NCBI RefSeq assembly: GCF_000337135.1
Contig: NZ_AOIN01000083.1
Location: forward strand, 20,085 to 71,009
Length of the DNA stretch: 50,925 bases
Reading direction: 5' to 3'
From: Natrialba chahannaoensis JCM 10990
GTDB lineage: Archaea; Halobacteriota; Halobacteria; Halobacteriales; Natrialbaceae
Shown here one piece after another: positions 1 through 50,925 of this stretch. Positions within the stretch are counted from its first letter, which is position 1. Each line of letters starts with the position of its first letter. Below the pieces are notes generated by a model. It had not been told where the DNA came from. It ran no database searches and was given only the letters and a program-made list of their open reading frames with translations. The translations under genes and the position numbers were made by a program.

Positions 1-84
1 CCCACACCACTACCCATTCCACCCACCGAAGTCAGAGTGCACCCCACACCACTACCCATTCCACCCACCGAAGTCAGAGTGCAC
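1..84. repeat. 42-bp tandem repeat, two exact copies
   Basis: Positions 1-42 and 43-84 are identical 42-base units, beginning CCCACACCACTACCCATTCC. The second unit runs into C-rich DNA up to about 160. The unit is 14 codons long and frame 1 on the plus strand stays open from base 1 to a TGA at 172. It could therefore be the end of a Pro-rich coding repeat, but the composition (very C-rich, with few of the Asp/Glu codons typical of this genome) makes a non-coding minisatellite more likely. The left window edge cuts the array, so its true copy number is unknown. Confidence 0.85.
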
Positions 85-264
85 CCCACCCCTCCACCCA
101 ACTTCCGCTCCCCCCAACTTTCACCCCATCCCACTTCCACCCCACCCCATCAGACCCCGCTCACAGCAGAGTGAGCAGGAGTCCGCCGTTCAGTACCCAT
201 CGCTCACGAGTCCAAACTCCACCGACGACGATTGCCGGCCTCCAGTTATCTGGTCAGAAAGCCG

Positions 265-642
265 CTACTCTCTGTCTGAAAGCCGCTCAGACAGCTGATC
301 AAATCGATCCTGTGCCTGTTCTCGTCGCGCCTCAGTCTCGTCCGGTCGGTACGCGAGAGCCTGGAGTGCAACTGCCCCCCCATCGTCGTCGCGCTCGACA
401 GTCGCCTCAAAAACGGCACCCTCGTGTCGCCCATCGGCTGGCACGCGCTCGGCATCGAGTTGTATCTCGTCGCTACTTTCGCCGTGGCTCCCTGCACCGC
501 TCCTCGTTGGAGCCTCATCATCAGCCTCACCATTATCACCCCCAGTCTCACCATCGCCTTCGAGTAGCAACACTGCTGTCTCTCCGTCGACGATGCGATC
601 GAGAACCGCGGTCACTGTCGTAGGTGTCTCAGCTCCTGTCAT
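265..642 (-). CDS. DUF3006 domain protein
   Basis: A 125-aa protein whose N-terminal half (TAVLDRIVDGETAVLLLE) matches the DUF3006 pattern of a short beta-rich domain that starts with a 'DRIVDG..AVLLLE' strand-turn-strand. The middle is an acidic low-complexity stretch and the C-terminus (about residues 104-125) is a charged helix. Its ATG at 642 overlaps the TGA of the upstream MBL lipoprotein gene (ATGA), so the two are translationally coupled. DUF3006 genes commonly sit beside ComEC/Rec2-type metallo-hydrolases, as here. The molecular function is not known; a role as accessory or inhibitor of the neighbouring hydrolase is inference only. Confidence 0.85.
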   Translation of the reverse strand: MTGAETPTTVTAVLDRIVDGETAVLLLEGDGETGGDNGEADDEAPTRSGAGSHGESSDEIQLDAERVPADGRHEGAVFEATVERDDDGGAVALQALAYRPDETEARREQAQDRFDQLSERLSDRE

Positions 643-1766
643 AGGTATCCTGCTCCTGGTCCTCCTGCTAGCCGTTGTGCATCGCCGTGGACCGAACTCA
701 GTTCTGGCCCGAGGAGTGACGATGCAGGTGACACTGCACCGAGCGACGACTGCGCAGTATCCTCGTCCTCGTCCTCGGTCGCCTCGTGCTTCAACTCGAG
801 TAGCGCCGCCGGATCGGTCGGTGCGTCGTCTGCGGTCGATATCGAAACGTCCTCACCGTCGGTCGTCAGCACGATATCGCCATGCGCTGCCGTCCAGTAC
901 GTCTCGACCCCGCGCTCGTCGAACGACTCGAGTACCTCGTCGTGTGGATGGCCGTACTGGGACTCGAGTGCACTCGAGATGACCGCAATGTCGGGCTCGA
1001 CGACGTCAAGGAACGGCGAGGTCGAGGAGGTCGTCGAGCCGTGGTGGCCGGCCTGGTAAACGGTCGACGGCAAGTGGTCTGTCTGTTCGTCAACGAGACG
1101 CTCTTCGGCATCATCTTCGGCGTCGCCGGTGGTCAGGTAGGAGAACTCGCCGAACTCGACGGCGAGCGTGACGCTGTTGTAGTGTAAGTCACTGCCGGAG
1201 TCGCCTGCGGGCGGATTGAGGAACGTGGCGGTGAGGCCCTCGGTTCCGTTTGCAGTCTCGTTCTCCGCCTCGCTGAGCGGAAGTTCGTCACCCTCGGCGA
1301 CTTCGAACAGCGTCACGTCGTACTCCTCGATCGCGTCGAGGTAGTTGTCGTACGTCTGGCTCATGTGTGCGACACCCGAATCGTAGGCTGCGCCGACACC
1401 CTCGCCGTTCTCCTCGACGTGTTCGATGACGGCCGCGTGGCCGCCGATGTGGTCGGCGTGGGCGTGCGTCGCGATTAGGTGGTCGATCCGGTCGATCCCC
1501 TGCGAGTCGAGATAGTCGATGACCTCCTCACCGTCGGGTCGCCAGTCGCCGGTGTCGATCAGAATCGTTTCACCGTCTGGTGTGACGAGCAGCGTCGCGT
1601 CCGCCTGCCCCACGTCGATGTGGTGTAACTCGAGTTCGCCCGAAACCGTCGGGATGTCCGCACCGTCTGGCGGTTCGTCGCCGTTCTGGCCAGTGTCAAT
1701 TCCAGCGCCACAGCCCGCAAGCGTGACGAGTCCGACAACAGCGACGAGTAGCAGCGTTCGGTTCAC
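639..1766 (-). CDS. ComEC/Rec2-type MBL-fold hydrolase, lipoprotein
   Basis: A 375-aa exported metallo-beta-lactamase-fold protein related to the C-terminal domain of ComEC. The chosen start is GTG at 1766, because it begins directly with a lipoprotein signal (VNRTLLLVAVVGLVTLAGC) ending in an LAGC lipobox; an ATG at 1838 and the longer frame upstream run through 10-bp repeats and are unlikely. After an acidic tether comes the MBL core: HHIDVGQADATLL, the zinc motif HAHADHIGGH, a second His in the TTGDAEDDAE region and AGHHGS. In bacteria the linked ComEC channel imports DNA; here only the hydrolase is present, tethered outside the membrane. It is followed by an overlapping DUF3006 gene. A nuclease or phosphodiesterase activity is likely, but the substrate is unknown. 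Confidence 0.85.
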   Translation of the reverse strand: MNRTLLLVAVVGLVTLAGCGAGIDTGQNGDEPPDGADIPTVSGELELHHIDVGQADATLLVTPDGETILIDTGDWRPDGEEVIDYLDSQGIDRIDHLIATHAHADHIGGHAAVIEHVEENGEGVGAAYDSGVAHMSQTYDNYLDAIEEYDVTLFEVAEGDELPLSEAENETANGTEGLTATFLNPPAGDSGSDLHYNSVTLAVEFGEFSYLTTGDAEDDAEERLVDEQTDHLPSTVYQAGHHGSTTSSTSPFLDVVEPDIAVISSALESQYGHPHDEVLESFDERGVETYWTAAHGDIVLTTDGEDVSISTADDAPTDPAALLELKHEATEDEDEDTAQSSLGAVSPASSLLGPELSSVHGDAQRLAGGPGAGYL

Positions 1767-1880
1767 GACTCTCTCGTGGGACCGCGGGCCGATGATTGTT
1801 TGGACTCCTTCCGGATTTTCGGATTCTGTTTGAAACATATTTGGCTGGCGATGGGGCGGAGTCAACCTGCACGAAATCGA

Positions 1881-1930
1881 ACCGGGTCGGACCAAACCGA
1901 ACCAGACCGAACCAGACCGAACCAAATCAA
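1881..1930. repeat. degenerate 10-bp tandem repeat upstream of the MBL lipoprotein
   Basis: Five consecutive 10-mers in register at 1881, 1891, 1901, 1911 and 1921. The third and fourth are identical (ACCAGACCGA), the second differs at one base and the outer two at several. They lie between the OsmC stop and the MBL lipoprotein start, so they may sit in the promoter or leader of the latter. No function can be assigned. Confidence 0.7.
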
Positions 1931-1982
1931 ACGGAATCGACACGGTCAACCGTGGTTCAAAACACACGCAGAGAGCCACCGC

Positions 1983-2378
1983 TCAGAACGCGTCGCCCTC
2001 GATACTCGCGTCCGCGTGAAGGCTCTCCTTCAGCGCGTCGTGCACTTTACACAGTTCAAACGCACGCTCGAGGATTTCCTCGCCCGTCTCGTCGTCGACT
2101 TCGGCTTCGACCTGGATGTCGAACGAGATGGACTCGAGTTTGTCGTCGTCGTTGAGTTCGCCGTCGGTGTCGATCTGGATCTTCCCGAGGTCGTCGACGC
2201 CGCGCTGTTGTCCGCCGACGCGTAGCGCGGGGACATAGCACGAGCCGTACGCTGCGAGCAGCGTCTCGAGTGTGTCTGGGCCTTCCTCGCCGTTCGAGTC
2301 GATCGTCGTCTCGAAGTCACGGATTTCGTTGGTCGCGCTGAACCCCTCTTCGGAGATGGTGGTCGCCTGTTTCGACAT
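1983..2378 (-). CDS. OsmC family protein
   Basis: A 131-aa OsmC/Ohr-fold protein. The family reduces organic hydroperoxides with two cysteines. Here one cysteine lies in the canonical helix segment 'LLAAYGSCYVPAL' and the second in 'FELCKVHDAL', so the redox pair appears intact. Start chosen at ATG 2378 (MSKQATTIS) rather than six codons upstream, because homologues usually begin just before this strand. It lies downstream of the UPF0173 gene on the same strand, with a strong hairpin between them, so it is probably transcribed separately. The acidic C-terminal half is typical of halophilic adaptation. Family assignment is firm; the physiological peroxide is not known. Confidence 0.88.
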   Translation of the reverse strand: MSKQATTISEEGFSATNEIRDFETTIDSNGEEGPDTLETLLAAYGSCYVPALRVGGQQRGVDDLGKIQIDTDGELNDDDKLESISFDIQVEAEVDDETGEEILERAFELCKVHDALKESLHADASIEGDAF

Positions 2379-2458
2379 GGCAGTCCTGACGTCCACAGCC
2401 GATGGTGTAAACGTTGTTCTCGGAAAGAAAAGCGTCCGGGATGGTGATACGAGTGTCG

Positions 2459-2480
2459 GAGACGGGGCCAGCCCCGTCTC
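2459..2480. terminator. perfect GC-rich hairpin between UPF0173 and osmC
   Basis: GAGACGGGGC at 2459-2468 and GCCCCGTCTC at 2471-2480 are perfect inverted repeats separated by 2 bases. The hairpin sits 30 bases past the stop of the minus-strand UPF0173 gene. There is no T-tract after it on the minus strand, so it may act as an mRNA 3' end stabiliser or a processing site rather than a classical terminator. Confidence 0.55.
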
Positions 2481-2509
2481 TGGGAGTCAGGATCGGACGA
2501 ACAGACTGC

Positions 2510-3244
2510 TCAGGGTTCGAGCGTAAACGGCTCGTCAGCAGCGAGCGCGTGTACTTCGGCATCGCTGCCGGTTGCCTGCACTTCGCGCTCGAAGTCGTTG
2601 GTGTCCTGTTCGATCGGCGGGAACGTGTCGTAGTGCTGTGGGAAGGCGTGGTCGATATTGAGCCAGTCGACAGCAACAGCAGCCTGCCAGGGTCCCATGG
2701 TGAAGTGGTCACCAATGGGGACGGCGGCCGCGTCCGGCTCGAGGTGTGGCCCAATAACGTCACGCATCTCACTCATGAGCGAGGTGTCGCCGGTGTGGTA
2801 GAAGGTGGTAGAATCCTCATCAGCCACTTGCGTCGGCTTTGTATCCGAGATAACGAAGCCGGCTGGCATGCCGCCGCTCGTGTCGTTTTCCGTCATGATT
2901 CCGTTCGTGTGGTCTGCCCGAACCATCGTGACGAAGGCATCCCCACACTCGACGGTGCCGCCGAGGTTCATCCCCATCCCGCCGACGGCGTCCTCGAAGT
3001 CGAACTCAGCCTCACAGTAGGAGACGAGTTCGGGCGTCGCGACGAGTGTCGCCTCGGAAAACTCGCCAGCGTGGGCGATGTGGTCTGCGTGCCCGTGCGT
3101 GAGCAGGACGTAGTCGGGCGTCTCAACGTCCGACGGGTCGAGGTCCGTCTTCGGGTTGTCGAAGAACGGGTCGATCAGCAAATCAGTGTCGCCGACGGTG
3201 ACGTGCCAGGTCGAGTGGCCGTGCCAGGTGAGTTCCATAGCCAT
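2510..3244 (-). CDS. UPF0173 family metal-dependent hydrolase
   Basis: A 244-aa cytosolic metallo-beta-lactamase-fold hydrolase of the UPF0173 family. It shows the N-terminal WHGHSTW motif, the zinc-binding LLTHGHADH motif, the YHTGDTSL motif and a C-terminal FPQHYDTFP segment, all typical of the family. Length is usual for the family (about 225-245 aa). A TATA-like TTTTAAG lies about 28 bases upstream of ATG 3244, which supports a leaderless start there; an ATG two codons later is an alternative. The enzyme's natural substrate is not established for this family. Confidence 0.88.
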
Positions 3245-3606
3245 ACCACTCGAACTCTTCGTCGTGTATGACTTAAAAGTGGGTACGTTCGACCCATTTG
3301 CGTATGTTGGTGTGGTTGAACGCCACAGTGGATGTTATGAGTGACAACTATGTCCACACACACACACACACTTCATCCCCGGTCAGTAGACTGTAAGCCA
3401 GACCCTGTATTCCCCCTGGACTGTCGTTCCGTCCTGCGAATAAACAATCCTCATTATTTATTCAGGTGCTGCCAGAACTATCGGCTACCGTATGCACGCT
3501 GACACACCGTGCAACGGTCTGACCCCCGTTGACCCGGGGTCCGATGTGATCGACGCTACGGCGACGAATGCCGTGGCGTTTTTTATCCGGCGTTCGTACG
3601 AGGTGT
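3245..3606. other. intergenic region between divergent genes; CA microsatellite and an unassigned structured patch
   Basis: No gene seen. It holds the minus-strand promoter of the UPF0173 gene near 3271-3280, a (CA)8 run at 3355-3370, and a GC-rich patch at about 3378-3440 with short self-complementary segments. On the minus strand that patch is preceded by an AT-rich TTTATTC (around 3440-3447) that could be a TATA box for a small RNA. A plus-strand TATA-like TTTTTTAT at 3579-3586 serves the next gene. Confidence 0.5.
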
Positions 3607-3870
3607 ATGCTCGCACTGACTCTCGAGGAGTTCATGCTCGAGTTGAACGACGGCGCAATCAAGAACATCGGTCCGAACAACAAGGAGGCCACCGTCAAAC
3701 TGTTCGACGTCGACGGCACTGAGGCCCGCGAGTTCGGGGACAAGCGCGTCAAACTCGTCTTCGACGACGAGGACGGTAACGAGGTACAGGTCTCGCTGTT
3801 CCCGGAAGACGTAGAGAAACTCGTCGGAGATATCGAGGAGTTACAGGAAAACTCCGCAGTGTTCGAGTAG
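3607..3870 (+). CDS. conserved small acidic haloarchaeal protein
   Basis: An 87-aa acidic protein with no recognised domain. Start chosen at ATG 3607 (MLALTLEEFML) because a T-rich TATA-like box (3579-3586) lies about 24 bases upstream, as expected for a leaderless haloarchaeal mRNA; the longer reading frame begins inside that box. Predicted layout is a short helix, beta strands around 'ATVKLFDVDG' and 'RVKLVFDDEDGNEVQVSLFPEDV', and a C-terminal helix with 'VEKLVGDIEEL'. This would fit a small single-domain beta/alpha protein. It is monocistronic. The name and function are unknown to me. Confidence 0.75.
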   Translation: MLALTLEEFMLELNDGAIKNIGPNNKEATVKLFDVDGTEAREFGDKRVKLVFDDEDGNEVQVSLFPEDVEKLVGDIEELQENSAVFE

Positions 3871-4057
3871 CGACCTCGATCCCTATTTCCGATCCACATC
3901 GCCACCGACCATTTGGAGCGACTGCCATAGCGAGCGTCTTCAACCAACAACCGGTCATAACGGGTCGTACCGTCGCGTTTCCTGGACCGTCTCGGACTGT
4001 GACAACCCGGACGTATTTCGACAACCGTTTTAGGACGAAACTGCTTGCTAGGGGTAG

Positions 4058-6289
4058 ATGGGTAATTGTATCATCTGCGGCATACCCGTTGACGGCGAAA
4101 TCTGCGAGAGCCACGAGGAGGACGCAGTCTTCGAATTCGAGGGCACGTCCGCCTCGCAGCTCTCCCCCGGCCGATACTACCGGGGCACCGTCGACGGCTA
4201 CGCCGATTTCGGTGTCTTCATCGACATCGGATCACACGTTACAGGCCTGTTGCACAGAAGCGAACTCGACCAACGACTCGAGAGTCTCGACTGGGAGACC
4301 GGGGACGATGTCTACGTCCAGGTGCTCGACGTTCGAGACAACGGCAACGTCGACCTCGGCTGGTCGATCCGCCAGCGCGAACGCGAGTTCCGCGGCAAGC
4401 TAATCGAGACGGCAAACGACGAGTTCCGTCCCGAAGATTACGGTGAGGACAGCTCTGACGACGATTCGTCGTCGGATGCTGGTTCTGACACTGATTCCAG
4501 CACCAGCACCGGCTCCGGCTCCGGCTCCGACGCCGACGCTGGTTCCAGTGCCGACACCAGCGCAGACACCACCGATTCCGCCGCCAACGAATCAGTCGAT
4601 TCGAACGGCAGCCAGCCGGCACCCGACGCATCGAGCACAACCGAGCCCGTCGCAAACGGTAGCGGCTCTGTCGCAGCCGAGTCCGCCGCATCACAACCGT
4701 CAACCGGCGCTTCGGAGACGGATACCAGTGCGGACGCGGACACCTCAACCGATGCTGCTGAGGCCGCAAGCGACGACGAACCCGCACTCAAGCGCACCAC
4801 CATCGATGCCATCGAGAATCAGGTCGGCAGCGTCGTCCGACTCGAGGGCGAGATCACCGGCGTCCGCCAGACTAGCGGCCCCACCGTCTTCGAACTGCGC
4901 GACGAGACCGGCACCGTCGAGTGCGCCGCATTCGAGGAAGCCGGCGTCCGAGCCTATCCCGACGTCGACGTCGACGACGCCGTCGCACTCGAGGGCGAGG
5001 TCGAACGCCACTACGGCGACCTGCAGGTCGAGACCGAAACGCTCGATCAGCTCGAAGACGAAGAGCGCCAGACTGTCGTCGACCGACTCGAGAACGCACT
5101 CGAGCGAGAGGCGAGCCCAGACGATGTCTCGCTGCTCGCCGAGCACGACGCGGTGGCCGCCGTCGAGGATGGCCTCGTCGACGCCGCGACCGTGATCCGC
5201 CGTGCGGTCATGGAAGCGCGCCCGGTCGTCGTCCGTCACGGCGCGACCGCGGACGGCTACGTCGCTGGTGCCGCCATCGAGCGCGCCGTGCTCCCGCTGG
5301 TCCGCGAGAAGCACACCCGCGACGACGCCGAGTACCACTACTTCGAGCGCCGACCGCTCGACGGCCGCGTTTACGACATGGACGCTGCAACCGACGACGT
5401 CACCTCGATGCTCGAAGCACGCGAGCGCCACGGTGAGCAGTTGCCGCTCGTCGTCCTCGTCAACGCCGGTTCGACCGTCGAGTCCGTCGACGGCTACGAC
5501 CTGCTCTCGCTGTACGACGCCGAGTCAGTCGTCATCGACGACAGCAACGCCGACGAGGAGGTTGCCGACGCAGTCTCGGTTGCTGTCGCGCCGTCGCTCG
5601 CCGGCGAAGATGTCTCGGATGTCACGTCGACCACGCTTTCGGCGAACATCGCCGCGCTGGTCAACGACGACGTCCGCGAGGACGTCGAACACCTCCCGGC
5701 GGTCAGCTACTGGGAGGACACCCCCGAGGCCTACACCGAGCTCGCAACCGAGGCCGGCTTCGACGAGACGGCGCTCTCGGAGCGCCGCGAAGCCGTCGCA
5801 CTCGAGGCCTACTACCAGTCCTACAAGGACAAGCGCGAGCTTATCGCCGACCTGCTGTTCGATCACGACGCCGACCTCGCAGCCCACGTCTCCGAGCAGT
5901 TCCGCTCGAAGCTCGACACCGGACTCGAGACGGCACGGGAAAACCTGACGACCGAATCCGTCGATGGGAACACCGTCGCCGTGCTCGACACGGCGGCGTT
6001 CACTCACCGTTACAACTTCCCGACGACGACGCTCCTGCTCGACGCGCTGCACCGTCGTGAACGCGAGGACGACTCGTTCGTCACCATCGGCCTCGGTGAC
6101 GACGAACTGCACGTCCGCGCGACCGAGTCGCTGAACGTCTGCGATCTTGGCGACGCGATCGCTGAGGCAGTTCCTGATGCCGGCGTCCACGTCGTCGGCG
6201 GCCAGGACGGTCATATCGAGTTCCTCCCTGGCGAGCGCGACGCCGTCAAGGAAGCCGCACTCGAGGCACTCGGCGAGACACTCGCGTAA
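4058..6289 (+). CDS. Zn-finger/S1/OB-fold protein with a degenerate DHH (RecJ-like) domain
   Basis: A 743-aa multidomain nucleic-acid-binding protein. Order: a small zinc knuckle at residues 4-19 (C4, C7, C16, H19); an S1 RNA-binding domain at about 37-110 (YYRGTVDGYADFGVFIDIG); a long Asp/Ser/Thr-rich linker at about 127-235; an OB-fold at about 245-330 (VRLEGEITGVRQTSGPTVF); and a DHH-type domain at about 370-600 with a DHHA1-like tail. The phosphoesterase motifs look decayed: the first block reads ATADGYVAG where active RecJ proteins have DADG, and the DHH block reads VIDDSNAD. Haloarchaea encode several RecJ-like proteins, some acting with GINS/MCM. A structural or RNA-linked role seems likelier than nuclease activity. 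ATG 4058 follows a TTTTAGG box by about 25 bases. Confidence 0.82.
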   Translation: MGNCIICGIPVDGEICESHEEDAVFEFEGTSASQLSPGRYYRGTVDGYADFGVFIDIGSHVTGLLHRSELDQRLESLDWETGDDVYVQVLDVRDNGNVDLGWSIRQREREFRGKLIETANDEFRPEDYGEDSSDDDSSSDAGSDTDSSTSTGSGSGSDADAGSSADTSADTTDSAANESVDSNGSQPAPDASSTTEPVANGSGSVAAESAASQPSTGASETDTSADADTSTDAAEAASDDEPALKRTTIDAIENQVGSVVRLEGEITGVRQTSGPTVFELRDETGTVECAAFEEAGVRAYPDVDVDDAVALEGEVERHYGDLQVETETLDQLEDEERQTVVDRLENALEREASPDDVSLLAEHDAVAAVEDGLVDAATVIRRAVMEARPVVVRHGATADGYVAGAAIERAVLPLVREKHTRDDAEYHYFERRPLDGRVYDMDAATDDVTSMLEARERHGEQLPLVVLVNAGSTVESVDGYDLLSLYDAESVVIDDSNADEEVADAVSVAVAPSLAGEDVSDVTSTTLSANIAALVNDDVREDVEHLPAVSYWEDTPEAYTELATEAGFDETALSERREAVALEAYYQSYKDKRELIADLLFDHDADLAAHVSEQFRSKLDTGLETARENLTTESVDGNTVAVLDTAAFTHRYNFPTTTLLLDALHRREREDDSFVTIGLGDDELHVRATESLNVCDLGDAIAEAVPDAGVHVVGGQDGHIEFLPGERDAVKEAALEALGETLA

Positions 6290-6427
6290 GACGACACCTC
6301 GGACGCAACCCGTGTCCAGTTCCTCCCGACCGTTTGCACACAGTGGCGACACCGTCTGCAGGTGTTTTTCGTGGTTACGAACACGTGCAAACAGTTTTCG
6401 CAGCCGAAACCGTTGGAGGCGGTATGA

Positions 6428-6919
6428 GTGACGATCCAGCGACCCGAGCCCGCGAGAACGCCACAGGGATACGCCTCGATGGCCGTCACGGGACTCTGGA
6501 TCGCACTGCTGATAGGCGGGAGCAACCTTTGGTTGCCGATCCTGCTGTTCGGATACATCGTCATCATCCCGCTCGTGGCACTCCTGTACGGCGACGAGAC
6601 GGATCGAGCGGAGTGGTGGGACGAGGAATCCTGGGACGACTGGTGGGGAACCAGTGAGAGCGAGGACGCAAACGAGCGCGAAACCGCGTCAACCGAGACA
6701 CAATCAAGCACCGCAGACGAGTCGACGCCCGGCGACGCCCTCGAGACGCTTCGCGAGCGCTACGCCGCGGGCGAGATCACTGACGACCAGTTCGAACGCA
6801 AACTCGAGCGCCTACTTGAGACGGAGTCACTCGAGGATGTCGAGCAGCGACACCAGCGTACTCGAGAAACGAGTGTACGGGACCGAGACCGCAATCGGAC
6901 ACCCGAGTACGAGACCTGA
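6428..6919 (+). CDS. SHOCT-domain membrane protein
   Basis: A 163-aa protein with two close N-terminal hydrophobic segments (about residues 18-58), an acidic Trp-rich stretch, a Ser/Thr/Glu linker and a C-terminal SHOCT domain (DALETLRERYAAGEITDDQF and following). SHOCT domains are short oligomerisation modules often found at the ends of membrane proteins. Start decided by a GGAGG Shine-Dalgarno at 6416-6420, which is 7 bases from GTG 6428. The ATG at 6424 is in the wrong frame and only 3 bases from the GGAGG. An ATG at 6479 would remove the first residues but keep both helices. Function unknown. Confidence 0.8.
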   Translation: MTIQRPEPARTPQGYASMAVTGLWIALLIGGSNLWLPILLFGYIVIIPLVALLYGDETDRAEWWDEESWDDWWGTSESEDANERETASTETQSSTADESTPGDALETLRERYAAGEITDDQFERKLERLLETESLEDVEQRHQRTRETSVRDRDRNRTPEYET

Positions 6920-6943
6920 TTCAACCGGATATCCTCGAGTAGT

Positions 6944-6958
6944 CACTGACAGTCAGTG
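6944..6958. repeat. partial copy of an interspersed hairpin repeat
   Basis: CACTGA-CAG-TCAGTG forms a 6-bp stem with a 3-base loop, preceded by GTAGT. The same stem occurs in the fuller copies near 10279 and 11900. The flank after it does not contain the second hairpin, so this is a partial or decayed copy. It lies just after the SHOCT gene and could act as a transcript end. Confidence 0.5.
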
Positions 6959-7050
6959 GCGACCATCTTTCTCGATCACACACGTGTTCTGAAGTCGATA
7001 TCGCCACGTGAGAACTTATTTAGTTGATTGGTTCAGAGAGTTCGTATAAT

Positions 7051-8367
7051 ATGACAGATAGATCGAATCGAACGCGTCGCGAGTGGCTCGCCGTCTGTGG
7101 CGGGACAGCGGCAGGTCTAGCAGGGCTCGCCGGCTGTATGAGTAGTGATGACGACCCGGAAACGGACAATGGCGACGAAGACGACGAAACGGATGAAACT
7201 GCCAACGGCGAGTCCACTGAAACCGCGAGCGGCTCGTGGCCAATGGACCGGTTTACCGCCGACAATCAGATGGTCGCCGACGATCGGAGCGGTCCCGATG
7301 GTCCGCTCGAGGAACGCTGGACGGTCGAAGTAGAGGACGTGACGCTGTCGGCTCCCGTCGTTGATCACGGACTAATTTTCGTTGCCGACGAAACACCGAC
7401 GCTCCACGCAGTCGATCTAGCGAGCGGCGAAATCGAGTGGACCTTTGAAGCAGAACTGCCACCACGAGCACCATCGAACCCCCAGTGGGATCCGACGACG
7501 CCGGCGGTAACCGACGATGCCGTGTATTTTCTTACGGACAAACTCTACGCGATTGACCCAGACGAAGGCGAGGAGTTGTGGTCAATCGAACTCGGGTCGT
7601 TGTACGCCGGCGATATTCGCGTCTTCGATGGGATCGTCTACGTCAACAACGACGGAGAGCTGTATGCGATCAATAGTGACGACGAGGATATTATCTGGGA
7701 GGACGAAGCCAGTGGGACAGAGGATATCGCGATTGGAGAGGATGGGACACTCTTTGTAATCCGGCGTACGAACAACGAAAGCGATTACGAGGCTTTGGCC
7801 TTCGATGTCTTCGAAAATGAGTCACTGATGACGTATTCACCAGCAGGAAATGTTCGGTCAGGATTTTCGCTGATGGTACAGGACAAGACGATATATATCC
7901 ACGATCCAACCAGTGTTACGGCAATCGATGCAGAAACAGGTAATTCAGAAACAGTGGCTGAGTTCGAGAAAACAGAAGAGACACACCCAGTGAACACTGC
8001 CCCACCGTCGATTGCAAACGGGGTTGTCTATTCTGGAGGGACATACAACTATCCTGCAGTGTACGCCACAGAGTTAGATACCGGTGAAGAACCCGATGAA
8101 TGGGAGTCTGGAGATATCGAGAACGGCCCAAATGGGCTTCAGCCATTCGTCTCAGAGGATTCGCTCTACATCTGGCGTGATCCTGGATATGTACACTTAG
8201 ACGCGCTGGATCCAGACACTGGAGACCAACAGTGGACGACTCACACGACCGATCATATCGATTTACTTGACGGTATCGTTGAAGGATACGCACTTCTCGA
8301 AAATGCCGTCGTATTCACGTACAACGCCGGTGTCGGGGATGCGATCAGTGCACTCGAGGCAGAATAG
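7051..8367 (+). CDS. PQQ-type beta-propeller lipoprotein
   Basis: A 438-aa exported protein. The N-terminus carries a Tat-type lipoprotein signal: two arginines in TRREWLAVCGG and a hydrophobic run ending in the lipobox LAGC, followed by a long Asp/Glu/Thr tether. The rest is a beta-propeller of PQQ-like repeats with the typical pattern of 'aDaxtG...W' blades (for example AVDLASGEIEWTFEAE, AIDPDEGEELWSIELG, AIDAETGNSETV, LDALDPDTGDQQW). These are BamB/PQQ-like blades and are not evidence of PQQ use. Start ATG 7051 lies about 30 bases after ACTTATTTAG. Codon use in the second half is noticeably more AT-rich than in neighbouring genes, as often seen in cell-surface proteins. Confidence 0.85.
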   Translation: MTDRSNRTRREWLAVCGGTAAGLAGLAGCMSSDDDPETDNGDEDDETDETANGESTETASGSWPMDRFTADNQMVADDRSGPDGPLEERWTVEVEDVTLSAPVVDHGLIFVADETPTLHAVDLASGEIEWTFEAELPPRAPSNPQWDPTTPAVTDDAVYFLTDKLYAIDPDEGEELWSIELGSLYAGDIRVFDGIVYVNNDGELYAINSDDEDIIWEDEASGTEDIAIGEDGTLFVIRRTNNESDYEALAFDVFENESLMTYSPAGNVRSGFSLMVQDKTIYIHDPTSVTAIDAETGNSETVAEFEKTEETHPVNTAPPSIANGVVYSGGTYNYPAVYATELDTGEEPDEWESGDIENGPNGLQPFVSEDSLYIWRDPGYVHLDALDPDTGDQQWTTHTTDHIDLLDGIVEGYALLENAVVFTYNAGVGDAISALEAE

Positions 8368-8474
8368 TCGAACAGTATTCCATCTACTATCATGGAATAA
8401 TACCAGTAACACGGCAAGGACTTGGATCTGTAGTAACAACTGAACTGTTTACACACTAACCGCACAGCCGACTT

Positions 8475-8501
8475 ACGGGCACATCGTGCCCGTTCGCTTT
8501 T
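8475..8501 (+). terminator. hairpin followed by a T-rich stretch
   Basis: ACGGGCAC (8475-8482) and GTGCCCGT (8486-8493) form a perfect 8-bp stem with a 3-base loop, followed by TCGCTTTT. It lies about 110 bases after the stop of the propeller gene and before the elp3 promoter. Position and T-run fit a transcript end for the plus-strand gene. Confidence 0.5.
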
Positions 8502-8568
8502 CCGCAGTTACCAGTGGGGGGTCGCGAGTCCGACACGCTTATTCGCGCCGCGCGTCCAAAGACGTGTA

Positions 8569-10239
8569 GTGAGCACCGAGACGCCCGATTCCGACGATCC
8601 CACCGAGACGGAGGCTTTCCGGCAGGTCTGTGAGACGCTCGTCGAGCGGATCCTCGCGGGCGAGATCGAACGCGACGAGGTCGAGAAGGCCAAACTCGAG
8701 GCCTGTTCGGAACACTCCGCGCCGAAGGTGCCGAAGAACTCGGAGCTGCTTGATCACGCGCCACAGGAACACCGCGAGGACTTAGAGTCGGTGCTCCAGC
8801 GCAAGCCCGTTCGCACCGCCTCGGGCGTCTCACCGGTTGCGATTATGACCTCGCCCGAGCGGTGTCCCCACGGGAAGTGTCTCTACTGTCCCGGCGGCCC
8901 CGATTCGGAGTTCTCCTCCTCCCAGAGCTACACCGGAAACGAGCCCGCCGCCGCCCGCGGGGTGCAGAACGACTACGACCCGTACGGCCAGGTGACGCTG
9001 CGACTCGAGCAACTCCGGGAGATCGGTCACCCGATCGACAAGGTCGAACTCATCCTGATGGGTGGGACGATGACCGCCCGAAGCCACGACTATCAGGAGT
9101 GGTTCGTCAAGCGCGCCCTGGAGGCGATGAACGACTACGACGTCGACAAGGAGCCCGAGCCGGCAGAGGGCATCAGTTTCGCAGAGGACCCCGAGGAGTA
9201 CGAGTGGAAGTACCTCGAGGACGTGATCGCGGAGAACGAGACCGGCACCGTCCGCAACATCGGGACGACGTTCGAGACGAAGCCAGACTGGTGTGACCCC
9301 GAGCAGATCGACCGTATGCTCGATCTTGGCGGGACGAAAGTCGAGGTCGGCGTCCAGACGACCTACGAGCGGATCAACCGGGAGATGCACCGCGGCCACG
9401 GCGCGCAGGCGTCGATCGACGCCAACCAGCGACTCCGTGACTCGGCGTTCAAGGTCGGCTTCCACATGATGCCCGGCCAGCCGGGAATGAGCAAGGAGAT
9501 GTGTCTCGAGGACTTCCGGCGCATCTTCGAAGAAGAGCAGTGGAAACCCGACTACCTGAAGATTTACCCGACGCTCATCGTCCGCGGGACGGCGACCTAC
9601 GACTGGTGGCACAAAGGCGAGTACGATCCCCTCGACAACGACGAAGCCGCCGATCTGGTCGCCGAAATCAAGGATATGATTCCGCGCTACACCCGCCTCC
9701 AGCGGGTCCAGCGCGACATCCCGGCGGACTTCATCGACGCCGGTGTCTGGAAATCGAACCTCCGCCAGCTCGCCCGCAAGCGCATGGACGAACACGACTG
9801 GACCTGCGAGTGCATCCGCTGTCGCGAGGTCGGGATGAACGACGCCGAGCCGAACGAGGTTGAACTCGACGTCATGACCTACGACGCTTGCGGCGGGACG
9901 GAGCACTTCATCTCCTTCGAGGACTTCGAGCAGGACCTCCTGATCGGCTTCTGCCGACTCCGGTTCCCGAAGGACCCTGTGCGACCGGAACTCGAGAACA
10001 CCGCGCTCATTCGCGAACTCCACGTCTACGGGTCTGAGGTCACGATGGGTGAGGACGGCGAATCAGGGCAGCACCAGCATCAGGGCTACGGTCGCCGTCT
10101 GATGGAGCGAGCAGAGGAACTCGCGGCCGACGCAGGCTACGACAAGGTCAGCGTCATCTCGGGTATCGGCGCGCGGGAGTACTACCGGAACAAGCTCGGG
10201 TATCATCAGGACGGGCCGTACGTGAGCAAGCGGCTCTGA
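8569..10239 (+). CDS. elp3: tRNA uridine(34) 5-carboxymethyl-forming enzyme Elp3
   Basis: A 556-aa archaeal Elp3. The family uses a radical-SAM centre and a GNAT acetyl-CoA domain to make 5-carboxymethyluridine at the tRNA wobble position. The iron-sulfur cysteines are C99, C104 and C107 (CPHGKCLYC), as in the family CX4CX2C motif. The radical-SAM barrel covers about residues 85-390, zinc-ligand cysteines follow (CECIRC), and the GNAT domain lies at about 440-556 with the acetyl-CoA loop HQGYGRRL. Full length. GTG start at 8569 lies about 27 bases after a TTATT box (leaderless). In archaea a single Elp3 works without the other Elongator subunits; none is seen here. Confidence 0.95.
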   Translation: MSTETPDSDDPTETEAFRQVCETLVERILAGEIERDEVEKAKLEACSEHSAPKVPKNSELLDHAPQEHREDLESVLQRKPVRTASGVSPVAIMTSPERCPHGKCLYCPGGPDSEFSSSQSYTGNEPAAARGVQNDYDPYGQVTLRLEQLREIGHPIDKVELILMGGTMTARSHDYQEWFVKRALEAMNDYDVDKEPEPAEGISFAEDPEEYEWKYLEDVIAENETGTVRNIGTTFETKPDWCDPEQIDRMLDLGGTKVEVGVQTTYERINREMHRGHGAQASIDANQRLRDSAFKVGFHMMPGQPGMSKEMCLEDFRRIFEEEQWKPDYLKIYPTLIVRGTATYDWWHKGEYDPLDNDEAADLVAEIKDMIPRYTRLQRVQRDIPADFIDAGVWKSNLRQLARKRMDEHDWTCECIRCREVGMNDAEPNEVELDVMTYDACGGTEHFISFEDFEQDLLIGFCRLRFPKDPVRPELENTALIRELHVYGSEVTMGEDGESGQHQHQGYGRRLMERAEELAADAGYDKVSVISGIGAREYYRNKLGYHQDGPYVSKRL

Positions 10240-10278
10240 GTGCGATCAGGCGGACTTCTCCATACTCGTACCAGTAGC

Positions 10279-10340
10279 TATAGTAGCCACTGAAAGTCAG
10301 TGCACACCCAATCGCACGGAGGCTGCGTGATTGCTGTGTA
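10279..10340. repeat. interspersed two-hairpin repeat, copy A
   Basis: TATAGTAGCCACTGA-AAG-TCAGTG forms a 6-bp stem (10288-10302). It is followed by CACACCCAATCGCACG and a second imperfect stem in which CAATCGCA pairs with TGCGTGATTG. The same order of parts is found at 11899-11961 (copy B). The sequence is in the gap between elp3 and a small membrane gene. I recall similar hairpin elements in other Natrialba-type genomes, but cannot check this here. Confidence 0.65.
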
Positions 10341-10489
10341 AATAGTTTTAATTGTTGCTATAGTCGTACGCTTTCTGATCCAGAATAATGACTGAAATTG
10401 AGTCGGGCAGTTCGGTCAGTACACGTGCGTAGTGATCGCCTGGCTTTTCATCGTATCACGATAACACTGTAGAAGAATCGCCCTCTTAC

Positions 10490-10780
10490 TTAGCCAATCA
10501 CCGTTTCCGGAGCCGATGCTAAGAGAATTAAGAAAATGACGAGGATACCAATTGCAAGTATTCGTAGTATTCCTGCTAAACGTCGTCGTTCCGTAGGTAG
10601 AGATTCAGCGAACCCAGAGAAAGCGAACGCAAAACCCATGATGAGCAAATTATGGGGACCATCGGTCACAGCTCCAAAATAAACCCAGCTTATGAGACAG
10701 ATGAGCGATAAGGCCAAGAAAATAAACCCTACTGTTCGTCCATTTGGCTCATTAAACACCACTCTTGACCCAAATTCCAT
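10490..10780 (-). CDS. small AT-rich multi-pass membrane protein
   Basis: A 96-aa protein with three likely membrane helices (about residues 17-35, 44-57 and 69-90) separated by a short loop and the charged segment ESLPTERRRLAG. ATG 10780 is preceded at about 28 bases by AATATTTTAATT on the minus strand, a good TATA position; a GTG four codons upstream is the alternative. Base composition is clearly lower in GC than the genome around it, and the flanking gaps are AT-rich too, which may mark an acquired island. No family recognised. Confidence 0.65.
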   Translation of the reverse strand: MEFGSRVVFNEPNGRTVGFIFLALSLICLISWVYFGAVTDGPHNLLIMGFAFAFSGFAESLPTERRRLAGILRILAIGILVIFLILLASAPETVIG

Positions 10781-11026
10781 GATCTGTATCACACTTATAC
10801 CAATTAAAATATTTGCATGTCAAAACCGGTTAGCGGGATCTCTCTCGTCTGCACTGACCGCGAGTTTCACGACTCACTCTGAACAAAACCGTATTACAAT
10901 ACTGGGTACGGACACGAACTCGAGTAGGCCGCGGCTCTGCTGACCGGTGATGTCACCACCGACCGGTTGTTGTGCCGTGCTGTCTGTTGCTGTTGTTCAT
11001 CGGGCGGGGCGGTAGGAGAGGGTAGG

Positions 11027-11833
11027 TTAGGCGGTGTCGGAATTGCTGTCGTTCACTGCATCCTCGAACGCCGCCAGCGCCTGCTCACTCCCTGCTCGCA
11101 CGTAACTCACGTCGACACCCGCCACCACGAAATCAAACCCGCGATCCAGCCAGCGCTCCACGTCGTCCCCACCGAGTGCGAGCGTCGACACCGGCTTGTC
11201 TTCCGCATGGCCCGCCTCGAGTACCCGGTCGACCGCGTTGAGGAATCGGTCGTGCTCGAGTTCCCCCACGATGCCGAGCGCCGCCGAGAGATCCGCCGGG
11301 CCGACGAAAAGGCCGTCGAGACCGTCGACGGCGGCGATGTCGGCGACGTTTTCGAGGCCGGCCTCGGTTTCGATCTGGGCGATCGTCACGGGCGCTGTCT
11401 CTGGATTTCGTACGCCCTCGGGGAACGTCTCACCGTACTTCGTTGCGCGGCCGAGACCGATTCCGCGCACGCCCTCGGGCGGATAGCGGGTCGCCTCGAC
11501 GAGGTCGCGCGCCTCTGCCGCGGTGTCGACCATCGGTGCCATGACGCCGTCAGCACCGGCGTCGAGGACGCGCTTGATTTCGGTGGGGTCGTTCTCGGAG
11601 ACGCGGACGACCGTGCCGGTGTCAGTGGCCGACGACTCGGAAGCGCCACTCGCTGCCTCGACCGCCCGAACCATCTCGGTCACCGTCTCGAGTGACTGTG
11701 GCGTGTGTTCGATATCGATCACGACGGCGTCGAATGCGAGTTGCGCGCTGATCTCTGCAACCGCCGGGTCCCCGAGCGAGAGCCAGTTGCCGACGAGCGG
11801 CTCGCGCTTTCGAAGGGAGGGAGCGAACGTCAT
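11027..11833 (-). CDS. HpcH/HpaI aldolase family protein
   Basis: A 268-aa class II aldolase-like enzyme of the HpcH/HpaI/citrate-lyase-beta fold, which cleaves or forms 2-keto-3-deoxy or 4-hydroxy-2-oxo acids with a divalent metal. Family signatures are the N-terminal VGNWLSLGDPAVAEI, the DIEHTPQ segment, GADGVMAPMVDTAAEA, the catalytic Arg region GVRGIGLGRA, the metal-site QIETEAGL, and FVGPADLSAALG near the C-terminal third. Start chosen at ATG 11833 (MTFAPSL) where family similarity begins; the open frame upstream runs through the hairpin repeat copy B. Family is firm; the exact substrate is not determined. Confidence 0.9.
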   Translation of the reverse strand: MTFAPSLRKREPLVGNWLSLGDPAVAEISAQLAFDAVVIDIEHTPQSLETVTEMVRAVEAASGASESSATDTGTVVRVSENDPTEIKRVLDAGADGVMAPMVDTAAEARDLVEATRYPPEGVRGIGLGRATKYGETFPEGVRNPETAPVTIAQIETEAGLENVADIAAVDGLDGLFVGPADLSAALGIVGELEHDRFLNAVDRVLEAGHAEDKPVSTLALGGDDVERWLDRGFDFVVAGVDVSYVRAGSEQALAAFEDAVNDSNSDTA

Positions 11834-11898
11834 GGCGTCGAGTTCTGCGATGAGTGAGAAAAAGTCACCGTTGCCGCTGTGTCCAGACGAGCGACAAT

Positions 11899-11961
11899 GA
11901 TAGTCGCCACTGAACGTCAATGGGCGTGGGCACCCGATCGCACGAAGGAAGTGCGGTTCGG
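11899..11961. repeat. interspersed two-hairpin repeat, copy B
   Basis: ATAGTCGCCACTGA-ACG-TCAATG matches copy A with two changes in the first stem. It is followed by CACCCGATCGCACG, then a second stem between CCGATCGCAC (11934-11943) and GTGCGGTTCGG (11951-11961). It occupies the upstream side of the aldolase gene and the downstream side of the ZIP gene. Confidence 0.65.
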
Positions 11962-12028
11962 ACAAGGATTTGCCTGAATACGACAACGGCCGGCGTAGCG
12001 GCCCTAATTTCGCTACAAGCCGCTCTCA

Positions 12029-12931
12029 TCACACCGAGAGCACCGTGTCCACAATCAACATGAGCCCGAAGCCGAGGATGAACGCGGCCGTCGCGGTGTC
12101 GGCGTAGCCGTGGCCGTGACTCGAGGGGACGAGTTCGCGGAAGACAACCGCGATCATCGCGCCCGCGGCGAAGCCGGCAGCCACCGGAAAGAGTCCGGAG
12201 ACGAGCGTAACGAGTGCGAAGCCGGCCGCTGCGGCGAGCGGTTCCGGGACACCACCGGAGAGGGTCGTATAGAACAGCGTTCGTCTCCGAGAGACACCCG
12301 CCCGAACGGCGGGAACGGCCATCGCGAACCCGTCGGGGACGTTCTGGACGGCGATCGCGGTCGCGATGGCGAACCCGATCGCAGACTCGCCGCTGGCGAA
12401 CGCGATGCCGACTGCGAGTCCCTCGGGAACGTTGTGGATCGTGACCGCGCTGCCGACGAGAGTGGCACGGCGGAGGTCGTCGCCGGTTGTGCCGCCGTCC
12501 TCGCCAGTTCTGCCGCTGTTGTCGTCACCAGTTCCGTCGCTGTTGTCGTTGGTAGTGTCGGCTCCAGTGTCGTGATCCCCATTCGAACCACCCTCAGTAA
12601 GAGGATCGACCGACGGCTCGACGATCGCCGTTCCCTCGACCCGATCCCCTCGAAAACGGAGGTGAAGATGGGGCAACACCGCGTTCCCGATCAGCAAGAA
12701 CGCACCGCCCGCGAGCACGCCGGCGACGACCTCGAGTGGCGAACCCAACTCGAGTCCGGGAACGATGAGCGCGAAGACGGCTGCGCCGACCATGATCCCG
12801 GCGGCGAGTCCGAGTGCCCCGTCGTAGACACGGTGGCTAATGCGGTCGGTGAGAAAGAGCGGGAGCGCGCCGAGTCCCGTCACTCCGCCTGCGACGGCGG
12901 CGACGAGGACGACCTCCGCGAGCGAGACCAT
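12029..12931 (-). CDS. ZIP family metal transporter
   Basis: A 300-aa integral membrane protein of the ZIP family (Zn2+/Fe2+ uptake). Eight hydrophobic helices can be placed. The paired metal-binding motifs are IHNVPEGLAVG in helix 4 and QNVPDGFAMAVP in helix 5. The cytosolic loop between helices 3 and 4, often His-rich in eukaryotic members, is instead a Gly/Asp/Asn/Thr-rich low-complexity segment (about residues 110-155), probably a halophilic adaptation. The gene is divergent from tenA, and 102 bases between the two starts hold a palindrome that may control one or both. Confidence 0.88.
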   Translation of the reverse strand: MVSLAEVVLVAAVAGGVTGLGALPLFLTDRISHRVYDGALGLAAGIMVGAAVFALIVPGLELGSPLEVVAGVLAGGAFLLIGNAVLPHLHLRFRGDRVEGTAIVEPSVDPLTEGGSNGDHDTGADTTNDNSDGTGDDNSGRTGEDGGTTGDDLRRATLVGSAVTIHNVPEGLAVGIAFASGESAIGFAIATAIAVQNVPDGFAMAVPAVRAGVSRRRTLFYTTLSGGVPEPLAAAAGFALVTLVSGLFPVAAGFAAGAMIAVVFRELVPSSHGHGYADTATAAFILGFGLMLIVDTVLSV

Positions 12932-12977
12932 AGCAGTCGTTCACCGACGGTCGGCAAAGGCGTACCTGGCATTCTCT

Positions 12978-12996
12978 GCTATAATCTGATTATAGC
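12978..12996. promoter_or_regulatory. perfect 19-bp palindrome upstream of tenA (candidate operator)
   Basis: GCTATAATC-T-GATTATAGC is an inverted repeat with 9-bp perfect arms around one base. It lies just upstream of a TATA-like CTTATAATA (13002-13010), itself about 25 bases before ATG 13034 of tenA. The position immediately upstream of the TATA box overlaps the BRE/TFB contact zone, so a bound protein could block or recruit TFB. The archaeal thiamine regulator ThiR is a candidate, but the motif match is not verified. It may also act on the divergent ZIP gene. Confidence 0.6.
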
Positions 12997-13033
12997 ACTA
13001 GCTTATAATACCGTGCAGCGCCGTCGATAGCGT

Positions 13034-13693
13034 ATGGCATTCAGCGACCAGCTTCTCGAGGAGGGCACCCACATCTGGGACGCACAAAAGAATCACCCGT
13101 TCGTCACCGAACTCGCTGCCGGTACGCTCGACGAGGCAGCGTTCAAGCACTGGGTAAAACAGGACTACCGGTACCTGCTCGACTACGCGCGCTTGTTCTC
13201 CATCGCCGGGGCGAAGGCCCGCGACGAGGCGACGATGACTCACCTGCTCGGCGTCGCCCACGAAGTGCTCGACTACGAGATGGATCTCCACCGCGAGTTC
13301 GCCGCCGACTACGGTATTTCGCAGGCCGAACTCGAGTCCACCGAGAAAGCGCCGACCTGTGTCGCCTACACAAGTTTCCTCGTGCGAACGGCCCACGAGG
13401 GCTCGCTCGCCGAAATTGCGGGTGCGCTCTACCCGTGCATGCAGGGTTACCTCGACGTCGGCGAGCACATGGCCGACCTCGCCACCGAAGAGCACCAGTA
13501 CACCCCGTTCATCGAGATGTACACGAGCGACGAGTTTCGCGAGGCCACAGCGTGGTGTCGTGACTTCGTCGACGAATGCGGCGAGCGCTACCCGGGTGAG
13601 CACGATGCAATGCGCGAGGCGTTCCTGACGAGCGCGAAACTCGAGTACCGGTTCTGGGAGATGGCCTACACGCAGGAGGGGTGGGGGCTGTGA
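13034..13693 (+). CDS. tenA: aminopyrimidine aminohydrolase / thiaminase II TenA
   Basis: A 219-aa TenA (Cys class), which hydrolyses amino-HMP-type degradation products so that the pyrimidine can re-enter thiamine synthesis. Active-site residues fall at the same numbers as in Bacillus TenA as I recall it: D44, Y47, Y112, C135 (in LYPCMQGY), Y139 and Y163, with a Glu at 204 near the C-terminus. Full length. The mRNA is leaderless or nearly so (TATA at 13002-13010). The stop overlaps the start of a second TenA-like gene (GTGA), so they form an operon. Function is confident by family; regulation by thiamine is inferred. Confidence 0.93.
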   Translation: MAFSDQLLEEGTHIWDAQKNHPFVTELAAGTLDEAAFKHWVKQDYRYLLDYARLFSIAGAKARDEATMTHLLGVAHEVLDYEMDLHREFAADYGISQAELESTEKAPTCVAYTSFLVRTAHEGSLAEIAGALYPCMQGYLDVGEHMADLATEEHQYTPFIEMYTSDEFREATAWCRDFVDECGERYPGEHDAMREAFLTSAKLEYRFWEMAYTQEGWGL

Positions 13694-14499
13694 GCAGCGC
13701 CAGCGATGGAGTAACTGAACGCGACGGGGTGCCCGCGACGTTCGAAGCGTACGCCAGAGCTGTCGACGATGGCGGCGATGCTGCCGATGGCGGCGACGCG
13801 CGGTTCACCGACTGGCTCCGTGCACGATCCGAACCGACCTGGACCGATGCCGTCACCCATCCGTTCACGCGAGACCTCGGCTCCGGTGAACTCCCCGAAG
13901 ACGTGTACGCCGAGTACCTCGTCCAGGACTACGCGTTCGTTGACGAACTCGTGGGCGCGTTCGGCCACGCAGTTGGACAGGCTCCGGAGATGGACGCGAA
14001 GCGACCGCTGGTCGAGTTCCTCGACACGCTCACCGACGAAGAGAACGACTACTTCGAGCGCTCATTCGACGCACTCGACGTGTCCGAGGACCGGCGACAC
14101 GATCCCGAACTCAGTGACCCGATCGCCGCGCTGATCGACCTGCTCGGTCGCGCGACCCACGTAGGTGGCTACGCCGAGACGCTGGCAGTCCTCGTTCCCG
14201 CCGAATGGATCTACGAATCGTGGGCGACGGCGGTTGTCGACGAGTACGCAGACGCCGAAGCGGCGAAGGCCGCCGGAGCCGACTCCCCGCCGAGTGCCGG
14301 AACCAACCTCCCGTTCTATTATGCCGAGTGGATCGACCTCCACGCGATTCCCGCGTTCCGTGAGTTCGTGGACTGGTTGCGAAGCGAACTCGACGCCATC
14401 GGTCCCACGCTCTCGCCGCGGCGGCAAGCCCGCGTCGAACAGCTATTCCGTCGGACGGTCGACCTCGAGGTCGCAGTGTTCGAGTCCGTAACCCCATGA
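13690..14499 (+). CDS. second TenA family protein lacking the catalytic Cys
   Basis: A 269-aa TenA-fold protein. Start chosen at GTG 13690, which overlaps the TGA of tenA by 4 bases and lies 8 bases after a GGAGGGG Shine-Dalgarno (13675-13681); a GTG at 13681 lies inside or against the ribosome site. It has an N-terminal extension of about 40 residues, then TWTDAVTHPFTRDL and EYLVQDYAFVDEL as in TenA. The Cys position reads VPAEWIYESW: Ala171 with Glu172 following where tenA has YPCMQGY. This matches the non-Cys TenA class (TenA_E), which in plants acts on formylamino- or aminopyrimidines. It probably does a neighbouring step of pyrimidine salvage. Exact substrate unknown. Confidence 0.85.
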   Translation: MSSASDGVTERDGVPATFEAYARAVDDGGDAADGGDARFTDWLRARSEPTWTDAVTHPFTRDLGSGELPEDVYAEYLVQDYAFVDELVGAFGHAVGQAPEMDAKRPLVEFLDTLTDEENDYFERSFDALDVSEDRRHDPELSDPIAALIDLLGRATHVGGYAETLAVLVPAEWIYESWATAVVDEYADAEAAKAAGADSPPSAGTNLPFYYAEWIDLHAIPAFREFVDWLRSELDAIGPTLSPRRQARVEQLFRRTVDLEVAVFESVTP

Positions 14500-14591
14500 A
14501 CGCACCCAACCCGAGTCGATCGCACTAACAAGTATTGCTGTGTTGCTCGTTCAAAATATCAATCATTAACTAATCAGTTGACTCTGTCGTG

Positions 14592-14607
14592 AGGGGCTCC
14601 AACCCCT
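14592..14607. terminator. short hairpin between convergent genes
   Basis: AGGGG (14592-14596) pairs with CCCCT (14603-14607) over a 6-base loop, at the meeting point of the second TenA gene (plus) and the 218-aa gene (minus). The stem overlaps the stop codon of the latter. It is short, so the call as a shared transcript end is weak. Confidence 0.3.
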
Positions 14608-15262
14608 AGTCGATCGTCACTTCGAGCTCGAGTAGCCCCAGATACGAGGGCGCGTTGCCGCTCGTCCGGAACTCCGTCGGCGACGAGTCGACGAGTTGGA
14701 AGAACTCCGACTGCGTCGAGGGATGCATCGTCGAGCCGTCCTCGCGCTGGAGGTACGCCGGTGCGTTTGTCCGGCGCATGTACTCGAGTTGCTCCTGCCA
14801 GGCGTCGCCGCCGTAGAGGAAGATGCCGAACGAGAATCGGCCGGCAACGACGGCGTCCTGCTTGGTCTCGAACTGTTCGGCCTCCTCGACGCGGTACTCC
14901 TCGTCGCTGATCCAGGCGAGCGCCGCGAGGCCGGGCGCTTGCACGAGGTAGACATCCCAGTCGTGGGTTTTGTCGAAGACACCCCAGGTATTTCGCGGGC
15001 CGACGGAGTTCACTTCGACGCTGAAGGCGGGCCGGCCGCGCGACCCCGTCGGCTCATGGACGAAGGTTGCGTCATAGCCGGGGACACGGATCCCGCGGTC
15101 GTGATAGGCGATACCCTCGGCCTCGATTCCGAGGTCGTGTCGTTCCGAGAGCTGTTCGACCAGTTCCAGCACCGGGATGCCACCGGAGTCCTCGAGTCGG
15201 TCCAGGATGGGAGGTAACTCGAGGAGCGCTTGCCAGGAGGCGTTGTCTTGTGGCGCGCTCAT
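14606..15262 (-). CDS. uncharacterised 218-aa protein
   Basis: A soluble acidic protein that I do not recognise. Visible features: an N-terminal helical segment (LLELPPILDRLED), a beta-rich centre (AFSVEVNSVGPRN, DWDVYLVQAPGLAALAWIS), and a C-terminal half with GRFSFGIFLYGGDAWQ and a conserved-looking EYMRRTNAPAYL segment. No signal peptide or membrane helix and no metal-binding pattern. The acidic codon usage and length without in-frame gaps support a real gene. It is convergent with the TenA operon and divergent from rqcH. The mixed beta pattern might suggest a restriction-like or lipocalin-like fold, but that is a guess. Confidence 0.75.
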   Translation of the reverse strand: MSAPQDNASWQALLELPPILDRLEDSGGIPVLELVEQLSERHDLGIEAEGIAYHDRGIRVPGYDATFVHEPTGSRGRPAFSVEVNSVGPRNTWGVFDKTHDWDVYLVQAPGLAALAWISDEEYRVEEAEQFETKQDAVVAGRFSFGIFLYGGDAWQEQLEYMRRTNAPAYLQREDGSTMHPSTQSEFFQLVDSSPTEFRTSGNAPSYLGLLELEVTID

Positions 15263-15515
15263 GGCTGTCGGTCGCCCCCGTGTGCGTCGGTGCGGGTCGT
15301 CGACTCGCTCGCAGCGTTCATACCGGTATGCAGTGGGTCGGGCGGGATTAGCCTTTCCGACTGGCGAGCAGAGTGCTGTCTGCTACGGACCGTCTGCGGG
15401 CCGTGATTGTTGGGTTCGGGCGTGTGCTGCGGCGGCTACGAGTGGCGACGAAACCAGCGGACGCCGACCGCCACGGAGCGACACGCCTTTTTGACCGCGC
15501 GGGGCACTCTGTTGT

Positions 15516-17699
15516 ATGGATCCAAAGCGGGAGCTGACGAGCGTCGATCTCGCCGCCCTCGTCCGCGAGTTCGGCACCTACGAGGGCGCGAAGGTCGACA
15601 AAGCCTATCGCTACGGCGACGACCTCGTCCGCCTCAAAATGCGCGACTTCGACCGCGGCCGCATCGAACTGCTGCTCGAGGTCGGCGAGGTCAAACGCGC
15701 CCACACGGTTGCCCCCGAGCGGGTGCCGGACGCCCCCGGCCGACCGCCGCAGTTCGCGATGATGCTGCGCAACCGACTCTCCGGGGCGGACTTCGCCGGC
15801 GTCGAACAGTACGAGTTCGACCGGATACTCGAGTTCACCTTCGAGCGCGATGACGGGACGACCCGTATCATCGTCGAACTGTTCGGACAAGGGAACGTTG
15901 CGGTCACAGATGGCGAGTACGAGGTGATCGACTGTCTGGAGACGGTCCGCCTGAAGTCACGAACGGTCGTGCCGGGCTCGCGCTACGAGTTCCCGGACAC
16001 GCGGACGAATCCGCTGACGATTTCCCGAGACGTGTTCGGCCACGAGATGGAGGAGTCGGATACGGACGTGGTGCGGACGCTCGCGACGCAGCTCAACTTC
16101 GGTGGACTGTACGCCGAGGAGATCTGTACCCGCGCAGGCGTCGAGAAAGCGATGGATATCGGCAATGCCGACGAAGAGACCTACGACAGGCTCTACGAGG
16201 CGATCGAACGGCTCGCGCTGGATATCCGGAACGGGAACTTCAATTCGCGACTGTATCGCGAGTCGGCGGACGAAAGCGAGGGTGCAGACGACGACAACGA
16301 CGGGGACCGTGCCGACGACGACGCCGATACCGGCCGCGTCGTCGACGCTACGCCGTTCCCACTCGAGGAGCACGACGAATCCGGGCTCGACGGCGAGCCG
16401 TACGATACCTTCCTCAACGCGCTCGACGACTACTTCTTCCACCTCGAACTCGAGGATGAGGAGGAACCGGACCCGACGAGCCAGCGCCCTGATTTCGGGG
16501 AGGAGATTGCCAAGCACGAACGGATCATCGAGCAACAACAGGGTGCAATCGAGGGCTTCGAGCAGGAAGCTGAGAACCTGCGCGAGAACGCCGAACTGCT
16601 GTACGCCAACTATGGCCTCGTCGACGACATTCTCTCGACGATTCAAGAGGCTCGCGCGCAGGACCGTCCCTGGGACGATATCGAGGCGCGATTCGAGGAA
16701 GGTGCCGAACAAGGGATCGAGGCCGCCGAGGCAGTCATCGATGTCGACGGTAGCGAGGGGATTGTCACCGTCGATGTCAATGGCGAGTACATCGAACTCG
16801 TCGCACACGACGGCGTCGAGCAGAACGCGGACCGCCTCTACACCGAGGCAAAGCGTGTCGCGGAGAAAAAAGAGGGTGCGCTCGTGGCCATCGAGGACAC
16901 CCGCGAGGACTTAGAAGATGCAAAGCGCCGCCGCGACGAGTGGGAAGAACAGGACGGCGAACCGGGTGCGGGCGAAGAAGACGAAGACGACGAGGACGAC
17001 GACCGCGACTGGCTCGCCGAGTCCTCCATTCCGATTCGGGAGAACGAACCCTGGTTCGACCGGTTCCGTTGGTTCCACACCAGCGACGGCTACCTCGTGA
17101 TCGGCGGTCGGGACGCCGACCAGAACGAGGAACTGGTGAAGAAGTATCTCGAACCCGGCGACAAGGTGCTTCACACCCAGGCCCACGGCGGCCCGGTCAC
17201 GGTCCTGAAGGCGACCGATCCGAGCGAGGCCTCCTCCTCGGATATCGAACTGCCCGAATCGAGCATTGAGGAGGCCGCACAGTTCGCCGTCTCGTACTCG
17301 TCGGTCTGGAAGGACGGCCGCTACGCGGGTGACGTCTACGCCGTCGACTCCGATCAGGTGACCAAGACCCCGGAAAGCGGAGAGTATCTGGAGAAAGGCG
17401 GCTTCGCCGTCCGCGGCGACCGAACCTACTACCGCGATACGCCCGTCGGTGCCGCGGTTGGTATCCAGTGTGAGCCCTACACCCGGGTCATCGGCGGCCC
17501 GCCGTCGGCCATCGAGGGCACCGCGGAGACGACGATCGAACTCGAGCCGGGTCGGTACGCACAGGCTGACGCAGCCAAGCGACTGTACCGTCGCTTCCGC
17601 GAGCGCTTCGAGGACGAAACCTTCGTGCGGAAGATCGCTAGCCCGGACCGCATCCAGCACTTCATGCCGCCGGGCGGAAGCCGGATCGCAGAGGAGTAG
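15516..17699 (+). CDS. rqcH: ribosome quality-control protein RqcH (NFACT family)
   Basis: A 727-aa NFACT protein, the archaeal counterpart of eukaryotic Rqc2/NEMF and bacterial RqcH, which bind obstructed large subunits and recruit tRNA to tag nascent chains. Domains: NFACT-N at about residues 1-240 (MDPKRELTSVDLAALVREF, with the family 'FAMMLRNRLSG' motif); an acidic insert; a long coiled-coil middle at about 320-470 with helix-hairpin-helix; and the NFACT-R domain at about 510-640 (WFHTSDGYLVIGGRDADQNE, KVLHTQAHGGPVTVLK). Length is normal for archaea. A CCTTTTTGA box lies about 27 bases before ATG 15516. The pelota gene 2 kb away also works in ribosome rescue. Confidence 0.95.
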   Translation: MDPKRELTSVDLAALVREFGTYEGAKVDKAYRYGDDLVRLKMRDFDRGRIELLLEVGEVKRAHTVAPERVPDAPGRPPQFAMMLRNRLSGADFAGVEQYEFDRILEFTFERDDGTTRIIVELFGQGNVAVTDGEYEVIDCLETVRLKSRTVVPGSRYEFPDTRTNPLTISRDVFGHEMEESDTDVVRTLATQLNFGGLYAEEICTRAGVEKAMDIGNADEETYDRLYEAIERLALDIRNGNFNSRLYRESADESEGADDDNDGDRADDDADTGRVVDATPFPLEEHDESGLDGEPYDTFLNALDDYFFHLELEDEEEPDPTSQRPDFGEEIAKHERIIEQQQGAIEGFEQEAENLRENAELLYANYGLVDDILSTIQEARAQDRPWDDIEARFEEGAEQGIEAAEAVIDVDGSEGIVTVDVNGEYIELVAHDGVEQNADRLYTEAKRVAEKKEGALVAIEDTREDLEDAKRRRDEWEEQDGEPGAGEEDEDDEDDDRDWLAESSIPIRENEPWFDRFRWFHTSDGYLVIGGRDADQNEELVKKYLEPGDKVLHTQAHGGPVTVLKATDPSEASSSDIELPESSIEEAAQFAVSYSSVWKDGRYAGDVYAVDSDQVTKTPESGEYLEKGGFAVRGDRTYYRDTPVGAAVGIQCEPYTRVIGGPPSAIEGTAETTIELEPGRYAQADAAKRLYRRFRERFEDETFVRKIASPDRIQHFMPPGGSRIAEE

Positions 17700-17961
17700 A
17701 CCGGTCTCGTCGTCCGTTCGAGACAGGCAAGACAGTCCTGACCTGTCGTTCGACGTTGTTTCTGGTGGTCTCATTGCGTTGTTGTCAGCTAGTCCGGGTC
17801 CGACCACGTCCTGTAGGCAGCGGTCAGTGACCTGTTCGACCAACCGTAGTGGAGCGCCTGCGAGCAGTGGCAGCCTCTCTCATCTTCCCTCCTGTTCCTC
17901 ACCCCGTGTCGGTGTCTGTTATCGAAATTCGCTACCATAATATCCAATAATTATTAGTATC

Positions 17962-17979
17962 TGATTCTCATGAGAGTCA
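17962..17979. promoter_or_regulatory. inverted repeat between TATA box and start of the amidase gene
   Basis: TGATTCTC-AT-GAGAGTCA (one mismatch in 8-bp arms) lies 4 bases upstream of ATG 17984. An AT-rich TATA-like stretch (TAATAATTATTAG) ends about 26 bases before the start. An operator at the transcription start would normally repress, so the gene may be inducible. No cognate regulator is next to it. Confidence 0.45.
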
Positions 17980-17983
17980 TTCT

Positions 17984-18940
17984 ATGTGTCTTGATTGCAC
18001 AACCCACGGTTCAGACCGAGAGCAACACTCGAGTACCGACGACCGAGAGACGACCAGCCATAGCAACTGGAAGCGGCGATCGTTCCTGCAGGCGACCGGC
18101 GTCGCTGCCGGGACCGGGACGATACTGGGTACCCAGGTAGACCGCGCGGCAGCCTCACACACCGAGTGCGACGCCGCGGACCGCTGGGTCGAAGCGGCGA
18201 ACCACAGCGCACGCGACTTTGGCATCGACTGGATCGTCATCCACGTCACGGCGGGTGCCTATCAGGGCGCACTCAACACGCTCACCAGTTCGAACTCGGA
18301 TGTGAGTTCACACTACCTCGTGAAGAACTACGACTGGACGGACGGGCCGTCGGCGGGTCACGTTGACCAACTCGTCCACCACAACCGCGCGGCCTGGCAC
18401 GCCCGCTACATCGCCAACCACCGTTCGATCGGTATCGAACACGAGTGGTTCGACGACAACGGCATTTCTGAGGCCTGCTACGAGTCCTCCGCCGAACTCG
18501 TCCGCTGTATTGCGGACATGCACGACATCCCACTCGAGTTCTATACGAGCAATACCTGCATCCAGAACGAGTCGGGCGGGATCATCGGGCACACGCACGT
18601 GCCGGATGGCGACTGTAGCAGTTTCCACCACGGTGGCCGAACCTGTCCGTATCCGGACTGGGATATGGATCACTTCGAGACGCTGGTGAAAAACGGAGAC
18701 AATGGCGGCGGTGGCGGCGACCAGTTCCAGGACGGCGACCAGGTCGTCACGACGACGGACTTGAACGGGCGCGAGCAGCCGTGTCTCAACGACGACGTCG
18801 TGCTGACCTTACCCGAGGGAACCCAGGGAGAAGTCATGAACGGTCCCGAGGAGTGCGACGGTATCACCTGGTGGGGGCTACACGTCCCCACGTACAACGA
18901 ATGGGTCTGGTGTTCGGAGAACTATCTGGCTCACGCTTGA
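17984..18940 (+). CDS. Tat-exported N-acetylmuramoyl-L-alanine amidase-like (PGRP-fold) protein
   Basis: A 318-aa secreted protein. A Tat signal (KRRSFLQATGVAAG, R31-R32) ends near residue 57. The amidase_2/PGRP domain spans about 60-235: first zinc ligand H87 in WIVIHVTAG, catalytic-loop SSHYLVKNYDW, IGIEHEW, and GHTHVPDGDC supplying H203 and C211 (as in phage T7 lysozyme and animal PGRPs). A Gly linker (241-245) leads to an SH3-like C-terminal domain (about 247-318: DQVVTTTDLNGREQP to WVWCSENYLAHA). Bacterial enzymes of this kind cut murein. Haloarchaea lack murein, so the target would be other organisms' walls, or the fold is reused. The architecture of catalytic domain plus SH3 resembles secreted bacteriolysins. 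Confidence 0.85.
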   Translation: MCLDCTTHGSDREQHSSTDDRETTSHSNWKRRSFLQATGVAAGTGTILGTQVDRAAASHTECDAADRWVEAANHSARDFGIDWIVIHVTAGAYQGALNTLTSSNSDVSSHYLVKNYDWTDGPSAGHVDQLVHHNRAAWHARYIANHRSIGIEHEWFDDNGISEACYESSAELVRCIADMHDIPLEFYTSNTCIQNESGGIIGHTHVPDGDCSSFHHGGRTCPYPDWDMDHFETLVKNGDNGGGGGDQFQDGDQVVTTTDLNGREQPCLNDDVVLTLPEGTQGEVMNGPEECDGITWWGLHVPTYNEWVWCSENYLAHA

Positions 18941-19006
18941 GTACGTCATGCGGAGTGGTGTGGATACCGAAGCGGTCCGGTGTCCACCCACTGAAGGAGT
19001 GCGTCC

Positions 19007-19528
19007 TTATTCTGTGGCACCATCATCGCGGTTTTGGTCGAGTTCGGTGGCCAGCTTTCGTTCGGACGCGTCGTAGGACGACCCGAGTGCAATCAGAAAC
19101 CCAACCATTGCGGTAATCAGTGCAACACTGCCGATTGCGACGATACCGATCGAAACCAACACACCAGACAGCACCTGCCCGGCGGTCAGCAGCGAGACGG
19201 CTGTAACGGCGGCGATGAGCGTCAGGAGTCGGGCCAGTCTTCCCGTATCGAGACCGCGGTACGTCCGCTCACCGGTCGTATCGAGCAACACCGATAGAAT
19301 ACCAGTATAGGCGTCGTCAGTTCGTGCGTTGCCGAGCGAGTGAATCGATTGGACGACCCAGGCACCGGCGGTGAAGTTGAGGAATGCAACGAACGAGACG
19401 AGTCCCAGTTCCCCATCGACGAACAGCCCACTCAGGATTGCTCCAGAGAACGTGATGGCCATGACTGCGTGTGTCAGGAGCGATCGAGTGCCAAAGTCTT
19501 CGAGGCGAGCCGTGAATTCGAAACTCAT
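19007..19528 (-). CDS. four-helix membrane protein
   Basis: A 173-aa membrane protein with four likely transmembrane segments (about residues 18-35, 42-62, 101-119 and 125-147) and an acidic soluble tail (ASERKLATELDQNRDDGATE). Start chosen at ATG 19528 (MSFEFTARLEDFG); the open frame upstream is Cys- and Arg-rich and unlike the rest. It converges with the amidase gene and is divergent from pelA. I do not recognise a family. Confidence 0.72.
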   Translation of the reverse strand: MSFEFTARLEDFGTRSLLTHAVMAITFSGAILSGLFVDGELGLVSFVAFLNFTAGAWVVQSIHSLGNARTDDAYTGILSVLLDTTGERTYRGLDTGRLARLLTLIAAVTAVSLLTAGQVLSGVLVSIGIVAIGSVALITAMVGFLIALGSSYDASERKLATELDQNRDDGATE

Positions 19529-19731
19529 GCAGGAGATAGGCACACAGTAGTGATAACGGCGCTTCCTAACCCTGTTGGACGTAATCTCACAGGCGGCTAT
19601 CACCATTACACCGAACCGACTTACGCTGGTGAGACAACATCTGTCAGCGGTCACGCTCCAGCCCACTGTGTGACCATCGATCCACTGGGCAATCCGTCAC
19701 GCACTTACCGTGACCCCGAGAACAGCACCGT

Positions 19732-20799
19732 ATGCAAATTAAAGACCGGGAACCGCTCGACGGCGGGCGCGAGCGGGTTACCGTCGTCCCCGAGAGCGTC
19801 GACGACCTCTGGCATCTCCAGTACGTGCTAGAGCCCGGCGACCGCGTCGCTGGCGATACGACCCGGCGCATCCAGCGCAACGACGACCAGATGCGCGATA
19901 CCGGCGGCGAACGCGAGCACATGTGGGTCGCCATCGCCGTCGAGGACATCGAGTTCCACAAGTTCGCGAACCGACTGCGCGTCGGCGGCGAAATCGTCGC
20001 CTGTTCGCGCGAGGACCAACTGGGCTTTCACCACACGCTCAACGTCGAGGAACGCGAAGAGCTCTCGATCGAGAAGCGCTTCAAGCCCGACCAGGAAGCC
20101 CGACTTGAGGAGGCCGAGGAGGCGACCGAGAACCCGGATGTCGCCATCGCCACCGTCGAGGAGGGACAGGCCCACGTCCACACAGTCGCCCAGTACGGTA
20201 CCGAGGAGCGAGCGACGATCACCGGCCCCACCGGCAAGGGTGAGTACGCCCGCGAGCGCTCGGAACTGTTCGCCGAACTCGGTGACGTACTCAAGCGCCA
20301 GGACGCGGACGCAATAATCCTCGCTGGACCGGGCTTTACGAAACAGGACGCCAGAAAGTACCTCGATAACAACGAGCCTGCGGTCGCCGAGAAAATCACG
20401 ATGGTCGATACAGCAAGCGTCGGCGACCGGGGCGTTCACGAGGTCCTGAAGCGCGGCGCGGTCGCAGACGTACAGCAGGAGACACGCATCGAGAGCGAGG
20501 CCGAGTACATCGACCAACTCACCGAACGCATCGCCCAGGGCGCAAAAGCGGCCTACGGCCCCGAAGCAGTCCAGCAGGCCGCCGAGTTCGGTGCGATCGA
20601 ACGGCTGCTGATCCTCGACGACCGTCTACGCAAGGAGCGCGGCCCCGACGGCGAGTGGGCCATCGACGTCGACCAGGTCGTCCGTACGGCCGAACAGAAG
20701 GGCGGCGAGGTCACCGTCTTCTCGAGTGAGTTCCCGCCAGGCCAACAGCTCTCGAACCTCGGTGGCATTGCGGCACTGTTGCGGTACCGACTCGAGTAG
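19732..20799 (+). CDS. pelA: mRNA surveillance protein Pelota (archaeal Dom34)
   Basis: A 355-aa archaeal Pelota. With the GTPase partner aEF1A and ABCE1 it splits stalled or empty ribosomes. Domains: an N-terminal Sm-like domain (about 1-130; [30 protein letters not shown]), a central eRF1-like domain (about 135-260) and a C-terminal L30e-like domain (about 262-355; [30 protein letters not shown]). It has no GGQ release loop, as expected. ATG 19732 lies about 27 bases after a weak CACTTACC box. The gene shares the neighbourhood with rqcH. Confidence 0.95.
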
Positions 20800-20824
20800 C
20801 CCTGCGCTCACACCCGTTCCCACA

Positions 20825-21166
20825 ATGACGCCCAGCTCGATGCTCTGGCTTGTCGCCGTACTCACCTACGGCGTTGGCGACCTCGTGACGACCGCGGTCG
20901 GCCTCAGATGCGCCCAGATAGAGGAAGGCATGCCCGTCGCACGTCGGCTGCTCGGTGATCCGCCGTCAGCGTGGGGAGTCGCTCGCTTCGGACTGTTCAA
21001 GGCCGTACTGTTCACGGTGTTCTATCTCGGCGCGGTAGCGGTGGCTCGGTTCGCGCCGGGTACTCGAGTCGACCTGCTCGTGCCGGTGGTGATCACGGTG
21101 GTCGGCGTGGCTGCGGTGGGGAACAACGTTCGGGTGATTCGGCAGATTCGTCGCCGCTATCACTGA
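20825..21166 (+). CDS. small membrane protein
   Basis: A 113-aa protein with three likely membrane helices (about residues 5-25, 47-67 and 75-98) and a short basic tail (RVIRQIRRRYH). Start chosen at ATG 20825 (MTPSSMLWLV), 26 bases after the pelA stop; ATG 20840 is an alternative. The pattern 'LTYGVGDLVTTAVGL' resembles small haloarchaeal membrane proteins of the DUF5658 type, but I cannot confirm it. Probably co-transcribed with pelA. Confidence 0.65.
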   Translation: MTPSSMLWLVAVLTYGVGDLVTTAVGLRCAQIEEGMPVARRLLGDPPSAWGVARFGLFKAVLFTVFYLGAVAVARFAPGTRVDLLVPVVITVVGVAAVGNNVRVIRQIRRRYH

Positions 21167-21192
21167 TGGCGGCTGTCGGTGTTCGCGGCGCG

Positions 21193-21942
21193 TCAGCGGA
21201 TCTCGTCGCTTGCCTCGATCAGCTGAATCAACACCGACGCGAACAGCGAGCCCGCGCTCCAGATCGCGGTTTCACCGCCACTGTCGTCGACGACGCTTAG
21301 CAGAATGCCATCGTCGTCGACGATGAGGATGCGACCCGACCGCTTGTCACCCTCGCGATGTGTCGGCGGTCGTTTCGCGGTGACTCCTTCGAGTGAGCCG
21401 AGCTTGTCTCGGACTCCCTCATCACGGCTGACGACAGTGATGGCGACGCCCTCTGCGGCGCGGTTCTCGAGTGCCTCACCGAGGGCAGGGGTGACGAGGT
21501 CGGGGAGCCGGGTACCGAACAGAATTCGGTCGTCAGCGTTCGAGACCAGGTCGACGACGCGGTCGTCGACCCGCTCGCGGCCACGAACTGTCCAGATATC
21601 CTCCTGAGTTTCTTCCTCGACGGAGTCGCGTTTGACCTGCTCGACGTAGTCAAACGCTCGTTCCTGTTCGCGTTCGAAGCGGTTTCGGAGGGTCGTCTGG
21701 GCTTCCTCGATGCTGACCGGCCGGTAGCGGATCGGGCTTGCCTGCTGGACGGCGAGGAGGCCACGTTCTTCTAAGCTTTCGGCAACGCTGTAGACCTGCG
21801 AGCGAGGGACATCAGTGGTTCGGGCGACATCCCGGGCCGTGCCGGAGCCGACTTGCTGGAGGGCGATGAAAACCTTGGCCTCGTAGCTGGTGAGACCGAG
21901 TCGCTCGAAGGCGTCGATAGCAGCACTCTCGTCTCTGGTCAT
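21193..21942 (-). CDS. TrmB family transcriptional regulator
   Basis: A 249-aa TrmB-type regulator. The N-terminal winged helix-turn-helix covers about residues 10-75 (LGLTSYEAKVFIALQQVGSG, VPRSQVYSVAESLEERGLL), then a helical linker (about 80-115) and the C-terminal effector domain (about 120-249). TrmB members usually sense sugars or other small ligands, but here the gene overlaps the exporter gene by ATGA, so it likely controls export genes, probably its own operon. A candidate operator is the inverted repeat at 25397-25422. Whether it activates or represses is unknown. Confidence 0.9.
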   Translation of the reverse strand: MTRDESAAIDAFERLGLTSYEAKVFIALQQVGSGTARDVARTTDVPRSQVYSVAESLEERGLLAVQQASPIRYRPVSIEEAQTTLRNRFEREQERAFDYVEQVKRDSVEEETQEDIWTVRGRERVDDRVVDLVSNADDRILFGTRLPDLVTPALGEALENRAAEGVAITVVSRDEGVRDKLGSLEGVTAKRPPTHREGDKRSGRILIVDDDGILLSVVDDSGGETAIWSAGSLFASVLIQLIEASDEIR

Positions 21943-24900
21943 CGGTCTTCACCTGCGGGTGGCGTTCGGTCGTCTGTTTCGGTTTCTGCTGTCGCCTCAG
22001 CGATGTCTGTTTTTGGCGAGGGATCTCCATCTGCATCCGACTCCGTTTCCAGCGCTCGTCCGCCGTCGCTCGCGGTCGGCGTTGGCCGCCGGGCCTGGTC
22101 GATGTCGAACGACACGTCCGGTCCGAAGTACCGCGTCCACAGCGCGAGCAGGGTTGGCAATACGACGACGCTCGCGAGGAACGCGTACGTGATCGTCAGC
22201 CCGGTGATGATCCCGAACTGACGGAGCACGGGCAAGATGGCAAACACGAGCGTCCCGAAGCCACCGACGGTGGTCACGGCGCTGCCAAGCAGCGCACCGC
22301 CGGTGCCGGTGACGGTTGTGTGCATCGCCGCCCAGACGTTGCCCTGGCGCTCGAGTTCGAGCATGTAGCGCGAACTGATGTGGATGCTGTAGGCCACGCC
22401 GAGCCCGATCGTGAGGCTGGTGATCATCCCCGTCAGGACGTTAAAGGGCATTCCGATGAGGTACATCGTGCCGAGAATCCAGCTGACGGCGAACGCGACC
22501 GGTAGCAGGGTAACGGCCCCGAGACTGGCGCTGTTCCCGGTCAGCCAGTAGGCCACCGAGAGGAACGTGAAGACGGCCACCAACGTGATCAACAGGCTCT
22601 GCAAGACGGTATCGAGCAGGTCTTGTTCGATGAGGTGGTTGACAATCGGATCGCCGGTGGCGATGGCGCTGACGGCAAGTTCGTCGTCGGTGTCAACGTT
22701 GGAGCCGTCGCCGACCTCGGTCTCGACCGTTCGCTCGTCACCGACACCCTCGCTGTCGATCCCTGCTGCGATAGCGCGCATCTCTTCGGCCGCGTCACCG
22801 AAGTCGGCGTCACCCTGGATAGAGACGATCAGCCGGACAGACTCGTACTCACCGTCGTCGGTCTGGTGGATGACCTCGCTCGCGCCCGCGTCGTTCGCTT
22901 CGAAGAGTTCGTCGTACAGCGCCGGAATATCCTCGTCAGGAATACCGTCACCGGTCGTATCCGCCGCAGTGTAGGTCTCGTTGAAGGATTCGTTCTGTGC
23001 CGCGGTGTCCTCCATCACCGAGAGTGGCCCCTCAATGTCGGCCTCGCCGGTCGCAAGCGTGTAGGTAACTGGACTCTCAGCGGCTTCCTCCTCGGCGGCA
23101 TCAAGGCGCTCTAACGTCTCCGTGTCGGTCACATCACCGTCCACGAGTATCTGGGCCTGCGTGTCCTCGCGCTGGAAATTCTCGTTGACGAAGTCGAGGT
23201 CGTCGCCCGCCTGGTACTCACCGGGGCTCATCCCGCCGGGTAAGTTCTCGGTCCACGCCGGCGGACTCTCCGCGAGGAACTCCTCCTCGTCGAAGCTCGT
23301 GTCGACCTGGCTCGCGCCGTAGACGCCGCCAGCGGTCAACAGGAGGACTGCGACGAGGACGACAAGCGGCACGCGCCGCGCAGCAGTTGAACCGATCGTG
23401 AGCACGCTACTGAAGCGTCCGCCACCCGTCCCGAACGCGCGCCGGTGGCGGTCGTAGCCGCGGGACTCGAGTGCCGAGTCGAGTTCGACTTTGGCAGCCG
23501 GGATTAGCCCGCCGAAGACGATCAGCGTGGCGACGATGCCGACGGCGCTGACGATCCCGAACTCCTGAATCGGGCCGATGGGACTGACGAGGTTCGCGAG
23601 GAAGCCGATGGCGGTTGTCGCGGTCACCCAGACGAGCGCGACGCCGACGCCGGCAAGGGCGATGGACATCGAGCCCCGGACGGTGTCTGGCTCGCCCGCC
23701 TCCTGGTCGGTGCCGTCAGAGCGGGCTGCCTCGCGTTGCTCGCGGTGGCGCATGAAGACGTGGATCGCGTAGTCGATCGAGAGCCCGATCAACAGGACCG
23801 GGACGGCAATCATCATCTGGTTGAACGCGATCCCGGCCCAGCCCATGAAGCCGAACGTCCAGAGCAAGACTGTGCTGATACCGACGACGCCGAGCACGAT
23901 GTCGAGTGGGTCTCGGTACGCGATTATCAGCGCGGCGACGACGAACGTCAGCGCGATCGGCCCGACGAGCGAGAGGCTGTCGCCCATCGAGCGGTCGATT
24001 TCGTCGGTGATGATGCCAACGCCGAAGACGACGTACTCGTGCTCGTGCTCGCCAGCGAGTTCGCGCAGATCGAGCTGTGCGTCGATCACCGCGTCGTCCC
24101 CGGCACCCATCTCTATGTCACCCGTTGCCTCTTGGGTGAGTATCGTCATCCGTGCGTCCGCCTCGGCAGTGCCGGGTTCGTAGTCCGACGGCATGAACGC
24201 GAGCGCTGCGCCGTCGTTCTCGTCGTCGTCAGAGAGCGTGTCCGTCAGAATCTCCGCATATTCATCGTCGTCAAGCTCCTCGAGTGCCTCGATCTGTTCG
24301 TCAAGCGTTGGATCAGGCTCGCCCGTCTCGAGTTCGTCCTGCTCTTCCGCTAGCTCATCACCATCTGCCTCGAGTTGCTCGTATTCGTCTTCGAGGACGC
24401 CCATCGTCGCACCGGCGTAGACATCTTCGAGATTCGCAGTGGCCTCCTGATAGTCGGGGACCTCCTCGGGGTTCTCGGCCTGCTGCTCAATCTGGAACAA
24501 CTGCGATTCGAGAAGGCGTGCCTGATCGGCGAACTCCTCGTACTCGTCGGCCTGCTCATCGTCGAGCGCGGCTGTCACCTCGTCCAGCAGGGCGTCGTAC
24601 TCGCTCTCGAGTTCGGCTGCACCCTCCTGGTACGCGGGGTCGCTCTCGTCGTACGCTGCGTTCAGTTGCTCGTACTCGCGCTGGATCTCGCGCGCGTCGT
24701 CGATCCCCGCTTCGAGTTGTGCGCTCGTCTCCTCGAGTTCACCTTCGCGCTGTTCGAGTTCCGCGCCGCGCTCCTCGAGGTCGGCAATCTGTTCGGTAGT
24801 GATCGCCGTGAGCGCGACGATGTTCTCAACGCCGGTGATCGCGTCGCTCTCGGCGTCGTGGGCGAGCGTCGAATTGATCGACTCGTTAGCCCGAATTTCC

Positions 24901-25232
24901 TGCTGGAACTCGAGTGACTCGACGAGCGAGTCCTGCGAGAGGACGTTGTCTTCGGTTGTGGTGGTGTCAGTGCCACTGTCACCGTCTCCACTGTCACCTC
25001 GGTGGATCAACTGTATGCTCGTCGTGTCTTCGTGATCCTCGGCGACGAATCGCTCGTCGATGTCCTCAAGCGCCTCGGCCTCAGGGGAATCGGTTTCGAA
25101 CTGATCGAGAGAGGAATCGTCGTCAACCATGGGGACGCCCGCGCCGACGAGAGCGGTCAGCACGAGGAGGACGACGAGAACGAGTCGCGAATGGGAAGTC
25201 AGGAGGTCGGCGGCCCGTTCCGGCGCGCTCAT
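21939..25232 (-). CDS. RND/MMPL superfamily exporter
   Basis: A 1097-aa membrane transporter of the RND superfamily (MMPL/SSD subtype), driven by the ion gradient. The topology is two repeats, each with one helix, a large external loop and five helices: TM1 at about residues 14-32, loop 1 at 33-410, TM2-6 at about 411-620, then the second half. Loop 1 contains a long Glu/Gln/Leu-rich coiled coil (about 155-330; DLEERGAELEQREGELEE). Membrane motifs include GLSIDYAIHVFMRHRE and GLGVAYSIHISSRYMLE, as in MMPL proteins. The start at 25232 has GGAGG (25240-25244) 7 bases upstream. Substrate unknown; lipids or small hydrophobic compounds fit the family. Confidence 0.92.
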   Translation of the reverse strand: MSAPERAADLLTSHSRLVLVVLLVLTALVGAGVPMVDDDSSLDQFETDSPEAEALEDIDERFVAEDHEDTTSIQLIHRGDSGDGDSGTDTTTTEDNVLSQDSLVESLEFQQEIRANESINSTLAHDAESDAITGVENIVALTAITTEQIADLEERGAELEQREGELEETSAQLEAGIDDAREIQREYEQLNAAYDESDPAYQEGAAELESEYDALLDEVTAALDDEQADEYEEFADQARLLESQLFQIEQQAENPEEVPDYQEATANLEDVYAGATMGVLEDEYEQLEADGDELAEEQDELETGEPDPTLDEQIEALEELDDDEYAEILTDTLSDDDENDGAALAFMPSDYEPGTAEADARMTILTQEATGDIEMGAGDDAVIDAQLDLRELAGEHEHEYVVFGVGIITDEIDRSMGDSLSLVGPIALTFVVAALIIAYRDPLDIVLGVVGISTVLLWTFGFMGWAGIAFNQMMIAVPVLLIGLSIDYAIHVFMRHREQREAARSDGTDQEAGEPDTVRGSMSIALAGVGVALVWVTATTAIGFLANLVSPIGPIQEFGIVSAVGIVATLIVFGGLIPAAKVELDSALESRGYDRHRRAFGTGGGRFSSVLTIGSTAARRVPLVVLVAVLLLTAGGVYGASQVDTSFDEEEFLAESPPAWTENLPGGMSPGEYQAGDDLDFVNENFQREDTQAQILVDGDVTDTETLERLDAAEEEAAESPVTYTLATGEADIEGPLSVMEDTAAQNESFNETYTAADTTGDGIPDEDIPALYDELFEANDAGASEVIHQTDDGEYESVRLIVSIQGDADFGDAAEEMRAIAAGIDSEGVGDERTVETEVGDGSNVDTDDELAVSAIATGDPIVNHLIEQDLLDTVLQSLLITLVAVFTFLSVAYWLTGNSASLGAVTLLPVAFAVSWILGTMYLIGMPFNVLTGMITSLTIGLGVAYSIHISSRYMLELERQGNVWAAMHTTVTGTGGALLGSAVTTVGGFGTLVFAILPVLRQFGIITGLTITYAFLASVVVLPTLLALWTRYFGPDVSFDIDQARRPTPTASDGGRALETESDADGDPSPKTDIAEATAETETDDRTPPAGEDR

Positions 25233-25396
25233 TTGGTTGCCTCCGTGCCGAAGAGAGTCGGTGCCATACGGTATCCTCGACCGCTCAGAGGAGTGTTACG
25301 CGTGTCTGTGGTTGTTCGTATGCGTGTCGTTGGTCGGTCCGTTGCGGTCGAGAGCAGTGATGTATCGCTGGGGACCATGCTGTTGTTATGATCCTA

Positions 25397-25422
25397 CAAA
25401 CGCGCTCGTTTATACGTGTTTG
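25397..25422. promoter_or_regulatory. inverted repeat around a minus-strand TATA box upstream of the exporter operon
   Basis: CAAACGCG (25397-25404) and CGTGTTTG (25415-25422) are inverted with 7 of 8 bases matching and 10 bases between. On the minus strand the spacer contains TATAAACG, a good TATA box pointing toward the exporter-TrmB operon. The message would have a leader of about 150 bases with a Shine-Dalgarno before ATG 25232. The placement suggests that the operon's own TrmB binds here to block TBP, but this is inferred. Confidence 0.45.
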
Positions 25423-25503
25423 GAGATTTACAATTTCATGACTATCACGAAATCAGATGCGTTGAACGGGCGAGAAAAGAACCACGGGGCGTGTTCGGCT
25501 CAC

Positions 25504-26238
25504 TTACTCGATTGAAATTGTTTTGAGGTCTTCGGCGAATCGAACGTCGCCGTCGTACTGTCGGCCGATCGACTCGAGCATCTCCTCGTGGCGGCTGTCG
25601 GTGTGGGGATAGAGGTGTGTCAGGTAGACACGGCCGATCTCACGTCCGGCGAGTTCGCGGCCAAGGGTCTCTGGTGTGGGGTGGTTCGAGACGTCGACAT
25701 CGTCGGGGAACGAGCAGTCGTGAGCCAGAATTGCAGCGCCTTCAGCGAAGTTCGCCAGTCCGGCGAAGGCCTCGCTGTCGCCGCTGAAGACGAAGCGATC
25801 GTCGAACCGATAGGCCAGACACGGCAGCGAGTGGCGCGTCTCGTAGGCCGAGACATCGAATCCTGCGACGGTGAACTCGCCGGGGACGACCTCCCGAACC
25901 TGCAGGTCGATCTTCCCCTGCATGTACTCGTGAACGTTGAGAAGGTCGTCGAGCAGCCCCTTGGTTCCCTGCGGGCCGACGACCTCTAGGTGTTCCTCGC
26001 CAGCGAGCCAGCGAGCCTTCATCAACGGGAGGAGGTCAGCGACGTGGTCTAGGTGGTGGTGAGTGAGCAAGACCGTCGAGATATTCTCGTAGCCGACACC
26101 GGACTGCTGGAGGCGGTGGAGCACCCCAGAGCCGCAGTCGATCAGTAGCTGTCGGCCGTCGTTCTGGACGAGAATGCCGGTCTGGAAGCGTTCACCGGTC
26201 GGCATCGCGCTCCCGGTCCCGAGGAACGTGACGTGCAT
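25504..26238 (-). CDS. RNase Z-like MBL-fold hydrolase
   Basis: A 244-aa cytosolic metallo-hydrolase of the RNase Z/ElaC-related group. Seen: an N-terminal MHVTFLGTGSAMPTGER start typical of the group, zinc motif LLTHHHLDHVAD, GDSEAFAGLANFAEGA and AHDCSF, and the C-terminal HLYPHTD motif. It lacks the flexible exosite arm of true tRNase Z, so a phosphodiesterase or other hydrolase role is more likely. Start ATG 26238 is the first residue of the first strand. It stands alone between the exporter operon's promoter and the divergent aminotransferase. Confidence 0.85.
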   Translation of the reverse strand: MHVTFLGTGSAMPTGERFQTGILVQNDGRQLLIDCGSGVLHRLQQSGVGYENISTVLLTHHHLDHVADLLPLMKARWLAGEEHLEVVGPQGTKGLLDDLLNVHEYMQGKIDLQVREVVPGEFTVAGFDVSAYETRHSLPCLAYRFDDRFVFSGDSEAFAGLANFAEGAAILAHDCSFPDDVDVSNHPTPETLGRELAGREIGRVYLTHLYPHTDSRHEEMLESIGRQYDGDVRFAEDLKTISIE

Positions 26239-26400
26239 ACGCGAGTGTGTGACGGCCCGCCCGATAAGGGTAGCCCCTTCGGGCTGGACGTGAGGGGTGA
26301 CCGGCTGTCACTCGCGGTTGACTGTCGTCTCGTGCGGCAGACAACGGTGCCGGATACCGACGACTTTAGTCCACACCACCGATAGACCGAGTAGACACCA

Positions 26401-27528
26401 ATGCCCACCAACTGTCACGTTCCCGAGCGCCTGCGCATGACGCCAGGGCCGACCGAGATCCCACCCGCAGTTCGAGAGCGCCTCGCCGAACCGATTCCCA
26501 ACCCGGACCTCGAACCCGAGTTCTTCGAGTGCTACCGCGCGCTGGCCGACAAACTCACGCGAATTCACACGGCCGACGCGGACGGCTCCGCTGCCACGGA
26601 CGGCCGCGACACCGCCATCCTCGCCGGTGAGGGTATCCTCGGACTCGAGGCCGCCATCGACTCGCTCGTCTCACCTGGGGATCGCGTTCTGTGTCTCTCG
26701 AACGGCCGCTACGGCGACGGCTTCGCTGACTTCGTCACCCAGTACGACGGCGACCCAGTCACGTGTTCCGTCCCCTGGGACGAAACGCTCGACCCCGACA
26801 CCGTCGAGACAGCCATCGAGGACGCCGACGAGCCGTTCGACGTGGCGACGATGGTCCACTGTGAAACGCCGACCGGCACGCTGAACGACCTCGGTCCAGT
26901 GCTGGACGTGCTCAACGAACACGAGATTATCAGCGTCGTCGACGCCGTTTCCTCGCTCGGTGCTACCCCCGTTCCAACGGATCGGATCGACGTCTGCCTC
27001 GGCGCGAGCCAGAAGTGCTTCAGCGCACCACCCGGCCTCTCGACCGCAACGATCAGTGAGCGCGCCTGGGACCGCATCGAGACCGTCGAAAACCGCGCAC
27101 ACTACACCGACCTCACGCCCTGGCGCACCGCTGCTGACGAGGACGAGGAGTGGTTCCCCTACACCCACATGGCCGCGAACATCCGCGCACTCGACGCCGC
27201 CGCCGACCAGATCCTCGAGGAAGGCCCCGCACAGGTCTTCGAACGCCACCGCGAGGTCGCCGCCCACTGTCGGGACCGCGCCGCCGACCTCGGCCTCGAA
27301 CCCTACCCGACCGCGACCGAAGACTGCTCGCCGACGGTGACCGCACTCGAGTACGACGGCAGCGCAACCGATCTACAGGAGACACTCCGGGAGGAGCACG
27401 ATATCGTACTCGCGACGGGCCTCGGCGAACTCGAGGACGATATCATCCGCGTCGGCCACATGGGTCACAACGCGCGGCGCGAACTGGTCGACGAGACGAT
27501 GGACGCGCTGGCGACGGTACTCGAGTAG
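26401..27528 (+). CDS. class V PLP-dependent aminotransferase (serine/alanine-glyoxylate type)
   Basis: A 375-aa pyridoxal-phosphate enzyme of the alanine-glyoxylate/serine-pyruvate aminotransferase family. Signatures: RMTPGPTEIPPAVRERL, the GEGILGLEAAIDSL phosphate-binding region, VHCETPTGTLND, the DAVSSLGA segment containing the PLP-nitrogen Asp, and the PLP lysine in GASQKCFSAPPG. Full length. A TTTAGTC box lies about 30 bases before ATG 26401. The amino donor cannot be told from sequence; serine or alanine with glyoxylate or pyruvate are the usual substrates. Confidence 0.92.
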   Translation: MPTNCHVPERLRMTPGPTEIPPAVRERLAEPIPNPDLEPEFFECYRALADKLTRIHTADADGSAATDGRDTAILAGEGILGLEAAIDSLVSPGDRVLCLSNGRYGDGFADFVTQYDGDPVTCSVPWDETLDPDTVETAIEDADEPFDVATMVHCETPTGTLNDLGPVLDVLNEHEIISVVDAVSSLGATPVPTDRIDVCLGASQKCFSAPPGLSTATISERAWDRIETVENRAHYTDLTPWRTAADEDEEWFPYTHMAANIRALDAAADQILEEGPAQVFERHREVAAHCRDRAADLGLEPYPTATEDCSPTVTALEYDGSATDLQETLREEHDIVLATGLGELEDDIIRVGHMGHNARRELVDETMDALATVLE

Positions 27529-27632
27529 CGCTGGGTCCAGCGCTCAGAGCGCACGGCGCTGCCTGCGCACTTCAACGGGGGCCGGAACCTGCAGGTAGAA
27601 CCGTTTCCCGTGATCCCGTTCTACTGGTTGAT

Positions 27633-27941
27633 ATGTCCGACCGCGACTCCAATCTGGATCCTGATGCCGGAGCCGATCAGGATCCGACCGAGAAACCAAC
27701 GCACGACGCGGAGGAAGCCCAGCAGGAGGGTGCGCAGATGGCTCGCAACTGGATCGCGATCGCCGTCGTTTCGATTCTCGTGTTGCTGTTGCTCGTCATT
27801 GGCATGATGCAGGCGACCGGGTTGGTTGACGTGTTCGCACCGATTGCAGAGACCCAGACCCAGCAGTGGGGTGCCTTTGCCGTCCTTGCGCTGATCGTGC
27901 TGGCGATTGCGGGCTGGAGCTGGACGACGCTAGCTCGCTAA
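27633..27941 (+). CDS. small two-helix membrane protein
   Basis: A 102-aa protein: an acidic soluble N-terminus (about residues 1-35, MSDRDSNLDPDAGADQDPTE), then two membrane helices (about 40-60 and 81-98). ATG 27633 is 104 bases after the aminotransferase stop. No known domain. The clean acidic-to-hydrophobic layout and high-GC codon use support a real gene. Confidence 0.72.
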   Translation: MSDRDSNLDPDAGADQDPTEKPTHDAEEAQQEGAQMARNWIAIAVVSILVLLLLVIGMMQATGLVDVFAPIAETQTQQWGAFAVLALIVLAIAGWSWTTLAR

Positions 27942-28091
27942 CTCGCTAACTCGTCTCGATTCGCCGAACTGAGCGATTGTCCGTTACGTTCTCTTCGCAG
28001 TTCCGTGTGTGCCAGTCGTATGCCAGGGGCAGCCATAGCACGTCGGCGGCAGACAGAAACCCGTTTAGGGCTGGTTCGCCAGGCACTGATA

Positions 28092-29291
28092 ATGAGTACG
28101 AGTTACCGAATCGGACTGGTTGGCAAACCGTCCGTCGGAAAATCTTCTTTCTTCAACGCTGCGACGATGAACGACGTTCCCGAGGGGGCGTACCCGTTCA
28201 CGACCATCGACCCGAGCGTCGGCGAGGCCTACGTCCGCGTCGACTGTGCGGCCCCGGAGTTCGACGAGGAATGTACCCCAAACGTCGGCTACTGCGAGCA
28301 CGGCACCCGCTTCGTGCCGACGAAACTCGTCGACGTCGCGGGACTCATTCCCGGCGCACACGAGGGCAACGGCCTCGGCAACCAGTTCTTGAGCGACCTG
28401 AACGAGACGGACGTGCTCGTCCACGTCGTCGACTTCTCGGGCGAGACCGACCTGGAAGGTGAGCCAACGGAGGGCCACGATCCCCGCGAGGACATCGCCT
28501 TCCTGGAGGAAGAACTCGACCAGTGGTATCTCAACATCCTCGAGAAGGGCATCAACAGATACGAATCGGGCTACACCACCGAGGACGACGCTATCGAGGA
28601 AGAACTCGCCGAGCAGATGAGCGCGTTCAAAACCAACGAGGACGAGATCAAACGCCTGATCCGCCGCACCGACATCGGCTTCGACCCCGACGAGTGGGAA
28701 GACGAGGACAGACTCGAGTTGGCCCGCGAAATCCGCAAGGAGACCAAACCGATGGTCATCGCGGCGAACAAGATGGACACGCCGGAAGCGCAGGCGAACT
28801 ACGAGGAGATCACGTCCGATCCTGAGTACGAGCACCTGACGATCGTTCCCTGCAGCGCACACGCCGAGAAGGCCCTCAAGTCGGCGGACAAGGCCGGCGT
28901 CGTCGACTACCGACCGGGAGACGACGGCTTCGAGATCACGGATGACGTCTCGGGTGGCCAAGAGCAGGGTCTGGAGCAGATCCGGGACTTCCTCCATGAG
29001 TACGGCGCAACCGGCGTCCAGGCAGCCCTGGAAACCGCACTGTTCGATGTACTCGGCGTGACACCGGTGTTCCCCGGCGGCGCAAACGGCCTCGGCAACG
29101 AGCGCGGCGAGGTGTTGCCCGACTGCTATCTGATTCCACCAAACTCGACCGCGGAGGACTTCGCCTACAGTCTCCACTCGGACATCGGTGACGGCTTCCT
29201 CCACGCGATCGACTGTCGGTCGAACCGCCAGCTCGGGAAGAACTACGAGGTCGAGCCGCGGGACGTTATCGAGATTATCACGACGAACTGA
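28092..29291 (+). CDS. YchF/OBG family ATP/GTP-binding protein
   Basis: A 399-aa TRAFAC P-loop NTPase of the archaeal YchF (Ola1-related) group. Start chosen at ATG 28092 (MSTSYRIGLVGKPSVGKSS), with a GTTTAGG box about 26 bases upstream. Motifs: P-loop GKPSVGKSS, G2 region YPFTTIDPS, G3 DVAGLIPGAHEGNGLGN and the altered G4 ANKMD, followed by a helical insert and a C-terminal TGS-like domain (DCYLIPPNSTAEDFAYSLH). YchF proteins bind ribosomes and several prefer ATP. Highly conserved core gene. Confidence 0.94.
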   Translation: MSTSYRIGLVGKPSVGKSSFFNAATMNDVPEGAYPFTTIDPSVGEAYVRVDCAAPEFDEECTPNVGYCEHGTRFVPTKLVDVAGLIPGAHEGNGLGNQFLSDLNETDVLVHVVDFSGETDLEGEPTEGHDPREDIAFLEEELDQWYLNILEKGINRYESGYTTEDDAIEEELAEQMSAFKTNEDEIKRLIRRTDIGFDPDEWEDEDRLELAREIRKETKPMVIAANKMDTPEAQANYEEITSDPEYEHLTIVPCSAHAEKALKSADKAGVVDYRPGDDGFEITDDVSGGQEQGLEQIRDFLHEYGATGVQAALETALFDVLGVTPVFPGGANGLGNERGEVLPDCYLIPPNSTAEDFAYSLHSDIGDGFLHAIDCRSNRQLGKNYEVEPRDVIEIITTN

Positions 29292-29681
29292 GCGGTTTTC
29301 GTTTCGCTGGTTCTCTTCTTTCTCAGTGTTCAGCGCCGAGCGCCCAGTGCTCAGGACCTCAGTTTCCCCACGTAAGGCGACGAACGCGCTCACTTACTCG
29401 AGTGGTAAGTCCTGAAAGCCAGCCGTCCGGGGAGAGACGGCGAATCGCTGATTCCTCAACTTCGATTCGGGCTTCATCGTAGGGGTTTCGGTCCGCCCGG
29501 TCACGGTCAGACTGCTCACACTGTGCGGCTTCGACCGCGACGGACATCGAGCAGCGGCCACACGCCTCTCGTTTTCGTGCCATATGGAACGGTCTCGGTT
29601 CGACTTGACATTGGGCGCTATGGTATGTAAACACACAGGTCGTCCCGACGGCTTTTTGGTGCCCTCGTGGCATTCACCCAC
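29292..29681. other. intergenic region between ychF and the 213-aa gene
   Basis: It holds one possible short minus-strand gene (29359-29583, listed separately) and, at 29650-29658, a CTTTTTGGT box that fits the promoter of the gene starting at 29682. Nothing else seen. Confidence 0.5.
29359..29583 (-). CDS. possible 74-aa Cys-containing small protein
   Basis: An open frame beginning MARKREACGRCSMS, with a CxxC pair (C9, C12) and a third Cys (C22), then a charged and polar tail. Small zinc-binding proteins with one finger are common in haloarchaea, and the frame fills a 390-base gap. Against it: only three cysteines, an Arg-rich C-terminus, and no good TATA box at the expected distance. Convergent with ychF. 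Uncertain. Confidence 0.35.
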   Translation of the reverse strand: MARKREACGRCSMSVAVEAAQCEQSDRDRADRNPYDEARIEVEESAIRRLSPDGWLSGLTTRVSERVRRLTWGN

Positions 29682-30323
29682 ATGGAACGAACCGCGGACG
29701 GCCACACCGAAACGGGTGTGAGTCCCCAAAACGACGGCTCGCCGGCCGACGGTGACCTCGCGGATGTCCCAGACTGGGACGACGAGTACGTCGACAGAGT
29801 GAGCGATCGGCTCATGCACAACTACGACCTGGAGAAAGAATATCAGGTTGAGGATGAGTCGTTCACGCTCTACGGCGAACTCTCGTTGGTGAGTCAGAAA
29901 CACTTCCTTCATCCTGCGCTCTCGTTTGCTGAACACGAGTCGAACGAGCACCTGTTCGTCAGTCGCGTTGACCGTGTCGACGACGACACACTCGATCGGT
30001 TTGCCGCTCTGGGCGACGACCTCGCAGAGGAGTGGATCGAGGCGACAGAGGAACACTTCTGTACGGAGTTTACGTTCGTGCTCATCACCGAGCGTATTCC
30101 CGACACCGTCCGGAGCCGCGTCGTCTCCTACGACGGACGGACGCTGTTGAAGTACGGCTATCACGGCCACTACGAGACGAACTTCGTCGTTGTCGCACCG
30201 GACAAATCGGAGCTGGTTGCAAGCGATAACACAGACGTTGCAACGGCGTTTCGGCTCTGGGAACCGATCGAACACGAGGAGCCAGGGCTGCTCGGGATGC
30301 TCTCACGCCGACTCCAGTTGTAG
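29682..30323 (+). CDS. conserved haloarchaeal protein, function unknown
   Basis: A 213-aa acidic soluble protein. Start chosen at ATG 29682 (MERTADGHTETG), with a TATA-like CTTTTTGG 27 bases upstream (leaderless). The pattern is alpha/beta: YVDRVSDRLMHNYDLEKEY, SLVSQKHFLHPALSFAEHES, FTFVLITERIPDTVRS, LKYGYHGHYETNFVVVAPD. The evenly spaced strand-helix units suggest one globular domain. No catalytic pattern recognised. Convergent with cstA. I know of no name. Confidence 0.75.
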   Translation: MERTADGHTETGVSPQNDGSPADGDLADVPDWDDEYVDRVSDRLMHNYDLEKEYQVEDESFTLYGELSLVSQKHFLHPALSFAEHESNEHLFVSRVDRVDDDTLDRFAALGDDLAEEWIEATEEHFCTEFTFVLITERIPDTVRSRVVSYDGRTLLKYGYHGHYETNFVVVAPDKSELVASDNTDVATAFRLWEPIEHEEPGLLGMLSRRLQL

Positions 30324-30401
30324 TCGGGTCCAGACTGGCGTCTCGCTCGTTCTCCAGCGCGAAAAATGAATTCGCACGACGAACCGTGAGTGCGGTTTCG
30401 G

Positions 30402-32270
30402 TTAGTCGTCGTCCTGACTTACGTCGGCTGCAACACCCGTTCCGCTGTCGCGGACTGTCTGCATGTTGTCGTAGCCGATCTTGAACAACGACAGTGCCAG
30501 GTACAGCAGCGTCGCGATGATCAGGACCTGGGCAATCGCCGAGCCGATGCCGATGATGCCGGTCTCGGCCTCCGCGGTAATCCCGAGGAGGCGACCGCCA
30601 ATGATCTGGTAGCCACCGACCCATATCAGGCCGAAGGTCGTGATGATCGCCATCAGGATCATCGGCCCACCGGTCGAGATGAGCTGCTTCGTCTTGCTCC
30701 AGTTGGCCAGCCAGACGGTTGCCGACAGGAGCGCAAGCGACGCCAGCAGCTGGTTTGCGCCGCCGAATAGCGTCCAGAGATCCTCCCAGCGACCGCTGCC
30801 GAGCAGGAAGAACGCCATGATGGCGATCACGGACGTGTTGACGTAGCGGTTGGCCGCGTACGCCTCGACCTCGGTCTCGGGCGTGCCGACGAGTTCCTCA
30901 AGCATGTACCGTCCGAGACGGACGGCCGTGTCCATACTCGTCAGCAGGAAGCTTGCGAGGACGAGCGCCATGAACGGCGCACCGTACTCTACCGGAATGC
31001 CGAACGCTGTGAGGATCGCACCGCCACCGGTTGCGAAGTTCGGTAGTGCAAGCCCGATGCCGCCGTCAGCAGCGGGAATCGCGATAATCGTCACGGTGAC
31101 CAGCGCGACTGCAGCGAGCAGTCCCTCTGCGAGCATGCCGCCGTAGCCGATCAGCTTGGCATCAGTCTCCTTGTCCAGTTGCTTCGCTGTCGTCCCCGAC
31201 GAGACAAGGGAATGGAACCCACTGACGGTCCCGCAGGCGATGGTGACGAACAACAGCGGGAACAACGGCATCAGCGGAATGAGTTCCGCGAGCGGCCCGC
31301 CTTGGCCGAAGAAGCCGTACCAGGCACCAGTCGCGATTTCGAAGCTCAATTGGCTCCCGGTCTCTGGGTGGACCGCATCGCTTCCCATTCCAGTGATGAA
31401 CGTGCCGACGATGACTGCGAGCAGCCCCCCACCGACACCCGTGTACAGCAGGAATGACGAGAGGTAGTCACGCGGCTGCAACAGCATCCACACCGGCAAA
31501 ATGCTCGCCAGCGCCCCGTAGACGAGGATAACGAGCACCCATGCACCGATGTTGACACTCTGGAGTAACTCCGGAATAAAGAACGGCGTCGACTCCAGCA
31601 ACACGATCGTTCCCTCCGGATAGTCGCCAGGAACGAGCGCGAGTGGGTACTGGATACCAGCCCAGACCGAGCCGAACACACCGCCCACGAAGACGATTGT
31701 TCCGACGGAAAACGGCAGGCCAAGCTGGTAGAGCCAGACTCCGAACAGGAGCGCAAGCGTGATGTAAATCAGGCTCGCCGTTGCTGCCTGCGGATACGCG
31801 TCCAGGACGACCCCGATGACGAGTGCGAACACCGCCACGACCAGAATCGTCAACAAGAACGCGAACCACAGCAGCATGTTCTTGCCGCGTTCACCCACGT
31901 ACTCGCCGATGATGTACCCGATCGACTTCCCCTCGTGTCGAAGACTGCTCGACAGTGAAACGAAGTCATGAACCGCACCAATGAGTGGGTTCCCGATCGC
32001 AACCCACAGTACGGCAGGCACCCAGCCCCAGATCAACGCCGCCGTAATCGGTCCGACGACCGGTGCGCCGCCCGCGATACTCGAATAGTGATGCCCCAGT
32101 AGGACCGGCTTTTTCGCCGGTACGTACTCCTGACCGTCCTGATACTTGTGCGCCGGTGTCTCACGGCTGTCGTCTAAGTTGACGAACTGCGAGAGATACC
32201 GACCGTACGTGATGTACGCGACGGTAAACGTCGTCAGTATCAGCGCAACGATCCAGATCACACCTGCCAT
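30402..32270 (-). CDS. cstA: CstA family carbon-starvation / peptide or pyruvate transporter
   Basis: A 622-aa multi-pass membrane protein of the CstA family, with about 16 hydrophobic helices. Signatures: N-terminal YGRYLSQ and the conserved HHYSSIAGGAPVVGPITAA segment in the first cytosolic region, HDFVSLSSSLRHEG, and the TSMDTAVRLGRYMLEE motif near the C-terminal third. Bacterial CstA and BtsT take up peptides or pyruvate under nutrient limitation; the substrate here is not shown. On the minus strand TATATTTATAG lies about 45 bases before ATG 32270. The upstream gap also has a short palindrome, GAAGCGCTTC (32347-32356). Confidence 0.92.
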   Translation of the reverse strand: MAGVIWIVALILTTFTVAYITYGRYLSQFVNLDDSRETPAHKYQDGQEYVPAKKPVLLGHHYSSIAGGAPVVGPITAALIWGWVPAVLWVAIGNPLIGAVHDFVSLSSSLRHEGKSIGYIIGEYVGERGKNMLLWFAFLLTILVVAVFALVIGVVLDAYPQAATASLIYITLALLFGVWLYQLGLPFSVGTIVFVGGVFGSVWAGIQYPLALVPGDYPEGTIVLLESTPFFIPELLQSVNIGAWVLVILVYGALASILPVWMLLQPRDYLSSFLLYTGVGGGLLAVIVGTFITGMGSDAVHPETGSQLSFEIATGAWYGFFGQGGPLAELIPLMPLFPLLFVTIACGTVSGFHSLVSSGTTAKQLDKETDAKLIGYGGMLAEGLLAAVALVTVTIIAIPAADGGIGLALPNFATGGGAILTAFGIPVEYGAPFMALVLASFLLTSMDTAVRLGRYMLEELVGTPETEVEAYAANRYVNTSVIAIMAFFLLGSGRWEDLWTLFGGANQLLASLALLSATVWLANWSKTKQLISTGGPMILMAIITTFGLIWVGGYQIIGGRLLGITAEAETGIIGIGSAIAQVLIIATLLYLALSLFKIGYDNMQTVRDSGTGVAADVSQDDD

Positions 32271-32449
32271 GTTATTGACTCCCGCGTCAACTGTTGAACG
32301 GCAACACTATAAATATAATTCATTTGGGTCCTCCAATCCAACGAGTGAAGCGCTTCTTCTTCGCGATAATTGGAGATATTTACAATAGCTCAACAACGAA
32401 CCGACAGATGTGGTCCGTATTTGGAGTGAGAACGCCACACTCTAGCAGA

Positions 32450-33430
32450 CTATAACTTCTCAGTTGGCGAACCCGAGCTCGGACCACCAATCTCGAGTTC
32501 AGCCGCGACACCGTCTAAGATACTGCCGCGAACTTCTTGGACACGCGTTTCGATCGTCGCCACGACCGGCACGTCGAACTCGTCATCGATGTGTTCTAGA
32601 CGGTCGCGTTCCGTTGCAACACGGTCACGAAGGTAGCGTGCACCACGTCCCTCCTCGTCCGGGTCGGGTTCAGGAGTCAAACGATTGACGACGAGGCCGC
32701 GAACGGGTAACTCGGCCCCCGTGAGCGTCTCGACCGAGCGGCGGGTTTCGCGGATCGACAGTTCGTCCGGGTTCAATACGAGGTAGAAGGCGGCGTCCTG
32801 ACGAAGCACGTCACCGGCGTACTCGAAGCGCTCCTTGCGTCCCTGTAATCGCGCGAGCACCGGATCACCGTCCATCACACGACGGGGCTCCTGATTGCCG
32901 ATCGCAGCTTTCTCATAGAGGTCGATACTGCGTCGGCGCTTCGCCATCAACCGGTCGATCCACTGCTCTAGGAGTTCCGGCAGCGCAAGCAATCGCAGCG
33001 TCGACCCGGTCGGCGACGTGTCGAACACCACCCTGTCGTACGTCTCGGTGTTCTGCATCACGTCGACGAACCGATCAAACAGCGCCGCCTCATACGCCCC
33101 CGGCGTCTGGTGGGCCATCTCGAGTTGGATGTCCACCTCGTTGACCATCGCTGCCGACAGCTGTGAGTTCAACTGTCGCTTGAGGTCCAACAGGTGGTCC
33201 TGCACTTCCTGCTCGGGGTCAATTTCCATCGCAGAGAGCCCCTCGTACCCCTCGACCGACTGGGGCTCGTCGCTAAACTGCTGGCCGAACACGTCCGTCG
33301 TGCTGTGAGCCGGATCTGTCGACACAATGAGCGTCTCCTCGCTCGCCGCGGCGCACTCGAGTGCGTACGCGCTGGAGACGGTTGTCTTGCCGACACCTCC
33401 CTTGCCGCCGAAGAAGACAAAATCGGTCAT
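32450..33430 (-). CDS. ArsA/Get3 family ATPase
   Basis: A 326-aa soluble P-loop ATPase of the ArsA/Get3 class. Motifs: deviant Walker A GGKGGVGKTT at residues 8-17, switch I STDPAHSTTDVFG, switch II DTSPTGSTLRLL and the A-loop-like VVNRLTPEP. It has one nucleotide domain and lacks the CxxC pair that dimerises Get3 through zinc and the cysteine cluster of arsenite-sensing ArsA. This makes both tail-anchored-protein delivery and arsenite export uncertain. The stop of the 98-aa gene is 7 bases upstream, so the two form an operon. Confidence 0.9.
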   Translation of the reverse strand: MTDFVFFGGKGGVGKTTVSSAYALECAAASEETLIVSTDPAHSTTDVFGQQFSDEPQSVEGYEGLSAMEIDPEQEVQDHLLDLKRQLNSQLSAAMVNEVDIQLEMAHQTPGAYEAALFDRFVDVMQNTETYDRVVFDTSPTGSTLRLLALPELLEQWIDRLMAKRRRSIDLYEKAAIGNQEPRRVMDGDPVLARLQGRKERFEYAGDVLRQDAAFYLVLNPDELSIRETRRSVETLTGAELPVRGLVVNRLTPEPDPDEEGRGARYLRDRVATERDRLEHIDDEFDVPVVATIETRVQEVRGSILDGVAAELEIGGPSSGSPTEKL

Positions 33431-33436
33431 CAGCAG

Positions 33437-33733
33437 TCAGAAGTGGTACTGGTGGCCCTTGCGTTCGACGACCGATTGGCGATCCCACATGCGCCGTACC
33501 CAGGCGCTGAACTCGTCTTCGAGGTAGGGCAGCAGTTCGGCGGTGTAGTACGAAACCGGACTCGGAATGCCGAAGGCGTCGGGGAAGCACGCGAGCATGA
33601 ACGCGTCCTCGGTATCCTCAGCTTCCTGCTCGATTTTCTCGTAGGCTGGATGGGTGAACAGCCCGTGGTAGAGTCCCCGAAGCCACTCTTCGAGCGTCGT
33701 CCGGAATGACTCGATGCGATCGGCAAGTGTCAT
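33437..33733 (-). CDS. 98-aa protein co-transcribed with the ArsA-type ATPase
   Basis: A mostly helical small protein: an N-terminal helix (LADRIESFRTTLEEWLRGL), then EQEAEDTEDAFMLACFPDAFG, a PSPVSYYTAELLPYLEDEF helix and a C-terminal basic stretch (RRMWDRQSVVERKGHQYHF). It is first in a two-gene unit with the ATPase, 6 bases apart, so a joint function such as cofactor or client binding is likely. No domain recognised. Confidence 0.78.
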   Translation of the reverse strand: MTLADRIESFRTTLEEWLRGLYHGLFTHPAYEKIEQEAEDTEDAFMLACFPDAFGIPSPVSYYTAELLPYLEDEFSAWVRRMWDRQSVVERKGHQYHF

Positions 33734-33953
33734 CGTCGGTCATGCTCGGTGCTGGTGACTAAAATGTATCGCCCTCACAAACCCGCGGACTCGCGGACTC
33801 ACGGACTACAAGTCCGACCCCATACACCTGTGACCTGTCCGAAATTGTGCCGTTGTACAACTACGACAGACGACCCCTGAAACCGATCCCAACCGGGCCG
33901 AAAAACAGTCGCCTGAAGCTGAGTGCACGTTCGAACCCGACAGTGACCGTCGC

Positions 33954-36026
33954 TTACCGGTCGGGGAGCGCAAACCCGATACGGTGGGTATCGTACCGAA
34001 GCGAGACTTCCCGGACCGTCCCGAACTCGCGGTCGTCTTCGTCCGCAGCCTCATCCTCGCTAACCGCATCGGCATCGACGGCGAACGTCTCGCCTTCCAC
34101 AAACTCGCCATCGATCTCGTCAGCCAGTTCGATCTCGAACCGGTCTCCATCCGTCCACACATCCGCAGTGAGTTCAGATGCCGGGAGTGCCTCGCCACCG
34201 ACGTGTTCGACCGTTCCGTCGTCGTACTCGAGTTCGACCGATGGCCGCGCTCGCGTCCAACCAATGCGGGCGTCCGTGCCAGCCCAGACGACTTCGATCT
34301 CGGTGCCGACGTCGACGCCGTCGATGTCGATCGTCGTCCCGGAGGTGACGGTGTCGTACTCGTCGGTCCACTGGGTCGTCGCTCGGTCGCCGTCAACGAG
34401 CAACTCGTATTCGTCTGCCGAGCGTTCGGTGTTGTCGGTGTCGGTTTCGTCGTCCGTATCCGCAGCTGTTTCTTCCGCCACTGCCGTATTTGCCGCCGCA
34501 TACCGCCGGCGGTCACCGAACTCGATCGTCGCCTCGGCTGTCTCGCTCTCGTAGTCGTACTCGAAGCTCACGGAGCCTGGCGGCTGGGCCTGAAGTGATC
34601 TGATGCTGTCGCTGTTTTCGATGCCGTCCCAGCCGACCAGAACCCGGTCGCCAGGGTCGACGCCCTCGAGCGTCGCCGTTGTCCCTTTCGAGAGGGTTTC
34701 TCCCGTCCACGGCTGTGCGGACGCCTTCGGCTCGGGTGCGTCCTTGGTCGGTCGATAGTACGGACGCTCGTCGTAGGCAGCGAGATGAAGCCGGTCACCG
34801 TCGAGTGGGAAGTCGTCTGCGTATCTGACGGTAAACTCGCCGGTATCGACGTCGAAATCCCCGCTGAACCCGAAGTTCGAGAGCACAGTCGTGCCGCTGC
34901 TTGAGCTACCGAGCTCGTGGTCGTGGCGCAGCCTGACGGACAGGTTCGGCTCGACGTCGTCCATGTCCATTACGATCGTATCGCCCTCCTCGAGTTTGCC
35001 GTGGCCATCCGCCCAGATGTCGCGGTCGTACTCCTCGCCGCCGACCTCGAAAGTGAGGTCCTCGATCGGTGTCGGATCACCGCGGCCGAGTTCGATCTCG
35101 AGGAAGTCATCGTCGAGATCTATTTCTCGATCGACCCGGAGGAAGCCGGGACTGTCGTGCTCACGGACGGCGCGTTCGGCGGCAAGGTCGCGTTCGATGG
35201 TCGTGCTGATGAACGTTCCGTCGACATCGACAGTCGGCTCGTCGGCCGTCGCATTGTAGGCAAACTCCGCTTCGAGCGATTCGATCAGTTCGTCGGTGAT
35301 GTCCGACTCGTCCTCGAACTCGAATCCGATCGACTGTTCCATCGTATCCGCGTCGATGACGGTCTGAGCGTGGGTGAAATACGTCGGCACGGCGTCCGTC
35401 TCGCCCGGCGTCATCAGCTGTTCATCACTGACTCGCACCATGCGCATATCGCTGCCGTCGAAGGCCGAGAGACCCGCCTCGAGCGTCGATTCGTCCTCGA
35501 GGAGACGGTCTTTTTCACCCGCATTGGCATCGATGGCCGCGTCGATTGTCTCGGCATCCGCGGCGATGATGACAACATCGCCGTCGGTGCCGGCGACTGC
35601 GTCATCATCATCAAGATCTGCAAACTCGTACTCGAGTCCACTGTCTGTTTCACGGGATTCCGTGTCTATCTCGAGTTCGATCCCTGCGAGGACCTTGAGT
35701 GGATGTGTGAACTCCTCGGTGTAAGAGGTGACGAGGACGCTCTTCGAAATCGCCTCGGCTTCGAGGTCGAGTGTGCCAACGTTGGGGAACGGATCGCGGG
35801 GCTGGTCGGCCTCGAGCAATCGGTCGTAGTTCGTCGCTGTCAGGACCATCGAGTCCTGTGCGACCTTGGAGGGGAGATACGCGAGCAGGTCGTCGAACGT
35901 CGTGTCGGTCGTCGTGGAGGTGGTATCGGCGCGCTCGTCCGTCGCGGCGACAGACGTGCCAGCGAGGGCAGCAGCCATGGTCGCACCGATGCCACCGAGG
36001 ACCGAACGGCGGGGACACTGTTGCAT
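33954..36026 (-). CDS. Tat-exported surface protein with three pilin-like beta repeats
   Basis: A 690-aa secreted protein. Signal peptide: twin Arg at 6-7 (CPRRSVLGGIG), hydrophobic stretch, and a cleavage site near SVAA (residue 28). The N-terminal domain (about 35-385) is acidic and unknown. The C-terminal half has three related beta units of 95-110 residues starting near 386, 486 and 596, each with the order 'xFxYDxxT...LLVDGDR..W.....G....I.GVxxGxxIxVxW'. These resemble the beta domain of archaeal type IV pilins, in which 'GVxxGDxVxVxW' recurs. No membrane anchor follows, so it is probably a released or adhesion-type protein. Divergent from the CobW gene, sharing about 180 bases of upstream DNA. 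Function unknown. Confidence 0.8.
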   Translation of the reverse strand: MQQCPRRSVLGGIGATMAAALAGTSVAATDERADTTSTTTDTTFDDLLAYLPSKVAQDSMVLTATNYDRLLEADQPRDPFPNVGTLDLEAEAISKSVLVTSYTEEFTHPLKVLAGIELEIDTESRETDSGLEYEFADLDDDDAVAGTDGDVVIIAADAETIDAAIDANAGEKDRLLEDESTLEAGLSAFDGSDMRMVRVSDEQLMTPGETDAVPTYFTHAQTVIDADTMEQSIGFEFEDESDITDELIESLEAEFAYNATADEPTVDVDGTFISTTIERDLAAERAVREHDSPGFLRVDREIDLDDDFLEIELGRGDPTPIEDLTFEVGGEEYDRDIWADGHGKLEEGDTIVMDMDDVEPNLSVRLRHDHELGSSSSGTTVLSNFGFSGDFDVDTGEFTVRYADDFPLDGDRLHLAAYDERPYYRPTKDAPEPKASAQPWTGETLSKGTTATLEGVDPGDRVLVGWDGIENSDSIRSLQAQPPGSVSFEYDYESETAEATIEFGDRRRYAAANTAVAEETAADTDDETDTDNTERSADEYELLVDGDRATTQWTDEYDTVTSGTTIDIDGVDVGTEIEVVWAGTDARIGWTRARPSVELEYDDGTVEHVGGEALPASELTADVWTDGDRFEIELADEIDGEFVEGETFAVDADAVSEDEAADEDDREFGTVREVSLRYDTHRIGFALPDR

Positions 36027-36030
36027 ACAG

Positions 36031-36074
36031 CATTACTTTAATTCTGACGACACAAGTAGATTATCATTACTTTA
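36031..36074. promoter_or_regulatory. direct repeats in the shared promoter region of the surface protein and CobW genes
   Basis: CATTACTTTA occurs at 36031-36040 and again at 36065-36074, 34 bases apart, in the gap between the 690-aa protein gene (minus) and the CobW gene (plus). On the minus strand the second copy overlaps a TATA-like TATAAAG that could be the surface gene's promoter. Direct repeats at this spacing could be a two-site operator. Confidence 0.4.
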
Positions 36075-36203
36075 TACCCTGTCAATACGTCCCGATGGGA
36101 CAACGAGGTCACCGATGGAATCAGCACTTCTCATAGCCGGCCAGTGGTCGAACTCACTGACGAGGCGACGGGCCTTAATCCATGCAATACAATGACTCTC
36201 TAT

Positions 36204-37631
36204 ATGTCCACGACGATTCCCGTGACGATTCTCGCCGGCAGTCTGGGTGCGGGAAAGACGACGCTACTCAATCACCTGTTGCAGAACGCCGGTGAGCGTG
36301 ATCTCGCCGTTCTCATCAACGATATGGGTGAGGTGAACGTCGACGCCGAACTCGTCGCCGAGGGTTCCGCTCTCGACGTCGACGACGGCATTGCAGAACT
36401 CTCGAACGGCTGTCTCTGCTGTGAACTGCAGGACGACCTCGAGACTGCTGTCGTCCGGCTGGCTCGCAACCGGGAGTTTGACCACCTCATCGTCGAATCC
36501 TCCGGCATCTCCGAGCCGGCACCGGTCGCTCGCCTCTTTACGACGACATCGCGCGTGGCCGCCCGCTACGAGGTCGATTCGATCGTTACGGTGCTGGATA
36601 CACGGCTGTTCATCGACACCTTCGGCGGAGAGGACGTGCCGGAGCGTGAAACCGATCCTGCCGCAGAGGCAGACCGTCCGCTCTCGGATCTGTTGATCGA
36701 ACAGCTGGAGGTTGCCGATATCGTGCTCTGTAACAAGGTAGACCGCTGTGTGCCGGCCGAGATCGCGGAGGCGACGGCACTCGTCGAAGCGCTTCAGCCC
36801 GACGTGAGGACGATTCAGACCGAGTTTAGCGCGGTCGATCTGGACCAGTTACTCGGCGTGGACCTATTCGATCCGGCCCAACTTGACGAACGCGAGAGTT
36901 TAGACCGTGTGGCTGCGGCGGCCGATGATGGCCACGATCAGCACCAAGATCAACGTCACGACCAGCATCACCAGCACGAACAGCACGAACAAGAACAGCA
37001 CCGGGACCACCAGCACGAACAGCACCAACACCAACAAGACAGACAGCACCAGGACCACCAGCAAGACGGACAGCACCAGGACCACCAACACGACAACCAC
37101 CATCACCGCCACCCAGACGACGTCTACGGCGTCGACTCCTTCGTCTACCGCGCACGCCGTCCCTTCCACCCCGAACGATTCGCCGACTTCCTCCACACAC
37201 TGCCAGAATCCGTCGTCCGCTCCAAGGGCACTGCCTGGGTCACACCCAGCGAGATGCAACTCACCCTCTCCCAGGCCGGCCCCTCGAGTCGCCTCACCGC
37301 AACCGGCCCCTGGATCGCAGACCTCCCCGATCTCGAGCGCGACCTCTACCGTTCCAACCGACCGGCACTCGAGTGGGACGACGAGGTTGGTGACCGGCAG
37401 ACAGAGCTCGTCTTCATTGGGACGGGGTTCGACGACGGCGGTAGGGAGACTGAGCACACCTCCACCGATGGCAACAGTTGCGAGCACGAAACATCGGGTC
37501 TCGAACAGCGACTGCGCGCGCGCCTTTCGGACTGTCTTGTGACCGATGCTGAATGGGAACAGCAGACATTCGGTGACAAATATCGATTCCCGGGCGAGCC
37601 GGGAGATGAGGCCGTTTTCCGGAAGAGTTAG
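36204..37631 (+). CDS. CobW/ZNG1-type GTPase (metallochaperone family) with a long His-rich loop
   Basis: A 475-aa P-loop GTPase of the COG0523 metallochaperone family. Start chosen at ATG 36204 (MSTTIPVTILAGSLGAGKTT), about 28 bases after CTTAATC; ATG 36192 is a possible alternative. Motifs: Walker A GSLGAGKTT near residue 12, the metal-binding GCLCC at 69-73, and CNKVDR for guanine. A C-terminal CobW_C domain follows (RPFHPERFADFLHTLPESVV). Between them a loop at about 244-304 has some twenty His residues among Gln, Asp and Glu; the DNA is repetitive. Such loops bind Zn, Ni or Co. The chaperoned target is unknown. Confidence 0.9.
   Translation: MSTTIPVTILAGSLGAGKTTLLNHLLQNAGERDLAVLINDMGEVNVDAELVAEGSALDVDDGIAELSNGCLCCELQDDLETAVVRLARNREFDHLIVESSGISEPAPVARLFTTTSRVAARYEVDSIVTVLDTRLFIDTFGGEDVPERETDPAAEADRPLSDLLIEQLEVADIVLCNKVDRCVPAEIAEATALVEALQPDVRTIQTEFSAVDLDQLLGVDLFDPAQLDERESLDRVAAAADDGHDQHQDQRHDQHHQHEQHEQEQHRDHQHEQHQHQQDRQHQDHQQDGQHQDHQHDNHHHRHPDDVYGVDSFVYRARRPFHPERFADFLHTLPESVVRSKGTAWVTPSEMQLTLSQAGPSSRLTATGPWIADLPDLERDLYRSNRPALEWDDEVGDRQTELVFIGTGFDDGGRETEHTSTDGNSCEHETSGLEQRLRARLSDCLVTDAEWEQQTFGDKYRFPGEPGDEAVFRKS
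36930..37120 (+). repeat. imperfect coding repeat encoding the His-rich loop of the CobW GTPase
   Basis: The stretch is built from near-identical short units such as CACCAGCACGAACAGCAC, translated as H-Q/D/E-Q-H patterns. Its simple structure suggests growth by slippage or unequal recombination, so the number of His codons probably varies among strains. Confidence 0.75.
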
Positions 37632-37901
37632 CGGAAAACATCAACTATTCGAAACAGCCACGATAGGTGACACTCAGAAATGGACGAATATCCTATATTG
37701 CTTGATCTTAGGTTCCGTATTGTATCCCCTTATGAGTCTATTAGATTGGCCAATACACTACTAATGACTCGTTTAGGGCGCTAATACGTGATTAACACCG
37801 ACAGTCTGATTTTTGAAACGTATTGCAACTTTTACTGTTTTCCCGACACGACGTACAATAACGTTTAGGTAGTCGTAGTTCGCCCGACCGGAGTAGGTAG
37901 T

Positions 37902-38549
37902 ATGAGTATCACCGACCGCCCAACCTCTGCCGGTCCTGAGACGGATTCGGTATCCCCGTCGGACGACACAACAGCGGAATCGACAGCCCTCTCCGACGAC
38001 GATGTCTTCCACATCCTCCAGACGTCGCGCAGGCGAGAGGCGATCCGGTACGTGTTGAACAGCGAAGGCACCGTCAAGATGGGTGCCCTCGCGGAGCACG
38101 TCGCCGCTCGTGAGCACGACACCACCGTCGCCAAACTGACCTCCACACAGCGCCAACGGGTTTACATCCCGCTGTATCAGTCCCACCTGCCGAAACTCGA
38201 CAAGGCAGGCGTTATCGAGTACAACAAATCACGCGGTATCATCCATCCTGGCGAACACCTCGAAACGTTCAGACCGTATCTCGAGGTCTCAGCGTCAGAC
38301 GCAGCGGCCGACGACAGCCAGTCGTTGCGTGCGCGCTTCGACGGACAGATCGACTCTAACGAGACCTACTACGTGGCCACTGCGGCAGCAAGCGTCGGCC
38401 TGCTCCTCGCCGCCGCGTTCGGCCTGCTCCCCATCTCCGGGCTCACCCTTGGCACGATTATCACGACACTGTTCGTCTTCACGACGCTCGCGTGTGCAGA
38501 CGACCACCGACTCGTCCTCAGTCAGGTTGCCGGTCGCCGGCGCAGCTAA
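37902..38549 (+). CDS. HTH protein with C-terminal membrane helices (DUF7344-like)
   Basis: A 215-aa protein with a disordered N-terminus, a winged-helix domain at about residues 30-125 (DDVFHILQTSRRREAIRYVL, LAEHVAAREHDTTVAK, HLPKLDKAGVIEYNKS), an acidic linker, and two C-terminal membrane helices (about 160-200). Haloarchaea carry many proteins of this layout, including the DUF7344 group; roles in membrane-linked transcription control are assumed. The 270-base gap upstream is AT-rich and holds no gene. A GTTTAGG box lies about 38 bases upstream of the ATG. Confidence 0.82.
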   Translation: MSITDRPTSAGPETDSVSPSDDTTAESTALSDDDVFHILQTSRRREAIRYVLNSEGTVKMGALAEHVAAREHDTTVAKLTSTQRQRVYIPLYQSHLPKLDKAGVIEYNKSRGIIHPGEHLETFRPYLEVSASDAAADDSQSLRARFDGQIDSNETYYVATAAASVGLLLAAAFGLLPISGLTLGTIITTLFVFTTLACADDHRLVLSQVAGRRRS

Positions 38550-38567
38550 CCGGACGCACGGTCACAG

Positions 38568-39419
38568 TCAGGATGCAACTCGGAACCGAACCTCGACCTC
38601 GTCTGGCCCCGCCACAGCGAACCCGTCGTTCAGCTCAGTGGCTGTGTACTGCCCAGTTGCGATTCGCTCTCGAATCGTCTCGAGTGCCGCCGGTTCTGGA
38701 ACGATAACTTCGAACCAGGATAGCCCGCTCCCATTGACTGGTTCGGTACGGTGGTTCCACGTATTCCCAGCAACGTGGTGATGGTAGCCACCAGCGGCCA
38801 CGAACACCGCGTCCGGCACTGTTGCCCGTATTTCGAACCCGACAGTGTCGACGTAGAAGTCCCTGAATGCGCCCAGTGACGACACCTCGAGATGAACGTG
38901 CCCGATGTCCGTTCCAGCAGGTAGTTCTGACGCACCCGCAGCAGCCGCCTCAATCGGACCCAGATCGAGCGGCCGCGTCACCATTCGGATGCCGCCATTC
39001 GGGTCGTTGGGCCACTCCGAACGCGGGAAATCCCGATAGATTTCGATGCCGTTCCCCTCCGGATCAGTGCTGTACAGCGCCTCGCTGACCCCGTGGTCGG
39101 ACGCACCACTGAGTTGCCAGCCGTCCCGGAGTCGAGCCAGTGCATCACCTAGCTCCTCGCGCGAGGGCACTCTAAACGCGTTGTGAAAGAGTCCGGCAGC
39201 CGATCGGTGTCGATCGGCTGCATCCTCGTCGCGTTCCAGGACGAGAAGCGGTGTCTCCGCGACGCCGAGGACGGCAGTCGTCTCTGCTTGGCGGAGGACG
39301 GTGAGTCCGACGATGGTCCGATAGAACTCGGTCATCTCCGCGAGGTCGGTGACGCGGAGTGCAGTTCGTCCGATCCGTGTGTCCTGCGGGAGCGCACCCG
39401 AATCTGATTGCGTGGCCAT
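38568..39419 (-). CDS. VOC superfamily ring-cleavage-dioxygenase-like protein (CatE type)
   Basis: A 283-aa protein made of two VOC (glyoxalase/extradiol dioxygenase) modules in tandem: module 1 at about 16-130 (TALRVTDLAEMTEFYRTIVG, LFHNAFRVP, NGIEIYRD) and module 2 at about 165-283 (IGHVHLEVSSLGAFRDFYVD, EVRFRVAS). The order and spacing fit Bacillus CatE, an extradiol catechol dioxygenase. Seen metal-ligand candidates are the His of LFHNAF, the Glu of GIEIY and the His of GHVHLEV, though the His usual at the start of module 1 is missing (RTALRV). Substrate unknown. It converges with the HTH-membrane gene, 18 bases apart. Confidence 0.85.
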   Translation of the reverse strand: MATQSDSGALPQDTRIGRTALRVTDLAEMTEFYRTIVGLTVLRQAETTAVLGVAETPLLVLERDEDAADRHRSAAGLFHNAFRVPSREELGDALARLRDGWQLSGASDHGVSEALYSTDPEGNGIEIYRDFPRSEWPNDPNGGIRMVTRPLDLGPIEAAAAGASELPAGTDIGHVHLEVSSLGAFRDFYVDTVGFEIRATVPDAVFVAAGGYHHHVAGNTWNHRTEPVNGSGLSWFEVIVPEPAALETIRERIATGQYTATELNDGFAVAGPDEVEVRFRVAS

Positions 39420-39600
39420 CTTAATATCTTGTGCCGCCCATGGTCGTGTCGCTAGCGATCGTACCGATTGCGAGCCCCACCGAGCGTCGTCGTGGCATCT
39501 CAGTACCTAGTTTGGTTGTAGACGTACATATACCGCCGGCAACACGCATGCAACCTGATTGTCCCGACACAACTACCTCGCCACAGTGTCGTCTCGCGAC

Positions 39601-40047
39601 CTATTCGAGTTCTGTGGCGAACGTCTCGAGTGCGCGTTGCAGTTCGTCCTTGCGTTTCCAGGCGGCGATTCGGTCGCCGAAAGGGAGAGGAGCGGCGAGG
39701 GAGACGGCAGAGCGGAGAGTGAGGATGGTTTGGGTGGCGGGGTGCTGTTGCTGGCTCTCCCCCTGCCCAGCCGCAGGCTCGAACTCAACCCACGTCTCCA
39801 TGTGTGAAAACGGTCCTCGCTCACCCGCCTGCGTATAATAGATCGCTCCCTCACGCTCTTCGAACGCCAGCGGAAGCTGCATTCCCGGACCGCTGGCGAC
39901 AACCGTCGTCGTCCCTGCCGACTCATCCTCGTCAATATCGATAACGGTGAAACTTCCCTCCGCCTCGACGATCGTCGCCGGATCAAGGTGCTTCTGGAGT
40001 GCCGCCGGCGAGACGTCGATCGTTCGGGACACGGTGACCTCACGCAT
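39601..40047 (-). CDS. SRPBCC-fold (START-like) protein
   Basis: A 148-aa soluble protein with the SRPBCC/polyketide-cyclase pattern: an N-terminal strand and first helix (REVTVSRTIDVSPAALQKHL), long beta strands (GSFTVIDIDEDESAGTTTVV, GPGMQLPLAFEEREGAIYYT) and a long C-terminal helix (RIAAWKRKDELQRALETFA). Such proteins bind hydrophobic ligands. ATG 40047 begins the first strand. The gap to the VOC gene is 181 bases with nothing seen. Confidence 0.83.
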   Translation of the reverse strand: MREVTVSRTIDVSPAALQKHLDPATIVEAEGSFTVIDIDEDESAGTTTVVASGPGMQLPLAFEEREGAIYYTQAGERGPFSHMETWVEFEPAAGQGESQQQHPATQTILTLRSAVSLAAPLPFGDRIAAWKRKDELQRALETFATELE

Positions 40048-40183
40048 ACGTCTGCGGTTCGATCGAGGCGTTATAAAGCCCGCTGCTCACGCGTGTGCCG
40101 AATCGCGAGTCGACTACGTCGAGGACGCAACCGCAGCACCGATGACGGAAACGGCTAAGTGACTGACGCTCTCCTATCGCGTT

Positions 40184-40420
40184 ATGGCTGGCGATTCCGG
40201 CACGGACGGCAATCGCGGCGGCTTTCGTGAGGGTCTGGAATCCTCCCGAGGCGATCCGCGACTGTTCATCGTCCTCAACGCGATCCTCTCCGGGCTGTTC
40301 GCCTGGTGGCTCGTCTGGGGCGCAGCGCTCGTGGGAGCACTCGAGTACAGCCTGTCGACGGTTGCCGTGGTTGCTGTTGGGCTCTTTTTGCTGACGCATG
40401 TGATGGCGCGGCCGTCGTAA
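40184..40420 (+). CDS. small membrane protein, 78 aa
   Basis: A Gly/Ser-rich N-terminus (about 25 residues), then two membrane helices (about 28-49 and 56-74). ATG 40184 begins an uninterrupted high-GC frame. It lies 78 bases before the spermidine-synthase-like fusion on the same strand. No domain known; likely a haloarchaeal small membrane protein. Confidence 0.68.
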   Translation: MAGDSGTDGNRGGFREGLESSRGDPRLFIVLNAILSGLFAWWLVWGAALVGALEYSLSTVAVVAVGLFLLTHVMARPS

Positions 40421-40498
40421 GACTGTTGCAGAACAGCCCACCGACGCTGACGCGCCGAGGCGACAGGTACTCACGGCCGGCCCGTCACATTCCGGACG

Positions 40499-42124
40499 AT
40501 GGCCCTCCAGCAGGTCGCTGCGTATCGCCCGACGAAACCCGAACTCGCCGTCTTCGTCTCGGGGGTCACGAGCATGGGACTCGAGATTCTCGCCGTGCGG
40601 GTGATCGCCCCGCAGTTCGGGAATCATATCTACACTGTTGGCGGCATTCTCACCGTCCTCCTCGCTGCACTGAGCCTCGGCTACTGGCAAGGTGGCAAGC
40701 GGGCGGCGACCGCGAGCACCCGCGAGATGAGCTGGCTCATGCTCGGGACCGCGGTCTACGTCGCCGTGGTGATTTTTGCGAGCGACCTGCTACTCACCTA
40801 CACCTCGACGCTCGCCCTGCCGCCGCGCTACGCCTCGCTGCCCGCGGTTATCATCCTCTTCGGGCCGCCGACCTACCTCCTCGGCTTCATCAGTCCCTAC
40901 GCGGCCGAACTCTCGCGAAAGCGGGGCACCGGTGAGGCGTCGGGTCACGTTTACGCGCTCGGCACCATCGGCAGCATCGTCGGCTCCGGCGCGACGACGT
41001 TCATCCTGATTCCCTCCATGGGTATCGACGCAATCGGCCTCCTGTTCGGACTCATGCTCGTCGCCACCGCACTCATCCTCGTCGCGCCGAGTCTGCCCCG
41101 CAGACCGACCGTCGCGAGCGTTTTCATCGCACTTATCCTCGTTCTCGCCGCGGCTGGCGGCCCCGCCATCTTCGATGTCGATCACCGCGGCGAAATCGTC
41201 CAGGAAACCCAGACGCCACACCAGCAACTCGAGATCGTCGACGATGACAACGTCCGGACGATGTACTTAGACGGCGCGCGACACAGCGCCCTGAACAAAG
41301 ACGATCCCGACGAGCACGTCTTCACCTACACGAAGTACTTTCACCTGCCGATGCTCATGACCGACGAGATCGACGATATAGACCGGGTGCTGTTCGTCGG
41401 TGGCGGCGGCTACACCGGCCCGACAGACTTCGCGGAGCAGTACGACGCGACCGTCGACGTCGTCGAAATTGATCCATCCGTCACCGACGCCGCCGAGGAG
41501 TACTTCACACTCGAGGACCACGAGGACCGCGACGATCTGAACGTCTACGCGACCGACGGCCGGCAGTTCCTCCAGAACACCGACGAGACGTACGACGTGA
41601 TCGTTCTCGACGCCTACAAGAAGGATCAGGTGCCGTTCCACCTGACGACCGTGGAGTTCATGGAACTCGCCTCTGATCGGCTGGCTGACGACGGCATTCT
41701 CCACGCGAACGTCATCGCCGCACCCAGTGGCCCGGCAGCCGAGTTCTACCACGCCCAGTACGAGACGATCGACGAGGTCTTCCCCGAGGCCTACAGCTTC
41801 CGTACCTCGGACGCGAACGCGATTCAGAACATCCAGGTCGTCGCGACCAACGACGGGAGCGCACCTGTGTTTGACGAGAAGGTACTCGAGTCCCGAAACA
41901 ACGAGCGAGCCGCAGCGATGGGGGTTGACCTCAGCGGTGCTATCGACAACAAACTTGCCGAGCCAGACACGGACGATGCGCCGGTGTTGCGAGACGACCG
42001 CGGCGAGGTGGACAGCCTGCTCGATCCGATGTTCGGCCAGCGGTACGTGATCGAGGAGTCAGATGGTGGCAGCGTGGAGGCCGAAGCCGAGCCGGGTGAG
42101 CCGGCTGCGTCGCTCGCCGGGTGA
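40499..42124 (+). CDS. membrane-fused spermidine-synthase-like methyltransferase-fold protein
   Basis: A 541-aa protein with an N-terminal membrane part of about seven helices (residues about 15-230; LEILAVRVIAPQFGNHIYTVGG, FGPPTYLLGFISPYAAEL) fused to a soluble Rossmann domain of the spermidine-synthase/SpeE type (about 240-460; DRVLFVGGGGYTGPTDFAEQY, VDVVEIDPSVTDAAEEYF, DAYKKDQVPFHLTT) and an acidic tail. The Gly-rich loop, the 'VEIDP' acidic residue and the 'DAY' motif (in place of DSTDP) are seen. Similar fusions are widespread, and real polyamine synthesis is unproven for them. A product other than spermidine is likely. Confidence 0.9.
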   Translation: MALQQVAAYRPTKPELAVFVSGVTSMGLEILAVRVIAPQFGNHIYTVGGILTVLLAALSLGYWQGGKRAATASTREMSWLMLGTAVYVAVVIFASDLLLTYTSTLALPPRYASLPAVIILFGPPTYLLGFISPYAAELSRKRGTGEASGHVYALGTIGSIVGSGATTFILIPSMGIDAIGLLFGLMLVATALILVAPSLPRRPTVASVFIALILVLAAAGGPAIFDVDHRGEIVQETQTPHQQLEIVDDDNVRTMYLDGARHSALNKDDPDEHVFTYTKYFHLPMLMTDEIDDIDRVLFVGGGGYTGPTDFAEQYDATVDVVEIDPSVTDAAEEYFTLEDHEDRDDLNVYATDGRQFLQNTDETYDVIVLDAYKKDQVPFHLTTVEFMELASDRLADDGILHANVIAAPSGPAAEFYHAQYETIDEVFPEAYSFRTSDANAIQNIQVVATNDGSAPVFDEKVLESRNNERAAAMGVDLSGAIDNKLAEPDTDDAPVLRDDRGEVDSLLDPMFGQRYVIEESDGGSVEAEAEPGEPAASLAG

Positions 42125-42494
42125 TTGTCTATAACCTGAATCCCGTTACTCGCTGCCGTCAGCGATAGATCTGCTGATACCGCTCCCAATACTCCCGTAG
42201 TGCGATCCGTGCGCGTCAGCGTGACTGAAAGCCGAAGCCGACGGCCGGACATGCCCAGACGAACGTCTCCGAGCGCGGATCTCTCGTCACCGAGACGTCT
42301 CGCTCACAGCGCGGACAGCACCATCCACAGCGGATGTCGCCGGCGTACACTGTGCGTGTGGGTCGGCATTTGAACCGGTGTCAGAACCAGAATCGGAGCC
42401 AGCATCAAAATCAGATCCTCCCATTCGATACCGATCAGAGTGACGCCAGCCAGAAAGGGACTCGAGTACACCTGTGTCCGCTTCAAGTGTCACT
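42125..42494. other. intergenic gap with remains of a small zinc-finger gene
   Basis: Only a short minus-strand Cys-rich frame (42216-42350) and an upstream Asp/Ser/Gly-rich frame in another register (to 42424) are seen. Nothing else is seen in the gap. Confidence 0.5.
42216..42350 (-). CDS. 44-aa Cys-rich zinc-finger-like microprotein, possibly 5'-frameshifted
   Basis: A GTG-started frame at 42350 encodes a small protein with CGWCCPRC and later WACP. Cys at residues 8, 11, 12, 15 and 34 give a compact potential zinc site like the single-domain zinc-finger microproteins known in haloarchaea. In the frame shifted by one base, an ATG at 42424 starts an Asp/Ser/Gly-rich tail of the type that normally precedes such fingers (MGGSDFDAGSDSGSDTGS). 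The two together look like one gene broken by a single-base shift. As a lone frame it has no clear promoter. Confidence 0.4.
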   Translation of the reverse strand: MYAGDIRCGWCCPRCERDVSVTRDPRSETFVWACPAVGFGFQSR

Positions 42495-42752
42495 TCATAC
42501 GCGGGTGTCACGCCGCACGGCAAGATAGAGACCGACGAGGAGGAGGCCGAACAGGACGGCACCGCGCAGGTCGGTCATGACTGTGGCGAGGAGGAGTACG
42601 GCGAACAGCGTCAGCCCCCACGCCGGTGGATTCGCCATGCGGTGGTGTCTCGCGTTCAGCGTGACGCTCCCGCCCACGACCGCGAATGCGATGAGCACGA
42701 GCAGCGAAGACAGCAGGACATCGGCGGTGTTGACCAGTTGAACCAGATACAT
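42495..42752 (-). CDS. small three-helix membrane protein
   Basis: An 85-aa protein with likely helices at about residues 5-28, 44-61 and 62-79 and a short charged C-terminus (RRDTRV). ATG 42752 is the first Met of the hydrophobic start. Layout and codon use fit a genuine haloarchaeal membrane protein. Unknown function. Confidence 0.68.
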   Translation of the reverse strand: MYLVQLVNTADVLLSSLLVLIAFAVVGGSVTLNARHHRMANPPAWGLTLFAVLLLATVMTDLRGAVLFGLLLVGLYLAVRRDTRV

Positions 42753-42844
42753 TGTCCGGACAGTACGCTGGAGATGTATAAATACACTGAGCTATTGGGT
42801 TGCTGGTGCGCTGGGGGGCTACGCGGAGACAGTGATGCGACTGC

Positions 42845-43840
42845 TCACCCGGTCGCCGCTTCGGGGCCGAGGAAGGCGAACGGTTCGTGCGGCTCTAGCT
42901 GGCCGGAGACATCACCGGCGAACGCGTTCGACTGGTTGGGGCCGAGTTGGAGGGTCCGCGCCCCGGAGCCAGCCGAGAAATCGAGTTCGTCGAGTTCGAC
43001 CCAGAAGGCGTTGGGCATGAGCGCCGATTCGAAGTAATAGATGCCGTCCTTGTGGTCCGCGACGGTTCGCCAGCGCGTCGAGGAAATGTGGGGTTCGTCC
43101 GGCGTGCTGATGCCGTACGGCACCGAGGCGTTTCGAATCACGCCGAACGCGCTGGCGGTCGCGGTGCGCCGGTCCTCGACGCTCGGCACGGCGTCGACGT
43201 AGAACCGCGCCCGCACGAACCGGTCTGCTGGACGGTTCGTTCCTGGCAGCATGACCGTGCCGCCGATCTCGTTCCAGTACTCAGACAACGCGAGTTGCTT
43301 GTCGAACGTCGGTGAGTTCGTCATCACCTGGTACTCCCGGCTGTGGTGGATGGTGAGTTCGCCGTCGACGTACTCCATGATCGCACTGTCGCCGGTCGCG
43401 TCCGAGAGGGAGAGATGCAGCGCCGCCAGTCTGTCCTGTCCGGGGACCTGCTCGGTGACGACGACGAACTCCTTCTGTTGGGCGTGCTCGACGGCGTCCG
43501 CGACGGTTTCGAAGTTGTCGAGCATGTACTGTGCCCACAGCGAGATCGCCATGGCTTCTTCCTCGCCGTCCCAGTCAGGGTACTCCGATTCAGGGAGCCA
43601 CAGCAGGTTCGCAACCAGGCCGGCCTCGTTCATGCCATCAGTGGTGGCGATATCGTAGTCGGTCGTGACGACGCTACCGTACTCCGCCGTCCACTCCATC
43701 GAGGTCGGGCCGACCTGCCCGGTCCGCTCCATGCCGCGCGGGAACGTCCAGATGTTGCTCCCGATATCCTCGCCCCAGTCCATCGAGCGGGCCGTGAGAA
43801 CGCGCCCCTCCTCGCCGAGATACACCAGTCGTGTGCACAT
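42845..43840 (-). CDS. choloylglycine-hydrolase / penicillin-V-acylase family Ntn hydrolase
   Basis: A 331-aa Ntn-hydrolase of the linear amide C-N bond group. After Met removal, Cys2 (MCTRLVY) would be the nucleophile. Other residues fall where bile-salt hydrolases have them: R18 and D21 (TARSMDWG), N175 (VMTNSPTF) and an Arg in DRFVR (207-210). There is no signal peptide, so it acts inside the cell. Haloarchaea do not meet bile salts as a rule, so N-acyl amino acids, N-acyl-homoserine lactones or other amides are better guesses. Alone on its strand, 92 bases after a small membrane protein. Confidence 0.9.
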   Translation of the reverse strand: MCTRLVYLGEEGRVLTARSMDWGEDIGSNIWTFPRGMERTGQVGPTSMEWTAEYGSVVTTDYDIATTDGMNEAGLVANLLWLPESEYPDWDGEEEAMAISLWAQYMLDNFETVADAVEHAQQKEFVVVTEQVPGQDRLAALHLSLSDATGDSAIMEYVDGELTIHHSREYQVMTNSPTFDKQLALSEYWNEIGGTVMLPGTNRPADRFVRARFYVDAVPSVEDRRTATASAFGVIRNASVPYGISTPDEPHISSTRWRTVADHKDGIYYFESALMPNAFWVELDELDFSAGSGARTLQLGPNQSNAFAGDVSGQLEPHEPFAFLGPEAATG

Positions 43841-43972
43841 CTATCGCCGTCCTCCTGAAACAGCGCCACTCCGTTGGTCGGTCGAATCCATAGAAATGCT
43901 GTCATCTCGAACACCAATAATGAGCATACCTGCACTGGCAGTGTCGCCATCGAACGGTTCTACCAAGAAGTG

Positions 43973-44851
43973 TTACTTGTCTGATCGACTGTACTCCGGA
44001 TCGAACAACTGCGCCGATCCCGGCGCTGGATCGCCCTCGGTGAGGTTGTACTGCGAGAAGTCCTCGACGCCGGCCTCCTGCAGCAGCTCTTCATCGTACA
44101 CCGCGTTCCCGGTGAACGAGGCCGGATCACGCGAGAGGATCTCGAGTACCGTGTCAGAAACAATCTCGGGCGTCCGCCAGTCATCCTCCGTCCCGAGTCC
44201 GAAGTACCGCGTCGCGCGCGTGTCGATCGCCGTCACGGGCCAGAAGGTGTTGCAGCCGACATCGTCGTTGCCGAGTTCGCTCGACATCGAGAGCGTCAGG
44301 AACGACATCCCCAGCTTGGACCACGCGTAGGGCGCTTCGCCAGGTGCACGGTCGATCTTGACCGGCGGCGCGTTGGTCAACAGCCAGGCGTTCTCGACCT
44401 CCCGAAGGTGGCCGGCGAAGGCTCGCGAGACGAGGTAGGTGCCGCGGATGTTGACGTCAGTCATGAGGTCGAACCGGTTCGGTGGCAGATCCTCCACCGT
44501 CAACAACTGAATCGCGCTCGCGTTGTTGATGACGATGTTGACCTCGCCGAACTCGTCGATAGCACGCTCGGCTGCAGCGTTAACGGCGTCCTCGCTCCGA
44601 ACATCGAGCTGGATCGGGAGCGCCTCGACGCCGCGTTCGCGTGCCTCGCGGGCCGTTTGCTCGATCGAGCCCTCGAGATCCGGGCCGCTTCCATCTTCGC
44701 TCTCGTCTGCGTCTGTCTCGCTCGTCTTCCCCGTCGACACGATGTTGCAGCCCTGTTCGGCCAGCGCGAGGGCGATTTCCTTGCCGATGCCGCGAGTCGT
44801 CCCGGTGATAAACGCCGTCTGTCCGGCGAGGTCCGGTTTCTGGAGTGCCAT
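43973..44851 (-). CDS. SDR oxidoreductase, HSDL2-like, altered catalytic Ser
   Basis: A 292-aa short-chain dehydrogenase. The NADP-binding fold starts FITGTTRGIGKEIALAL, with the cofactor-proximal INNASAI. YAWSK supplies Y175 and K179, but the Ser of the usual triad is Ala161 (LLTNAPPVK, where HSDL2 proteins have SPP). It also has an acidic insert after strand 2 (ETDADESEDGSGPDLE). The overall pattern resembles HSDL2/YkvO-type SDRs. The missing Ser suggests weaker or changed catalysis. It lies beside the acyl-CoA synthetase on the same strand, as is common in fatty-acid or ketone pathways. Confidence 0.88.
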   Translation of the reverse strand: MALQKPDLAGQTAFITGTTRGIGKEIALALAEQGCNIVSTGKTSETDADESEDGSGPDLEGSIEQTAREARERGVEALPIQLDVRSEDAVNAAAERAIDEFGEVNIVINNASAIQLLTVEDLPPNRFDLMTDVNIRGTYLVSRAFAGHLREVENAWLLTNAPPVKIDRAPGEAPYAWSKLGMSFLTLSMSSELGNDDVGCNTFWPVTAIDTRATRYFGLGTEDDWRTPEIVSDTVLEILSRDPASFTGNAVYDEELLQEAGVEDFSQYNLTEGDPAPGSAQLFDPEYSRSDK

Positions 44852-45015
44852 ACCCGATCATCTGTCGGCACCAGTATAAACTTACGCCACGGGGAGAGTT
44901 CAGAGTGCAGTTGGGTCCGGTCGGAACGGTTCAGTTGGAGGTGACTCGAGTGCCCATTCTACACGTCTACACCCTACACGTCCTACACGTCCATTCCGCC
45001 AGCCGCGCTCCCAGC

Positions 45016-46704
45016 CTAGTCGCGAAGCGAGCGCCGCCGAATCTTGCCGGTCGTGGTTGTCGGGAGTTCGTCGACGAACTCGATCTCCTGTGGGTACTCG
45101 TACTCCGCGAGACGCTCGCGGACGAGGGTGCGAATTTCTTCGCGGAGTTGCGCCGCGTCCGCCACCGCAGTGGCGGGCTGGACGAACGCCTTGATCGCCT
45201 CGCCGCGGGTTTCGTCCGGCACACCGACGACGCCGACCTGTTCGACAGTGTCGTGGTGGAGGATTGCCTCCTCGACTTCCATCGGACCGACACGGTAGCC
45301 GCTAGTGAGGATCACGTCGTCGGTCCGCGAGACGAACCACAGGTAGCCGTCGTCATCACATTCGACGAGGTCACCCGTCCGGAACCAGCCGCTCTCCGTT
45401 TGCTTGGCTGCTGTCTTCTCTGGAAGCCCCCAGTACTCATTGAAGAAGACCCGCCGATCGGCCGGCTTTACTGCCAGCTCGCCCACTTCGCCGTCCGGCA
45501 CCCGCTCGTCGGCGTCGGGGTCGAGAACCGACACCTCGTACCCCGGGAACGGCTTGCCCATGCTCCCCGGCCGCGTCTCGAACCACGAGGAGTTGCCGAC
45601 GACCAGATTAAGCTCCGTCTGCCCGTAGAAGTCGTTGATCCCTACGTCGGCGAACGTCTCCTGCACCCAGTCGACTACCTCTGAGGTCAGCGGCTCACCT
45701 GCGGATGCGAACGTCTCGAGTGCGAGGTCGAACTGCTCCTCGGGATCGTCGACGCTCATCAGCATTCGGAGTGCGGTCGGCGGCATGAACGCCTTGGTCA
45801 CTCCGTGGCGCTCCAGCAGGTCGTAGACCGCCTCGGGGTCGAATCCCTCCCGCGGCCAGCCGACGATTGTACAGCCGTGGTGCCACGCGGCGAAGAGCGT
45901 TCCACCGAGTGCAGCACCCCAGGCCCAGTCCGCGGGCGTCCACAGCGTTGCCTCGCCCTCTGCGAACCCCTGCTCGAAGTAGTTGTACGCCGCCGCAGCA
46001 CGGCCGAGCCACAGCGCGTGACTGTGGAGGACACCCTTCGGCGGCCCCGTCGACCCGCTCGTGTACATGATCGCCGACGGTGTCTCCGGTGTCGCATCGT
46101 AGACCGCAATTCCTGGCTCGTGCGACGCAAGCAACTCGTCGAAGGCGTACGCATCGCCATCGACCGAGGCGGCGGTGCCGAGCTCGATCACGGACTCGAG
46201 TGCCGGACACTCATCACGAACCTCCTCGATAGTTTCGCGGACGCTCGGATCGACGACGATGGCGGTGGCCTCGCTGTCCTCGAGTCGGTACTGGAGCGCG
46301 TCCCGGCCGAAGAGGACGGTGAGCGGCACCGAGACTGCGCCGAGTTTCCAGTTCGCGAGGTGCGTGATTGGATTCTGAGGTTTCTGCGGGATGACGACGC
46401 CCACGCGGTCACCTGCCTCGACGCCAAGGTCGGCGAGTGCGGCGGCAAGACGATCCGAGCGGTCGTCGAGGTCGGCGAACGTGTACGTCTCGATGGTGTC
46501 CTCGTTGGATCGCGTTTTGCCGTCGCCGTGTCCATCATTCTCGTCGCTTTCGTCGGGTCGCTCGTATCGGAGTGCGACACGGCTTGTATCGTCGTGTTTG
46601 CGGAGGAAGTCGACCGCTGGGTTGAATTCGTCCGGGAGATCCCATTCGAACTCCTCGCGGGCACGGTCGTAGTCGTCGAACGTCGGCATCACCGTCCAGC
46701 TCAT
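45016..46704 (-). CDS. acyl-CoA synthetase (AMP-forming; acetate/medium-chain type)
   Basis: A 562-aa member of the ANL adenylate-forming family. The order is the N-terminal core (about 1-440) and the rotating C-terminal domain (about 440-562). Motifs: P-loop IMYTSGSTGPPKGVLHS, ADWAWG, NDFYGQTE (A5), WFRTGDLVECDDDGY (A7) with the hinge Arg in SRTDDVI, and the C-terminal catalytic Lys in TTGKIRRR. The acidic insert at about residues 52-72 is a halophilic addition. ATG 46704 is preferred; Met6 is an alternative. The substrate class is not certain, probably acetate, propionate or a medium-chain acid. Confidence 0.92.
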   Translation of the reverse strand: MSWTVMPTFDDYDRAREEFEWDLPDEFNPAVDFLRKHDDTSRVALRYERPDESDENDGHGDGKTRSNEDTIETYTFADLDDRSDRLAAALADLGVEAGDRVGVVIPQKPQNPITHLANWKLGAVSVPLTVLFGRDALQYRLEDSEATAIVVDPSVRETIEEVRDECPALESVIELGTAASVDGDAYAFDELLASHEPGIAVYDATPETPSAIMYTSGSTGPPKGVLHSHALWLGRAAAAYNYFEQGFAEGEATLWTPADWAWGAALGGTLFAAWHHGCTIVGWPREGFDPEAVYDLLERHGVTKAFMPPTALRMLMSVDDPEEQFDLALETFASAGEPLTSEVVDWVQETFADVGINDFYGQTELNLVVGNSSWFETRPGSMGKPFPGYEVSVLDPDADERVPDGEVGELAVKPADRRVFFNEYWGLPEKTAAKQTESGWFRTGDLVECDDDGYLWFVSRTDDVILTSGYRVGPMEVEEAILHHDTVEQVGVVGVPDETRGEAIKAFVQPATAVADAAQLREEIRTLVRERLAEYEYPQEIEFVDELPTTTTGKIRRRSLRD

Positions 46705-46876
46705 GAATGTGTTCTCACATCACACAGGAACCACATAGCGTTTGCCGACCGGGCGAGTGTCACAGTTGCTGCTAAGCGAGAGCAGGTGAGTGCCACACGG
46801 ACGACGGGCGAGGAGGCATAAAGGATACACCCAGACAGGGGAAGACCTACCCGCTAGTCGTTCCCACCACAGGTAG

Positions 46877-47374
46877 ATGCAACTCGAACAGTCACCCCAG
46901 GAGGCCGCCTGGAGCGGAACGGTCCCCAGCGCACTCGACGCGCGCGTGCTCGGTCTGGTCGTCCTGATCGCGGGACTCGCGGCGTCGGTGAACGTTCCCT
47001 ACGGGGGCGTTCCGCTCGCGGTCGCCGCGTTCGTGCTCCTCACCGGTGTCGGTATTGCCGTGCACGTACTCGGCGAGCGCAAACTGCGCCGCATTACCGA
47101 CGGGCTCGTCGAACGGTGGGTCGAGGCCGGCGGTGCGATCGAAGATGTCACGAAATCCACCGACGGCATGCGAACGGAGTGGACCGTCCACACCCCAGAT
47201 GGAACGATCACGATCGGCGGCATTGCCCTCGTCCCGCTGTCTCGACTCTCGGTGGAGTGGCAGGGCGTCGGCGACTCGATGGACGCCAGCGAGGCCGCGG
47301 ACAACATGGACCAGCTCGCAGCGACGCTGTACGAGGAAATTTTCGAAATTGGCTCGGCATCGCAGCGATCATAA
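46877..47374 (+). CDS. two-helix membrane protein with a soluble domain
   Basis: A 165-aa protein: a short N-terminus, two close helices (about residues 24-43 and 45-65), then a soluble domain (GERKLRRITDGLVERWVEAG, TEWTVHTPDGTITIGGIALVP, ASEAADNMDQLAATLYEEIF). No recognised domain. Possibly regulatory or structural. Start at ATG 46877; the hydrophobic segments follow soon after. Confidence 0.7.
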   Translation: MQLEQSPQEAAWSGTVPSALDARVLGLVVLIAGLAASVNVPYGGVPLAVAAFVLLTGVGIAVHVLGERKLRRITDGLVERWVEAGGAIEDVTKSTDGMRTEWTVHTPDGTITIGGIALVPLSRLSVEWQGVGDSMDASEAADNMDQLAATLYEEIFEIGSASQRS

Positions 47375-47490
47375 CGCTGGTGACGTGCTCCCCCACGGCT
47401 GTTCTCCCCTCCGTGAAAACCACTCCTTCAGAGTTGTTATCAGTTTCTGGGGAATCTGTATTTTAATACTCGGACAGAATACCGTGGCGT

Positions 47491-48423
47491 ATGGCAACAG
47501 AATACACACCAACCGAGCTGATGGATCGGGACTCCCGCTCGAACCGATACTATCGGAACGCGGTCGAACGCCACTGGGATCCCGGCGAGATCGAACTCGA
47601 GGAGGACGTCGAAAACTTACTCGCACACATCGAGGCGTCGGACGAGTACGACCGGTCGTACTGGGACCGGACGCTCAACGGCATCGCGAAGTTCGGTGCC
47701 GGCGAGGACGCCGTGACGGAGGACCTCGCGCCGCTCGCGACGGTGCTCGATAACATCGACGACCAGCTGTTTCTAACGACACAGCTGTACGAGGAGGCCA
47801 AACATGCCGACTTCTTCGACCGCTACTGGCGCGAGGTCATCTGGGCCGTCGAGGACGAACTCGGCTGGAAGCGCTCGAACCCGCGCAACGACAAGTGGTT
47901 TAACGAACCCTACGTCGACCTGTTCGACCGTAACCGGAAAGCACAGTATCGCCTCCTCGAGGAGGACACGCCCGAAAATCGTGCGAAAGCCTACTGCCAC
48001 TACCACCTCACAGTCGAGGGAATCCTGGCCCAGACGGGCTACTACGGGATGCAGACCTCCTACGGCGGGGAATTCGAGGAGCTTCCCCACCTTCCTGGCC
48101 TCGTCGAGGGCTTTACCAAAATTCGAAGCGACGAGGGTCGACACGTCGGCTTCGGGATGAACCAACTCAAAAAACTGATCGCGGAGGGTGTCGACCCCGT
48201 GCTCATCGAAGACACCGTCCACGACCTCCTCCCACTCGTCCAGGGAATCACCGAAGACGAACGGTTCCAGCCCGACGACGAGGCAGAGCAAGTTGGACTT
48301 GAGGACGGCGCACTCGCGGCCTACGCAGTCGAGAAGCACACAGACAGGATGCAACAGATCACGGACGCGGCAGCCGAGATTCCGGACGTTGACGATCTGG
48401 TTCGGTTAGAGAGTGACGATTGA
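47491..48423 (+). CDS. R2-like ligand-binding oxidase (R2lox), ferritin-like fold
   Basis: A 310-aa ferritin-fold protein, often annotated as ribonucleotide reductase beta chain. Metal ligands: E72, E102 with H105 (EEAKHADFF), E176 (HYHLTVEG), E215 with H218 (SDEGRH). Diagnostic for R2lox over R2: V75 in EDAV, three residues after E72, and Y171 five before E176 stand where the Val-Tyr ether cross-link pair lies in Mycobacterium R2lox. No R2 radical Tyr pattern or R1 gene is seen nearby. Mn/Fe centre and oxidase activity are expected by family; substrate unknown. A TTTTAATAC box precedes ATG 47491 by about 26 bases (leaderless). Confidence 0.86.
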   Translation: MATEYTPTELMDRDSRSNRYYRNAVERHWDPGEIELEEDVENLLAHIEASDEYDRSYWDRTLNGIAKFGAGEDAVTEDLAPLATVLDNIDDQLFLTTQLYEEAKHADFFDRYWREVIWAVEDELGWKRSNPRNDKWFNEPYVDLFDRNRKAQYRLLEEDTPENRAKAYCHYHLTVEGILAQTGYYGMQTSYGGEFEELPHLPGLVEGFTKIRSDEGRHVGFGMNQLKKLIAEGVDPVLIEDTVHDLLPLVQGITEDERFQPDDEAEQVGLEDGALAAYAVEKHTDRMQQITDAAAEIPDVDDLVRLESDD

Positions 48424-48534
48424 TCCGGCCCGACGTGAGGCCTTACTCGAGTGCTACCGCACGGTCGACCCCGAGCACGTCCTGCACGTCGGGGACCTCG
48501 AATTGTACGACCTGCCAGCGCCGACCTGGTTTAT
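48413..48534 (+). pseudogene. 5' part of an interrupted metallophosphoesterase
   Basis: From GTG 48413, overlapping the R2lox stop, an open frame gives ECYRTVDPEHVLHVGDLELY and PTWFI, the second metal motif (HVGD) of a calcineurin-like phosphoesterase. Only 28 residues precede the GD, and the first metal motif (D-x-H) is missing, so the gene was already truncated at its 5' side or its N-terminus has been replaced by the R2lox 3' end. The frame is broken after PTWFI by the TnpB element. It resumes at 49944. Confidence 0.8.
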
Positions 48535-48550
48535 CAGCGGACAAGGCGAA

Positions 48551-48569
48551 CCCGAGGCTGGACCTCGGG
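48551..48569. repeat. left-end hairpin of the TnpB element
   Basis: CCCGAGG (48551-48557) and CCTCGGG (48563-48569) form a perfect 7-bp stem with a 5-base loop. It lies about 17 bases inside the left boundary. TnpA of IS200/IS605 elements recognises such subterminal hairpins. The same bases recur in the right-end stem. Confidence 0.75.
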
Positions 48570-48632
48570 GATGAAGCCGACACTCAGGGATACAACCCAT
48601 TAACTGAACACATCGTTAATCAAGAGACAGCG

Positions 48633-49898
48633 ATGGAAAACAGTCACCGCTATCACGCCTACCCGACACAAGCGGTAGCGGAAGGACTGCAACGCCACCT
48701 GAACGTTCATCGTCAACTCTACAACCACGTCCGCTGGGACTACACGAACAGTCCCGAAGACGACAAGCCGAGCGAGTACGACCAAAACAACAAACTCCCC
48801 GAGTGGAAACGCAAGTGGCCGGTGTTCAGCGAACTCCACTCGAAAGCCGCACAAGCTACCGTCGCACGCTTCCACCGCAACCTCTCGAACCTTCACAAAA
48901 AGAAAGAGAAGGGGCACAAAGTTGGTCGTCTCAAACGGCAAACACCCACCGACTATCGGAGCGTGACGTACAACCAGAGTGGTTTCGACCTCGATGAAAA
49001 GAGGGGCCGTGACAGGTTCGCCTACGTCCGCTTCAGCAAAATTGGATGGGTCAAAATCCGTTACCACCGTCCGATTCCCGACCACGCCACCATCAAAGAA
49101 GTTACGTTCAAGAAAGAGACGACCGGCGAGTGGTTCGTCTCTTTCGGTCTGGAAACCGACGACGCCAACCTACCAGATAAACCTGCGTTGGAGTCCTTGG
49201 ATGCGAGCAACAGCGTCGGGATTGACCTCGGCATCCTCAACTACATCCACACAAGCGATGGAACGACCGTGGACTGGCTCAACCTCGAAGACGAGTACGA
49301 ACGGCTCCGACGCGAGCAACGCAAACTCTCGCGGAAGGAGAAAAGCTCGAACAACTACAAGAAACAACGCCGGGAAGTGGCGAAAGTTAAGCGTCACATT
49401 CGTCGGAAGGTGCTGGACTATCAGCACAAGATAACGACGTGGCTCGTCCGCGAGTACGACGCTGTATTCGTTGAGGACTTGAACGTGAAGGGGATGCTGG
49501 AACAGTCGCATAATGTTCGGAACAAGCAGGATGCGGCGTGGAGACAGCTCATCACTCTCCTCGAATACAAGGCCAACCTGTACGGCACTCATGTCGTGCA
49601 GGTCGATGCACGAGGCACCACGAAAGAGTGTGCGTCATGTGGGGTAGAGACTGCGAAGCCTATCTGGGTTCGTGAACACTCGTGTCCAGCGTGTAGGTTT
49701 GAAACGGATAGGGATGCGAACGCAGCGATGAACGTCCTTCAACGCGGCTTTTCTGAACTAGGGCTGAGATGGCCCGAAGACACGCCCGTGGAGACTGCGC
49801 TCCCTACGGACACCGCTGACTTTCAGTGTGTGTCTGCAAAGCACGTCGTGGAAACGGGAAGCCTCGGGGTCGATCGAGAGAGCAAAGCTCTCTCGTGA
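48633..49898 (+). CDS. tnpB: TnpB (OrfB) RNA-guided nuclease
   Basis: A 421-aa TnpB, ancestor type of Cas12. Start chosen at ATG 48633 (MENSHRYHAYPTQ), which begins the family's conserved N-terminus; the open frame upstream lies in left-end DNA. RuvC residues appear intact: D198 (GIDLGILNY), E281 (FVEDLNV) and D361 (DRDANAAMN). The zinc finger has C333, C336, C351 and C354. The N-terminal wedge/REC part includes SELHSKAAQATVARF. TnpB cuts DNA next to a short target motif using a guide from the element's right end, which helps keep the element. The last 13 codons overlap the structured RNA. No frameshift seen, so it is probably active. Confidence 0.93.
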   Translation: MENSHRYHAYPTQAVAEGLQRHLNVHRQLYNHVRWDYTNSPEDDKPSEYDQNNKLPEWKRKWPVFSELHSKAAQATVARFHRNLSNLHKKKEKGHKVGRLKRQTPTDYRSVTYNQSGFDLDEKRGRDRFAYVRFSKIGWVKIRYHRPIPDHATIKEVTFKKETTGEWFVSFGLETDDANLPDKPALESLDASNSVGIDLGILNYIHTSDGTTVDWLNLEDEYERLRREQRKLSRKEKSSNNYKKQRREVAKVKRHIRRKVLDYQHKITTWLVREYDAVFVEDLNVKGMLEQSHNVRNKQDAAWRQLITLLEYKANLYGTHVVQVDARGTTKECASCGVETAKPIWVREHSCPACRFETDRDANAAMNVLQRGFSELGLRWPEDTPVETALPTDTADFQCVSAKHVVETGSLGVDRESKALS

Positions 49899-49960
49899 TG
49901 ACGAGAATCTTCGATTCTCGAACCACTTGACCCCGAGGCGATTCACCGCCGGCAATAACG
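49861..49960 (+). ncRNA. right-end omega-RNA / sotRNA-like scaffold with guide
   Basis: GCCTCGGGGTC (49861-49871) pairs perfectly with GACCCCGAGGC (49929-49939), enclosing two hairpins: CGAGAGAGC/GCTCTCTCG (49875-49895) and CGAGAATC/GATTCTCG (49902-49920). The multi-branched fold overlaps the tnpB 3' end and stop (49896-49898). Such sense-overlapping RNAs from IS1341-type genes are known in Halobacterium, and TnpB scaffolds (omegaRNA) have the same position. The guide would be the 16-20 bases just outside the right end, about 49944-49960, in the phosphoesterase gene. The 5' end of the transcript is not seen. Confidence 0.8.
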
Positions 49961-50447
49961 AAGACTTCGACGTCATTGACGTGCTTCGCGCGGGCGAGGA
50001 ACCGCCGGAGACGGACAACGTCCACCTCCTCGCGAGCACTGGTGCAACGGTCGACGGACTCCGTATCGCGGGTCTCTCCGGAAATTTTGCGCCGACGCAG
50101 TACGATCGCTCGCGAGACGAACTCAATGGTACCGTCGGCGACACGTTACCCACGAAGACGTCGAACGAGCCGCCGAGCTCTCCGATATCGACGTCTTTCT
50201 CACTCACGAAGCACCGACTGGACTGTTGTCCTACGGTTACGATCCAGGCTGCGAGCACGTGACTGCCCTTCTGGAGACGCTCTCGTCGGACCTCTGTCTC
50301 GTTGGCCACCACCACACCCACCGCGAAGGCGAGATTGCAAACACCAAGGTCGTGAGTCTCGCGCCGGCCTGGGAACGGTACTACACCCTGGATCCAACTG
50401 GGCTGGTACTCGAGTCCCACGAGCACAAGTTGTTCCTGCCCCCGTGA
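49944..50447 (+). pseudogene. 3' part of the interrupted metallophosphoesterase, with a frameshift
   Basis: The frame resumes with AGNNEDFDVIDVLRAGEE and VDGLRIAGLSGNFAPTQYDR. After RDELNGT (about 50130) the reading frame shifts by one base: family sequence (RRRHVTHEDVERAAEL, DVFLTHEAP, GHHHTHREGE, the last two being metal motifs) continues in the register beginning at 50133 to a TGA at 50447. One missing C near 50131-50133 explains it. With the insertion and the missing first motif, the gene has at least three lesions. Confidence 0.85.
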
Positions 50448-50925
50448 CATGATTGTACCGTGTTACGTTCCACCCAAAGTGCTAGTTTTACCTTGGATTT
50501 AGACAATTATATCGAACATCTACTATACTAGTCCAGGTGTATTACTGGTACGTCTAACACAGTACACCGGGGTGAAATCAACCGGAATCTACTGAGAGAA
50601 GAGCAGATTGTCGGTATGTATCTGGGAAACGAACTACACACCCAGTCTTTCCCTTCCGATCGCTTTGGACCGTTACCGTACGTTTCCGAACGCACAAAGC
50701 AGTTACAGAAGATTATTAGAAATGATGGGAAGGAACATACCCCATACTCCCGAGAGAAGAACCGATGTCTATACGGACACTCTCTATCGCAAACAATTTC
50801 CTAACCAATCACTCGTGGATCCGTGTCCGTCTTCCGGTCCAGCCGGGAAACGATAACAACCCACTCCTAACCCAGACAGTCTATCGAACGTGTGACAGTC
50901 AACAGTAAGACTGTCAGATCAGACG
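50448..50925. other. AT-richer region with no convincing gene
   Basis: Two overlapping short plus-strand frames (50608-50856 and 50616-50804) lack the acidic composition and GC-biased third positions of the genome, so they are not called. AT-rich patches (TTTTACC, AATTATATCG, CTATACTAG at about 50484-50530) could be promoters of a gene beyond the window. No RNA gene seen. Confidence 0.5.

Follow-up and report, generated by a model that had tools for sequence, protein, structure and literature searches.

Why would an archaeon without murein keep a gene that resembles those for secreted peptidoglycan amidases? The question is raised by an open reading frame in the 50,925-nucleotide stretch of Natrialba chahannaoensis DNA analysed here (the window), which an earlier note, made from the sequence alone, had described as a secreted bacteriolysin of PGRP type.

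Genomic context, selection and ancestry

The reading frame was confirmed and its orthologs are conserved. Its product begins with a Tat-type leader, which is followed by an Amidase_2 domain and, across a Gly linker, by an SH3b domain. The gene and its surroundings are as follows:

17984..18940, plus strand: Amidase_2-SH3b gene, 318 aa
15516..17699, plus strand: rqcH, ribosome rescue, syntenic landmark (RqcH by NF041120, 825 bits)
19732..20799, plus strand: pelota, syntenic landmark (TIGR00111, 285 bits)
19007..19666, minus strand: ORF of unassigned function between the amidase gene and pelota (no Pfam or NCBIfam match)
17944..17958, plus strand: AT-rich block CCAATAATTATTAGT, candidate archaeal promoter element (largely conserved in Natrialba; putative role)

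The matches to RqcH and Pelota confirmed that two ribosome-rescue genes flank the amidase gene, with the opposite-strand ORF placed before pelota. This ORF (19007-19666, 219 aa) is found at some orthologous loci and missing at others. The block CCAATAATTATTAGT lies 26-40 bases 5' of the start codon, is largely kept in Natrialba orthologs and has one match in the whole window versus 0.01 expected. Together with the 284-bp gap upstream of the gene, its conservation makes a promoter of the gene's own, as claimed before, plausible. A scan for sigma-70-type promoters was set aside as uninformative for an archaeon, and an Rfam search near the amidase gene gave no match.

Orthologs of 80-95% identity are present in Natrialba and Natronorubrum, with further ones in other Natrialbaceae genera, and most of them adjoin pelota, usually with rqcH nearby. 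We rejected a plasmid location, as the orthologs stand in a conserved chromosomal gene order. When compared with eight orthologs, dN/dS ranged from 0.04 to 0.09 for the catalytic part and from 0.01 to 0.14 for SH3b (leader, 0.06-0.35; linker, 0.12-0.55). Purifying selection on the catalytic and SH3b regions is strong. It is thus extremely improbable that the gene is an endolysin from a prophage or a passenger, acquired horizontally and now decaying, as weak PHROG endolysin matches might suggest: dN/dS is far below 1, the core chromosomal context is conserved across genera, the GC3 of the gene is near that of its neighbours (0.79 vs 0.81), the product has a secretion signal, and no phage genes were seen among the neighbours examined.

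The earlier note had also called for a phylogeny to look for a bacterial origin. The haloarchaeal catalytic domains clustered together (support 94/95) next to sequences from Actinomycetota, in a tree whose bacterial part was a small sample from plasmid and phage records plus a few viral contigs. Within this small sample, the sequences fit a bacterial ancestry of the haloarchaeal amidases. A viral source of the amidase gene was considered and rejected, with only four distant relatives among the viral contigs and weak phage matches.

Predicted export signal

The N-terminal region has the following features:

17984..18157, plus strand: Tat-type leader, residues 1-58 (sub-threshold model matches; motif in relatives)
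18074-18079, plus strand: RR of the Tat-type leader, residues 31-32

The leader shows KRRSFLQ at residues 30-36; a hydrophobic stretch comes next, and around residue 58 the cleavage region is rich in Ala, with A-A-A-S preceding residue 59. Despite the clear RR motif and hydrophobic stretch, it scores just under the cut-offs of the Tat models of Pfam and NCBIfam. Of 85 relatives and SH3b partners from haloarchaea, 81 have the same two elements; the four exceptions are a fusion protein, a truncated contig and two reads in which the leader seems to be out of frame. We therefore describe the Tat signal proposed earlier as a Tat-like leader, a probable export signal. Its N-region is unusually long (~30 aa), and the start MC-L-x-C is conserved. 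In the amidase genes of L022 (1228-2217) and L011 (1456-2031) the leader region appears to be out of frame, possibly through decay or a sequencing error. With a pI of 4.5 and 42 acidic vs 10 basic residues, the mature protein is strongly acidic, as expected for an enzyme working in high salt.

Fold and predicted zinc site of the amidase domain

We assigned the catalytic domain and its residues as follows, scoring conservation across 44 aligned relatives from haloarchaea:

18224..18652, plus strand: Amidase_2 zinc amidase domain, residues 81-223 (Pfam profile and fold match)
18242..18244, plus strand: H87, predicted zinc ligand (invariant, n=44)
18590..18592, plus strand: H203, predicted zinc ligand (invariant, n=44)
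18644..18646, plus strand: C221, predicted third zinc ligand (Cys 24/44, Asp 20/44, no exception)
18437..18439, plus strand: E152, AmpD-type catalytic Glu position (invariant, n=44; role suggested by AmpD)
18314..18316, plus strand: Y111, putative active-site Tyr position (Y 41/44, F 3/44)
18614..18616, plus strand: C211, probable disulfide with C192 (all-or-none covariation)

The Amidase_2 domain named in the earlier note was recovered by the Pfam search (PF01510, residues 81-223, E 2e-18, 67.4 bits vs a cut-off of 26). For the mature protein, an AlphaFold2 model (mean pLDDT 86) had AmpD as its best match (Foldseek E 3e-9; Z 18.8 with 2.2 A over 150 residues), followed by PlyL and AmpDh2 (Z 17.2 each), with lower scores for PGRPs (Z 12.6-13.8) and T7 lysozyme (12.7). 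In the PDB, the profile of the domain matched AmpD, AmpDh2, AmiD, XlyA and PlyG/PlyL. The structural comparison with PGRP and AmpD that had been proposed thus returned an amidase fold closer to AmpD, and the label "PGRP-type" holds at the level of the superfamily, whereas AmpD, AmpDh2 and PlyL, rather than animal PGRPs, come nearest among solved folds.

The zinc triad had been read as H87, H203 and C211. Both histidines are invariant, but a role of third ligand is very unlikely for C211: it is missing in 6 of 44 relatives, always together with C192, whereas column 221 always holds Cys or Asp and aligns with the Asp of the AmpD KTDPG motif, which points to C221 instead. By alignment, then, the predicted ligands (His, His, Cys/Asp) are H87, H203 and C221. 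The earlier note probably arrived at C211 by counting eight residues on from H203, as in T7 lysozyme and PGRPs; an insertion that includes C211 places C221 18 residues past H203, compared with ~8 in those proteins. As for C211 itself, it probably forms a disulfide with C192, since the two cysteines are both present in 38 of the 44 relatives, both absent in 6 and discordant in none (C192 was scored as present within a few alignment columns). The pairs C62-C175 and C267-C291 showed the same all-or-none covariation.

The position of Y111 is presumably that of Y46 in T7 lysozyme and Y78 in PGRP-LB. Profile alignment to T7 lysozyme was too poor for residue mapping and was discarded. One residue counts against the amidase reading: R219, two residues before the last ligand, stands where many amidases carry Lys. 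Many PGRPs are non-catalytic, and given the PGRP matches the window protein might likewise bind murein without cutting it, as zinc-less PGRPs do. We regard this as very improbable, as the ligand positions are all kept in the 44 relatives and the domain is under the strong purifying selection described above.

Linker and SH3b module

The C-terminal part comprises two features:

18689..18721, plus strand: Gly-rich linker, residues 236-246 (low pLDDT; dN/dS 0.12-0.55)
18722..18937, plus strand: SH3b, putative wall-binding module, residues 247-318 (predicted disulfide C267-C291)

Both the Gly linker and the SH3-like domain of the earlier description were found again. Modelled alone with 20 relatives (A2 model), the SH3b reached a pLDDT of 97.6 and adopted an SH3 fold, its matches being SH3 folds. 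A Foldseek search with this model found nothing at E 0.001 or better; a computed YrvJ-YacD model ranked first. The best PDB matches of the SH3b profile were SH3b domains of cell-wall hydrolases, with an autolytic lysozyme at the top (4krt, E 2e-4). By analogy with these enzymes, the module would bind bacterial walls. PF08239 (SH3_3) gave no match to the window SH3b, which lies below its detection, and a PF08239 search of the window's own genome came back empty because the Pfam model misses this SH3b; PF08239 matched 13 of 21 haloarchaeal SH3b relatives weakly, with some relatives above its cut-off. On plasmids, SH3b relatives were represented by a single haloarchaeal record. In L117 (2732-4432), a GH18 (chitinase-like) domain is joined to two SH3b copies, so the module may also bind other polymers, for example chitin-like ones.

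Related enzymes in haloarchaea

Amidase_2 exceeded the cut-off in 50 of 391 sampled haloarchaeal genomes, ~1 in 8, so the window gene is not an isolated curiosity. Window-type SH3b was present in 46 of the 391, and both domains occurred together in 42 genomes, largely because they share one protein. Other fusions of the same SH3b involve M23, SLT/SLT_2 and glucosaminidase domains (two at once in L115 and L116). In L045 (2057-4462), L050 (3911-6439), L102 (4252-5798) and L107 (4197-5726), genes with Tat leaders stand in tandem; they encode different murein-cutting domains and each bears a window-type SH3b. In L113 (3572-4669) and L114 (3542-4342), SH3b is joined to a C-terminal domain without a Pfam match that looks SleB/Hydrolase_2-like by eye.

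Relatives named "peptidoglycan recognition family protein" already stand in public records of haloarchaea. The NCBIfam "peptidoglycan hydrolase" models NF052335 and NF052336 match a few relatives and leave the window protein unmatched. Our literature search found no report on haloarchaeal amidases or on MurNAc catabolism in haloarchaea.

At slightly less than even odds, we propose that haloarchaea own a modular lysin system in which one SH3b module has moved between different catalytic partners (amidase, M23, transglycosylase, glucosaminidase), at times within tandem gene clusters, and which is tied to MurNAc loci in some genomes, Natrialba having a single fixed lysin. If so, haloarchaea with modular lysins would be predators or consumers of bacteria, and Natrialba would be a lineage that keeps one fixed lysin to kill, without sugar salvage.

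Comparison with known systems

Three archaeal peptidoglycan hydrolases are known to kill bacteria (PMC12352652; PMC4241558). Two are haloarchaeal and kill a halophilic bacterium, Woldo (M23 with two PG_binding_1) and Danwoldo (glucosaminidase with two PG_binding_1), both from Halogranum salarium (Strock et al., 2025; PMC12352652); the third is the GH25 muramidase of Aciduliprofundum boonei (Metcalf et al., 2014; PMC4241558). Like Woldo and Danwoldo, the window protein comes from a haloarchaeon and has a murein catalytic domain joined to a small wall-binding module (putative in the window protein); it would probably also share their Tat export. It differs from them in its predicted zinc amidase chemistry and in carrying SH3b instead of PG_binding_1, and it is known from sequence, its killing being proposed. 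The A. boonei GH25 is, as the window protein would be, a wall enzyme of bacterial origin in a murein-free archaeon, but it has an unrelated fold and cuts the glycan strand. Judged by its sequence, the window gene adds to the archaeal peptidoglycan hydrolases another, predicted catalytic chemistry and another, putative binding module. As Strock et al. surveyed only proteins in which Pfam recognises a binding domain (PMC12352652), and PF08239 missed the window SH3b, surveys of this kind can undercount such enzymes.

The nearest solved folds, AmpD and AmpDh2, share the ligand order H-H-D/C; they lack SH3b, and their third ligand is Asp, compared with Cys in the window protein. In bacteria, AmpD is cytoplasmic and AmpDh2 periplasmic. 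Lysins of phages and bacteria, among them PlyL, PlyG, XlyA, LytA and AmiE, also combine an amidase fold with a wall-binding module and act from outside the cell or on release; they differ in serving phage release or autolysis and in their binding modules. Animal PGRPs and T7 lysozyme belong to the same superfamily and have a Cys third ligand, but their fold match is weaker (Z ~13) and their ligand spacing shorter.

Killing, feeding or self

The fold, active-site residues, selection, export signal and SH3b context together make a secreted murein amidase in this archaeon well supported. With no murein in its host, the enzyme would act on a foreign substrate. We therefore favour, with a probability of about 0.72, a Tat-exported, salt-adapted zinc N-acetylmuramoyl-L-alanine amidase that lyses neighbouring bacteria. 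Zinc would be held by H87, H203 and C221, and E152 and Y111 would assist in hydrolysing the bond between MurNAc and L-Ala of bacterial murein; the SH3b, on its Gly linker, would keep the enzyme at the bacterial wall. Cutting this murein would likely lyse neighbouring bacteria, for competition or for release of their contents. Catalysis, wall binding and killing are what we infer from the sequence, fold, conserved active site, selection and domain context.

Some Natrialba make poly-glutamate, and the substrate might instead be a surface polymer of the archaeon itself, such as a glutamyl polymer or a glycan. Vertical retention at one chromosomal place in several Natrialbaceae also looks housekeeping-like, unlike the plasmid-borne, patchy weapons described by Strock et al. 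(PMC12352652). We nevertheless consider this improbable: haloarchaeal families other than Natrialbaceae have related enzymes, the partners of SH3b are murein endopeptidases, transglycosylases and glucosaminidases, and the fold is that of murein amidases.

Another alternative is a feeding enzyme that breaks down the murein of dead or living bacteria for uptake of peptides or sugars. Whether bacteria are killed to compete or to eat was named as an open question by Strock et al., who were the first to demonstrate killing by such haloarchaeal enzymes, left scavenging open and found Opp-MppA uptake genes enriched (PMC12352652). In our sample, NamZ and AnmK occurred together in 15 of 391 haloarchaeal genomes (NamZ alone in one more; Halorussus vallis is one haloarchaeon with both), and amidase genomes were enriched among them (10/15 vs 1.9 expected, p 9e-7). 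The three loci inspected, L155 (4453-18336), L156 (2864-16411) and L067 (whole), join NamZ/AnmK with varying combinations of four further elements: GH3/NagZ, an AmpH-like serine hydrolase, peptide uptake (an ABC importer or a family-5 peptide-binding protein) and a wall enzyme (an SH3b-glucosaminidase or a short amidase). However, the amidases of these loci are of a short kind without SH3b. In addition, searches found no NamZ, AnmK, GH3, M23, SLT or glucosaminidase and a single amidase in the window genome, whose assembly is 96.8% complete, so that single absences are not proof; NamZ and AnmK were likewise missing from six sampled Natrialba congeners. Scavenging is thus a live alternative for the wider family and less so for the window genome, where we consider it rather unlikely. 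The absence of NamZ, AnmK and GH3 led us to prefer a killing or lytic role over sugar salvage for the window amidase; feeding on peptides alone would be a further possibility. A natural contrast lies between genomes that have a lysin only, as in Natrialba, and those that combine lysins with a MurNAc-utilisation locus.

Among the proteins scanned, no MurQ-type etherase was seen, so that a complete route through the MurNAc-utilisation loci would be putative. In these loci, L155 (10701-11936) and L067 (6801-8087) encode proteins of ~410-430 aa without a family match, which might fill a gap in the route, for example at the etherase step.

What the first reader, a model, noticed from the sequence alone, without database searches (positions are those of the whole stretch)
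48521..49960. TnpB element in a phosphoesterase gene with a rebuildable empty site; predicted target motif and guide
Removing 48535-49943 restores a continuous phosphoesterase frame (WFITAGNNEDF). The bases just left of the element, TTTAT (48530-48534), are where TnpB systems carry the transposon/target-adjacent motif. The bases just right (CACCGCCGGCAATAACG) are where the guide is encoded. The sequence thus predicts that this TnpB cuts DNA carrying TTTAT followed by that protospacer, which is the uninterrupted phosphoesterase allele. That would enforce retention of the element in mixed populations of a haloarchaeon.
Basis: partly seen in the sequence, partly recalled or inferred. Interest (0 to 1): 0.68.

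Follow-up and report, generated by a model that had tools for sequence, protein, structure and literature searches.

The report
Ordinary guide-RNA nuclease element, boundaries corrected
A small jumping-gene relic carrying an RNA-guided DNA cutter sits in a broken phosphoesterase gene of a salt-loving archaeon; it is a typical member of a known family, but comparison with undisturbed relatives moves its right edge, and so its predicted guide, by three bases.

Summary
The element is real. It is a solo tnpB insertion of the IS200/IS605 (IS1341-type) kind, with intact RuvC residues, in a remnant of a metallophosphoesterase gene. The left edge and TTTAT are right. The element is therefore 48535-49946, ends in TTCAC, and the guide starts at 49947 (CGCCGGCAATAACG). 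Two further empty sites (of sister copies L027 and L119) show the same rule, and so does a published archaeal TnpB whose guide begins after UUCAC. Sister copies support the motif: 12 of 12 in one right-end class and 8 of 12 in the window's class carry TTTAT; two more distant classes mostly carry TTTAC. The host gene also lacks its start and first metal motif and has a frameshift, so it is a pseudogene apart from the insertion. The predicted target survives in related Natrialba (TTTAT plus 1-2 mismatches in 20). Cutting and retention are inferred, not shown. TnpB is under purifying selection, also between two genomes sharing a copy at one site. New member of a known kind; TTTAT before archaeal solo tnpB is already in print.

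The parts
48530..48534 (+). TTTAT, left-flank (transposon/target-adjacent) motif, outside the element
   Evidence: Present in uninterrupted orthologues L048, L049, L056, L067 at the same place and in most sister copies
48535..48632 (+). left end (LE) with subterminal hairpin 48551-48569
   Evidence: Homologous LEs align from this base on; DNA fold, hairpin CCCGAGG/CCTCGGG, z -1.97
48633..49898 (+). tnpB, 421 aa, RuvC residues D198, E281, D361 and a CxxC...CxxC zinc ribbon
   Evidence: NF040570 guided_TnpB 277 bits, cut-off 100; PF01385, PF07282; aligned to ISDra2 TnpB 8bf8; dN/dS 0.10-0.18 to 9 copies
49861..49946 (+). right end (RE), 3' part of the predicted guide-RNA scaffold: stem GCCTCGGGGTC (49861-49871) / GACCCCGAGGC (49929-49939), then GATTCAC (49940-49946), the last bases of the element
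   Evidence: Empty sites; RNA fold z -5.05 for 49836-49966; compensatory changes in the terminal hairpin of relatives
49870..49925 (+). 56-nt two-hairpin module lodged in the loop of the RE terminal hairpin
   Evidence: Absent from the plain hairpins of L027, L028 and others; same module in RE of L020, L030, L034, L119, L120 and in the LE hairpin of L113
49947..49966 (+). predicted guide, first 20 nt: CGCCGGCAATAACGAAGACT
   Evidence: First base after the element in the empty-site comparison; rule checked at two more junctions
48422..48534 (+). left remnant of the metallophosphoesterase gene, without start codon and first (DxH-type) metal motif
   Evidence: Alignment to L047-L053; orthologue hits PF12850 and PF00149
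49947..50447 (+). right remnant of the metallophosphoesterase gene, with a one-base frameshift near 50130

Best explanation
Window 48535-49946 is a solo-tnpB (IS1341-type) element of the IS200/IS605 family in a Natrialba-group haloarchaeon. It was inserted, without target duplication, directly 3' of TTTAT in a metallophosphoesterase gene. TnpB is predicted to process a guide RNA from the end of its own transcript: scaffold up to ...GAUUCAC, then guide 5'-CGCCGGCAAUAACGAAGACU. It would cut double-stranded DNA that carries TTTAT followed by that sequence, which is the empty allele left by excision or brought in from cells lacking the element. Repair from an element-bearing copy would then restore the element. 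Its own locus is spared because the bases before the guide are TTCAC, not TTTAT. Shown: anatomy, both junctions, motif in sister copies, purifying selection on tnpB. Inferred: RNA production, cutting, retention, and mobilisation by a TnpA acting in trans.
For: Second junction: copy L027 is empty in G003 and in the window's own genome, TTTAT|GCGGCC, no indel. Third: copy L119 (TTTAC) is empty in G001 and in the own genome. Left-flank tally on 38 copies with an LE read: RE class ACATTCAA 12 of 12 TTTAT (one of these read); window-type class plus L018 8 of 12 (L031 and L113 placed by eye); class iii 6 of 8 TTTAC (2 with truncated LE); class iv 5 of 6 TTTAC. TnpB intact, related to ISDra2 TnpB; dN/dS 0.10-0.18 over 9 pairs and 0.122 between L119 and L120, copies at one site in two genomes. 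The own genome holds no other match to TTTAT plus the first 15 nt of the guide within 3 mismatches except the element's own right junction. Published: S. islandicus TnpB7 RE ends TTCAC, guide starts after UUCAC, and TTCAC in the motif position abolishes cutting (PMC11043419, passages and section 6); S. islandicus solo tnpB genes are preceded by TTTAT (PMC10640517, passages).
Against: No expression or cleavage data. No TnpA in the element; the own genome's two Y1 transposases sit beside other tnpB genes. In S. islandicus the IS1341 group, unlike the IS605 group, was not seen to make the right-end RNA (PMC11043419). In the window's class 4 of 12 copies lack TTTAT. The right-end hairpin carries a 56-nt insertion whose effect on the guide RNA is unknown. 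No relative read holds an exact target: the best has one mismatch, at position 10.
Confidence: 0.85

Rival explanations
1. One reading: element 48535-49943, guide beginning CACCGCCGGC.
For: Gives a continuous frame.
Against: 29 of 29 orthologue loci lack the extra codon; at L027 the same rule would predict TTTATCACGCGG where TTTATGCGG is found; published archaeal guides start after UUCAC (PMC11043419).
Confidence: 0.03
2. A stranded relic: tnpB is intact by recent arrival only, no RNA is made or nothing is cut, and the element stays because nothing removes it and the host gene is dead anyway.
For: No TnpA in cis; host gene broken in two other ways; solo tnpB in S. islandicus seen without right-end RNA (PMC11043419).
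Against: Low dN/dS against nine copies and between two copies at one site; ends, catalytic residues and terminal hairpin preserved.
Confidence: 0.2
3. TnpB works as an RNA-guided regulator that binds but does not cut.
For: Such derivatives of TnpB are recalled from the literature; no call made here.
Against: All three RuvC acidic residues are present, and the guide points at an empty insertion site inside a gene.
Confidence: 0.03

Closest known systems
ISDra2 TnpB (Deinococcus radiodurans), PMC8612924 (passages)
   Same: TnpB with D/E/D RuvC residues, guide from the right end, cutting next to the motif on the left flank, proposed restoration of the element at the donor joint
   Different: ISDra2 has its own TnpA and uses TTGAT; the window element is solo, with TTTAT and TTCAC at its right end
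Sulfolobus islandicus TnpB7 / SisTnpB1, PMC11043419 (section 6 read) and PMC10640517 (passages)
   Same: Archaeal; right end ends TTCAC and the guide starts right after it; TTTAT is reported before solo tnpB genes
   Different: The tested proteins belong to tnpA-tnpB elements with TTTAA; the solo group was not tested there in what I read
Solo IS1341-type tnpB elements of haloarchaea (Haloquadratum, Natronomonas), PMC3119063 (sections 25 and 27 read)
   Same: tnpB without tnpA, near-terminal palindromes, no target duplication, diverse copies; small mobile repeats inserted in the palindromes
   Different: That paper (2011) treats TnpB as an accessory protein and in the sections read gives no motif or guide; its palindrome-seeking repeats are about 110 bp, the module here is 56 nt
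IS200/605 TnpB gene drive on plasmids, PMC11870625 (abstract)
   Same: The retention logic proposed for the window element
   Different: Shown on plasmids; here only inferred for a chromosomal locus

Membership tests
TnpB (guided endonuclease) | Family score over curated cut-off | tested here: met
   NF040570 277 bits against 100; PF01385 and PF07282 over cut-off, PF12323 just below
TnpB (guided endonuclease) | RuvC D/E/D residues and zinc ribbon | tested here: met
   D198, E281, D361 opposite ISDra2 D191, E278, D361; CASC and CPAC motifs
TnpB (guided endonuclease) | RNA-guided cutting of DNA next to the motif | not testable with these tools
   Needs biochemistry
IS200/IS605 family | Subterminal palindromes at both ends | tested here: met
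   compensatory changes in the RE hairpin of relatives, 4 of 9 pairs, 45 of 45 cells paired, five distinct sequences
IS200/IS605 family | Insertion 3' of a short fixed motif, no target duplication | tested here: met
   Three junctions with empty sites
IS200/IS605 family | Y1 transposase tnpA in the element | tested here: not met
   None in the element; two elsewhere in the genome. Its absence is what defines the IS1341-type (solo tnpB) group within the family, the group claimed here
Guide-RNA (omega RNA) locus | Structured RNA at the tnpB 3' end running into the flank | tested here: inconclusive
   Structure z -5.05 but no Rfam match in 48400-50500 and no RNA data

The most novel reading that the evidence does not exclude
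Related Natrialba genomes carry each other's targets: the window's guide finds TTTAT plus 1-2 mismatches in G003 and G004, while guides of solo tnpB copies in G004 find their motif plus 1 mismatch at empty sites in the window's genome (two cases). In polyploid archaea that exchange DNA between cells (recalled), solo TnpB elements would then act as homing endonucleases between species, or as a toll on incoming alleles, which would explain how elements without a transposase persist under purifying selection.
Probability: 0.15. Interest if true: 0.6.

Novelty: new member of a known kind. Interest (0 to 1): 0.3.

Why it matters
It gives a haloarchaeal solo TnpB with a base-exact empty site, target motif and guide, ready for a cleavage test, and shows that reading-frame continuity alone can misplace a TnpB guide by a codon. 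A copy shared at one site by two genomes, with tnpB under purifying selection, offers a natural test of whether TnpB keeps transposase-less elements in place.

Tried and rejected
A self-targeting risk or second target in the own genome: none within 3 mismatches over 20 nt of motif plus guide. A TnpA partner nearby: none. Rfam family for the guide RNA: none. Empty site of copy L020: relatives are colinear at the junction but show TTTGG or TTCGG, not TTTAT, with small indels nearby, so it supports the right edge only. Empty site of copy L023: only one stretch of the own genome spans it, colinear, with TTCAT, and it covers only 16 bases on the right. My first left-edge count searched for TTTAT/C itself and was circular; one search replaces it with fixed offsets from a conserved LE word, except L026, L031 and L113 (read by eye). 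Literature: searches; no paper among those listed was seen to give a TnpB guide or motif for Natrialba, but only the open-licence library was searched and few papers were opened.

Full report
What is there. The window is G000:C83:20085-71009 of a 4.3-Mb draft genome. The two named hits to the target sequence are Natrialba, so the genus is inferred to be Natrialba. At 48633-49898 lies a 421-aa TnpB whose three RuvC acidic residues align with those of ISDra2 TnpB. It lies between two pieces of a metallophosphoesterase gene.

The empty site. A protein query with the flanks joined found the phosphoesterase in 37 genomes besides the own one, of 100 searched; no match outside the own genome was interrupted. 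I read the junction in 29 of those 37 (the loci returned). The matching joint in the window is TTTAT|CGCCGGCAATAACG. Hence the element ends at 49946 with ...GATTCAC, and CAC belongs to the element. One base of ambiguity (a C on both sides) remains from this site alone. It is settled by other copies ending in GATTCAC before different bases.

The rule holds at other insertions. Copy L027 (G004) has TTTAT on its left and GATTCAC|GCGG on its right. G003 and the window's own genome hold the empty site TTTAT|GCGG with no indel; G001 is colinear without TTTAT. Copies L119 (G004) and L120 (G003) occupy one site; G001 and the own genome are empty there, CCTTTAC|AGG. Copy L020 supports the right edge only, and L023 gave no orthologous empty site.

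The motif. Of 38 copies whose LE region could be read, 12 have the ACATTCAA-type right end and all 12 follow TTTAT (11 at a fixed offset; L026, with an insertion in the LE hairpin). Of 12 in the window's class (L018, whose RE is split, included) 8 follow TTTAT, with L031 one base off and L113 read by eye; L034 has TTTCC, L119 and L120 TTTAC at one shared site, L121 TGTAC. Of 8 with the plain GGGGCTTGACCCC hairpin 6 follow TTTAC and 2 have a truncated LE; of 6 with TAGTTCAC, 5 follow TTTAC. L037 and L129 are one copy fetched twice. TTTAT stands at about 1.6e-4 of positions in the window. TTTAT before solo tnpB is already reported in S. islandicus (PMC10640517, passages).

The guide. In S. islandicus TnpB7 the right end ends in TTCAC, the guide begins immediately after UUCAC, and TTCAC in the motif position abolishes cutting (PMC11043419, passages, section 6). 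Its own right junction (TTCAC before the guide) is the only near match to motif plus guide in the own genome. In relatives, TTTAT plus guide is found with 1 mismatch in 20 in G003 and 2 in G004; G001 has TTCAT and 2 mismatches.

The host gene is a pseudogene. In G002, G005 and G006 the R2-like gene lies upstream with about 165 nt more between. In the window this stretch, with the start codon and the first metal-binding motif (MLVLGDAHAS in relatives), is missing. A one-base frameshift lies near 50130. The order of the three lesions is unknown. The remaining codons look young as a pseudogene (dN/dS 0.15-0.25 to four orthologues).

Is TnpB kept? dN/dS between the window's tnpB and nine copies is 0.10-0.18. 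Between L119 and L120, copies at one site in two genomes, it is 0.122 with dS 0.158, which suggests selection while resident; later exchange of the locus between the species is not excluded. RNA folding of 49836-49966 gives z -5.05, and the terminal hairpin of relatives shows compensatory changes in 4 of 9 pairs (five distinct sequences). No Rfam family matches.

Mechanism. Shown: anatomy, junctions, motif, selection. Inferred from TnpB work in print (PMC8612924 and PMC10278001, passages; PMC11870625, abstract): TnpB cuts the empty allele and repair from an element-bearing copy restores the element. With no tnpA in the element and the two Y1 genes of the genome belonging to other elements, movement would need a transposase in trans.

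Verdict. A correct and useful observation with a three-base error that matters for the prediction; an ordinary member of a known family.

Noticed in passing
49870-49925; L020, L030, L034, L119, L120 (RE), L113 (LE and tnpB 3' end), L007: A 56-nt two-hairpin module (GGTCG...TCGTGATSACGA...TCGAACSA) sits in the loop of the terminal hairpin of the right end, in the left-end hairpin of another copy, and elsewhere (L007). It resembles the palindrome-seeking short mobile repeats of PMC3119063 but is half their size.
   Followed up: partly
RE of window against L034: Right ends are 98% identical (96 nt) while the TnpBs share 71% of residues, so right ends and tnpB seem to have separate histories.
   Followed up: partly
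copies L028, L115-L117, L122 against L002, L019, L021-L026: The motif's last base (TTTAT or TTTAC) goes with the right-end class, a possible natural series for how TnpB or TnpA reads that base.
   Followed up: partly
L119 (G004), L120 (G003), L130 (G001), L133 (G000): A solo tnpB copy shared at one site by two genomes, with empty sites in two others including the window's own genome.
   Followed up: partly
window guide against L049; L027 guide against L082, L084; L119 guide against L133: In three different guides the single mismatch to the neighbour's empty allele falls at position 10; two of these are third codon positions, so this may be chance.
   Followed up: no
47491-48534: A deletion of about 165 nt brings the R2-like oxidase gene directly against the phosphoesterase remnant.
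   Followed up: yes
L006, L008, L009, L011, L012 (own genome): Right-end-like remnants ending GATTTAC or GGTTCAC without a full tnpB of this kind beside them in the hit, 78-90% like the window's right end.
   Followed up: partly
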